NCBI GenBank assembly: GCA_902776945.1
Contig: CACYSH010000010.1
Span: 4,580-40,311, forward strand
Direction of reading: 5' to 3'
DNA length: 35,732 nucleotides
Source of the DNA: an uncultured Ruminococcus sp.
GTDB lineage: Bacteria; Bacillota; Clostridia; Oscillospirales; Ruminococcaceae
This document shows, one piece after another, positions 1-35,732 of this stretch; the first letter of the stretch is position 1, and each line of letters begins with the position of its first letter. The notes beneath the pieces are model-generated. The model was not told the DNA's origin, searched no databases, and saw nothing but the letters and a program-made list of their open reading frames with translations. The translations under genes were made by a program, and so were the position numbers.

Positions 1-40
1 CGACAGCACGCTGGCATTAACGAGTTAATGCAGTCGTCCG
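1..40 (+). repeat. Palindromic intergenic repeat, cut by the window edge
   Basis: Positions 14-21 (GCATTAAC) and 24-31 (GTTAATGC) form a perfect 8-bp stem with a 2-base loop. Outside it CGAC (1-4) can pair with GTCG (33-36), and the unit ends in a CGTCCG motif resembling the CGCCCG end of other hairpins in this window (for example 15690-15731). The 5' part lies outside the window. It is downstream of the stop codon of the minus-strand GH95 gene and might act as a transcript-end hairpin, but there is no clear T run. Confidence 0.6.
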
Positions 41-122
41 CCTTGCATCATGGCAAAATCTTCCGACATTCGGCACACGTTAGTTTCCGAGGAAGTCTAT
101 TAATTGAAATTATTACCTGAAA

Positions 123-2444
123 TCACTTGACGGCGGTGATTTTTGCCTTTTCCCCCGCCTTTAGTTGTATCTCGCAGACATCGCCCTGCCATTCGGCAGC
201 TTTTCCCCCGATATAAACATTCATGCTCTTAGCATTGTTTACCAGCCGGAAAGATGTGTCCTTCATCGCCGTGACAGCTGCCATAAAACCGTTTTCATTC
301 CAAACGCAGGAGCAGACAACCGCACCTCTCGCACGAAGTCCCTTGAAACTGCCGCATTTCCACGCGGGGGGAAGTGCCGGCAGAAAGATCAGCTCGCCGT
401 TAGTGCTTTGCAGCAGCGCTTCGGTGATGCCCGCCGCTCCGCCGAAGTTGCCGTCGATCTGAAAAGGCGGGTGCATATCGAAAAGATTGCCGCTCGTGGA
501 GTTCGAAAGCAGCGCCCTCACGTTTTCCTCTACGCCCCTGCCGTCGAAAAGCCTTGCGCAGAAGTTGATTATCCACGCTCTTGACCAGCCCGTATGTCCG
601 CCGCCGTGTGACAGCCGCCTTTCGAGAGTAGCCGCCGCCGCTTTTGCAAGCAGGGGAGTTTTCCGAACGCTTATCCGGTCGGCGGGGTACAGCGCGAAAA
701 GCTGCGAAATATGCCTGTGTCCCGGCTCCGCCTCGTCGTAATCCTCCGCCCATTCCATTATCTGTCCGTATTTTCCGACAGTCGGTTCGGGCAGGCGATT
801 CCTCATCTCGCGGAGCTTAACGGCGTGTTCCTTGTCAATATCCAAAATTTCGGACGCTTCAATGACTGCCGTGAAAAGCTCGTAAATTATCTGACTGTCC
901 ATCGAGGGCGCTGTGCAGAGCGTACCGCTTTCGCCGCCCTTTGTTATGTAGGTGTTCTCGGGCGAAACAGACGGGCAGGTGACGAGCCGTCCGTTTTTGT
1001 CCTCAATAAGAAAATCCTCGAAAAACAATGCCGCTTCTTTTAAAGTGTCGTATTTCGCGGCAAGAAAATCACGATCGAGAGTGTATTTGTAATGTTCCCA
1101 CAAATGCAGACAAAGCCATGCCGCACCCATGCACCATTGCGTGGCGGGCTTCCATTTGTCCTGCGGAGCGGTGTCGCCCCATATATCGGTGTTGTGGTGA
1201 GCCGTGAAGCCCCGGCAGCCGTACATCTCACGCGCCGTGATGCGACCGTTCGGGCGCATACGCTCAATGTGCGTGAAAAGCGGCTCGCAAAGCTCGGAAA
1301 GACCACAGCTTTCGGCGCTCCAGTAGTTCATTTCGGTGTTGATATTTATTGTGAATTTCGAACCCCACGCGGGCCGCATATCCTTGTTCCAGATTCCCTG
1401 CAAATTCGCGGGAAGAGTACCCACGCGGCTTGACGAGATAAGCAGATATTTCGCGTAGTCCCAGTAAAGCGCGATAAGCCCGTTATCTGCATTAACACAA
1501 TCAATGTCATTAACACAGTTAATGCCGCCGCCGTTTCGGAAGTCGGCAAGCCGCTTGTCGGTGGGAATGCCGCTTTTGTCCTCGCCCGAAAGATTCAGCT
1601 CCGAGCGCCCGAAAAGCTCTTTATAATCGGCAATATGACGTTCGCGCAGCTTGTCAAGCCCGAGCGCTGCGGCTTTGATCGCGTCCGCGAATGCCTTTTC
1701 TTTATAATCGTTATGGCGAAAGCTCGTAGCCGCGCCGAGAATGATCGTCACCTCGCCGCAGTCCTTGCAGCAGATGAACTGTCCGAGCGCCGATACCTCT
1801 CCGTCGCCCTCGACCTTTACATAAGCCGCAAAATTAATGCCGTCCTCCGAACCCGAGCCGCCGTGATAGAGGATACAGTCATCGCAGACGGGGGAATTAT
1901 TGTCGAAATAATCGTCCCTGCCGCCTATCGAAACGCGCAGATTCAAGCCCTTTTTGTCGGAGCAGGCAATGTGGACGACCATAACGCCGTCGGGCGCGGA
2001 GCAGAAAACCTCGCGGGAAAAACGCTTTTCGCCGCTGGAAAATTCCGTGCGGCAGACCGCCTCGCCGATGTCGAGCGAACGCCGCCCGTAAACAATATTT
2101 TTATCATCAAGATCGGTATGCTCGATAGTCAGCTCGCCCAATGGCATATAGTGGCGCTGGCTTTCGGGAATGCCGCAGAAAGCGTCAAACACGATGTCCT
2201 CCGCTTCGGATATGCGTTCTTCCGAAAGAAGCTCACGCACCCTTTGCAGATTCGGCAGCGCCTGCGGATTGTTCCGCCTGCGCAAGCCGCCCGACCATAC
2301 CGAATCCTCGTTCAGCATTATACACTCGCGGATTGCTTTGCCGAAGACCATTCCGCCTATCCTGCCGTTGCCGACGGGCAGCGCCATATTCCAGTCGTCG
2401 GCGGGGGCATCGTACCACATCAGCCTTGTACGGGGCTTACACAC
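123..2444 (-). CDS. Glycoside hydrolase family 95 alpha-L-fucosidase (possibly alpha-L-galactosidase)
   Basis: This 773-residue protein matches GH95 enzymes along its whole length. They are inverting hydrolases that release terminal alpha-1,2-linked L-fucose from host glycans or plant polysaccharides. Visible family blocks are the N-terminal WNMALPVGNGRIGGMVFG region (residues 18-35), YLLISSSR...GTLPANLQGIW (333-352), NINTEMNYW (367-375), SPENTY (494-499) and QIDGNFGG (662-669). By comparison with the characterised bifidobacterial enzyme, Glu496 is the likely acid, Asp664 the base, and the Asn pair near 367-369 assists. There is no signal peptide, so the enzyme is probably cytoplasmic and acts on imported oligosaccharides. 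The start is GTG (2442-2444), supported by GGAGAGG six bases upstream. It is monocistronic. Oddity: about 12 extra residues at 308-319, encoded by a palindromic tandem repeat (see 1489-1525). Some GH95 members prefer L-galactosides, so substrate is uncertain. Confidence 0.93.
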   Translation of the reverse strand: MCKPRTRLMWYDAPADDWNMALPVGNGRIGGMVFGKAIRECIMLNEDSVWSGGLRRRNNPQALPNLQRVRELLSEERISEAEDIVFDAFCGIPESQRHYMPLGELTIEHTDLDDKNIVYGRRSLDIGEAVCRTEFSSGEKRFSREVFCSAPDGVMVVHIACSDKKGLNLRVSIGGRDDYFDNNSPVCDDCILYHGGSGSEDGINFAAYVKVEGDGEVSALGQFICCKDCGEVTIILGAATSFRHNDYKEKAFADAIKAAALGLDKLRERHIADYKELFGRSELNLSGEDKSGIPTDKRLADFRNGGGINCVNDIDCVNADNGLIALYWDYAKYLLISSSRVGTLPANLQGIWNKDMRPAWGSKFTININTEMNYWSAESCGLSELCEPLFTHIERMRPNGRITAREMYGCRGFTAHHNTDIWGDTAPQDKWKPATQWCMGAAWLCLHLWEHYKYTLDRDFLAAKYDTLKEAALFFEDFLIEDKNGRLVTCPSVSPENTYITKGGESGTLCTAPSMDSQIIYELFTAVIEASEILDIDKEHAVKLREMRNRLPEPTVGKYGQIMEWAEDYDEAEPGHRHISQLFALYPADRISVRKTPLLAKAAAATLERRLSHGGGHTGWSRAWIINFCARLFDGRGVEENVRALLSNSTSGNLFDMHPPFQIDGNFGGAAGITEALLQSTNGELIFLPALPPAWKCGSFKGLRARGAVVCSCVWNENGFMAAVTAMKDTSFRLVNNAKSMNVYIGGKAAEWQGDVCEIQLKAGEKAKITAVK
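1489..1525 (-). repeat. In-frame palindromic tandem repeat inside the GH95 gene
   Basis: The 37-bp segment begins with GCATTAAC and ends with GTTAATGC, the same octamer arms as the palindrome at 14-31. It consists of two 18-bp near-repeats, each an imperfect palindrome. On the coding strand it reads as a duplicated peptide, INCVND followed by IDCVNA. Related GH95 proteins go almost directly from the preceding Phe-X-X-Gly-Gly to Asp-Asn-Gly-Leu-X-Ala-Leu-Tyr, so this looks like an insertion in a surface loop. Confidence 0.6.
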
Positions 2445-2484
2445 AGCACACCTCTCCTTTCATCAGAAACATACCATAAGAATT

Positions 2485-2513
2485 ATTATAACACAAACCC
2501 GCTGAAATTTCAA
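2485..2513 (-). promoter_or_regulatory. Sigma-A-type promoter for the GH95 gene
   Basis: Read on the minus strand: TTGAAA (2513-2508), a 17-base spacer, then TATAAT (2490-2485). Transcription would start near 2478, about 34 bases before the GTG start codon. No regulator operator is evident. Confidence 0.75.
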
Positions 2514-2676
2514 GTGCTTTCGAGGAATTTCACCAAAAAACCGATATTTGAAAATAAAAAGAAACCGGCGTGACAGCCGTGTGATGTAAAAAATGCCTGT
2601 TTAGTGCATTATTGCCGCATTTTTTCGGTTTTGCAGAAGGCAAATCTTACAAATTACTTAAAATAATTTTTGTTTA

Positions 2677-2704
2677 TTGACAATTCGGATTTTAGTGTTA
2701 TAAT
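2677..2704 (+). promoter_or_regulatory. Sigma-A-type promoter for the export operon
   Basis: TTGACA (2677-2682), a 16-base spacer and TATAAT (2699-2704) form a consensus promoter. It is divergent from the GH95 promoter about 165 bases away. The first coding sequence begins only at 3129, leaving an unusually long leader of about 420 bases that contains hairpins and a MITE-like element. Confidence 0.75.
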
Positions 2705-2744
2705 TATAATAAATGCGGCTTTGAAGCAGCAAAGTCATCGAAAC

Positions 2745-2830
2745 CGCAAAGCGGGGGGCGAGCAGCCCCCTTGCGGGGCATGGGGCAGAGTCCCATTTGC
2801 GCCGCAGGCGCAACAAAGCAAAGCCGACGA
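2745..2830 (+). repeat. GC-rich multi-hairpin element in the operon leader
   Basis: Three stem-loops follow each other: GGGGGC/GCCCCC (2754-2770), TGGG/CCCA (about 2781-2795) and a perfect 7-bp stem TTGCGCC/GGCGCAA (2797-2813). The segment is more GC-rich than its surroundings and begins only about 35 bases after the predicted transcription start. It resembles short interspersed hairpin repeats typical of gut clostridia more than a named riboswitch. No long T run follows any stem. Confidence 0.5.
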
Positions 2831-2868
2831 ATCAAGCAAACCGAAATTATCCGCAGAGGTGAGCGTTC

Positions 2869-2967
2869 AAAATTAAAATCGGCATTTTCAGGAAAAGTGA
2901 ACAAAAACGCAGAAGTGAATAGCTCTGCAAAATTGAGCGGAAACAAGTAAATTGCCGATTTTAATTT
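2869..2967 (+). mobile_element. MITE-like element, copy A
   Basis: A ~99-bp AT-rich element with 19-bp terminal inverted repeats: AAATTAAAATCGGCATTTT at 2870-2888 and its near-perfect complement at 2949-2967 (18 of 19 positions). A second copy in the opposite orientation lies at 11597-11690 and shares the interior segment reading TAGCTCTGCAAAATTGAGCG. It has no coding capacity, so any movement would need a transposase supplied elsewhere. It sits in the leader of the export operon, between promoter and first gene. Confidence 0.7.
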
Positions 2968-3128
2968 GCAAGAAGAGCGGTCTGAACAAGTTCAGACAGG
3001 TGATATTTTGCAAAGAGACTGCGCGAAGGTCGGGAAAAATCACGGCAGACGGGACATTAATTAAATGTGTCAAAAGAAATCAGGCGAGAGAAAAATTAAC
3101 GCCCGATTTTTACAAAGGAGGAGACAAA

Positions 3129-4508
3129 ATGTCGTTAGGAAAAAGTATAGCGGTGACTGTTACCGTTATCGTTGTCGGAGCGGCGGCGTGTTTCGGAGGG
3201 TATAAATTCTTGAAATCGAAGGGCGTTACGCTTTCCACAGGGGTGGTGTACGTCCAGCGCGTGCAGGAGCTTAACACCGTCGCGGGAAAAACGCTCACCG
3301 GCAGCCTTTTTTCGGGAGTGGTAGAAACGCAGAAGACCGAAGACTTCAAATATGATACCTCGAAAAAGGTGAAGGCGGTAAAGGTCAAGGTCGGCGATCA
3401 GGTCAAAAAGGGCGACGTTCTATTTGTATATGATCAGGAGCAGGCACAGCTTGACATAGACGACCAGCAGATAGAGTACGAAAAGGCGGTAAACGAACTT
3501 GAGACCAACAAGTTACAGCTTGCGGAGCTGCAAAAGGAAAAGGCTGCGGCAAGCGCCGACAGACAGACCTCGCTCACCACAACGATACTTTCCAAGCAGA
3601 GCGAGATAGCAAGAGCCGAATATGATATAAAGCAAATGGAATCCAAGATAGAGAAAATGCAGAAGGCTCTTAAAAACAACAAGGTAAAGTCCACCCTCGA
3701 CGGCGTGGTAAAGGAGGTCGCCGATATAAGCGATCTTGAAAACAGCGACGTAAGCGCGATAGTAAAAATATCACGCGGCGATGATTATACGATAAAAGCG
3801 ACGGTAAACGAGCAGATGATCTCGCAGGTGCAGACGGGTATGCCCGTGCTTATCCGCTCCCGTATCGACGATAACGTATGGCATGGCACCGTCACCAACA
3901 TAGAGACAAAGCCCGCGAGCAGCTCTGACAGCGGGGAATTTAGTATAGGCAACGGCGAGGAAATGAGTTCCTCGTCCTCGAAATATTATTTCTATGTGGA
4001 GCCGGAGTCATTCGACGGGCTTATGCTGGGTCAGCATATCATTATCGAGCCTGATATGGGCGGCATGGACGAGATCAAGACGAAGGAAGGCATCTGGCTT
4101 TACAGCGATTTCTTTATCCATGAGGACGGCAAGACTTATGTGTGGGCTGACAACGGCAGCGGCAGGATAGAAAAGCGCGAGGTAACTATCGGCGATACCG
4201 ACCCCGATAACGCCGACTGTCAGGTGACAGACGGTCTTACCAAGAGCGACAGGATAGCTTATCCCTCCGAGCAGTTTGAGCCGGGTCTTAAAACTACCGA
4301 GAACTCTCAGGAGGCGACCGTTCCAAAGATAGAGGGCGCGGACAATGACGCAGGCGGCGAAATGCTCACGCCCGACGGCGGAAATGATGATTTTGATGCT
4401 CAGGGCTTTACTATCGACGATGAAGATGCCGCTTTCGATGATGATGAATTTGCGTTAGATGTGGGCGACGAAGCCTTTGAAGACGATGACGAAGCAGTCA
4501 TCGAGTAA
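3129..4508 (+). CDS. Membrane-fusion (HlyD/MacA/YknX-like) adaptor with acidic C-terminal tail
   Basis: This 459-residue protein is the first gene of an ABC export operon. The start ATG is set by AGGAGG six bases upstream. It has an N-terminal membrane anchor (about residues 8-24), a first lipoyl-like half with the signature VKVGDQVKKGDVLF (86-99), a coiled-coil hairpin (about 103-187), the returning lipoyl half STLDGVVKEV (188-197) and beta-barrel segments (about 205-390). This is the fold of adaptors that partner MacB-type permeases; in Gram-positives (YknX) they sit on the outer face of the membrane. The last ~60 residues are highly acidic, rich in Asp-Asp-Phe and Asp-Asp-Glu clusters, which is not part of the usual family fold. 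It is followed 16 bases later by the ATPase gene. The exported substrate is unknown. Confidence 0.88.
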   Translation: MSLGKSIAVTVTVIVVGAAACFGGYKFLKSKGVTLSTGVVYVQRVQELNTVAGKTLTGSLFSGVVETQKTEDFKYDTSKKVKAVKVKVGDQVKKGDVLFVYDQEQAQLDIDDQQIEYEKAVNELETNKLQLAELQKEKAAASADRQTSLTTTILSKQSEIARAEYDIKQMESKIEKMQKALKNNKVKSTLDGVVKEVADISDLENSDVSAIVKISRGDDYTIKATVNEQMISQVQTGMPVLIRSRIDDNVWHGTVTNIETKPASSSDSGEFSIGNGEEMSSSSSKYYFYVEPESFDGLMLGQHIIIEPDMGGMDEIKTKEGIWLYSDFFIHEDGKTYVWADNGSGRIEKREVTIGDTDPDNADCQVTDGLTKSDRIAYPSEQFEPGLKTTENSQEATVPKIEGADNDAGGEMLTPDGGNDDFDAQGFTIDDEDAAFDDDEFALDVGDEAFEDDDEAVIE

Positions 4509-4524
4509 GTCGGGAGGGTGAACT

Positions 4525-5220
4525 ATGTCGGATATTATATTGCAGCTTAATAATGTGGATAAGTCGTATTTTATTGACAAAATGCCTGTTCCCGTGCTGA
4601 AAAAGGTGAATTTTCAGGTGATGAACGGCGAATATGTGGCGATAATGGGACCCTCCGGCTCGGGAAAATCCACGATGATGAATATAGTCGGCTGCCTTGA
4701 CAAGCAGACGGCGGGAGAATTTATCTTCGACGGCGTGGATATTGCCAAGTGCCGCGACAGACAGCTTTCGATAATCAGAAATGAGAAAATAGGCTTTGTT
4801 TTTCAGAATTTCAACCTTCTGCCGAGACAGTCGGCGCTTGAAAACGTCGAGCTGCCGCTGCTTTACGCGGGAGTGCGCAAAAGCGAACGCCGCCGCCGTG
4901 CAAAGGAGGCTCTCGCAAGAGTGGGGCTTGAGGACAGAATGTACCATAAGCCCACACAGCTTTCGGGCGGTCAGAAGCAGAGAGTGGCTATTGCGCGGGC
5001 TATCGTGAATCACCCGCGTCTGCTGCTTGCCGACGAGCCGACGGGCGCTCTCGATACTAAATCGGGCGAGCAGGTAATGCAGCTTTTCAAGGAGCTTAAC
5101 GAGGAGGGCGTAACGGTTGTAATGATAACCCACGCGCCCGAAATAGCCGAGTGCGCCAAGAGAGTGGTATATATACGCGACGGCGAGCTGTTCAGCGGAG
5201 AGGAGAGGGACAACAGGTGA
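4525..5220 (+). CDS. ABC transporter ATP-binding protein (MacB/LolD/YknY type)
   Basis: This 231-residue nucleotide-binding subunit has Walker A GPSGSGKST (42-50), a Q-loop glutamine at 94, signature LSGGQ (146-150), Walker B LLLADE (166-171) and an H-loop His at 203. The Arg-rich stretch KSERRRRAKEAL and the EPTGALD motif place it in the MacB/LolD subfamily, whose members drive mechanotransmission transporters, moving peptides, toxins or lipoproteins rather than importing nutrients. The start ATG has GGGAGG upstream. The stop overlaps the GTG start of the next gene (GTGA), a sign of translational coupling. Confidence 0.96.
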   Translation: MSDIILQLNNVDKSYFIDKMPVPVLKKVNFQVMNGEYVAIMGPSGSGKSTMMNIVGCLDKQTAGEFIFDGVDIAKCRDRQLSIIRNEKIGFVFQNFNLLPRQSALENVELPLLYAGVRKSERRRRAKEALARVGLEDRMYHKPTQLSGGQKQRVAIARAIVNHPRLLLADEPTGALDTKSGEQVMQLFKELNEEGVTVVMITHAPEIAECAKRVVYIRDGELFSGEERDNR

Positions 5221-7418
5221 AGAGGTTTATAATCACTCTGCTGTGCCTGGCGATCATAGCGGGCGGCAGCTATTACGGATACCTCAGATTCCAGAAAAAT
5301 AAGGACGAAAAGCGCATAGTTGACGTTGTGTCGGTGAGCCTTGTAAATCAGGATTATTTCAGCGAGGAAAAGACTACCGACGCTTGCGTTACATCGGGCA
5401 GCATACAGAACGTTGAACTCAGTACGCAGAAGCTGGTAAAGCAGGTGTATGTACAGCCGGGCGATAAGGTAAGAAAGGGCGATATACTCTTAGCATACGA
5501 TATGACCGTTGTGGAGCTTGAAAACGAAAAGAACAAGAATCAGATAGCGGTCATAGATCAGGAGATAAAGGAGCAGGAGAAGGAGCTTAAACGCTTGCAG
5601 GCGCTCCAGCCGAAGGAGAACGCTCCCAAGACCGATTCAAGCTCGGTCGCGGAGAAGAAGACCACCACCACGCCGAAAACGACCACCACTACGGCTACTA
5701 CCACCACGAAGTATACTATCGCTGCGATGCGAACTACCACCACAAAATTGCTCCAGCCCGTTACTTCGCCGACCACTACCACTACAACGACCACCACTAC
5801 CACCACAACGACCACGCGCAGGACGACGACCAAAAAGCCCGAGCCTGCGGCAGTCTCCGTGAGAAGCTCACTCGACGTTATCGAAAATCCCGACGGCTAT
5901 GAGCTTGACGGCTCGATATACTTCCGCTGCACTTCCTCAACTATGGTCACTGCGAATTTCATGCAGCAGCTTATCGACAGCAGCGAACACGTTATCCTTT
6001 ATGTTTACGACAGCGAGCATAAGCGCATACAGTACCTTTGGGATATTGACCCCATGACGAATACCCAGCTTGAAGCGCTTGACTGGCGTGCTGACAGCGG
6101 GGTCATATCCAATCACGGCTCGTATGCCTACAACGGCTCGGCTGAACTGAAGCAGGGCGTGTTCTATGTGTATGTGGAACCTGAGCAGCCCGATTACGGC
6201 GGCTATGACGATTATGAAGATTATGACGCTTACGATGATTTCGGCGACAGTAACGATGATTTCAGCGGCGAAGAGATAAATATAGGCGGTCTTGACGGCG
6301 ACGACGATTTCGGCGATGAAGACCTTCCCGATATTACCGTAACGACGACAACAACGACCACAGCGACTTCATCGAAGGACACCGAACCGCTCGACGATGT
6401 TATCCCGGACGACGATACCGAGATAGACCTTCCCGGCGACGGAGACAGGGAGATCGACCTTACAGACGATGACAGCATAGGCGATGACAGCGAAATAGAT
6501 ATGGTCGATTCGGGTGCCGATCTTCTTGACGATTCGGGCAGCGATTCCAAGACCGACAAGAAGGACGAGCCGGAGGACGAAAACTATCTCCATACCCGTG
6601 CGGAGCTTGTCGAAATGATAAAGGAAGCGCAGATAGAGCTTAAAGAAAAGCAGCTCGAATACCGCAAGGCGGAGCTTGCTTACAAAGCGGGTCTTAAACA
6701 GAAGGAGGACGGCGTGGTCACGGCGCAGATTGACGGGATAGTTACCCGCGTGGACGAGGAGACCACCACCTACGCGGCGGCATCGGACGAATATGAATTT
6801 GAGGAGGACATGGGTTTAGACGACTTCAGCTTTGAGGAAGGCATCGACGAGGGCGGCTTTGAGGACTTCGAGGGAGATCACCCGTTTATCACGATACAGG
6901 GCAAGGCGACTGTCAGCCTTGACATAAACGTTCCCGAGCTTAGTCTTTCGAAATTCACAGAGGGAACGGTCGTTACGGGCATAGATTACAATTCGGGCGC
7001 GGAATTTACGGCGGTAGTCACGGGCAGAAAGGACGACCCCGTTTCATACCGCAGCTACGGCGACGATAACCCCAACAGCAGCACATACATAGTTACCGCC
7101 GACGTTCAGGACTGTCCGTCGCTTGCGGTGAACCGCTATGTCACGGTAAGGATACCCGGCGAGGGGAATCAGAAGAACCGCAATTCGCTGAATATCCCCG
7201 TAAGCTATCTGAGAAAGGACGGCGCGTCTTATTATGTTATGGTCGCCGATTCGAACGGTCTGCTGAAAAAGCGGTATGTCAAGACGGGCAAGATGTATTA
7301 CGGCTCGGTCATAGAGGTGCTTGGAGGTCTTTCGCTTGACGACATGATATGCTTCCCCTACGGCAAGGACGTAAAGGAAGGCGTAAAGACCCGCGAAACT
7401 GATGAAGTAGTATGGTAA
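5217..7418 (+). CDS. Giant membrane-fusion adaptor with poly-Thr and acidic insert in the coiled-coil hairpin
   Basis: This 733-residue adaptor starts at GTG 5217, overlapping the ATPase stop, with AGGAGAGG upstream. Order of parts: membrane anchor (about 4-23), first lipoyl half with VYVQPGDKVRKGDILLAYD (77-95), first coiled-coil helix (about 98-131), a Thr-rich linker (about 148-205) with 15 consecutive Thr at 186-200, an unrecognised globular segment (about 214-322), an Asp/Glu-rich linker with a second Thr run (about 325-455), the returning helix (about 458-495), the second lipoyl half (499-513) and barrel domains (about 560-733). About 320 residues are thus inserted where an ordinary adaptor has only the hairpin tip. 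A second acidic patch occurs at 525-554. Neighbours show it works with the ATPase and the permease; its relation to the first adaptor (heteromeric ring, or separate roles) is inference. Confidence 0.85.
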   Translation: MKRFIITLLCLAIIAGGSYYGYLRFQKNKDEKRIVDVVSVSLVNQDYFSEEKTTDACVTSGSIQNVELSTQKLVKQVYVQPGDKVRKGDILLAYDMTVVELENEKNKNQIAVIDQEIKEQEKELKRLQALQPKENAPKTDSSSVAEKKTTTTPKTTTTTATTTTKYTIAAMRTTTTKLLQPVTSPTTTTTTTTTTTTTTTRRTTTKKPEPAAVSVRSSLDVIENPDGYELDGSIYFRCTSSTMVTANFMQQLIDSSEHVILYVYDSEHKRIQYLWDIDPMTNTQLEALDWRADSGVISNHGSYAYNGSAELKQGVFYVYVEPEQPDYGGYDDYEDYDAYDDFGDSNDDFSGEEINIGGLDGDDDFGDEDLPDITVTTTTTTTATSSKDTEPLDDVIPDDDTEIDLPGDGDREIDLTDDDSIGDDSEIDMVDSGADLLDDSGSDSKTDKKDEPEDENYLHTRAELVEMIKEAQIELKEKQLEYRKAELAYKAGLKQKEDGVVTAQIDGIVTRVDEETTTYAAASDEYEFEEDMGLDDFSFEEGIDEGGFEDFEGDHPFITIQGKATVSLDINVPELSLSKFTEGTVVTGIDYNSGAEFTAVVTGRKDDPVSYRSYGDDNPNSSTYIVTADVQDCPSLAVNRYVTVRIPGEGNQKNRNSLNIPVSYLRKDGASYYVMVADSNGLLKKRYVKTGKMYYGSVIEVLGGLSLDDMICFPYGKDVKEGVKTRETDEVVW

Positions 7419-7437
7419 GGGGGCGCTGAAACAAGGT

Positions 7438-8700
7438 ATGTTTGAGAATATAAGGCTTTCGTTTCAGGGCATTTTCTCGCACAAGATACGCTCGCTGCTG
7501 ACTATGCTCGGTATCATAATCGGTATCGCGGCGATAATCGCGATAGTTTCGACGATAAAGGGTACCAACGAGCAGATAAAGAACAATCTTATCGGCTCGG
7601 GGAACAACACCGTAAAGATAAAGCTCCAGCAGGGCGATATGGAGGTAGATTTCAACTGGACGGGCGTTCCCGACGGCGTGCCTGTCATCACGGCGGAAGA
7701 AATGCAGCGCCTGAATGAGATACCCGAAGTAGAGGTATGCTCGGCGTTTCGGCTGCATACTTATGTGGACAACATTTTCTACAACGATACGATAATAGAC
7801 GCGCCCTCCGTATACGGCATTGACGAGAACTATTTCGCGACGGCAGGGTATCAGATAAGCAGAGGAAAGGGCTTTTCTCCCGAAGATTACAAGGGCTTTT
7901 CAAAGGTCTGCATAATTGACGAGACTGTGGTAAATTCGTTGTTCGGCTCGGAAGACCCCGTAGGGAAAATGATAGACATTGAGCAGGAGCCTTTCAGGAT
8001 AATAGGCGTTGCCGCCGAGACCAGCGACTTCGAGCCTGTAATAAACTCAATGGACGACTACTATATGCTGATGTATTCACGCGACAACGGCAACAAAATA
8101 TTTATCCCGAGCGAGGCATGGCCCATAATTTTTCGCTACGACGAGCCGCAGAGCGTGATAGCAAGGGCGATAAACACCGACAGCATGACGATAGTAGGCA
8201 AGACCGCCGCCGACCTTATGAACGAATATCTTACGGTAGGCGAGAAGTCCAATATTTCGTACAAGAGCGAAGACCTGTTGAAGCAGGCGCAGCAGATGCA
8301 GAACCTAAGCTCCTCGACGAACAAGATGCTGATATGGATAGCCTCTATCTCGCTGCTGGTCGGCGGTATCGGCGTTATGAACATCATGCTCGTTTCGGTA
8401 ACGGAGCGCACAAGGGAGATAGGGCTTAAAAAGGCGCTCGGAGCGCGGCGGGGCAGGATACTTTTCCAGTTCCTCACGGAAGCGTCGGTGCTTACGAGTA
8501 TCGGCGGTATAATCGGTGTGGGAGCGGGTATCGGCTTGGCGCAGATAGTCTCGAAAATGGCGGAGGTACCGGTAGCCATATCCACGCCTGCTATTGTGGT
8601 CTCGGTTGTGTTCTCAATGGCGGTGGGAATTATTTTCGGGTTCATTCCGTCGGTGAAGGCGGCAAGGCTGAATCCGATAGACGCGCTGAGATACGAGTAA
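7438..8700 (+). CDS. MacB/FtsX-type ABC transporter permease
   Basis: This 420-residue membrane protein is the last gene of the export operon. The topology is classic MacB: an N-terminal helix (about 19-41) after the SHKIRSLLTMLGIIIG motif, a large extracellular domain (about 45-285), then three C-terminal helices (about 297-322, 345-372, 384-405) and the conserved ending KAARLNPIDALRYE. TERTREIGLKKALGA is the typical coupling segment that contacts the ATPase. MacB-type permeases do not form a classical channel but transmit ATP-driven movements to the extracellular face. An AAGGGGG sequence lies 14 bases before the ATG, a longish spacing. A strong terminator follows. Confidence 0.93.
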   Translation: MFENIRLSFQGIFSHKIRSLLTMLGIIIGIAAIIAIVSTIKGTNEQIKNNLIGSGNNTVKIKLQQGDMEVDFNWTGVPDGVPVITAEEMQRLNEIPEVEVCSAFRLHTYVDNIFYNDTIIDAPSVYGIDENYFATAGYQISRGKGFSPEDYKGFSKVCIIDETVVNSLFGSEDPVGKMIDIEQEPFRIIGVAAETSDFEPVINSMDDYYMLMYSRDNGNKIFIPSEAWPIIFRYDEPQSVIARAINTDSMTIVGKTAADLMNEYLTVGEKSNISYKSEDLLKQAQQMQNLSSSTNKMLIWIASISLLVGGIGVMNIMLVSVTERTREIGLKKALGARRGRILFQFLTEASVLTSIGGIIGVGAGIGLAQIVSKMAEVPVAISTPAIVVSVVFSMAVGIIFGFIPSVKAARLNPIDALRYE

Positions 8701-8755
8701 GCTGCGGTGCGGTAAACAAGATATTTACAGTGAATATATATATGGAGAGAAAAAG

Positions 8756-8785
8756 CCGGGGAGCGTAAAGGTTCCCCGGTTTTTT
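8756..8785 (+). terminator. Rho-independent terminator of the export operon
   Basis: CCGGGGA (8756-8762) pairs with TCCCCGG (8773-8779), followed by six T residues (8780-8785). It begins 55 bases after the permease stop codon. Confidence 0.9.
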
Positions 8786-8846
8786 CAAAGCTGCGAAAAA
8801 CGCAAAGTGAAGGCGTATCAAAAGTCTTAGGAAGTTAAAAAATATC

Positions 8847-8921
8847 GCGAATGTCAGAAAACCGCGGCGGTGTGGCAGGATTTGCGGTGTAACGGGCGGG
8901 AGCAGGCTCTCACCCTACAAT
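8847..8921. repeat. Interspersed repeat, partner of 18449-18518
   Basis: This unit begins with CGAATGTC, continues through a GAAA..CG..CGGTG.GG stretch and ends in a GGGCGGGAGC...CCCTACAA palindromic end. The same ordered elements recur at 18449-18518 upstream of mutL. Read on the minus strand its end has the GTAGGG...CGCCCG boundaries of the hairpin family seen elsewhere in the window. Confidence 0.5.
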
Positions 8922-8944
8922 GCGTATTATGTGACCCAGATTTC

Positions 8945-8973
8945 ATGTAGGAGCGCACCTGCGTGTGCGCCCG
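8945..8973 (+). repeat. Palindromic hairpin repeat, copy facing right
   Basis: GCGCAC (8953-8958) pairs with GTGCGC (8965-8970) around the tip CTGCGT, within a TGTAGG...CGCCCG frame. An almost identical copy in the opposite orientation is at 9152-9180. Confidence 0.65.
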
Positions 8974-9044
8974 AAAATTGCGCTATTTATTCCTGCAAAT
9001 GAGCATTGTCGTCAATTTTCACAAAACAAGAATATCAAAAGGCT

Positions 9045-9070
9045 TGTAGGGCGGGGGCTTGCCCCCGCCG
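9045..9070 (+). repeat. Palindromic hairpin repeat with 9-bp GC stem
   Basis: GGCGGGGGC (9050-9058) and GCCCCCGCC (9061-9069) form a perfect stem with a TT loop, again preceded by TTGTAGG. No T run follows, so it is not an ordinary terminator. It lies between the two inverted copies at 8945 and 9152. Confidence 0.65.
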
Positions 9071-9151
9071 TTCTTATCGTAAGGCTTTATCTAACGATGA
9101 TTATTTATGCGATTTGATGAAAAGCGCTCATTTATAGTTTATTCCACAAAA

Positions 9152-9180
9152 CGGGCGCACACGCAGGTGCGCCCCTACAA
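9152..9180 (-). repeat. Palindromic hairpin repeat, copy facing left
   Basis: GGGCGCAC (9153-9160) pairs perfectly with GTGCGCCC (9167-9174). The reverse complement matches 8945-8973 at nearly every base, so the two form a ~235-bp inverted pair that encloses the hairpin at 9045-9070. The rest of 8701-9221 holds no supportable gene. Confidence 0.65.
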
Positions 9181-9221
9181 TATGTGTGCAGCGGCAGATT
9201 CACGGGCGAGCTGCCGTATTG

Positions 9222-10163
9222 TCAGCCGTCTGTGCCGCTGTTTTCCGTGAAATCAGTGAAAATACTCTTGCTGCTGCCCTCCGGCGAGTACTGCCAGCGG
9301 TCGATATGCCCCGAACGTATATAGTAAGTATAGGGCGGCGCGGGCAGCGACGGTTCAAGAATATCCACCACCGTAAGTTTTACCTTCATCTTTTCGGGCT
9401 TTACCGCCTTTATGTTCACGCTGACGTTCATTCCCGGCAGAAGCCCCTCACGCGGCTCCGAAAGCCCCGCAAGGTTCGGCGCAAGCTCGATGAAAACGCC
9501 GTAGCTCTCGACCGAACGCACCGTCCCCCTTACCGTCGAGCCGACCTCGAAACGGGCAGCGTTCTCCACCCATGTGCCTAAAAGCTCCTTGTGCGAAAGA
9601 CATATCCTGACGCCGTTGCGGCTCTTTACCGCCGCGAATATCTGCTGACCGTTGTAGAAACGGTCGTTCGGGTGGGAGATTCGCGACACCGAGATTGAAT
9701 CTATCGGTATCAGCGAGGAGATACCGCAGCCGATGTCCACAAACGCGCCGAACGGTTCGAGGTGCGTGACCGTCGCGGGGATAACGTCGCCGCAGCGCAG
9801 CTGCGAGATGTAGCCTTCCATGCAGCGGCGCTGCGCGTCGGCGCGGGAAAGCGTGTAAACGGGCGTTTCGCCGCTGTCGTCAACCGACATTACCGTGAAC
9901 GCCACCGGCTTGCCGACCCGCGAAAGCATGGAGATGTCCCGCGCCGTGCCGTCGGCAATGCCTAAAGCGCCTTCCGTGCGGGGTATCACCGCCTTTGCGA
10001 AGGGTATGTCGAGCCAAAGGTCGTGCGCGGGCGTGCAGACGGCGGCTCGCGCTTCAAGCACGGTCTTATGTACGCCTGCCTGCTTCATAAGCGCGGGCGA
10101 GCTGATAACGCACGAGTTTTCCTCCGATGTGATAAGTCTTCCTTCGGGATAAAAAACATTCAT
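9222..10163 (-). CDS. S1-domain RNA-binding protein (ribosomal protein S1-like)
   Basis: This 313-residue protein starts at ATG 10163-10161, chosen because AGGAGG (10177-10172) lies 8 bases upstream; a longer frame exists but has no ribosome site. Residues 121-190 form an S1 OB-fold (GDVIPATVTHLEPFGAFVDIG...), and 205-265 a second (GSTVRGTVRSVESYGVFIEL...). The N-terminal ~110 residues resemble the degenerate first S1 repeat of clostridial S1-like proteins. Such proteins bind mRNA or the 30S subunit. The Gly-Ala-Phe-Val-Asp and Gly-Val-Phe-Ile-Glu strands are diagnostic of the fold. The C-terminal ~45 residues are unstructured in appearance. It is monocistronic, divergent from a cell-wall hydrolase gene, with an 11-bp leader hairpin next to its ribosome site. 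Confidence 0.85.
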   Translation of the reverse strand: MNVFYPEGRLITSEENSCVISSPALMKQAGVHKTVLEARAAVCTPAHDLWLDIPFAKAVIPRTEGALGIADGTARDISMLSRVGKPVAFTVMSVDDSGETPVYTLSRADAQRRCMEGYISQLRCGDVIPATVTHLEPFGAFVDIGCGISSLIPIDSISVSRISHPNDRFYNGQQIFAAVKSRNGVRICLSHKELLGTWVENAARFEVGSTVRGTVRSVESYGVFIELAPNLAGLSEPREGLLPGMNVSVNIKAVKPEKMKVKLTVVDILEPSLPAPPYTYYIRSGHIDRWQYSPEGSSKSIFTDFTENSGTDG

Positions 10164-10182
10164 TTTATAAGCCTCCTGACCG

Positions 10183-10235
10183 CCGCAGAGAATCGGTAAT
10201 ATCTGTACGATAAATCGGACTGAAATTCTCTGCGG
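10183..10235 (-). promoter_or_regulatory. Leader stem-loop next to the S1 gene ribosome binding site
   Basis: CCGCAGAGAAT (10183-10193) and ATTCTCTGCGG (10225-10235) are perfectly complementary over 11 bp with a 31-base loop. In the minus-strand transcript the stem ends only five bases before AGGAGG. No T run follows, so a role in translation or mRNA stability is more likely than termination. Confidence 0.6.
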
Positions 10236-10279
10236 GTGAATATTACAATGTACTCCCGCCGTTTTGCGGGTCATGCTAC

Positions 10280-10308
10280 ATTATATTTTTGTACACCGAA
10301 TATTAGAA
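10280..10308 (-). promoter_or_regulatory. Possible promoter of the S1-domain gene
   Basis: On the minus strand TATAAT lies at 10285-10280. The hexamer 17 bases upstream (TTCTAA) is a poor -35 match, so the site rests mostly on the -10. It would give a leader of about 110 bases. Confidence 0.4.
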
Positions 10309-10408
10309 CCGAGTTAATCAACAGTTAATATTTCTTTGGCAAAGTACACAAAAACGGACAGGCACGCCCGCGATAGTATTAAATAACTCTAAATATATTT
10401 CAGAATGC

Positions 10409-10437
10409 TTGACAATCGGGGCGTATCATGATAAAAT
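10409..10437 (+). promoter_or_regulatory. Sigma-A-type promoter of the cell-wall hydrolase gene
   Basis: TTGACA (10409-10414), 17-base spacer, TAAAAT (10432-10437). Transcription would start near 10444, giving a leader of about 120 bases. Confidence 0.75.
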
Positions 10438-10440
10438 GAC

Positions 10441-10469
10441 AGAGTAAATTGTAACTTATTTGTTACTCT
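10441..10469 (+). promoter_or_regulatory. Inverted repeat at the predicted transcription start
   Basis: AGAGTAA (10441-10447) and TTACTCT (10463-10469) are perfect inverted repeats enclosing a second pair, GTAAC (10451-10455) and GTTAC (10462-10466). It overlaps or directly follows the predicted start site, a position suited to a repressor operator or a 5'-end hairpin. Confidence 0.45.
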
Positions 10470-10563
10470 TGATACCATGTGTTAAGAGACGGTTACAGAA
10501 CGGCGGCAGTCTGCATAGTGCGGCTGCGGCGGAAAGCTCTTTGATGAACGGAGGAAAACTGAA

Positions 10564-11493
10564 TTGGACTCTAAATTGTTACGGAAAATCAGAAAGGCGG
10601 TCTCCGCCTGCGCTGCTGCCGCTGTAATAATGACAGGCAGCTCGTTCGGAACATTTGCGGCGGAATTTAGTTACGGTGGCTCGGTCTCAACGTCCGTTTC
10701 CACTTCCGCTTCCGAATCGCAGGTGTCGCTGATGACCCTTCCCAAAGCATCGCTCAAAAGCGAAGCGCTGGTGTCTAACGCGACTCACCCGTTTGGCTAT
10801 CAGACAAACAGGCTCAAGGTAAGGTGGAACAAGGTAACAGGCGCTAAGAATTATCAGGTATGTATCAGGGGCGGAAAGTACAATGAATGGAAGAAGTTCA
10901 AGCTGATACCCGCGTCATGTACGTCCGTTACTATCAGCGGTCTTTCGAGGAATACCGCGTATCAGTTCAAGGTAAGAGCGGTGAACGGCAATAACTGCGG
11001 CGCTTATTCGGCGGTGCAGACGCTGCGTACTTCAAGGATAGATTTCGATGCTGACGGCTGGAAGGCTATGTGCCGGATCGTTTATCATGAGGTAGGGCAG
11101 TCTCCCGACCCGTGCTGGGACGAGCCTATCGTTCACGTTGCCGACTGCGTTATCAACAGATATGAGGCGGCGAAGTACCTTAACGATTCGCTTTGGGCTC
11201 CTTATTACAGGGGTTATAATTCCGTGCAGAGCATGATCTATCAGAGCGGCGGTTTCATGTCCGATGCCGGGCTTGCAAACGACGGCGCTACATATAATAA
11301 TGTTACCAATAAGGTAATGAACGCGGTATACGGCGCTCTTTACAGTAAGGTGACTGTCAGCAGTATCAAGCATAACAGCAATGTTTTCTATTGGCAGAAT
11401 ACCTCTTATAAGCCTTCGGGCAGTAAGGTTGCGTATGTTTATCCCATTCCGTGGGGCGGATATTTCAGTATTTGGCGCGAATACTGGGGCTGA
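10564..11493 (+). CDS. Secreted cell-wall hydrolase: fibronectin type III + SleB-like (Hydrolase_2) domain
   Basis: This 309-residue protein starts at TTG 10564 with GGAGG nine bases upstream. A Lys/Arg-rich start and a hydrophobic segment (about 12-32) with a likely cut near TFA-AE form a signal peptide. A Ser/Thr-rich spacer (35-58) leads to an FN3 domain (about 59-157; ...VRWNKVTGAKNYQV...YQFKVRAVN...). The C-terminal domain (about 165-309) resembles the SleB/CwlJ catalytic domain: MCRIVYHEVGQ with the candidate catalytic Glu176, DCVINRY, and SVQSMIYQSGGF. That family cleaves peptidoglycan glycan strands as lytic transglycosylases, in spore germination or vegetative wall turnover. FN3 probably spaces or tethers the enzyme. 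It is monocistronic; the next terminator is at 11822-11855. Confidence 0.85.
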   Translation: MDSKLLRKIRKAVSACAAAAVIMTGSSFGTFAAEFSYGGSVSTSVSTSASESQVSLMTLPKASLKSEALVSNATHPFGYQTNRLKVRWNKVTGAKNYQVCIRGGKYNEWKKFKLIPASCTSVTISGLSRNTAYQFKVRAVNGNNCGAYSAVQTLRTSRIDFDADGWKAMCRIVYHEVGQSPDPCWDEPIVHVADCVINRYEAAKYLNDSLWAPYYRGYNSVQSMIYQSGGFMSDAGLANDGATYNNVTNKVMNAVYGALYSKVTVSSIKHNSNVFYWQNTSYKPSGSKVAYVYPIPWGGYFSIWREYWG

Positions 11494-11596
11494 TAATAAA
11501 TTGACTTTGTAATGCAAAGCCTGCGACGGGCAGAGATCTCACCGAAATAGAGTAAACCACTCCCATGATTTTTCCTACCTGTGCGGCTTTTTTGCG

Positions 11597-11690
11597 AAAA
11601 TCGGCAAATTCCTTGTTTCCGCTCAATTTTGCAGAGCTATTCAATTATTTGTTTTTGTTGATCTTTCTTGAAATTGCCGATTTTAATTTT
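11597..11690 (-). mobile_element. MITE-like element, copy B (inverted relative to copy A)
   Basis: The reverse complement of this segment matches 2869-2967 through most of its length, including the interior run GAATAGCTCTGCAAAATTGA and both termini. The left terminus is shortened to AAAATCGGCAAATT, while the right terminus AAATTGCCGATTTTAATTT (11671-11689) is intact. It lies in the gene-free stretch 11494-11893. Confidence 0.7.
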
Positions 11691-11741
11691 GGTCGGATTG
11701 GCTTCTTGCTATTTCTCACGAGATTTGAACCGTTCAGTCTC

Positions 11742-11790
11742 TGTGGGAAATCCTTTCTAAGACTTTTGGTTTGTCGTTGCTTCGCGTTTT
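11742..11790 (-). repeat. Interspersed repeat containing AAAAGTCTTAG
   Basis: Read on the minus strand this stretch contains AAAAACGCGAAG and then CCAAAAGTCTTAGAAAGG. A related plus-strand segment at 8795-8837 has AAAAACGCAAAG and then TCAAAAGTCTTAGGAAG. Both lie beside palindromic or MITE-like elements, so they may be arms of a larger composite element. Similarity is partial and the boundaries are uncertain. Confidence 0.4.
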
Positions 11791-11821
11791 TATTTTTACA
11801 GTGAATAAATGATGTGAAATA

Positions 11822-11855
11822 AGAATCCCCCTCCCTGATGAGGGGGTTCTTTTTT
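11822..11855 (+). terminator. Rho-independent terminator upstream of miaB
   Basis: AGAATCCCCCTC (11822-11833) pairs with GAGGGGGTTCT (11840-11850) with one bulged T, followed by a T run. It probably ends transcripts from the cell-wall hydrolase side and insulates the miaB promoter. Confidence 0.85.
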
Positions 11856-11893
11856 GCACTCTCTTTCACATTTTGCCAAAAGCAATTATGCGG

Positions 11894-11922
11894 TTGACAA
11901 AGCGAATGATTTGTAGTATAAT
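11894..11922 (+). promoter_or_regulatory. Sigma-A-type promoter of the miaB gene
   Basis: TTGACA (11894-11899), 17-base spacer, TATAAT (11917-11922): a full consensus match. The predicted start near 11929 gives a 45-base leader. Confidence 0.85.
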
Positions 11923-11973
11923 AATAAAGAATGTGAATTTGTGCCTGTTGACCGGCAGAGGGGAGCAAACATT

Positions 11974-13362
11974 ATGTCCGAGCTATACGGCGGCGATGAA
12001 AAAAAACGCGGAGGTCTTGAATTTCTTAAACAATGGACTGCGGAAATATTGAGTAAGACCGGAGAAGCGCCCCGCTGCTTCGTTCATTCCTTCGGCTGTC
12101 AGCAAAACGTCAGCGACGGCGAAAAGCTGACAGGCGCTCTAATGCGGGCGGGCTTCGAGCCTGCCGATAATTACGAAAACGCCCGTCTGTTGATTTTCAA
12201 TACCTGCGCCGTGCGCGAAAACGCCGAAGATAAGGTTTTCAGCGTGATTGGCAGCCTTAAAGCCTTCCGCGAACAGCACCCCGATGTGTTTATCTGCGTG
12301 TGCGGGTGTATGGCACAGGAAAAAAGTGCCGCCGAAAGGCTCATGAATACCTACGGGCAGGTCGATCTCGTGTTCGGCACGTTTGTCGGCGACGAGCTTT
12401 ACGCCATGCTCGCCGAGCTTATAAAAAGCCGCCGCAGGATAATGAACATCGCGGAAAAGTACGCCGACATCGACGAGGATTTCGTTCAGCACCGCAAAAA
12501 CGGCTTTTCGGCGTTTATCCCGATAATGTACGGCTGCAATAATTTCTGCACCTACTGCATCGTGCCATACGTTCGCGGAAGAGAGCGCAGCCGCGCCCCC
12601 GAAGCTATCGAGGGCGAAGTCAGGCAGCTTGTCGCGGAGGGCTACAAGGAGATTTTCCTGCTCGGGCAGAATGTCAATTCGTACAGCTACGGTTTTCCCG
12701 CGCTGTTAAGGCGGCTGAACGCTATTGAGGGCGATTTCCGCATACGCTTTATGTCGAGCCACCCGAAGGACGCAAGCTCCGAGCTTATCGACACTATTTT
12801 AGGCTGCGAAAAGGTCTGCAAGCACCTGCACATAGCGCTGCAATCGGGCAACGACCGCATTCTTGCGGCGATGAACAGGCGCTATACGACGGCGGATTTC
12901 CTGAAAATAGTAGATTATGCAAGGGAAAAGCGCCCCAATTTTTCGTTCTCGACTGATATTATAGTGGGCTTTCCCGGTGAGACGTATGAGGAATTTTGTG
13001 ATACCAAGGAATTTGTAAAAAAGGTAAAGTTTGATAATATATATTCGTTCGTTTATTCCCGCCGCAGCGGAACGAAAGCGGCGGAGCTTCCCGACGACAT
13101 CAGCGACAAGCAGAAGGGCTTGTGGCTGCGGGAACTGCTGCTCGAAAACCGCGAGGTGCAGAGCGAGTGGATGAAGCGCTTTATCGGGCGCACCTGCCGC
13201 GTGCTTATCGACGGCAAGGGCAAGGAGCCGGATACGCTCACGGGCAAGAACGACGAGAACATCATAGTGAATCTTTCGGGCAGCGAGAGCCTTATCGGGC
13301 AGTTCGTTGATGTGAAGATAACAGGCGCTATGAACTGGGCGGTTAAGGGTGAACTGGTCTGA
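11974..13362 (+). CDS. miaB: tRNA-2-methylthio-N6-dimethylallyladenosine synthase MiaB
   Basis: This 462-residue radical-SAM enzyme adds the 2-methylthio group to i6A37 in tRNAs reading UNN codons; the i6A is made by MiaA, also encoded in this window. ATG 11974 has AGGGGAG nine bases upstream; an in-frame GTG at 11941 lacks a ribosome site. The N-terminal cluster-binding cysteines are Cys42 (SFGCQQN), Cys78 (NTCAVRE) and Cys112 (GCMAQ). The radical SAM triad is Cys188, Cys192 and Cys195 in YGCNNFCTYCIVPYVRGRE. A TRAM domain ends the protein. Length and motifs are standard. It heads a transcript that may run into the next three genes. Confidence 0.96.
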   Translation: MSELYGGDEKKRGGLEFLKQWTAEILSKTGEAPRCFVHSFGCQQNVSDGEKLTGALMRAGFEPADNYENARLLIFNTCAVRENAEDKVFSVIGSLKAFREQHPDVFICVCGCMAQEKSAAERLMNTYGQVDLVFGTFVGDELYAMLAELIKSRRRIMNIAEKYADIDEDFVQHRKNGFSAFIPIMYGCNNFCTYCIVPYVRGRERSRAPEAIEGEVRQLVAEGYKEIFLLGQNVNSYSYGFPALLRRLNAIEGDFRIRFMSSHPKDASSELIDTILGCEKVCKHLHIALQSGNDRILAAMNRRYTTADFLKIVDYAREKRPNFSFSTDIIVGFPGETYEEFCDTKEFVKKVKFDNIYSFVYSRRSGTKAAELPDDISDKQKGLWLRELLLENREVQSEWMKRFIGRTCRVLIDGKGKEPDTLTGKNDENIIVNLSGSESLIGQFVDVKITGAMNWAVKGELV

Positions 13363-13376
13363 ACGGAGGAAAAAAT

Positions 13377-14144
13377 ATGCCTTGGAATGACGATGGGCTT
13401 GTTTATCGCGTGCCGTATAAGCACGCACCAGGCGAATACGCGGTCACGGCGCTTTTTGGCGGCGCTGACAGCATGAAGGTGACTTATCTTGACTACTGCG
13501 AGATCGTCGGCAGGGCTACCGGTAAGAAGTACGGCGGCAGGGAGTACGACGATTTCCGCATTTATCATGTTGACGAAAAGAGCTTTGCGGCGATGTCGGC
13601 GGTCTACGATGAAAACGATCTGCTCAAAAACATCGGCATTTCTGGGGAGAACTCCCGTCGGCTGCTGTATATCCGCATCGACGACCCGCAGACCGCCGAA
13701 AGAATGGTGAGAAGTCTCGCGGGGAAGATAGGCAGAGACATCTGCGCGGAGCTGACCCGCAAGACCGAAAAGGCAAGGCGGCTTTTTGCCGGGTATTACT
13801 GGGACGGCGAGGGCTTTGATTATCACGTTATTTATGCGACAGAAGCGGACGTGCAGAAGGTTCGGGACGAGTACGCCAAAGAATACGGCGCGGACTATGT
13901 GGATAAATATGGCTATGGGATAAACGAACATATCGACCAAAGCGGCGAGTATTCCCACGCCGACGATAATATGATAAAGGGCGACAACGACCGCATGGCG
14001 CTGATCCTTTCGTGTATCCCGCGGGAGTTTGAGGGTGATTACTTTCGCCTTGCGGTAAGCATTCTGGACGAGTGCGTGAAGGGCGTTATCCCGCAGCTTG
14101 ACCGCACGGAGGATTTTAAGTTTATAAGCAAGCAATATGATTGA
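13377..14144 (+). CDS. Conserved-looking protein of unknown function
   Basis: A 255-residue soluble protein that I do not recognise. It has GGAGGA six bases before ATG and starts 14 bases after miaB. No signal peptide, membrane segment or metal-binding Cys pattern is visible. The composition is rich in Asp, Tyr and Arg, with a central charged helix-like stretch (about 115-150) and Tyr/Asp clusters at 150-200. Base composition matches the neighbours, and the downstream start overlaps its stop by 8 bases, so it is very probably a real translated gene. Its position between miaB and ricA interrupts a gene order usually contiguous in Firmicutes. Confidence 0.75.
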   Translation: MPWNDDGLVYRVPYKHAPGEYAVTALFGGADSMKVTYLDYCEIVGRATGKKYGGREYDDFRIYHVDEKSFAAMSAVYDENDLLKNIGISGENSRRLLYIRIDDPQTAERMVRSLAGKIGRDICAELTRKTEKARRLFAGYYWDGEGFDYHVIYATEADVQKVRDEYAKEYGADYVDKYGYGINEHIDQSGEYSHADDNMIKGDNDRMALILSCIPREFEGDYFRLAVSILDECVKGVIPQLDRTEDFKFISKQYD

Positions 14145-14607
14145 GATAAAAACAGAGCGCCTGCGGATATACCCCGCATCGCGGGAGCAAATGGAAAGCA
14201 TTATCTCCGCCGAGACCGCCGCGGAGCTTAAACAGGCGTATTCGGAAATGCTGGCGGGCTGCATAGATGATCCCGATAAGTGGGAATGGTACGCGATGTG
14301 GTTTATCGAGCTTGGGGACGGAACGCACATCGGAGACCTGTGCTTCAAGGGCTTTGCGGACGGCTCGCCCGAGATAGGCTACGGCATTCTTGACGAATAT
14401 CAGGGAAACGGCTACGCTACGGAGGCTGTAAGGGCGGCGGTGAAATGGGCGTTAAGCTCGGGTGCAAACGCAGTCGAGGCAGAGGCGGAGGAAGACAACG
14501 CGCCGTCTTTGCGGGTGCTTGAAAAATGCGGATTTGTCCCCACAGGCAAGAGGGGAGAGGAAGGGCTTCGGTTCATTGTTTCCGATATGGGAGCGGATAA
14601 AAAATGA
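14137..14607 (+). CDS. GNAT N-acetyltransferase (RimJ/RimL-like)
   Basis: A 156-residue acetyltransferase. IKTERLRIYPASREQME at the N-terminus and the acetyl-CoA-binding segment GYGILDEYQGNGYATEAVRA are typical of the RimJ/RimL (Acetyltransf_3) branch; NAPSLRVLEKCGF is the conserved C-terminal motif. Members acetylate protein N-termini, aminoglycosides or small amines, and the substrate cannot be read here. It overlaps the preceding gene by 8 bases and the following by 4 (ATGA), so the three are probably co-translated. Confidence 0.9.
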   Translation: MIEIKTERLRIYPASREQMESIISAETAAELKQAYSEMLAGCIDDPDKWEWYAMWFIELGDGTHIGDLCFKGFADGSPEIGYGILDEYQGNGYATEAVRAAVKWALSSGANAVEAEAEEDNAPSLRVLEKCGFVPTGKRGEEGLRFIVSDMGADKK

Positions 14608-15071
14608 GGAAATACAGTCTTTTTTCAAAGGGCGATGTTATAAGAACAAATCCCGAAGAGGGCTTCTATGGGATAGCAGTCGTATTGAACGACCCGCAGA
14701 GAATTGAGCTGTCAGCCGGAAAGCTGTCCTGTCCGCTCTGCCACATAGCCGTCACGCCGTTGATTTTTAAGTATGAACCGGTTTTGGACGAGCTTGATAT
14801 TCATGAGCTGAAACCGCTGATATTCGGGAGAAAGTTTATTCGGGAAGACGGTACAGCTGTTCCTTGGAGAACAGAAGTTTGCATACATATCTATACCGAA
14901 CGCAATAAGGCAAATTTACCCGTTATAGGAAAAATCGACCCGTCGGGCATTTATGACGGAGAACTGAATTTCGACCCGCAGCCAGACAGATTTCATTTGT
15001 GCGGCGATGCAAGACCCGACCTCGGCGGAGAGGCGTATTTTAGCTATAAAGAACAGTCAGAGAAAAAATAA
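14604..15071 (+). CDS. Small protein, possibly an Imm26-like immunity domain
   Basis: A 155-residue soluble protein translationally coupled to the upstream GNAT gene by an ATGA overlap. The beginning, FSKGDVIRTNPEEGFYGIAVVL, resembles the opening strands of Imm26-type polymorphic-toxin immunity proteins (K-G-D-V...Y-G...V-L), but the resemblance is weak and I see no toxin gene nearby. No signal peptide or membrane segment. It could equally be an unrelated small beta-rich protein. The reading frame has the same codon character as its neighbours. Confidence 0.6.
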   Translation: MRKYSLFSKGDVIRTNPEEGFYGIAVVLNDPQRIELSAGKLSCPLCHIAVTPLIFKYEPVLDELDIHELKPLIFGRKFIREDGTAVPWRTEVCIHIYTERNKANLPVIGKIDPSGIYDGELNFDPQPDRFHLCGDARPDLGGEAYFSYKEQSEKK

Positions 15072-15148
15072 TATTCAGCCGATAACAGCGGGCGACCGCT
15101 TTAATATCTTTAATATATTGATAGGAAAATTATAAGGAGTGTTTTATC

Positions 15149-15556
15149 ATGACAATTATCGAACAGGCAAGAGCATTGGGCGCGGCATTACAGCAGGACG
15201 AGCTTTACAAAAGCTACATGGCGGCGGCTGAAAAGGTTGACAAGGCTCCCGCCGTGCAGAAGAAGATAGGCGAGTTCAACAATATGCGCCGCGAGCTTAG
15301 TCTTGAAATGGCGAAGGCTGACAAGGACGCAGACCGTCTGACCGCGCTCGACACCGACATCAGGGCGGTTTATGACGAGATCATGGCTATGCCCGAAATG
15401 GACGAGTTCAACCGCGAGAAGGAAAAGTTTGACAAACTGATGAAGAGCATTGATTACATTCTTTCGCAGGCGGCAAACGGTGAAGACCCGATGACCTGTC
15501 CCGAAACGGCTCCCGCCTGCTCCGGCAGCTGCGCCACCTGCGGCGGCTGCGGCTAA
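15149..15556 (+). CDS. ricA: YlbF/YmcA-family protein, RicA-like, with C-terminal cysteine cluster
   Basis: A 135-residue mainly helical protein (YlbF/YmcA family), preceded by AAGGAG. Residues 1-110 are the family helices (IIEQARALGAALQQDELYKSYMAA...). The last 20 residues hold five cysteines at 117, 124, 128, 131 and 134. In Bacillus subtilis RicA (YmcA), RicF (YlbF) and RicT form a complex that carries [4Fe-4S] clusters and helps RNase Y mature mRNAs. In that species ymcA lies next to miaB (ymcB) and near mutS-mutL, as here, so RicA is the best assignment. The symbol rests on synteny; a paralogous YlbF is possible. Hairpin-forming DNA lies on both sides. Confidence 0.8.
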   Translation: MTIIEQARALGAALQQDELYKSYMAAAEKVDKAPAVQKKIGEFNNMRRELSLEMAKADKDADRLTALDTDIRAVYDEIMAMPEMDEFNREKEKFDKLMKSIDYILSQAANGEDPMTCPETAPACSGSCATCGGCG

Positions 15557-15689
15557 GCCCCTACGCGGGGCGGCGTGTATGCGGTGTCGCTGCGCTTCGC
15601 TCCGCTTGGTGGGAGTGATATTCTTTCACTTGCCGCCCGCGGTCGGTTCAGTTGCATATATTTTGTGACACGCGTATTATTGATATAAT

Positions 15690-15731
15690 GTAGGGGCGAG
15701 CATGGCATCAACTTGTTGATGCAGTCGCCCG
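15690..15731 (+). repeat. Palindromic hairpin repeat between ricA and mutS
   Basis: An outer pair GGGCGA (15694-15699)/TCGCCC (15725-15730) encloses a perfect inner stem GCATCAAC (15705-15712)/GTTGATGC (15715-15722) with a TT loop. The unit has the GTAGGG...CGCCCG boundaries of the dispersed family. The inner arm differs by one base pair from that of the left-edge copy. The rest of 15557-15783 shows no gene. Confidence 0.7.
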
Positions 15732-15783
15732 TGATACGAGCGAATGGCTTTGTATATTTATAAGTTTAGAGAGGACGATAGGT

Positions 15784-18387
15784 TTGTTACCCAATATTGA
15801 CGAAAGCAGGCTCTCGCCGGGAATGCAGCAGTGGCTCGCGGTCAAAAAGCAATACCCCGACCATGTGCTGCTATACCGTATCGGCGACTTTTACGAAATG
15901 TTTTTCGACGATGCCGTGACGGTCTCAAGCGAATTGCAGCTCGTGCTTACCGGAAAGGACTGCGGGCTTGACCAGCGTGCGCCGATGTGCGGTATCCCTC
16001 ACCACGCGGCGGAGGTCTACATAAAAAAGCTCGTTGACCGCAATTTCCTTGTTGCCGTCTGCGAACAGACCGAAGACCCCGCGCAGGCAAAGGGGCTTGT
16101 CCGCCGCGAGGTCGTCAGAGTGCTTACGCCGGGTACCATTACCGACGGCGATCTTCTCGACGAGGGCGCTAATAATTATCTCTGCTCGTTTTTTGCGCGG
16201 GGGGACGAATGTTCTCTGACCTTTGCCGACGTTTCCACAGGCGAAGCGCGGCTGTACACGTTCTCCGGCAGCGACATGACCGACCGCTCGATAAGCGAGC
16301 TTTCGCGCTTTATGCCGTCGGAGCTGCTGATAAACGAGGGCTTTCTTACCTTAAAAGACGTAAACGCCTTCGTCAGAAAGACGTTAAAGCCCACCGTTCA
16401 GCTGCTTGACGAGGAAAAATTTTTCCCCTCCGAACACGCTGACGAGGTGCTGCGGCAGTTCGACGTAAGCTCTTTAAGCGAGCTTGGCGTGGACGAGATG
16501 TCCGTCGGGGCGTATTCGCTCTGCGGGCTTTTCGGGTACATTCACGCCACTCAGCTGACCCTTGTAAAGCGCTTTACCACACTTATCATGGACAGCGGCG
16601 ACCCCGTTATGACGATAGGCTTCACGGCGCGGCGCAACTTGGAGCTTACCGAAACGCTCCGCATGAAGGAGAAAAAAGGCTCGCTGCTGTGGGTGCTTGA
16701 CAAGACAAAGACCTCTATGGGGCGGCGGCTGATACGGCGCTATCTCGAACAGCCGCTTGTAAATCCGGGCGCTATCATCGACAGGCTGAACGCCGTTGAA
16801 GCGCTTGTGAACAACCCTGTCATGCTGGGCGAGATAACGGCGCAGCTTTCGGGGATCTACGACATCGAGCGCCTTATGACAAGGGTAATGTATCAGACCG
16901 CCACCCCGCGAGACCTGAAATCGCTCTCGCTGACGGCTTTGAAGCTGCCCGCGCTGAAAGCGATGCTCTCGGAAGTTCCCTGCAAGCTGATAGACAATCT
17001 TGCGCGGCGGCTCTCCACGCTCGATTCTGTTTCAAATCTTATCGAAAACGCGCTTGTGGACGAGCCGCCCGTGAAGCTCACCGACGGCGGCGTTATCCGC
17101 GACGGCTACAATGCCGAGCTTGACGGTCTGCGCGGGATAATCTCGGGCGGTGAGGACATTATCCGCGACATAGAAGCCCGCGAGCGCGAAAAGACAGGCA
17201 TAAAAACGCTGAAAGTAAGCTACAACCGCGTTTTCGGTTATTATATCGAAATTACGCGGACGAATCTTTCACTCGTTCCCGAAAGGTATATCAAAAAGCA
17301 GACCCTTAAAAACTGCGAGCGCTTCATCACGGAGGAGCTAAAGACTGCCGAAAATACGATTCTCGGCGCGAACGAAAAGATAATCACGCTGGAGACCGAT
17401 ATTTTCGCGGGCATAAGAAACGAAATTGCGCAGCAGCTGGAGCTTGTTCAGGCAACAGCTAATTCGATAGCGGCGGTGGACGTTCTCTGCTCGTTTGCAA
17501 ATATCGCGGTGGCTAACGGCTACAACAAGCCCGAAATAGCCATTGACGGCATTATAGACATCAAAAACGGTCGGCACCCGGTCGTAGAGCTTATGCAGTC
17601 GGAGGAAATGTTCGTGCCGAACGACGCTTATTTAGACCTTACCGACAACCGCATGATGATAATAACGGGGCCCAATATGTCGGGTAAATCGACGTATATG
17701 CGGCAGGTGGCGCTTATTACGCTAATGGCGCAGATAGGCTGCTTTGTTCCCGCCGACCACGCGAAAATATCGGTGGTAGACCAGATTTTCACGAGAATAG
17801 GCGCTTCGGACGACCTTACTTCGGGGCAGTCAACGTTCATGGTCGAAATGAGCGAGGTCGCGGATATTGTCAGCCACGCAACAAAGCACAGCCTTGTCAT
17901 TCTCGACGAGGTGGGGCGCGGCACTTCGACATTCGACGGCATAAGCATAGCGCAGGCGGTCTGCGAGTACATCAGCGGTACGAAAGGCTTGGGCTGCAAG
18001 ACGCTTTTTGCCACGCATTACCATGAGCTTATCGAGCTTGAAGGGCAGCTTAAAGGCGTTCGCAATTGTTCGGTTGCCGTGAAACGCAAGGGCGACGACA
18101 TACGTTTTCTGCGAAAGATAGTGCGCGGCGGGGCTGATGACAGCTTCGGCATAGAGGTCGCAAAGCTGGCGGGTCTGCCGCCTAAGATAATCACCCGCGC
18201 AAAGCAGCTTTTGAAGAAAATGGAAAGCGAAGCCGCGCAGGTAAAGCCTGCCGCCGATGATACGCAGATGTCGTTTGAAAATATCGGCGATTCGATAATC
18301 AGGCAGAAGCTGCGCGAAACGAACATCGGCGAGATGAACGATACCGAACTGCGGGAGTTTGTGGAGGAGCTTTACAAATACCTGTAA
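15784..18387 (+). CDS. mutS: DNA mismatch repair ATPase MutS
   Basis: An 867-residue MutS1 protein. It starts at TTG 15784, with GAGAGGA about 8 bases upstream. The mismatch-contacting Phe-Tyr-Glu motif (DFYEMF) is at residues 36-38, exactly where E. coli MutS has Phe36 and Glu38. Connector, lever and clamp regions follow. The ATPase has Walker A GPNMSGKST (629-637), Walker B VILDE with Asp708/Glu709, the GRGTSTFDG switch, and the ATHYHEL motif. It recognises mispairs and recruits MutL, encoded 177 bases downstream. Domain content is complete and nothing is missing. Confidence 0.98.
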   Translation: MLPNIDESRLSPGMQQWLAVKKQYPDHVLLYRIGDFYEMFFDDAVTVSSELQLVLTGKDCGLDQRAPMCGIPHHAAEVYIKKLVDRNFLVAVCEQTEDPAQAKGLVRREVVRVLTPGTITDGDLLDEGANNYLCSFFARGDECSLTFADVSTGEARLYTFSGSDMTDRSISELSRFMPSELLINEGFLTLKDVNAFVRKTLKPTVQLLDEEKFFPSEHADEVLRQFDVSSLSELGVDEMSVGAYSLCGLFGYIHATQLTLVKRFTTLIMDSGDPVMTIGFTARRNLELTETLRMKEKKGSLLWVLDKTKTSMGRRLIRRYLEQPLVNPGAIIDRLNAVEALVNNPVMLGEITAQLSGIYDIERLMTRVMYQTATPRDLKSLSLTALKLPALKAMLSEVPCKLIDNLARRLSTLDSVSNLIENALVDEPPVKLTDGGVIRDGYNAELDGLRGIISGGEDIIRDIEAREREKTGIKTLKVSYNRVFGYYIEITRTNLSLVPERYIKKQTLKNCERFITEELKTAENTILGANEKIITLETDIFAGIRNEIAQQLELVQATANSIAAVDVLCSFANIAVANGYNKPEIAIDGIIDIKNGRHPVVELMQSEEMFVPNDAYLDLTDNRMMIITGPNMSGKSTYMRQVALITLMAQIGCFVPADHAKISVVDQIFTRIGASDDLTSGQSTFMVEMSEVADIVSHATKHSLVILDEVGRGTSTFDGISIAQAVCEYISGTKGLGCKTLFATHYHELIELEGQLKGVRNCSVAVKRKGDDIRFLRKIVRGGADDSFGIEVAKLAGLPPKIITRAKQLLKKMESEAAQVKPAADDTQMSFENIGDSIIRQKLRETNIGEMNDTELREFVEELYKYL

Positions 18388-18448
18388 GCTGTAACTGAGC
18401 AATGCCGTAAATTTGCGCAAGAGCGAAGCGATTTTCACAAAGAATTGC

Positions 18449-18518
18449 ACGAATGTCCCGAAATCGTAACGGTGGGGTGATTCACGGGCGGGAGTCGAAC
18501 CTGTCTCCGCCCTACGAC
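18449..18518. repeat. Interspersed repeat upstream of mutL, partner of 8847-8921
   Basis: It starts CGAATGTC, runs through a GAAA..CG..CGGTG.GG stretch and ends with a CGGGCGGGAG...CTCCGCCCTAC palindrome. These are the same elements in the same order as at 8847-8921. It occupies most of the mutS-mutL gap. Confidence 0.5.
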
Positions 18519-18564
18519 AGCAGAACCGCTTTGCCAACAGTTATTAGAAAAAGAGGAAAACACA

Positions 18565-20637
18565 ATGCCGCAGATAAATCTTCTTGACAAATCGGTATAT
18601 GAGCTTATCGCGGCGGGCGAGGTGATAGAGCGCCCCGCCTCGATCGTCAAGGAGCTTATTGAAAACTCAATGGACGCGGGCGCAAGCCAGATAATAGTCG
18701 AGATAAAAAACGGCGGAAGGACTTTTCTCCGCGTGACCGACAACGGCTGCGGGATCGTCCCCGACGATGTGCCGAAGGCTTTTCTGCGCCACGCGACGAG
18801 CAAGGTCTCATCAAAGGAAGACCTTGACAAGATACTTACGCTGGGATTTCGCGGCGAGGCGCTGGCTTCGGTCTGCGCGGTAGCAAAGACCGAGATGTTC
18901 ACCCACGCCGAAGGGCGTGAAATGGGTCTGCATTACGGGATAAGCGGCGGCACGGAAACGTTCTCGGAGGAGTCAGGCTGTCCGACAGGCACCACGATAA
19001 TCGTGCGCGACCTTTTCTACAACGTTCCCGCACGGCTCAAATTCCTAAAGAAAGACCAGGCGGAAGCCAACCGCATTCAGGAGCTTATCTCGCGGCTGGC
19101 GGTATCGCGCCCCGAGATCGCTGTCAGGCTTATCCGCGACAACAAGTTAGTGTTCGCCACATCGGGCGACGGTAAGCTCTATTCGGCGATATACTCGGTA
19201 TTCGGGCGCGAGCTGGCAAACACGCTTTTGCCCGTGAGCTATTCGCGGGGCGGCTTTTCGGCGGAGGGCTTTGTTTCAAAGCCTATCGCCTCGCGCCCGA
19301 ACCGCAAGCTGCAAATATTCTACGTCAACGACAGATTCGTGCATTCGGAGGTCTGCTCGCAGGCGCTTGAAGAAGCCTACAAAAGCATGATAATGGTGGG
19401 GAAATTTCCCTGCTGCGTGATGAAGCTGGCGGTCTCGCCGGAGGTTATCGACGTAAACGTTCACCCCGCCAAGACCGAGATACGCTTTTCGGACAACCGC
19501 TATATTTACGATTCGGTGTACTTTGCGGTAAAGCAGGCGCTTGTCAGCAACGACCGTCCGCTTGAACTGCGGGCAGACCGTCCGAAGCATTTCAGCGACA
19601 GCGAGCTTTATGTCCGTCACGAAGATCAGCCGCCTGAGCAAATGGTTTTCGAGACCCCCGCGCCCGCCGCAAGAGAGCGCAACAGCGACGATCTTTTTCT
19701 AAAGTCGCTCGGTGAAACGATGCAGAAAACGCCCGGCGCGGAGTTTTTTGCTCCCGTTCGCGGGGACGTTCCCGAGCTGCCGCCGGTTCCAGAGGCGGCA
19801 CCTTTCCCGGAGGATATGCCGCTCCCCGATGTGCCGCCTTCCGATTCGTTCCCGGAGGACAGCCCGCCGCCTGCGGTGCCGCCTTCGGAAGACGAGCCGC
19901 TTTTTTCGGGCGGGCTTGCTGAGGAGCCTTCTGCGTCGGTTGTTCCTGCGGCGGTCGGTACGGAGGAAGAGTTGTTCGCCGCAGCGCCGCAAAAGCCCGA
20001 CCTTTCGGCGGTCGCCGCTCCTGTAAGGATAGTCCCGGAGATACTGCGCGACAAGACCGATGAAGCCGACGTTAAGCTAACGGTGATAGGCGAGCTTTTC
20101 AAGACCTACATAGTCGTGCAGCGCGGCGATTCGATGATACTTATTGACAAGCACGCGGCGCACGAACGGCATATCTACGAAAAGCTGCGTTTATGCAGGC
20201 GGGCAGTATCGTCGCAGACGCTGCTGGAGCCTATTATAATAGTGCTTTCGTTCGACGAATACGACGCGGTGGCGGCGAATATCGAAAAGCTCGAAGCGCT
20301 GGGTTTTATGATCGAGGCTGACGTTGCGCCCTCGATAGCCGTTCTCGGGCTTCCCGATATTGTAAGTACGCAGAACCCGACCGAGCTTATCGCCGAGATA
20401 GCGCATAAGCTGATCGCGGGCGGGAATGATGTTTCTCCTGCGTTTTATGATGATATTTATAAAATGATGGCTTGCAAGGCGGCGATAAAGGCTCATGATA
20501 ATAACAGTCTTGAAGAGCTGCGGCAGCTGGCGGAGCTGGTGTTTAAGGAAGACTTGCGCTATTGTCCGCATGGCAGACCGATAATTCTGAAAATGACCGA
20601 GCGGGAGATAGAAAAGCATTTCCGCAGGATAGTATAG
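18565..20637 (+). CDS. mutL: DNA mismatch repair endonuclease MutL
   Basis: A 690-residue MutL starting at ATG after AGAGGAAAA. The GHKL ATPase occupies about 1-335 with KELIENSMDAGA (29-40), DNGCGI (59-64) and GFRGEAL (about 94-100). A Pro/Glu/Asp-rich linker spans about 390-470. The C-terminal domain has the nicking-endonuclease motifs: DKHAAHERHIYE (528-539, canonically DQHA..E....E, here Lys for Gln as in many clostridia), ACKAAIKA (636-643) and CPHGRP (667-672). It is therefore the MutH-independent type that nicks the error-containing strand. It follows mutS and nearly abuts the next gene (2-base gap). Confidence 0.97.
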   Translation: MPQINLLDKSVYELIAAGEVIERPASIVKELIENSMDAGASQIIVEIKNGGRTFLRVTDNGCGIVPDDVPKAFLRHATSKVSSKEDLDKILTLGFRGEALASVCAVAKTEMFTHAEGREMGLHYGISGGTETFSEESGCPTGTTIIVRDLFYNVPARLKFLKKDQAEANRIQELISRLAVSRPEIAVRLIRDNKLVFATSGDGKLYSAIYSVFGRELANTLLPVSYSRGGFSAEGFVSKPIASRPNRKLQIFYVNDRFVHSEVCSQALEEAYKSMIMVGKFPCCVMKLAVSPEVIDVNVHPAKTEIRFSDNRYIYDSVYFAVKQALVSNDRPLELRADRPKHFSDSELYVRHEDQPPEQMVFETPAPAARERNSDDLFLKSLGETMQKTPGAEFFAPVRGDVPELPPVPEAAPFPEDMPLPDVPPSDSFPEDSPPPAVPPSEDEPLFSGGLAEEPSASVVPAAVGTEEELFAAAPQKPDLSAVAAPVRIVPEILRDKTDEADVKLTVIGELFKTYIVVQRGDSMILIDKHAAHERHIYEKLRLCRRAVSSQTLLEPIIIVLSFDEYDAVAANIEKLEALGFMIEADVAPSIAVLGLPDIVSTQNPTELIAEIAHKLIAGGNDVSPAFYDDIYKMMACKAAIKAHDNNSLEELRQLAELVFKEDLRYCPHGRPIILKMTEREIEKHFRRIV

Positions 20638-20639
20638 CT

Positions 20640-21110
20640 ATGATAATGATACGCAGAGCAGTTCCGCAGGACGCGGAGCAGATAGAGAGTCTTTACGAAC
20701 AGCTTGAACGCGATGCCGTGACATATCAGCCGCAGCATTTCGTGATAAGCCCCGCAGGAGCGCGTTCGGAGCAGCTTTTAAGCATGATCGGCAGCGAAAC
20801 GCAGACGATGTTTGCGGCGGAGGAGGACGGCGAAGTGGTCGGCTTTGCCCACGTTGTGCTGCACATGGCAAAGGCGTTTTCGTGCTTAAAGCCGCAGAGT
20901 AACATATATTTGCAGGATTTGGTTGTCGCGCCGGAGTATCGCGGCAAAGGCATCGGCACTCTGCTGCTGAATGCCGCTAAGGAGTACGGCAGAGAAAACG
21001 GCGCGGAGTTTTTCCGGACGCAGGTGTTCCCGATGAACGCGGACGGTCTGCGCTTTTACCGCAGAAACGGCTTTGAGGTGACAATGCTGACGATAGAATG
21101 TCCGTTGTAA
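20640..21110 (+). CDS. GNAT N-acetyltransferase
   Basis: A 156-residue acetyltransferase. The start ATG 20640 is 2 bases after the mutL stop, with AGGA about 10 bases upstream inside mutL; a longer frame beginning within mutL has no ribosome site. The fold is clear from IRRAVPQDAEQIESLYEQL at the N-terminus, the acetyl-CoA motif VVAPEYRGKGIGTLLLNAA, and FYRRNGFEV near the end. The substrate is unknown. It lies between mutL and miaA, usually adjacent in clostridia, and appears to be a passenger of that transcript. Confidence 0.9.
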   Translation: MIMIRRAVPQDAEQIESLYEQLERDAVTYQPQHFVISPAGARSEQLLSMIGSETQTMFAAEEDGEVVGFAHVVLHMAKAFSCLKPQSNIYLQDLVVAPEYRGKGIGTLLLNAAKEYGRENGAEFFRTQVFPMNADGLRFYRRNGFEVTMLTIECPL

Positions 21111-21132
21111 CGGCGAAAGGAGTGTTCCCCGA

Positions 21133-22080
21133 TTGACTGATAATAAAATACCGCTGCTCGTGATATGCGGACCTACTGCATCGGGCAAGACGGGGCTTTC
21201 CGTCGAGCTGGCTAAGGAACTGGGCGGCGAGGTGGTCTGCGCCGATTCAATGCAGGTCTACGCCGATATGCAGATAATCACCGCCCGCGTTACCGATGAG
21301 GAAATGCAGGGCGTGCCGCACCACCTGACGGGCTTTCTGCCGCTGACAAGGAGCTTTTCGGTGGCGGATTACGTCGAGCTTGCCCGCCCCATTATAGAGG
21401 ATATTCACAGGCGCGGAAAACTGCCTGTGGTCTGCGGGGGAACGGGGCTTTACATAAACGCGCTGCTCGATAACATCGTTTTTGAGGACGAGCAGTCGCT
21501 GCCCCACCGCCGCCGCGAGCTTGAAGCCTTTGCCGCCGAAAACGGCAAACACGCGCTCTGGGAAAGATTAAAAGCCCTCGACCCCGAAGCGGCGGAAAAG
21601 ATACACGAGAACAATCTTATCCGCGTGGTAAGGGCGATAGAGGTCTGCGAAGCGCAGGGGATACCTTTCAGCGAGCAGCGGCGGAAAAATCTGCGCGGGG
21701 ACAGCCCTTACAAAGCCTGCGTTCTCGAAACGGGCTATTTCGACCGCGCCGAGCTGTATTCGCGCATCGACCGCCGCGTGGACGTTATGCTGAAAGAGGG
21801 CATGGTGGACGAGGCACGGCGCGTATTCGAGGGGCTTGACCCCGCGACGGCTTATCAGGCGATAGGCTACAAGGAAATGGTGCCTTACCTGCGCGGCGAG
21901 GCTCCGCTTGATGAATGCGTCGATAAGATCAAGCAAAGTACCCGCAGATATGCCAAAAAGCAGCTCACCTGGTTTCGTAAAAGAGACGATATTAACAAGG
22001 TCTATACATCGGAAAGCGAAGAACGTAAAATTTTTTATAAAAAAGTTCTTGAAGGTATAGCCAAATCGGAAATTTTGTGA
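21133..22080 (+). CDS. miaA: tRNA dimethylallyltransferase MiaA
   Basis: A 315-residue enzyme that transfers the dimethylallyl group to A37 of tRNAs reading UNN codons, making the substrate of MiaB. The start is TTG 21133 with AAGGAG 11 bases upstream. It has the P-loop GPTASGKT (13-20), DSMQVY (38-43), GVPHHL, VVCGGTGLYINALL and the C-terminal RRYAKKQLTWFRK motif. Residues DMQIITARVTDEE replace the common IGTAKPT form, a minor variation. The stop codon overlaps the predicted hfq promoter. Confidence 0.97.
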   Translation: MTDNKIPLLVICGPTASGKTGLSVELAKELGGEVVCADSMQVYADMQIITARVTDEEMQGVPHHLTGFLPLTRSFSVADYVELARPIIEDIHRRGKLPVVCGGTGLYINALLDNIVFEDEQSLPHRRRELEAFAAENGKHALWERLKALDPEAAEKIHENNLIRVVRAIEVCEAQGIPFSEQRRKNLRGDSPYKACVLETGYFDRAELYSRIDRRVDVMLKEGMVDEARRVFEGLDPATAYQAIGYKEMVPYLRGEAPLDECVDKIKQSTRRYAKKQLTWFRKRDDINKVYTSESEERKIFYKKVLEGIAKSEIL

Positions 22081-22086
22081 TATAAT
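22058..22086 (+). promoter_or_regulatory. Extended -10 promoter of hfq
   Basis: TATAAT (22081-22086) is preceded directly by TGA, giving an extended -10 element. The hexamer 17 bases upstream (TAGCCA) matches TTGACA at four positions. It lies across the end of miaA. Confidence 0.6.
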
Positions 22087-22116
22087 ATAATTTGAGCAGC
22101 CTAATTACGGCTTAAG

Positions 22117-22141
22117 TTTTTTTGTTTTTTATTTTTTATTT
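22117..22141 (+). promoter_or_regulatory. U-rich tract in the hfq leader
   Basis: Twenty-five bases made up almost entirely of T, in three runs of six or seven, lie between the hfq promoter and its ribosome site GTAGGAG. A weak AGCC/GGCT stem (22097-22112) precedes it. U-rich RNA is the classic ligand of the Hfq proximal face, so this could be an autoregulatory site; alternatively it is a leaky attenuator. Confidence 0.45.
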
Positions 22142-22157
22142 GTAGGAGTGTGACAAC

Positions 22158-22394
22158 ATGAACAGAAATCTGAATTTACAGGACGTATTTCTGAATCAGG
22201 CAAGAAAGGAAAAAACGCTTGTTACGATGATACTCGTCAACGGCTACCAGTTTAAGGGAGTAGTAAAGGGCTTTGACAGCTATGTCGTTATCCTTGACTG
22301 CGAGGGTAAGCAGAATGTGGTCTATAAACACGCTATCTCGACGATAGTGCCGGGCAGACCGATAAGCATTCTTGATTCCTCAGACAGGGACTGA
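22158..22394 (+). CDS. hfq: RNA chaperone Hfq
   Basis: A 78-residue Sm-like protein preceded by TAGGAG. It has the Sm1 segment [21 protein letters not shown]...[15 protein letters not shown] and the Sm2 motif [15 protein letters not shown], both diagnostic of Hfq, which forms hexameric rings that bind sRNAs and mRNAs. The C-terminal tail is short (SILDSSDRD), as in Gram-positive Hfq. Its position after miaA is conserved from Bacillus to enterobacteria. Confidence 0.97.
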
Positions 22395-22441
22395 CGCGCT
22401 CCCGGGTCTAAAGGGAAAGAAAAAGAAAAAGGAAAATATAA

Positions 22442-23755
22442 ATGAGATCGGGACCTTTCAATAAGTTCATCACGAAGGTGCTTGTTTCTCTCGTGATCGG
22501 ACTTCTGTTTATTATAATCGGCGGACAGCTTTACAGGTATGTCGATGACCGTCACGATACCAGCGAAGCCGTGCTTTGCAGGATAAACGAAAATATCGCT
22601 TTTGAAGGAATCGTTATCCGCGACGAAACGATCATAAGTTACAGCAGCTCGGATATTATCAGCTTTAATTACGCCGACGGCAGCAAGGTGTCGCAGGGCG
22701 ACCTTCTGGCGCAGATATTTGCAACGCCCGAAGACGCTTCCGCAAGCAGCCGCCTTGCCAAGACAGAGGCGGAGATAGAAATGCTTCAGCGTGCGCAGAA
22801 TCCCGGTACGATAGATTATGTTCAGCCGGAGTCGATAAGCCGCAGGATAGACGATAATTACAAGCAGCTCATAGCGCTCTCGAACGAAAACAGCTTCGGC
22901 ACTTTCGAGGAGCAGAAAAACAATATGACGTTTGTAATGAATATCTTCAATATCATATCGGGCATATCGAGTAACTATAACCAGCGCATAGCCGAGCTTG
23001 AAGACCGGGCGGAATGGCTGAGACAGCGGGCGGCAAGCGCGAGAGACGCTATCTACGCTTCGCAGACGGGCTATTTTGTTTCCTGCTGCGACGGCTATGA
23101 GGAGACATTGGGCAAGAACAAGGCGCTTTATCTTACAAGACCCGAGATCGAGCAGATCATAGCTCAGGCGGAGTCAAGGCGGCGCGAGGTGCCGAAAAGC
23201 TATATCGGCAAGATGTTTTCGGATTACAGCTGCTACATTGTCGGCGTTATAGATTCCGACCCGCGTGTTACCGAGGATTCGCGGCTTAAGCTATCTACCG
23301 ATTATTCCGATACGCTTTATGATGTTACGGTGGTCTCCTGCCGCGATGAGGGCGACGGAAAGTCGGTGGTGGTGTTCTCATGCGATGTTCTTGACAGCGC
23401 TCTTGCAGCGACGAGGATACATTCGATGCAGCTTATCTTCGACGAATACAACGGGATAAAAGTCCCGCGCTCGGCGATAAGGTTCCAGAACAACGACGGC
23501 GTGTACGAGAAGGGCGTTTTCGTTATTCTCGGCGAGGATATAACTTTTAAAAAAATAGATGTTATTTATGAGGGCGGCGACTTCGTTCTGTCGAGAAATA
23601 CCTCCGACGACGACAGCCTGCGCCTTTATGATCAGATTTTACTTGAGGTGGTGAACGAGGAAGATGTGCGAAAAGCCAAAGAAAAAAGCGAACAGCTCAG
23701 AGGAGTATCCGGAGATAGCGACGAATCTGAGGACGATAGTTCAGAGGATAAATGA
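22442..23755 (+). CDS. HlyD-like membrane-anchored periplasmic-adaptor-type protein
   Basis: A 437-residue protein with one N-terminal membrane helix (about 9-31), a biotinyl-lipoyl-like half (NYADGSKVSQGDLLAQIF, 76-93), charged coiled-coil stretches (about 100-120 and 180-220) and a C-terminal barrel region (KVPRSAIRFQNNDGVYEKGVFVI). The C-terminus is acidic and Ser-rich. AAAAGGAAA precedes the ATG. No transporter gene is adjacent; instead it sits at the head of the yggS-sepF-ylmH-divIVA cluster, suggesting a role at the division site or in envelope assembly rather than drug efflux. This is inference from context. Its last 92 bases overlap the frame of yggS. Confidence 0.8.
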   Translation: MRSGPFNKFITKVLVSLVIGLLFIIIGGQLYRYVDDRHDTSEAVLCRINENIAFEGIVIRDETIISYSSSDIISFNYADGSKVSQGDLLAQIFATPEDASASSRLAKTEAEIEMLQRAQNPGTIDYVQPESISRRIDDNYKQLIALSNENSFGTFEEQKNNMTFVMNIFNIISGISSNYNQRIAELEDRAEWLRQRAASARDAIYASQTGYFVSCCDGYEETLGKNKALYLTRPEIEQIIAQAESRRREVPKSYIGKMFSDYSCYIVGVIDSDPRVTEDSRLKLSTDYSDTLYDVTVVSCRDEGDGKSVVVFSCDVLDSALAATRIHSMQLIFDEYNGIKVPRSAIRFQNNDGVYEKGVFVILGEDITFKKIDVIYEGGDFVLSRNTSDDDSLRLYDQILLEVVNEEDVRKAKEKSEQLRGVSGDSDESEDDSSEDK

Positions 23756-24398
23756 GGCTAAACAGAAGTACCGCAGCCCCGATGAGGAAATACGGCTCAT
23801 GGCAGTGACAAAGACTGTCTCTCCCGAAAGGATAAATTTCGCGGTGGGAAAGGGCGTAACGCTGCTGGGCGAAAACCGCGTACAGGAGTATCTTTCCAAA
23901 AAGGACAGCTACGACAGCTCGGCGGAGGTACACTTTATAGGGCATTTGCAGACCAATAAGGTGAAGTACATCATCGACAGCGTTTCGATGATACAGTCGG
24001 TGGACAGCCTGAAGCTCGCCCGTGAGATAGACCGCCTTGCCGCAAAAGCGGGCAGGATTATGGATATTCTCATTGAAATAAATATCGGCGAGGAAGAGAC
24101 CAAGAGCGGTATCGACAGCGGTGCTATGAAGGAGCTTGCGACCGAGATACAAAGCCTTGAAAACCTGCGCCTGCGCGGGCTTATGGCTATTCCTCCTATC
24201 GGCGCTGACGAAAGCGTTTTCGAGGAGATGCACGGGCTTTACGAGGAGCTTAAGGGTATGGGCGGCGGACTGCCGCGTGCCGCGATAGATACTCTTTCAA
24301 TGGGTATGTCGGGTGATTATGAACTTGCGATAAAGCACGGCTCGAACCTGGTGAGGATAGGCTCGGCGCTTTTCGGAGCGAGAAATTACAATATATAG
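23664..24398 (+). CDS. yggS: YggS/YlmE-family PLP homeostasis protein
   Basis: A 244-residue alanine-racemase-like barrel that binds pyridoxal phosphate but has no known catalytic turnover. The PLP lysine is Lys50 in LMAVTKTV. ENRVQEYLSKK, HFIGHLQTNKVKY and LSMGMSGDYELAIKHGSNLVRIGSALFG are family blocks. The start is uncertain: ATG 23664 lies inside the upstream gene (92-base overlap) with GAGG only 3 bases away. A good AGAGGAG ribosome site occurs at about 23699, but no normal start codon follows it at the right distance in frame. The family core begins near residue 18. Confidence 0.92.
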   Translation: MCEKPKKKANSSEEYPEIATNLRTIVQRINEAKQKYRSPDEEIRLMAVTKTVSPERINFAVGKGVTLLGENRVQEYLSKKDSYDSSAEVHFIGHLQTNKVKYIIDSVSMIQSVDSLKLAREIDRLAAKAGRIMDILIEINIGEEETKSGIDSGAMKELATEIQSLENLRLRGLMAIPPIGADESVFEEMHGLYEELKGMGGGLPRAAIDTLSMGMSGDYELAIKHGSNLVRIGSALFGARNYNI

Positions 24399-24421
24399 TG
24401 TTTGATATTGAATGTTGACAG

Positions 24422-24450
24422 GCGAAAGCCGCCCGCTTTCGCAGGAGGGG
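24422..24450 (+). promoter_or_regulatory. Hairpin abutting the sepF ribosome binding site
   Basis: GCGAAAGC (24422-24429) and GCTTTCGC (24435-24442) form a perfect 8-bp stem with a 5-base loop. AGGAGGGG follows immediately at 24443. The hairpin would sit directly against the ribosome site of sepF, 10 bases before the ATG. Confidence 0.6.
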
Positions 24451-24459
24451 TTGTAAAAC

Positions 24460-25305
24460 ATGGGTTTTTTTTCAGGAATAAAGAGCATTTTCGTAGGTGA
24501 CGAGGACATCGAGGAGGAGATCTATTCTACATATAATCCTCCGAAGCCGCCCGCCGTTCCCGAAGAACAGAAGGTGGAAACCAAGCCGGAGCCGCCTGCA
24601 CCGCCCAAGTCGGCGGAGACAGTGGAATATCCCGAAAAGCGGGACGATTCGGCGACTGCAAGGCGAACGCAGAACCAGCAGCGCAGGTCGTCCATACTCG
24701 ATAAGCCTGACAGAGCGTATTCTTCGGACAGATTAGACAGAGACAGATCGGACAGGTCGTATTTGTCTGACAGGTCGGAGCGTTCGGACAGAGCGTATTT
24801 GTCTGACAGATCGGAGCGTTCGGACAGAGCATATTCGTCCGACAGATCGGAGCGTTCGGACAGGTCGTATTCGTCTGACAGATCGGAACGCTCGGAAAGG
24901 TCGTCCTCTGACAGACGCGAGAAAAGAAGCAATTCAGCCTCCGACAGGTATTCCTCCGACAGGAGTTCCGGGAGAGGCAGACATAAGGAAAGAGAGAGTG
25001 ATGTTCGTATGACACCCACAGAACAATCTTCATTTGAGCTTGTTCTTGCAAGACCCAACAATTTCAAAGAGGTATCCAAGATCGGAGAGGATATAAACGA
25101 CGGCAGAACGGTGATAATCAACTTGGAGCTTGTTAAGCAGGAGGACGCTACGAGAATACTTGACTTTATCTGGGGCGTGGCTTTTGCCAACGAGGCGGAG
25201 ATCAAGATGATGGCGCAAAAGACCTACGCTGTTATACCGCCCGGAGTAAACTTCACCGGCGTTGACCTTGTAAGCGAGCTGGAAAATAACGGCTACACCT
25301 TCTGA
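24460..25305 (+). CDS. sepF: Cell division protein SepF with Ser/Arg/Asp-repeat linker
   Basis: A 281-residue SepF, far longer than the usual ~150. Residues 1-12 (MGFFSGIKSIFV) form the amphipathic membrane-binding helix. A Pro/Glu-rich stretch (27-55) is followed by a disordered region (about 60-187). Inside it four 12-residue units at 103-150 follow the pattern SDRSERSDRAYL, flanked by more Ser-Asp-Arg. The SepF core (about 189-278; FKEVSKIGEDINDGRTVIINLE...) is normal. SepF tethers FtsZ filaments to the membrane and shapes the septum through rings. The repeat linker is a balanced polyampholyte with one Tyr in most units. It overlaps ylmH by one base; the small membrane gene ylmG often found between them is absent. 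Confidence 0.95.
   Translation: MGFFSGIKSIFVGDEDIEEEIYSTYNPPKPPAVPEEQKVETKPEPPAPPKSAETVEYPEKRDDSATARRTQNQQRRSSILDKPDRAYSSDRLDRDRSDRSYLSDRSERSDRAYLSDRSERSDRAYSSDRSERSDRSYSSDRSERSERSSSDRREKRSNSASDRYSSDRSSGRGRHKERESDVRMTPTEQSSFELVLARPNNFKEVSKIGEDINDGRTVIINLELVKQEDATRILDFIWGVAFANEAEIKMMAQKTYAVIPPGVNFTGVDLVSELENNGYTF
24766..24909 (+). repeat. 36-bp tandem repeat inside sepF (4 units)
   Basis: Units start at 24766, 24802, 24838 and 24874. The first three are nearly identical at DNA level; the fourth is degenerate. Each is a multiple of three, so copy-number change keeps the frame. The unit begins TCTGACAGRTCGGAGCG. This points to recent duplication, unlike the old synonymous divergence expected of an ancient repeat. 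Confidence 0.9.
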
Positions 25306-26087
25306 TGAGCGGAGCTTCTCTTGATTTTCTGTCGGGATCAAGCGCCGATGACAGACTTTTTGCCAGACAGTGCGCCGACAAGGTAAGGGCTGCGGAGGAC
25401 AAGTACCGCACGGGCTTTACGTTTTTTCTTACTGAGGGAAAGGCGGAGACCGCAAGGCGCGTCATGGCGGCTTTTTCCTTTGAGCGGTTCATGCTGTGGG
25501 GAGGAACAGATAGCGCCGAAAGGGTCATGCTGGGCGTTTTCGCACCTTACGACGAACCTTCGGCGGAGGCTTTTCCGATAAAGGCGCTTACGATAGGTTA
25601 CAGCGGCAGAGAGAGCATTTCTCACCGTGATATTTTAGGTTCGCTTATGGGGCTGAACATCGCAAGGGAAACGGTCGGGGATATTTACGCGGGAGAAAAA
25701 CAGGCGATAGTATTTTTGACCAATACCGCTGCGGATGAGGTTATGCGAGGGCTTGCGAAGGTCGGCAGAGAGAGCGTTTCCGTAGCGGAGGGCTTTGACC
25801 CGGATGCCGTTCCCGAAAGGGGCTACAAAGAGATAAGCGGCACCGTGTCGTCGCTCAGGGCAGACTGCGTACTTTCCCTTGCCGCACGCATTTCAAGGGC
25901 AAGGGCGGAGGAGCTGATCTCGTCGGGACTTATGACCGTGAAGGGACAAGCGGTCACAAAGACTTCGCATCGTCTGGAGGAGGGCGATACCTTTTCAGCC
26001 AGAGGGTACGGGAAATTCGTTCTCGAAAGGGTCGGCGGAAATACAAAAAAAGACAGGATTTTTATTGATGTAAAAAAGTATATTTAG
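25305..26087 (+). CDS. ylmH: S4-domain RNA-binding protein YlmH
   Basis: A 260-residue protein of the division cluster. The ATG overlaps the sepF stop (TGATG). An N-terminal domain (about 15-170) is followed by an S4 RNA-binding domain (about 183-240): LRADCVLSLAARISRARAEELISSG and VTKTSHRLEEGDTFSARGYGKF. In Bacillus, YlmH has been linked to rescue of stalled large ribosomal subunits. The location between sepF and divIVA is conserved in Firmicutes and cyanobacteria. Length is as expected. Confidence 0.93.
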   Translation: MSGASLDFLSGSSADDRLFARQCADKVRAAEDKYRTGFTFFLTEGKAETARRVMAAFSFERFMLWGGTDSAERVMLGVFAPYDEPSAEAFPIKALTIGYSGRESISHRDILGSLMGLNIARETVGDIYAGEKQAIVFLTNTAADEVMRGLAKVGRESVSVAEGFDPDAVPERGYKEISGTVSSLRADCVLSLAARISRARAEELISSGLMTVKGQAVTKTSHRLEEGDTFSARGYGKFVLERVGGNTKKDRIFIDVKKYI

Positions 26088-26100
26088 GAGGATGAGCAGA

Positions 26101-26982
26101 ATGTTAGAGCCAGAGGCTATAAGAAATACAAGATTCAGTCAGGCAAAAAACGGCTTTAACCCTACGGAGGTAATAGACTTTCTTGAAGATATTGCCAACG
26201 AGATCCAGGCTATGATCGACGAAAAAGCCGAGACCGACGAGAAATTGAAAATGCTGTATGATAAGGTGAACCAGTACCGCGAGGACGAGGACGCTATCAA
26301 GCAGGCTATGATATACGCGCAGAAGGAAGCTAATAAGGTTCTTAAAGAAGCTAAGTCAAAGGCAAGGGATATGCTGGACGCTGCAAAGACCGAAGAAATT
26401 CGTATCCGCGAGCAGAGCGCCGCCGAGTGCGAGCGCATCGTGAACGAGCATAAGGAAGAGTGCGACAGGATAATCAAGGAACAGACCGAAGGCACAAAGC
26501 AGGAGATAGCGCGTATCCAGGATAATTACGAGGATGAAAAGGCAAAGCTCGACAAGCTCAGGGCGGAGACTACCTACTTCAAGAGCGAGCTTATCGACCT
26601 CTACACCAAGCAGCTCGCACTGCTCACGGAAATGCCCGAAATGCCCGAAAAGGAGCTTGCCGATTACGAGGCGAGCGCCAGTGCCGAGTATTATGAGGAC
26701 GATGAATACTATGAGGAACGCCCTGCGGAAGAGGGCGGCGAATACTACAACAACGACGGAAAAGGGTATTACGACGGTCAGAACGATTATTACGACGACG
26801 AAGCTACCCAGTATTACGAGGATACCCCCGAGCCGCAGCTTACCGAAGAACAGCTGGCGCATCAGTCGGAGGAGGAGCGCATGGAACGCGCACTTGACAC
26901 GCATTCCTTTGACCCTGTAATACCAAAGGTAGACCCTTCGACGCTCCAGTTCGGCAACAATACGTTACCCGACCGACGCTAA
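26101..26982 (+). CDS. divIVA: DivIVA-family cell division protein with Tyr-rich acidic tail
   Basis: A 293-residue protein. AGGAGG (26086-26091) directly touches an ATG at 26092, so the workable start is the second in-frame ATG at 26101, nine bases from the ribosome site. Residues 1-55 form the DivIVA membrane-curvature domain (IRNTRFSQAKNGFNPTEVIDFLEDI). A long coiled coil spans about 60-170. The tail from about 189 to 240 is Asp/Glu-rich and holds six Tyr-Tyr pairs (197, 203, 215, 223, 230, 238). DivIVA marks poles and septa. The YY tail is not part of the usual family and looks disordered. Confidence 0.93.
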   Translation: MLEPEAIRNTRFSQAKNGFNPTEVIDFLEDIANEIQAMIDEKAETDEKLKMLYDKVNQYREDEDAIKQAMIYAQKEANKVLKEAKSKARDMLDAAKTEEIRIREQSAAECERIVNEHKEECDRIIKEQTEGTKQEIARIQDNYEDEKAKLDKLRAETTYFKSELIDLYTKQLALLTEMPEMPEKELADYEASASAEYYEDDEYYEERPAEEGGEYYNNDGKGYYDGQNDYYDDEATQYYEDTPEPQLTEEQLAHQSEEERMERALDTHSFDPVIPKVDPSTLQFGNNTLPDRR

Positions 26983-26991
26983 AGAGCATAT

Positions 26992-27513
26992 ATGTTTATA
27001 ATTTCGCTGATAATCGCAGTTGTTTCGGTGATAGCCGATCAGCTGATAAAATATATAGTCAATAATTCAATTGAGCTGAACGGCAGCGTGAGCTTTATCC
27101 CGCACGTTCTGAGTTTAACGCATATCCGCAACAAGGGCGCGGCGTGGAGCATCATGGAGGGGCAGACATGGTTCCTTGTGCTTATGCCGATCGTCGTTAT
27201 TGGGATAGCGTTGGTGTATATGTACAAAAATCGGGACGGTTCAAAGCTCATGCTGGTGTCGCTTTCGCTTGTAATGGGCGGCGGCGTGGGAAATCTGATC
27301 GACAGGGTGCGTATGCACGAGGTCATAGACTATCTCAAATGCGAGCTGTTCAGCTTTCCTATTTTCAACCTTGCGGACATCTGCGTGGTTGTCGGGGCGG
27401 CGATGTTCTGCTTTTATATGATATTTGTCGAGGGCAGAAAGACCGCTTCGGAGCAGCCGTCCGGGAACGCGCCCGCCGCAGCAGCGGCAGAAGAAAAAGC
27501 CGATGAGCGGTGA
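26992..27513 (+). CDS. lspA: Lipoprotein signal peptidase LspA
   Basis: A 173-residue membrane aspartic protease that removes signal peptides of diacylglyceryl-lipoproteins. Four membrane helices are visible. Catalytic residues are Asp104 (GNLIDRV) and Asp129 (FNLADICV), with the conserved NKGAAWS motif. A soluble Ala-rich tail (about 150-173) is longer than usual. The gene begins 9 bases after divIVA and overlaps rluD by 11 bases. The ribosome site is weak, so it may be coupled to divIVA translation. Confidence 0.97.
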   Translation: MFIISLIIAVVSVIADQLIKYIVNNSIELNGSVSFIPHVLSLTHIRNKGAAWSIMEGQTWFLVLMPIVVIGIALVYMYKNRDGSKLMLVSLSLVMGGGVGNLIDRVRMHEVIDYLKCELFSFPIFNLADICVVVGAAMFCFYMIFVEGRKTASEQPSGNAPAAAAAEEKADER

Positions 27514-28414
27514 GGTCTTTGAGCTGACTGTCTCGGAGCAGTCGGCGGGAATGAGAGCCGACAAGTGGCTTGCCGTGCAGCTGCCCGAGCTTTCGCGGTC
27601 GCGGGTAGAAGCGCTTATCTCCGACGGAAAGGTGCTGTTAAACGGCGGCAGGTTCAAGAAAAGCGCGAAGGTATCTGAGGGCGACTGCGTTTATTTCGAG
27701 CTGCCCGAGCCTGAGCCGCTCGATGTGCTGCCGCAGGAGATACCGATAAAGATAGTTTACGAGGACGACGAGCTGCTTGTTGTGGACAAGCCGAAGGGCA
27801 TGGTAGTCCACCCCGCGCCGGGCAATCCCGACGGTACGCTGGTGAACGCGCTGCTGTACCATTGCGGCGGGCGGCTTTCTTCAATAAACGGCGTTATACG
27901 TCCGGGAATAGTCCACCGCATAGACAAGCTGACGAGCGGTCTGCTTATGGTCGCCAAGACCGATTCGGCACACCGCTGTCTTGCGGAGCAGATAAAAGAG
28001 CATTCGTTCACCCGCGAATACCGTGCGGTGGTCTGCGGCAGCTTCGACCCCGAAAACGGCACAATAAACGCGCCTGTCGGCAGGAGCAAGTATGACCGCA
28101 AAAAGATGTGCGTTACGGAGCTTAATTCAAAGCCCGCCGTCACGCATTACCGCACTCTCGAACGCTTTGCGAGGTATTCGCTTGTGAGCTTCACGCTCGA
28201 AACGGGGCGCACGCATCAGATAAGGGTTCACAGCGCGTACAAGGGACACCCTGTTCTCGGTGACGAGGTTTACGGCAAAGCGTACAAAAATCTGGACGGG
28301 CAATGCCTTCACGCCATGCGGGTAGGCTTTGTTCACCCGAACGGGAAATATATGGAATTTGAAAGCCCTCTGCCGGAATACTTTGAAAAAGTGCTGGCGG
28401 GGCTGCGTAAATAA
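27503..28414 (+). CDS. rluD: 23S rRNA pseudouridine synthase, RluD-type
   Basis: A 303-residue enzyme with an N-terminal S4 domain (about 16-70; MRADKWLAVQLPELSRSRVEALISDG) and a TruB/RluD catalytic domain. The catalytic Asp141 lies in VHRIDKLTSGLL. GRTHQIRVHSAYKGHPVLGD is the conserved C-terminal block. I chose ATG 27503 because it starts the standard family N-terminus and couples to lspA; an upstream frame inside lspA reads as an Arg/Pro-rich shadow. Adjacent lspA-rluD order is common in bacteria. Confidence 0.95.
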   Translation: MSGEVFELTVSEQSAGMRADKWLAVQLPELSRSRVEALISDGKVLLNGGRFKKSAKVSEGDCVYFELPEPEPLDVLPQEIPIKIVYEDDELLVVDKPKGMVVHPAPGNPDGTLVNALLYHCGGRLSSINGVIRPGIVHRIDKLTSGLLMVAKTDSAHRCLAEQIKEHSFTREYRAVVCGSFDPENGTINAPVGRSKYDRKKMCVTELNSKPAVTHYRTLERFARYSLVSFTLETGRTHQIRVHSAYKGHPVLGDEVYGKAYKNLDGQCLHAMRVGFVHPNGKYMEFESPLPEYFEKVLAGLRK

Positions 28415-28427
28415 CAGGAGCAAAATA

Positions 28428-28835
28428 ATGGAAAAGATATGGCAGGAGATGTACGAAGCCGCAAGAGCTGTTCTTGCTCCGCGAACGATCTCCGAATACG
28501 TTACCTGCGGCGAGGTATCGGCGGCGGTGCTGTCGAAGTCGGGGAAGATATACACGGGCGTGTGTATCGACACCTGTTCGACTTTGGGTATCTGTGCCGA
28601 AAGAAATGCCATTTTCAATATGATAACGAACGGCGAGAGCGACATCGCGAAGGTGCTGTGCATCAGTCCGAAATCGGAGGAGGGCAATGCCGGCGGAGCG
28701 CCCTGCGGTGCGTGTCGTGAGCTGATGGTTCAGCTGATGCCCGGAAGGTATCGGGACATCGAGATCATGATGGACTACAAGACGGGGCGGATAATGACGC
28801 TCGGCGAGCTTACGCCCGAATGGTGGATTAAATAA
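28428..28835 (+). CDS. Cytidine/blasticidin-type deaminase
   Basis: A 135-residue zinc deaminase starting at ATG 28428 with CAGGAG seven bases upstream. The zinc and catalytic motifs are CAE (56-58) and PCGAC (92-96): three cysteines hold zinc and Glu58 shuttles protons, as in tetrameric cytidine deaminases and blasticidin-S deaminase. The GRYRDIEIMM and LTPEWW endings are typical of small Firmicute members annotated as cytidine deaminase. Substrate is not certain: cytidine salvage or an unknown base. It follows rluD by 13 bases. Confidence 0.88.
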   Translation: MEKIWQEMYEAARAVLAPRTISEYVTCGEVSAAVLSKSGKIYTGVCIDTCSTLGICAERNAIFNMITNGESDIAKVLCISPKSEEGNAGGAPCGACRELMVQLMPGRYRDIEIMMDYKTGRIMTLGELTPEWWIK

Positions 28836-28853
28836 GAATAACGGTGATAGATT

Positions 28854-29708
28854 TTGTTTGAGGATATTTCAAAAGTACTGCTGATAACCGACATGGACGG
28901 TACGTTTCTCCCCGCAAGCAAGATCCCGAGCAGGGAAAACCTTGCGGCGGTCGAAAGGCTCATGAGCGCGGGCGGGAAGTTCTCGATAGCCACAGGGCGC
29001 AGTTTGCAGGCATCAAAGCGATATTTCGAGCAGGTGAACGTTAACTGCCCGATAATCATGTGCAACGGCGGCATGGTCTACGATCTGCACGGCAGGAAGC
29101 AGATTTATGACGTTTATCTGCCCGAAAGCGCTAAGGAGTTCGTGCGGCGGGTGCTTGAAGCCAATCCCGACGCGGGCTGCGAATGTCTGCCGATAGAGGG
29201 CGTGTACGTTCCGCAGATGACCGACATGGAACGCGCTCACTGCGAAATCTGCCGCGTTACGCCTGTTGAATGCGGTTTGGACGAGATACCCCCGAACTGG
29301 TACAAGGCGCTTTTCGCCATGAAGGAGGAAAGACTGCACGAGGTCATTGAGTTTGCCGAAAGCATAAGCGGCGATTATCCCGATGTTGACCTTGTGGTCT
29401 CCGCGCCGATATATTACGAAATGCTGCCTAAGAATATCTCGAAAGGCACAGGGCTTAAGGAGCTTGTGAAAGCCTGCGGCATGGAGGATCATACCATAGT
29501 TGCGGCGGGCGATTACAACAACGATATAGAAATGCTCGAAGCCGCCGACGTGGGGATATGCCCTTCGAACGCGGCTGACGATGTAAAGCGCATAGCCGAC
29601 GTGGTGCTTGACGTTTCCTGCGAGGAAAGCGCAATTGCGGCGGCGGTGGATTACATATTCGAGAGGGTCGGAAAACGGGGCGTAAACGAATGGCAGAGGT
29701 ATTTATAG
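28854..29708 (+). CDS. HAD-superfamily (Cof-type) phosphatase
   Basis: A 284-residue hydrolase starting at TTG 28854 after GGTGAT. Motif I is DMDGT with nucleophile Asp13 and acid/base Asp15; motif II is IATGR; motifs III/IV are the Lys near residue 195 (PKNISKGTGLKEL) and GDYNNDIEML. The cap between motifs is the type IIB (Cof) kind that dephosphorylates sugar phosphates, nucleotides or FMN. The exact substrate cannot be told from sequence. It overlaps the next small gene by 19 bases. Confidence 0.92.
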   Translation: MFEDISKVLLITDMDGTFLPASKIPSRENLAAVERLMSAGGKFSIATGRSLQASKRYFEQVNVNCPIIMCNGGMVYDLHGRKQIYDVYLPESAKEFVRRVLEANPDAGCECLPIEGVYVPQMTDMERAHCEICRVTPVECGLDEIPPNWYKALFAMKEERLHEVIEFAESISGDYPDVDLVVSAPIYYEMLPKNISKGTGLKELVKACGMEDHTIVAAGDYNNDIEMLEAADVGICPSNAADDVKRIADVVLDVSCEESAIAAAVDYIFERVGKRGVNEWQRYL

Positions 29709-30040
29709 CAAAGGACGCAAGCACGGTAAAGTATATTCCCGAAATACGCCGCTTTGACAGCTCTCTTTCAATAGGCGAAATAAAAAGCCGCATTGAGAAC
29801 GGAACGGCGGTCTTTTCAAAGGAGCTTATCACGAGCGAGGATCTATATTACGAAGATGTTTACGGCACCGATGAATATACGAGAAACATGATGTTTTTCT
29901 CGCTTATAGAAAGACTTATCGGCATGGGCGCGGAGCTTAAAATCACCGAAGAAGGCAGAGAAATAACCCCCGACGAGCTGAAACGCGAGATAATGCGTAT
30001 TAAAGAAATTTCGGACGAAACGGAAATGTTTCCCGACTAA
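29690..30040 (+). CDS. Small protein of unknown function
   Basis: A 116-residue soluble, acidic protein that I do not recognise. ATG 29690 lies inside the end of the HAD gene (19-base overlap) after GGGGCG, suggesting coupling. It has no Cys cluster, signal peptide or membrane helix. A helix-rich pattern with alternating charged residues is visible (TRNMMFFSLIERLIGMGAEL). The frame is long relative to chance and its codon usage fits the neighbourhood, so it is probably real. Confidence 0.7.
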   Translation: MAEVFIAKDASTVKYIPEIRRFDSSLSIGEIKSRIENGTAVFSKELITSEDLYYEDVYGTDEYTRNMMFFSLIERLIGMGAELKITEEGREITPDELKREIMRIKEISDETEMFPD

Positions 30041-30063
30041 AAAACGACAACAGGCGGCTGTCT

Positions 30064-30082
30064 TATGATAGCTGTTATCATA
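30064..30082 (+). promoter_or_regulatory. Small perfect hairpin in the leader of the transketolase gene
   Basis: TATGATA (30064-30070) and TATCATA (30076-30082) are perfectly complementary with a GCTGT loop, followed by only four T and then the GGAGG ribosome site at 30090. It may be a weak terminator for the upstream cluster or a leader hairpin of the transketolase genes. Confidence 0.4.
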
Positions 30083-30103
30083 TTTTCATGGAGGTAGAAA
30101 ACT

Positions 30104-30943
30104 ATGGACGCAAAAGAAAAGAAGGCTCTTGAAGTCACGGCGTGCAAGGTAAGGCTCGGCATACTGGAGGGCGTGTTCAACGCCAAGTCGGGTCATCCGG
30201 GCGGTTCGCTTTCGATAGCCGACACCCTTACTTATCTGTATTTCAACAAAATGAACGTTGACCCCAAAAATCCTGACGACCCCGACAGAGACAGATTCGT
30301 GCTTTCAAAGGGTCACACCGCTCCCGCGCTTTACTCTGTTCTTGCGCAGAAGGGCTATTTCAGCACTGAGGAGCTTAAATCGCTCCGTCACATCGGCGCT
30401 CTGTTACAGGGACACCCCTGCATTCATATCCCCGGCGTGGATATGTCTTCCGGCTCGCTCGGACAGGGCATCTCGACCGCCTGCGGCATGGCGCTTGCGG
30501 GCAAGACATCGGGCAAGAGTTACAAGGTATACACCGTTCTCGGCGACGGCGAAATTGAGGAAGGTCAGGTGTGGGAGGCTTCGATGTTCGCGGCTCACTA
30601 CAAGCTCGATAATCTCGTTGCTGTCGTTGACAACAACGGCTTGCAGATCGACGGTCGCATTTCCGATGTTATGAGTCCGTACCCGATCACCGACAAATTC
30701 GCAGCTTTCGGCTGGAACGTTGTCGAAGCTGACGCTCACGACTTCGATTCTATCGAAAAGGCATTCGCGGCGGCTGACGCTTGCAAGGGCAAGCCCACCG
30801 TTATCGTTCAGAAGAGCATCAAGGGCAAGGGCGTTTCCTTCATGGAGGACAACGTATCGTGGCACGGCGCGGCTCCGAACGCCGAGCAGTACGAGCAGGC
30901 AAAGGGCGAGCTTGAAGCGGCTCTTGCGGCGCTTGAAGCGTGA
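30104..30943 (+). CDS. Transketolase, N-terminal subunit
   Basis: A 279-residue thiamine diphosphate-binding half of a split transketolase. ATGGAGGTAG precedes the ATG. Visible motifs are SGHPGGSLS (29-37, with His31), SKGHTAPALY (68-77) and the ThDP signature GDGE (147-150)...NN (177-178). Transketolase moves two-carbon units between sugar phosphates in the non-oxidative pentose phosphate path. Split genes of this kind are common in clostridia and archaea; the second half follows 26 bases later. Confidence 0.96.
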   Translation: MDAKEKKALEVTACKVRLGILEGVFNAKSGHPGGSLSIADTLTYLYFNKMNVDPKNPDDPDRDRFVLSKGHTAPALYSVLAQKGYFSTEELKSLRHIGALLQGHPCIHIPGVDMSSGSLGQGISTACGMALAGKTSGKSYKVYTVLGDGEIEEGQVWEASMFAAHYKLDNLVAVVDNNGLQIDGRISDVMSPYPITDKFAAFGWNVVEADAHDFDSIEKAFAAADACKGKPTVIVQKSIKGKGVSFMEDNVSWHGAAPNAEQYEQAKGELEAALAALEA

Positions 30944-30969
30944 TTTAGGGAAAGGAACGGTGTATTATA

Positions 30970-31911
30970 ATGGCTGATGTAAAGAAGATCGCAACAAGAG
31001 AGAGCTACGGCAACGCGCTTGCCGAGCTGGGCGATAAATATGAAAATCTCGTAGTCCTCGATGCCGACCTGGCAGCCGCCACAAAGACGGGCATTTTCAA
31101 GAAGAAGTTCCCCGACCGCTTCTTTGACTGCGGTATAGCGGAGGCTAACATGATGGGCGTTGCGGCGGGTCTTGCCGCCTGCGGAAAGGTTCCGTTCGCT
31201 TCGACATTCGCAATGTTCGCTGCCGGAAGAGCTTTTGAGATCGTGAGAAACTCGATAGGTTATCCTCATCTGAACGTTAAGATAGGCGCTACCCACGCGG
31301 GCATTTCCGTCGGCGAGGACGGCGCTACCCACCAGTGCAACGAGGACATTGCGCTGATGAGGACCATTCCGGGCATGACGGTCATCAATCCCGCCGACGA
31401 CGTTGAAGCGAAAGCCGCTGTTGAAGCCGCTATCAACTATGTGGGACCCGTTTATATGCGATTCGGCAGACTTGCTGTTCCGGTATTCAACGACCCCGCG
31501 ACATACAAGTTTGAGCTTGGCAAGGGCGTTAAGCTGCGCGACGGCAAGGACATTTCGATAATTGCGACAGGTCTTATGGTTGCCGAAGCTGTCACTGCTG
31601 CCGAAAAGCTGGCTGCGGAGGGCATAAGCGCCGAAGTCATCAATATCCACACGATTAAGCCCATTGACAAGGAGATCATCGCGGCAACGGCGCAGAAGAC
31701 AGGCAAGGTGCTGACCGTTGAAGAGCATAGCATTATCGGCGGACTTGGTTCTGCGGTATGCGACGTTCTCTGCGAGTGCTGCCCGACAAAGGTAGTGAAG
31801 ATCGGCGTGAACGATGAATTTGGTCACTCGGGACCCGCCGCCAAGCTGCTGGAGCAGTTCGGTCTCTGTGCGGATAACATCTATGTGACCGCTAAGGAGA
31901 TCGTCAAGTAA
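30970..31911 (+). CDS. Transketolase, C-terminal subunit
   Basis: A 313-residue partner of the preceding gene, preceded by GGAAAGGAACGG. Residues 5-170 form the pyrimidine-binding domain with the activating Glu58 (CGIAEANM) and ATHAGISVGEDGATHQ; residues about 190-310 form the transketolase C-terminal domain (IIATGLMVAEAV...VEEHSIIGGLGSAVCDVL). The two chains together equal one complete transketolase. A terminator lies 27 bases after the stop. Confidence 0.96.
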   Translation: MADVKKIATRESYGNALAELGDKYENLVVLDADLAAATKTGIFKKKFPDRFFDCGIAEANMMGVAAGLAACGKVPFASTFAMFAAGRAFEIVRNSIGYPHLNVKIGATHAGISVGEDGATHQCNEDIALMRTIPGMTVINPADDVEAKAAVEAAINYVGPVYMRFGRLAVPVFNDPATYKFELGKGVKLRDGKDISIIATGLMVAEAVTAAEKLAAEGISAEVINIHTIKPIDKEIIAATAQKTGKVLTVEEHSIIGGLGSAVCDVLCECCPTKVVKIGVNDEFGHSGPAAKLLEQFGLCADNIYVTAKEIVK

Positions 31912-31938
31912 GTTTCTATCCTGAACGGAAAATTCAAG

Positions 31939-31966
31939 TCCCCGGACTGCGGTTCGGGGATTTTTT
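31939..31966 (+). terminator. Rho-independent terminator of the transketolase genes
   Basis: TCCCCG (31939-31944) pairs with CGGGGA (31955-31960), followed by six T residues (31961-31966). Confidence 0.85.
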
Positions 31967-31970
31967 CACA

Positions 31971-31997
31971 GTTAATAGTTAATAGTGAATAGTTATA
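31971..31997 (+). repeat. Heptamer tandem repeat (GTTAATA)n
   Basis: GTTAATA at 31971-31977 and 31978-31984, then GTGAATA (31985-31991) and GTTATA. It lies between the transketolase terminator and the next promoter. No gene is visible in 31967-32133. Confidence 0.6.
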
Positions 31998-32068
31998 GTA
32001 AACGACGTTGATCTTTGCGATTAGAATGTTTAAGCAAACCGGGGCGATAAATTTTTTTGCGTCGGCGT

Positions 32069-32097
32069 TTGACATTTCCTATCCGTTGTGATATAAT
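32069..32097 (+). promoter_or_regulatory. Sigma-A-type promoter of the zinc-ribbon genes
   Basis: TTGACA (32069-32074), 17-base spacer, TATAAT (32092-32097), with an upstream TG one base from the -10 (TGA TATAAT): a near-perfect promoter. The start would be near 32104. Confidence 0.85.
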
Positions 32098-32133
32098 AAA
32101 AGACAGTATGGTCAATAAGGGGGTCGATGAGCT

Positions 32134-32859
32134 TTGGGGTGCAATTATTGTTTCGGCTGCGGTGCCGATCTTGCGGAGGACGCAAAGGTCTGCCCCTCAT
32201 GCGGAAAAAGGCTCGACAAGCTCGTGAATCCGCCGCCGCTTAAAGTGAGCGAGGAATCGCGGCAGGCTTTCAAGCGGAATATCCCCGCGCCGGCAAAGGT
32301 TCAGCCTAAAGTGATAAAGACCGAAACAGCGCCTGTCAAAAGGGTGTTTATCAAAGTTCCGCCGACAAAGGGTGCTGTTATCGGGTACGGGCTTATGCTC
32401 TTGAACGCGCTGGCGGGAGAAGCGGTGTTCGGATACATGGCAAGGGAAACTATCGTGAGTCCTTTTGCCGACGGCGATCTGTTTTATTTTTTGATCGTAA
32501 TGCTGATATTTTTGCCGCTTATCGTTATTCCGATAAAAAAGCTTAAGCCCCGAAGGATAGGCAGCGATCAGGAGCTTGTGAAGAAAAAGACTTCCGTTAT
32601 CAGAAAGACAGGCGGCTTGCTGTTACTTGCTCTTGTCGTTTTGTATGTATATTATGAGGTATCCGGTATTGTTGCATTTACAAAAAACAATCCGGGGTAT
32701 CCGTTTTATGAATACTATTCATGGGATATGTGGTTAGCGCTTGTGACGGAAACAGGCGGATTGCTCAGTATCGCGGGAATGGGCATAAAGCAGCTTTTCC
32801 CGCAATCAGTGGCACAGGATAAGCCGCCCAAGACGGAAGAAAAGCCGGAACAGACATGA
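32134..32859 (+). CDS. Zinc-ribbon membrane protein of unknown function
   Basis: A 241-residue protein starting at TTG 32134 with AAGGGGG about 10 bases upstream. Cys6/Cys9 and Cys20/Cys23 (FGCGADLAEDAKVCPSCGKRL) form an N-terminal zinc ribbon of the zinc_ribbon_2 kind. A Pro/Lys-rich linker (35-78) leads to about four hydrophobic helices (about 80-103, 115-135, 158-182, 198-222). Such proteins are common in clostridia and uncharacterised. The downstream gene is a diverged partner with Cys at identical positions. Confidence 0.85.
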   Translation: MGCNYCFGCGADLAEDAKVCPSCGKRLDKLVNPPPLKVSEESRQAFKRNIPAPAKVQPKVIKTETAPVKRVFIKVPPTKGAVIGYGLMLLNALAGEAVFGYMARETIVSPFADGDLFYFLIVMLIFLPLIVIPIKKLKPRRIGSDQELVKKKTSVIRKTGGLLLLALVVLYVYYEVSGIVAFTKNNPGYPFYEYYSWDMWLALVTETGGLLSIAGMGIKQLFPQSVAQDKPPKTEEKPEQT

Positions 32860-32914
32860 CAGCCGGTCGGTGATGAAAAGGTCAGCCTTGAAAAAGAAAA
32901 GAGGGATACATAAA

Positions 32915-33607
32915 ATGGAAAACGATTTTTGCTATAACTGCGGCGCGAGGACAGACCCCGTTTCGGGGATATGTCCGTCGTGCGGCGCGGATAATATGCA
33001 CGGGCGGCAGGAACAGGTCAGCTCAGATGAACAGGTCGGCGCAGGCGGCTATGACGACCAGACCGTTATGTTCGGACAGCCCTACGGTCAGCAATACAGC
33101 CAGCCGCAGTACAGCCAGCCGCAGTACGGACAGCAGGCGCAGCAGCCATATATGCAGCCGGGCTACGGACAGCCGCAAATGCAGCAGCCGCAATACGGTC
33201 AGCAGATGCAGCCCCCGCCATATATGCAGCCGCCGCAGCAGCAGTACGGTCAGTACGGTCAGCAGGGGTATATGGGCGGTCAGGCTTATTACGGTGCGCC
33301 GTATCAGATGCCGCCGCAGCCCGTCGGCGAAAAGACTTCCGTTTTGAGCAAAATAATCGGGGTGATACTGCTGCTTATCTCGATACCCACGACGCTGCTT
33401 TTTGGCTGCGGCGGAATATCAATGTTTTTGGAGGATGAGTTCGGATCGGGTATACTGATGCTTATTTTTGGTGCGATGACCGCTCTGCTCGGGCGCATCG
33501 GCATAAATCAGTTCCGCCGGAAACTTCCGAAACAGCCGCAGATAATGCAGCAGCCGTATATGCCGCCGCCGCAGAACAATAATTGGAATAATTATCCGCC
33601 AATGTGA
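32915..33607 (+). CDS. Zinc-ribbon membrane protein with Gln/Tyr/Pro-rich segment
   Basis: A 230-residue protein starting at ATG 32915 with GAGGG nine bases upstream; an earlier in-frame ATG has no ribosome site. Cys6, Cys9, Cys20 and Cys23 form a zinc ribbon with the same spacing as the previous gene. Residues about 54-136 are low-complexity, made of Tyr-Gly-Gln, Gln-Pro-Gln-Tyr and Tyr-Met-Gln-Pro units. Two hydrophobic helices follow (about 143-170 and 178-196), then a short Gln/Asn/Pro tail. The gene lies 55 bases after its partner. Function unknown. Confidence 0.83.
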   Translation: MENDFCYNCGARTDPVSGICPSCGADNMHGRQEQVSSDEQVGAGGYDDQTVMFGQPYGQQYSQPQYSQPQYGQQAQQPYMQPGYGQPQMQQPQYGQQMQPPPYMQPPQQQYGQYGQQGYMGGQAYYGAPYQMPPQPVGEKTSVLSKIIGVILLLISIPTTLLFGCGGISMFLEDEFGSGILMLIFGAMTALLGRIGINQFRRKLPKQPQIMQQPYMPPPQNNNWNNYPPM

Positions 33608-33631
33608 CCATTATCGGGGAGAAGTGAACAA

Positions 33632-34747
33632 ATGGATCTTAATGAACTCAGACAACAGATAAACGGGATAGACGATCAGCTTCTGAAGCTGTTCGAGCAG
33701 CGAATGGACGTATGTATGCACATCGCGGAGTACAAGCTGGCTAACGATATGAAGGTTTTTCATCCCGAGCGGGAACGCCAGGTGATCGAGCAGCTGAACG
33801 AAAAGGCTCCCGACGAGCTTAAATCTTCGGTGAACGTACTTTTCACGAACATCATGGATATTTCCAAATGCTTGCAGTTTCAGAAGTTTTTCTCCTACGC
33901 CGAGCCGGTAGCCTACGAGCCTATCGACCTTTCGGGCAGCAGGAGCGTTGCGGTTCCGGGAACTATCGGCTCGTATTCGCAGGCGGCGGCGCAGAGGTTT
34001 CTTCCCGAGTCGGAGGCGACTTTTTACGAATCCTTCGCGGAAGTTTTCGCCGCAGTAGAGAGCGAAAGCGCGGAGTTCGGAGTAGTTCCGATAGCAAATT
34101 CGACGGCGGGAACGGTAACACAGACTTATGAGCTTATGGGTAAGTACGATTTTCACATCTGCGCCGCCACGAAGATAACGATAAATCATTGTCTCGCTGT
34201 AAAGCAGGAAACCGACCCGTCGGCGGTAAAGCGCGTTTATTCGCACGAACAGGCGCTTATGCAATGCTCGAATTACCTTTCGGCGAGGGGGCTTTCCACG
34301 CGCCCTTACGAAAACACCGCTTTGGCGGCGGCATTCGTCAAGGAATCGTCCGAGCCGTATGCGGCGGTATGCTCGGAGGTCTGCGCAAACGAGCTGGGGC
34401 TTAAGATCATCGACAGGAACATAGCCAACGCCGACGCAAATTACACGCGGTTCATACTTTTTTCTAAAAAGCCGAAACGTTTTGAGGACGCAAACACCAT
34501 TTCGGTCGCACTGACCCTTTCGCATCAGGCTTCGGCGCTTTACCGTATGCTCACGAAATTCTCGGTAGCGGGGCTGAACCTTACGAAGCTCGAATCCCGC
34601 CCGATAGCCAACACGAATTTTGATGTGCTGTTCTATCTTGATTTTGAAGGCTCGATAGCCTCGCCGCCCGTTGTGCGGCTGCTGCGTGAGCTTAAACACG
34701 AGTTGACTTATTTTAAGTATCTTGGCAATTACAAGGAGATAGTGTGA
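33632..34747 (+). CDS. pheA: Bifunctional chorismate mutase / prephenate dehydratase
   Basis: A 371-residue fusion enzyme of phenylalanine synthesis. GGGGAG precedes the ATG. Residues 1-82 form an AroQ chorismate mutase (LNELRQQINGIDDQLLKLFEQR...FHPERERQVIEQL). Residues about 106-280 form the prephenate dehydratase with GTIGSYSQAAAQRF, VVPIANSTAGTV and the catalytic Thr-Arg-Phe at 272-274. Residues about 290-367 form an ACT domain with LESRPI (320-325), the phenylalanine-sensing motif. Feedback inhibition by phenylalanine is expected. No attenuator is visible in the 24 bases upstream. Confidence 0.96.
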   Translation: MDLNELRQQINGIDDQLLKLFEQRMDVCMHIAEYKLANDMKVFHPERERQVIEQLNEKAPDELKSSVNVLFTNIMDISKCLQFQKFFSYAEPVAYEPIDLSGSRSVAVPGTIGSYSQAAAQRFLPESEATFYESFAEVFAAVESESAEFGVVPIANSTAGTVTQTYELMGKYDFHICAATKITINHCLAVKQETDPSAVKRVYSHEQALMQCSNYLSARGLSTRPYENTALAAAFVKESSEPYAAVCSEVCANELGLKIIDRNIANADANYTRFILFSKKPKRFEDANTISVALTLSHQASALYRMLTKFSVAGLNLTKLESRPIANTNFDVLFYLDFEGSIASPPVVRLLRELKHELTYFKYLGNYKEIV

Positions 34748-34759
34748 GGAGGTGCCGCT

Positions 34760-35239
34760 ATGCGTATCGGACAGGGCTACGACGTTCACAGGCTCGTTGA
34801 GGGCAGAAGGCTGATTCTTGGCGGAGTGGATATTGAGTATGAAAAGGGATTGCTCGGGCATTCCGACGCTGATGTGCTTGTTCATGCGATAATGGACGCT
34901 CTGCTCGGGGCGGCGGCGCTTGGCGACATCGGGCATCTTTTCCCCGACAACGACCCCGTGTACAAGGGCGCAGACAGCATAGCGCTTTTGCGGGAGGTCT
35001 GCCGCCGCATTTCGGCGGAGGGGTATTCGGTCGGGAACATCGACGCGACGGTGATAGCCCAGCGCCCGAAGCTCGCGCCGCATATTGCCGCCATGCGTGA
35101 GAACATCGCCGCCGCGTGCGGAGCGGAAATTTCGCAGGTATCTGTCAAGGCGACTACCGAAGAGGGGCTGGGATTTACCGGCTCGGGCGAGGGCATTTCC
35201 GCTTTGGCGGTATGTCTTTTGGAACGGAAGGTGTGCTGA
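34760..35239 (+). CDS. ispF: 2-C-methyl-D-erythritol 2,4-cyclodiphosphate synthase IspF
   Basis: A 159-residue enzyme of the non-mevalonate isoprenoid pathway. AGGAGG lies 7 bases before the ATG. Metal ligands are Asp8 and His10 in GQGYDVHRL and His42 ([13 protein letters not shown]); [17 protein letters not shown] and [12 protein letters not shown] complete the signature. It acts as a trimer in the cytoplasm. It is followed after one base by the RadC-like gene. Confidence 0.97.
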
Positions 35240-35240
35240 T

Positions 35241-35570
35241 ATGCCGGAAAACCCTAATGCGGGGCATCGGGCGCGTATGATGGCGCGGTTCGAAATGGAA
35301 GGTATGTCGCTTGTGAATTTTCATACGCATGAGGCGCTTGAAATGTTTTTGTTTCTGCTGATACCCCGTGTGAATACGAATCATACCGCGCATTTGCTGA
35401 TCGATCGTTTCGGTAGCCTTTATAATGTGTTTCATGCGCAGCCGGAAGAATTGGCGGAGATACGCGGGATAAGCGTAAAAAGTGCTGAGGCGATAAATCT
35501 TTTCGGTGCGATATTTGATCATGCGGGCGAATCGGAGCTGATGAGCAGCGCCGAAAATATCCAAAAATAA
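35241..35570 (+). CDS. RadC-like protein reduced to the N-terminal helix-hairpin-helix domain
   Basis: A 109-residue protein matching the N-terminal half of RadC (UPF0758) proteins: HRARMMARFEMEG...ALEMFLFLLIPR, DRFGSLYNVFHAQPEELAEI and the helix-hairpin-helix RGISVKSAEAINLFGAI. Usual RadC proteins run to about 225 residues with a C-terminal JAB/MPN metalloprotease-like domain (H-x-H-P-x-G). That domain is absent: TAA occurs at 35568-35570 and no continuation is visible in any plus frame before the window ends. It could be a natural short form or a decayed gene. Confidence 0.75.
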   Translation: MPENPNAGHRARMMARFEMEGMSLVNFHTHEALEMFLFLLIPRVNTNHTAHLLIDRFGSLYNVFHAQPEELAEIRGISVKSAEAINLFGAIFDHAGESELMSSAENIQK

Positions 35571-35572
35571 AT

Positions 35573-35606
35573 ACAAAAAAAGCCCGTACCTTTGCGTGGT
35601 ACGGGC
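35573..35606 (-). terminator. Rho-independent terminator on the minus strand
   Basis: GCCCGTACC (35582-35590) and GGTACGGGC (35598-35606) form a perfect 9-bp stem. On the minus strand it is followed by seven U (A run at 35575-35581). It implies a minus-strand gene ending near the right edge. Within 35607-35732 I cannot choose a convincing reading frame for it. Confidence 0.8.
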
Positions 35607-35732
35607 ATACTCACATCCGTTTAAAGTTCAGCCTTAATACTATTCCTCGACCAAATTCGCAACAATATTCACCACCCTGAACACGATTGCCTTCGTCTTC
35701 CTCCTCGACTAACGCCAGTTAGCCTTCGTCGT

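Follow-up and report, generated by a model that had tools for sequence, protein, structure and literature searches.

Sequence comparisons indicate that many gut Clostridia carry an envelope pump with two different, jointly inherited adaptors where related pumps have one. The operon described here lies in a stretch of 35,732 nt from an uncultured Ruminococcus sp. (contig CACYSH010000010.1), the whole of which is referred to as the window. It occupies positions 3129–8700 and encodes AdA (the small adaptor), an ABC ATPase, AdB (the large adaptor) and a MacB/FtsX permease, in that order. Its domain content identifies it as a variant of the MacAB-type (mechanotransmission, type VII) ABC exporters with two dedicated adaptors.

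Operon organization and family membership

The features are listed below by position in the window.

2677–2704, + strand: sigma-70-like site, TTGACA-16-TATAAT with TG, a possible operon promoter (consensus match only, 12/12)
3129–4508, + strand: AdA gene, ATG start, 459 aa, small MacA/YknX-type adaptor
4332–4505, + strand: C-terminal acidic tail of AdA, residues 402–459, net charge −25, pLDDT under 50
4525–5220, + strand: ABC ATPase of MacB type, 231 aa (PF00005, NCBIfam)
5217–7418, + strand: AdB gene, GTG start, 733 aa, large MacA-type adaptor
5604–6596, + strand: hairpin-tip insert of AdB, residues 130–460, between helices 97–129 and 461–497 (from model and composition)
5850–6176, + strand: tip domain of AdB, residues 212–320, predicted to be mainly beta, 10-residue blocks at pLDDT 87–98
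6753–6887, + strand: acidic loop of AdB, residues 513–557, net charge −19, at the position of the lipoyl-domain gating loop of Spr0693
7438–8700, + strand: MacB-like permease, 420 aa, MacB_PCD and FtsX domains
8749–8786, + strand: intrinsic terminator (hairpin plus T run), folding energy −28.7 kcal/mol, z −6.1 relative to 200 shuffles

The gene calls agree with a preliminary description of this DNA, which gave the order adaptor, ATPase, giant adaptor and MacB-like permease, with adaptors of 459 and 733 aa. The single terminator that it proposed was located downstream of the permease; a separate consensus scan did not return this hairpin. The genes are closely spaced, with a 4 nt overlap between the GTG start of AdB and the ATPase stop, and gaps of 16 nt (AdA to ATPase) and 19 nt (AdB to permease). 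The exact 4 nt overlap recurs in 23 of 54 loci tested. The sigma-70-like site, 425 nt upstream of AdA, is the single 12/12 match among 10 promoter-like sites observed in the scan (6.8 expected). Four genes in all lie between this site and the terminator, with no extra gene in the operon. No known RNA element in Rfam was matched in the window, operon leader included.

The ATPase matches PF00005 (E 4e-35, 121.8 bits), and its top NCBIfam match is MacB NF007826, at a score under the equivalog cut-off of that family. The permease matches PF12704 (E 2e-31, 110.6 bits, cut-off 27) and PF02687 (E 3e-22, 79.2 bits, cut-off 25.5). As in type VII exporters, a permease with MacB_PCD and FtsX domains is thus combined with an ATPase of the MacB/LolD group, and models and Foldseek comparison give both adaptors the hairpin, lipoyl, barrel and membrane-proximal domains of the MacA type. 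The operon departs from that type in having two conserved adaptors and not one.

The operon has a GH95 gene and an S1-domain gene as neighbours in the window. When frames of at least 80 aa flanking the operon were clustered, no recurrent family was found beyond local synteny; GH95 is among the flanking frames in four loci. Other recurrent flanking frames are what we take to be a UvrD-like helicase (seven loci) and ribosomal protein S2 (six loci). In 71 loci, frames of 30–79 aa up to 3 kb away from the operon were clustered as well; no cluster was present in more than four loci, and the six largest clusters look like shadows of syntenic genes. No linked substrate or peptide gene emerged from these flanking clusters. 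Plasmid spread of the operon found no support either, a PLSDB search with the permease at E 1e-60 giving zero matches.

Distribution and co-inheritance of the two adaptors

In 100 related genomes, AdA and AdB are paired in 15, on one contig in 13 and split at contig ends in G002 and G019, where the pieces were read together. The order AdA–ATPase–AdB–permease is found in all 15 genomes with strong matches to both adaptors. Matches at E 0.001 extend more widely than the pairing (AdA in 36/100, AdB in 21/100, with 15 strong for each); as far as inspected, the weaker matches beyond these 15 genomes are ordinary adaptors. In a sample of 291 genomes of the class, AdA (E 1e-30) and AdB (E 1e-15) were each found in the same two genomes. 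This sample holds few genomes per family, and a second family was therefore sampled separately. Of 200 genomes there, 53 have AdA, and 52 of the 53 have AdB as well; in 50 of the 52, AdB lies downstream on the same contig and strand. Four other genomes of this family (G438, G468, G500 and G577) have weak matches to the AdB C-terminal profile (50–55 bits) without AdA.

Loci were also compared from the side of the permease, taking the best 80 matches ranked by similarity to the permease of the window, of which 55 are of this permease type and 25 are ordinary MacB. Both adaptors are present in 44 of the 55; nine show AdB up to a contig end, one locus is cut and one has neither. Wherever AdA is in view among these 55 loci from the best 80, AdB adjoins the permease (44/44). 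No ATPase gene lies between the adaptors in L115 and L152, and in L143, which has this permease type, there is no adaptor within 3.1 kb upstream. These three loci weigh against the reading favoured below. The contig of L142 is G049:C47 (L080), which puts one operon in both the 15-genome and the 55-locus set. An apparent natural ATPase–AdB fusion in L114, of interest because it would have set the adaptor stoichiometry, was dropped, being a scaffold gap seen as four X residues in the frame.

The ordinary MacB loci among the best 80 have one adaptor in 23 of 25 cases and two in none; of the others, L184 runs into a contig end that cuts it, and no adaptor is seen in L186. In addition, among 24 comparator loci a separate MacB-type permease frame is present in 19, and every one of these adjoins a single adaptor. 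These single-adaptor calls rest on adaptor profiles, which a strongly diverged second adaptor would escape. Both sets agree with the preliminary description, in which Gram-positive YknXYZ-like systems normally have a single adaptor. The co-occurrence across relatives that it proposed to check is seen in both families. It had also raised a decayed second adaptor, or a pair that never co-occurs, as possible findings; both were looked at and neither was found.

In a quick tree (SH-aLRT only, 27 rows each), the single adaptors fall outside two clades, one made up of AdA and the other of AdB. The row of L178, a two-adaptor locus, sits inside the AdA clade. Next to AdA and AdB lie three single adaptors, two from Streptococcus loci and one from an Oceanobacillus locus, in a branching order that the tree does not fix. 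Pairwise distances of AdA and AdB are correlated in 51 loci (r 0.85, or 0.54 once permease and ATPase distances are removed), mostly because whole operons share ancestry.

Adaptor architecture and acidic sequence

The AdA model (mean pLDDT 80.8, domain names assigned by MacA homology) has a helix at 4–30 as membrane anchor, a lipoyl domain, a hairpin (103–140/143–182) with a short tip, a beta-barrel and a membrane-proximal domain. The AdB model (mean pLDDT 74.5) retains the lipoyl, barrel and membrane-proximal parts. For each, the top PDB fold match in Foldseek is MacA, and by sequence both adaptor profiles match Spr0693 (5xu0) best among PDB entries. Both proteins are below the TIGR01730 cut-off (71.5 and 58.2 vs 94.9 bits), and AdB scores low against Pfam and NCBIfam.

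The hairpin-tip insert of AdB consists of a Thr-rich linker, the tip domain and an acidic linker; one window of AdB is 62% Thr. An insert is present in all 59 AdB measured and is highly variable, at 67–456 residues. The alignments, of 57/59 AdA frames (L135 and L142 left out) and 59/68 AdB frames (L112, L114, L134, L136, L137, L142, L149, L152 and L165 left out), indicate an asymmetry that is conserved across loci: the AdA hairpin is plain, and the AdB hairpin has an extended tip of variable length.

The tip domain was not seen in AdA or in the single adaptors of the loci compared. It gave nothing past chance against Pfam (two families, one of 23 members each, E 0.05–0.06) and no relative among PDB sequences (best E 0.96). 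It was found in two of the 291 genomes of the class, the source genome and G136. The match in G136 is partial (E 2e-5) and lies in a secreted, membrane-anchored protein of 424 aa which is not an adaptor. This suggests that the tip domain may be a broader extracellular module.

Both adaptors were described earlier as acidic and rich in Asp-Asp-Phe. The acidity is borne out: the best 60-residue windows contain 42% (AdA) and 45% (AdB) Asp plus Glu, the two highest values among 32 open frames of at least 200 aa in the window, some of which are not genes (next 37%). The richness in Asp-Asp-Phe was overstated, as AdA has a single copy of the literal motif and AdB has four. Outside the genus it is rare (4/47 AdA and 6/49 AdB rows), and adaptor acidity peaks in the genus of the window. 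The acidic loop of AdB corresponds in position to a gating loop described for the lipoyl domain of Spr0693 (PMC5768738), and exceeds 20 residues in only 13 of 59 AdB. Binding of a cationic substrate by Asp-Asp-Phe-rich sequence is therefore not upheld as a general feature.

Known systems and the proposed arrangement

Spr0693-0694-0695 (SpMacAB) of Streptococcus pneumoniae likewise has a MacB-like permease and a separate ATPase, but has one adaptor, without a hairpin-tip domain, where the present operon has two, with a tip domain in AdB. Permease identity to that of the window is 38% for the Streptococcus loci and 42% for the Oceanobacillus locus, figures which do not refer to the S. pneumoniae permease itself. 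YknWXYZ of Bacillus is also a Gram-positive MacB-type exporter with a MacA-type adaptor and no outer membrane. It is described as having one adaptor plus a four-helix protein, YknW (PMC4338810, PMC8277102); a YknW-like partner is absent from the four-gene operon. MacAB-TolC shares the adaptor and permease domains, but has a single adaptor, a fused ATPase-permease and a TolC partner. The TolC family (PF02321) gave no match in seven of eight carrier genomes, source genome included; the eighth, G185, has two matches of 28–32 bits within one frame of 728 aa.

Two different adaptors in one operon are known from TriABC-OpmH of Pseudomonas aeruginosa, in which both are reported to be required, with non-equivalent roles (PMC4338810, PMC13328181). 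That system has an RND transporter and an outer-membrane channel, in contrast to the ABC ATPase and FtsX permease here. DSY0927 of Desulfitobacterium hafniense is described as joining two different adaptors to one ABC transporter (PMC4338810, PMC4446572); it resembles the present operon in this description, but is a single fused polypeptide. Searches of the open-licence PMC literature, which mentions this fusion, turned up no Gram-positive MacB-type ABC transporter reported to have two adaptors.

We favour, at somewhat better than even confidence, a reading in which AdA and AdB serve one permease, probably as one mixed ring, with AdB giving wall-facing arms. The preliminary description had likewise suggested a mixed ring, or else two substrate-capturing arms. 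By analogy with MacB and Spr0694-0695, the motor would consist of two ATPases and two permeases. AdA and AdB would assemble above the outer domain of the permease, most likely as one mixed ring; ATP-driven movement would feed this ring with peptides or amphiphiles taken from the outer side of the membrane, and the tip arms of AdB would reach into or hold the wall. Three MacA are reported per MacB, in non-equivalent positions (PMC5985334), so a twofold permease would fit a 4:2 ring. With an alternating 3:3 ring, of the kind proposed for TriABC, the twofold symmetry would be lost.

Ring contacts are reported for E231 of MacA (PMC8277102), and the aligned glutamate is kept in 57/57 AdA and 59/59 AdB rows, which two separate homohexamers would fit too. 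Two interchangeable homohexameric adaptors could compete for one permease, each with its own exit or substrate range; both adaptors are complete, and the variable AdB tip could set a separate function. We consider this unlikely: the conserved order, tight spacing and near-complete co-occurrence fit joint use better, and if the adaptors were exchangeable, loss of just one of them would be expected more often. Comparably improbable is a ring of AdA alone, with AdB outside it as a wall tether, sensor or scaffold. The large insert, small tip domain and Thr-rich linkers do resemble a reaching arm, the tip domain has its weak relative in the secreted G136 protein, and peptidoglycan binding is reported for the adaptor YknX (PMC5985334); a plain tether, however, would not need the lipoyl, barrel and membrane-proximal parts or the ring-contact glutamate in every AdB row. 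The low Pfam and NCBIfam scores of AdB could suggest a decayed, misassembled or unrelated second adaptor in an ordinary single-adaptor pump. We give this very little credence, as AdB accompanies AdA in the 15 related genomes and in nearly all AdA carriers of the other family, groups in one clade and retains its core domains; decay or chance pairing was ruled out by co-occurrence across two families and by the separate clades.

A more specific form of the mixed-ring reading is put forward tentatively, at somewhat less than even confidence: these exporters of gut Clostridia may form a family with an obligate heteromeric ring on a twofold MacB-type permease, in which a plain adaptor is combined with one that has a wall-reaching arm and its own tip domain. 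The ring would be 4:2 or a symmetry-breaking 3:3, and the adaptor positions of MacB would be genetically separated. A two-adaptor system raises a well-defined question about symmetry in the MacB motor. With the adaptor job split between a plain protein and a long-armed one, ring and hairpin-tip functions would be removable separately. The role of MacA-type adaptors in cells without an outer membrane is a gap named in the reviews PMC4338810 and PMC5985334, on which a widespread natural two-adaptor system would offer a handle.

Operon layout and adaptor identity

Re-examination returns the positions and sizes given for all four operon genes in the preliminary description, and the terminator proposed there is present as a strong hairpin.

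3129–4508: AdA, small adaptor, 459 aa
4525–5220: ABC ATPase
5217–7418: AdB, large adaptor, 733 aa
7438–8700: MacB/FtsX-type permease
8749–8786: terminator hairpin

The ATPase and AdB genes share 4 nt; 16 nt lie between AdA and the ATPase, and 19 nt between AdB and the permease. Pfam assigns ABC_tran to the ATPase, and MacB_PCD and FtsX to the permease. Both adaptors have Pfam adaptor matches below threshold only, and their NCBIfam TIGR01730 scores (AdA 71.5 bits, AdB 58.2 bits) lie under the cut-off of 94.9. Their identity as adaptors is settled by the family profiles, which match Spr0693, the adaptor of a Streptococcus pneumoniae MacAB-type exporter (E 2e-28 for AdA, 2e-27 for AdB), followed in each case by a MacA.

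Several other elements were observed in or near the locus. A 95-nt element is present in two copies of opposite orientation, 88 % complementary and 8.6 kb apart (2868–2962 and 11597–11691), the first of which lies in the leader, between a promoter-like site and AdA. Four loci from the genus have a GH95 glycoside hydrolase gene next to the operon: the window (123–2444), L067, L070 and L075. Tandem 36-nt repeats occupy 24748–24927, within the stretch covered by an open frame of 281 aa (24460–25305).

Distribution of the two-adaptor operon

Amongst 100 related genomes, a strong AdA match (>170 bits) is found in 15, and the strongest AdB matches (at least 54 bits) are in the same 15; with weaker matches at E 0.001 included, the counts are 36 for AdA and 21 for AdB. 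The pairing of two adaptors in one operon, as first described for the window, recurs in 13 of the 15, which carry AdA-ATPase-AdB-permease on one contig. In the remaining two (G002 and G019) the locus is split at contig ends in a manner consistent with this order.

A collection of 84,980 species genomes was scanned with the window's permease, and the best 80 loci by similarity comprise 55 of the window's permease type (at least 44 % identity) and 25 ordinary MacB loci (32–42 %). Both adaptors are seen in 44 of these 55, and the ATPase gene sits between them in 42 of the 44, including one locus with AdB in two frames (L112) and one with a scaffold gap at the ATPase–AdB junction (L114). The other two, L115 and L152, have AdA, AdB and permease but no ATPase gene between the adaptors; their ATPase may be supplied from elsewhere. 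In nine further window-type loci AdB is visible before the contig ends, and in L154 the locus is cut. L143 has no adaptor within 3.1 kb upstream of its permease (3096–4349); in their place are two frames that we take to be MATE-transporter-like. By record title, the 55 are mainly labelled Lachnospiraceae, Oscillospiraceae, Ruminococcus, Clostridia and Erysipelotrichaceae, and most derive from metagenome-assembled genomes.

The expectation that ordinary operons of this kind have one adaptor is borne out in 23 of the 25 ordinary MacB loci amongst the best 80; none has two, L184 being cut and L186 having no visible adaptor. The relatives also supplied 24 comparator loci: in 19 a MacB-type permease is encoded in its own frame beside exactly one adaptor, and no such separate frame was found in L099, L102, L104 and L106. 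In L097, a frame of 741 aa that is open at the start of the contig (3–2228; G058:C149) matches both adaptor and permease profiles, and is possibly a natural adaptor–permease fusion. L106 (3942–7202, minus strand; G090:C3) has three adaptor-like frames in tandem with an ATPase frame nearby, and is possibly another multi-adaptor system.

A second family, that of G185, was sampled by an even draw of 200 genomes (thresholds E 1e-30 for AdA and 1e-12 for AdB): AdA is present in 53, and 52 of these 53 carry AdB. By coordinates, 50 genomes have AdB downstream of AdA, with contig and strand shared; AdB is on a different contig in G402 and G423, and in G449 AdA ends 492 bases from the contig end. A class-wide even draw gave AdA in 2 of 291 genomes (the window's own and G185), and AdB in the same two. 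Some families thus carry the system often, and in the class as a whole it is rare.

Structure and descent of the adaptors

AdA was modelled from 57 aligned rows, with a mean pLDDT of 80.8. Its predicted structure contains a helix at the N-terminus and a hairpin of two helices (103–140/143–182), shows the strands typical of lipoyl, barrel and membrane-proximal domains, and ends in a low-confidence acidic tail (402–459). AdB (59 rows; mean pLDDT 74.5) is predicted to have the same parts, with its hairpin helices (97–129 and 461–497) separated by about 330 residues. This insert comprises a low-confidence Thr-rich linker, a high-confidence domain at about 212–320 (10-residue blocks at pLDDT 87–98) and a low-confidence acidic linker. 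The best PDB match of both models is MacA of MacAB-TolC (5nik; E 1e-18 for AdA, 1e-11 for AdB). Query-length TM-scores amongst the matches listed are low (AdA at most 0.41, AdB at most 0.18), which is to be expected of chains that are flexible, built of several domains and partly disordered.

Between matched helix points, the hairpin tip measures 14–42 residues in AdA (33–35 in 49 of 57) and 67–456 in all 59 AdB. A profile made from the window's AdB tip domain matches 26 of 5257 frames in the collected loci, all of them amongst the 68 AdB frames; no relative above chance level was found in Pfam or PDB. In G136, a secreted non-adaptor protein has a weak, partial relative of this domain, its host being a 424-aa membrane-anchored frame (L188, 793–2067; G136:C17) directly preceded by a protein with what we take to be dockerin-like repeats. 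The AdB of L116 and L119 each have two tandem tip-domain matches, one of those in L119 being weak. A loose lipobox pattern occurs in 10 of 57 AdA and 1 of 59 AdB, and by this criterion the AdA of some relatives resembles a lipoprotein. The matches in the AdA of the window and L075 are probably false, because a membrane helix is predicted there, or because of close resemblance to such a case. MacA E231, which PMC8277102 reports to be involved in barrel ring contacts, corresponds in the family alignments (with a 30-residue offset between 3fpp and 5nik) to AdA E228 and AdB E574; this glutamate is invariant in 57/57 AdA and 59/59 AdB rows.

In a quick-search tree of 91 adaptors, AdA and AdB each form one clade of 27 rows (SH-aLRT 99 and 97). 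Both are placed, with branch support 93, next to three single adaptors, one from an Oceanobacillus locus and two from Streptococcus loci, and away from the remaining 33; the tree leaves the branching order amongst AdA, AdB and these three unsettled. Several sub-clades are repeated in the AdA and AdB clades. Across 51 loci, AdA and AdB pairwise distances correlate at 0.85 (other gene pairs 0.73–0.80), with a partial correlation of 0.54 given permease and ATPase distances. Most of this is explained by shared descent; the correlation demonstrates that the two have long been inherited jointly, not that they are in contact.

Acidic sequence had been noted in both adaptors, and is found in the AdA tail (net −25) and the AdB linker 324–460 (net −47). 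A further AdB loop (513–557, net −19) aligns at the position of the gating loop described for Spr0693 (PMC5768738); it exceeds 20 residues in 13 of 59 AdB, those of the window's genus and L107–L109. The lowest-charge 60-residue span is −24 or below in 9 of 10 AdA and 9 of 10 AdB of the genus, and −37 to −10 (AdA) and −29 to −7 (AdB) outside it; twelve single adaptors range from −23 to −8. From this comparison, strong acidity is clearest in the window's lineage and graded elsewhere, and it does not define the two-adaptor design. The substrate may be cationic, as originally suggested.

Proposed mechanism and relation to known exporters

The sequence evidence establishes which genes the operon has and in what order, their domains, the joint inheritance of the adaptors and the asymmetry between them. 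According to PMC5985334, MacB-type pumps are thought to capture substrate from outside the membrane, and their adaptors assemble as hexamers, each MacB being contacted by three MacA, of which two touch one of its subdomains and the third a different one. AdA and AdB would both sit on this permease and share one ring, with AdB arms reaching from its far end into the wall; the pump would remove peptides or amphiphiles from the outer face of the membrane. For TriABC, whose transporter is trimeric, PMC13328181 proposes that the two adaptors form a 3+3 ring. Since an alternating ring would mismatch the twofold MacB-type dimer, a 4:2 ring would, by reasoning, be the simplest symmetric arrangement. 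No recurrent neighbour gene was found beside the operon beyond local synteny, which favours a general role in the envelope over a system dedicated to bacteriocin export.

The system differs from YknWXYZ in lacking YknW, and from TriABC in lacking an RND transporter. Seven of eight carrier genomes examined, including the window's own, gave no TolC-family match; the eighth, G185, has two weak matches inside one frame. No description of a two-adaptor system of this kind was found in the open-licence literature, where the nearest mention is of the fused DSY0927. The motor is that of a MacAB-type exporter, and such exporters share its working manner but do not have two adaptors.
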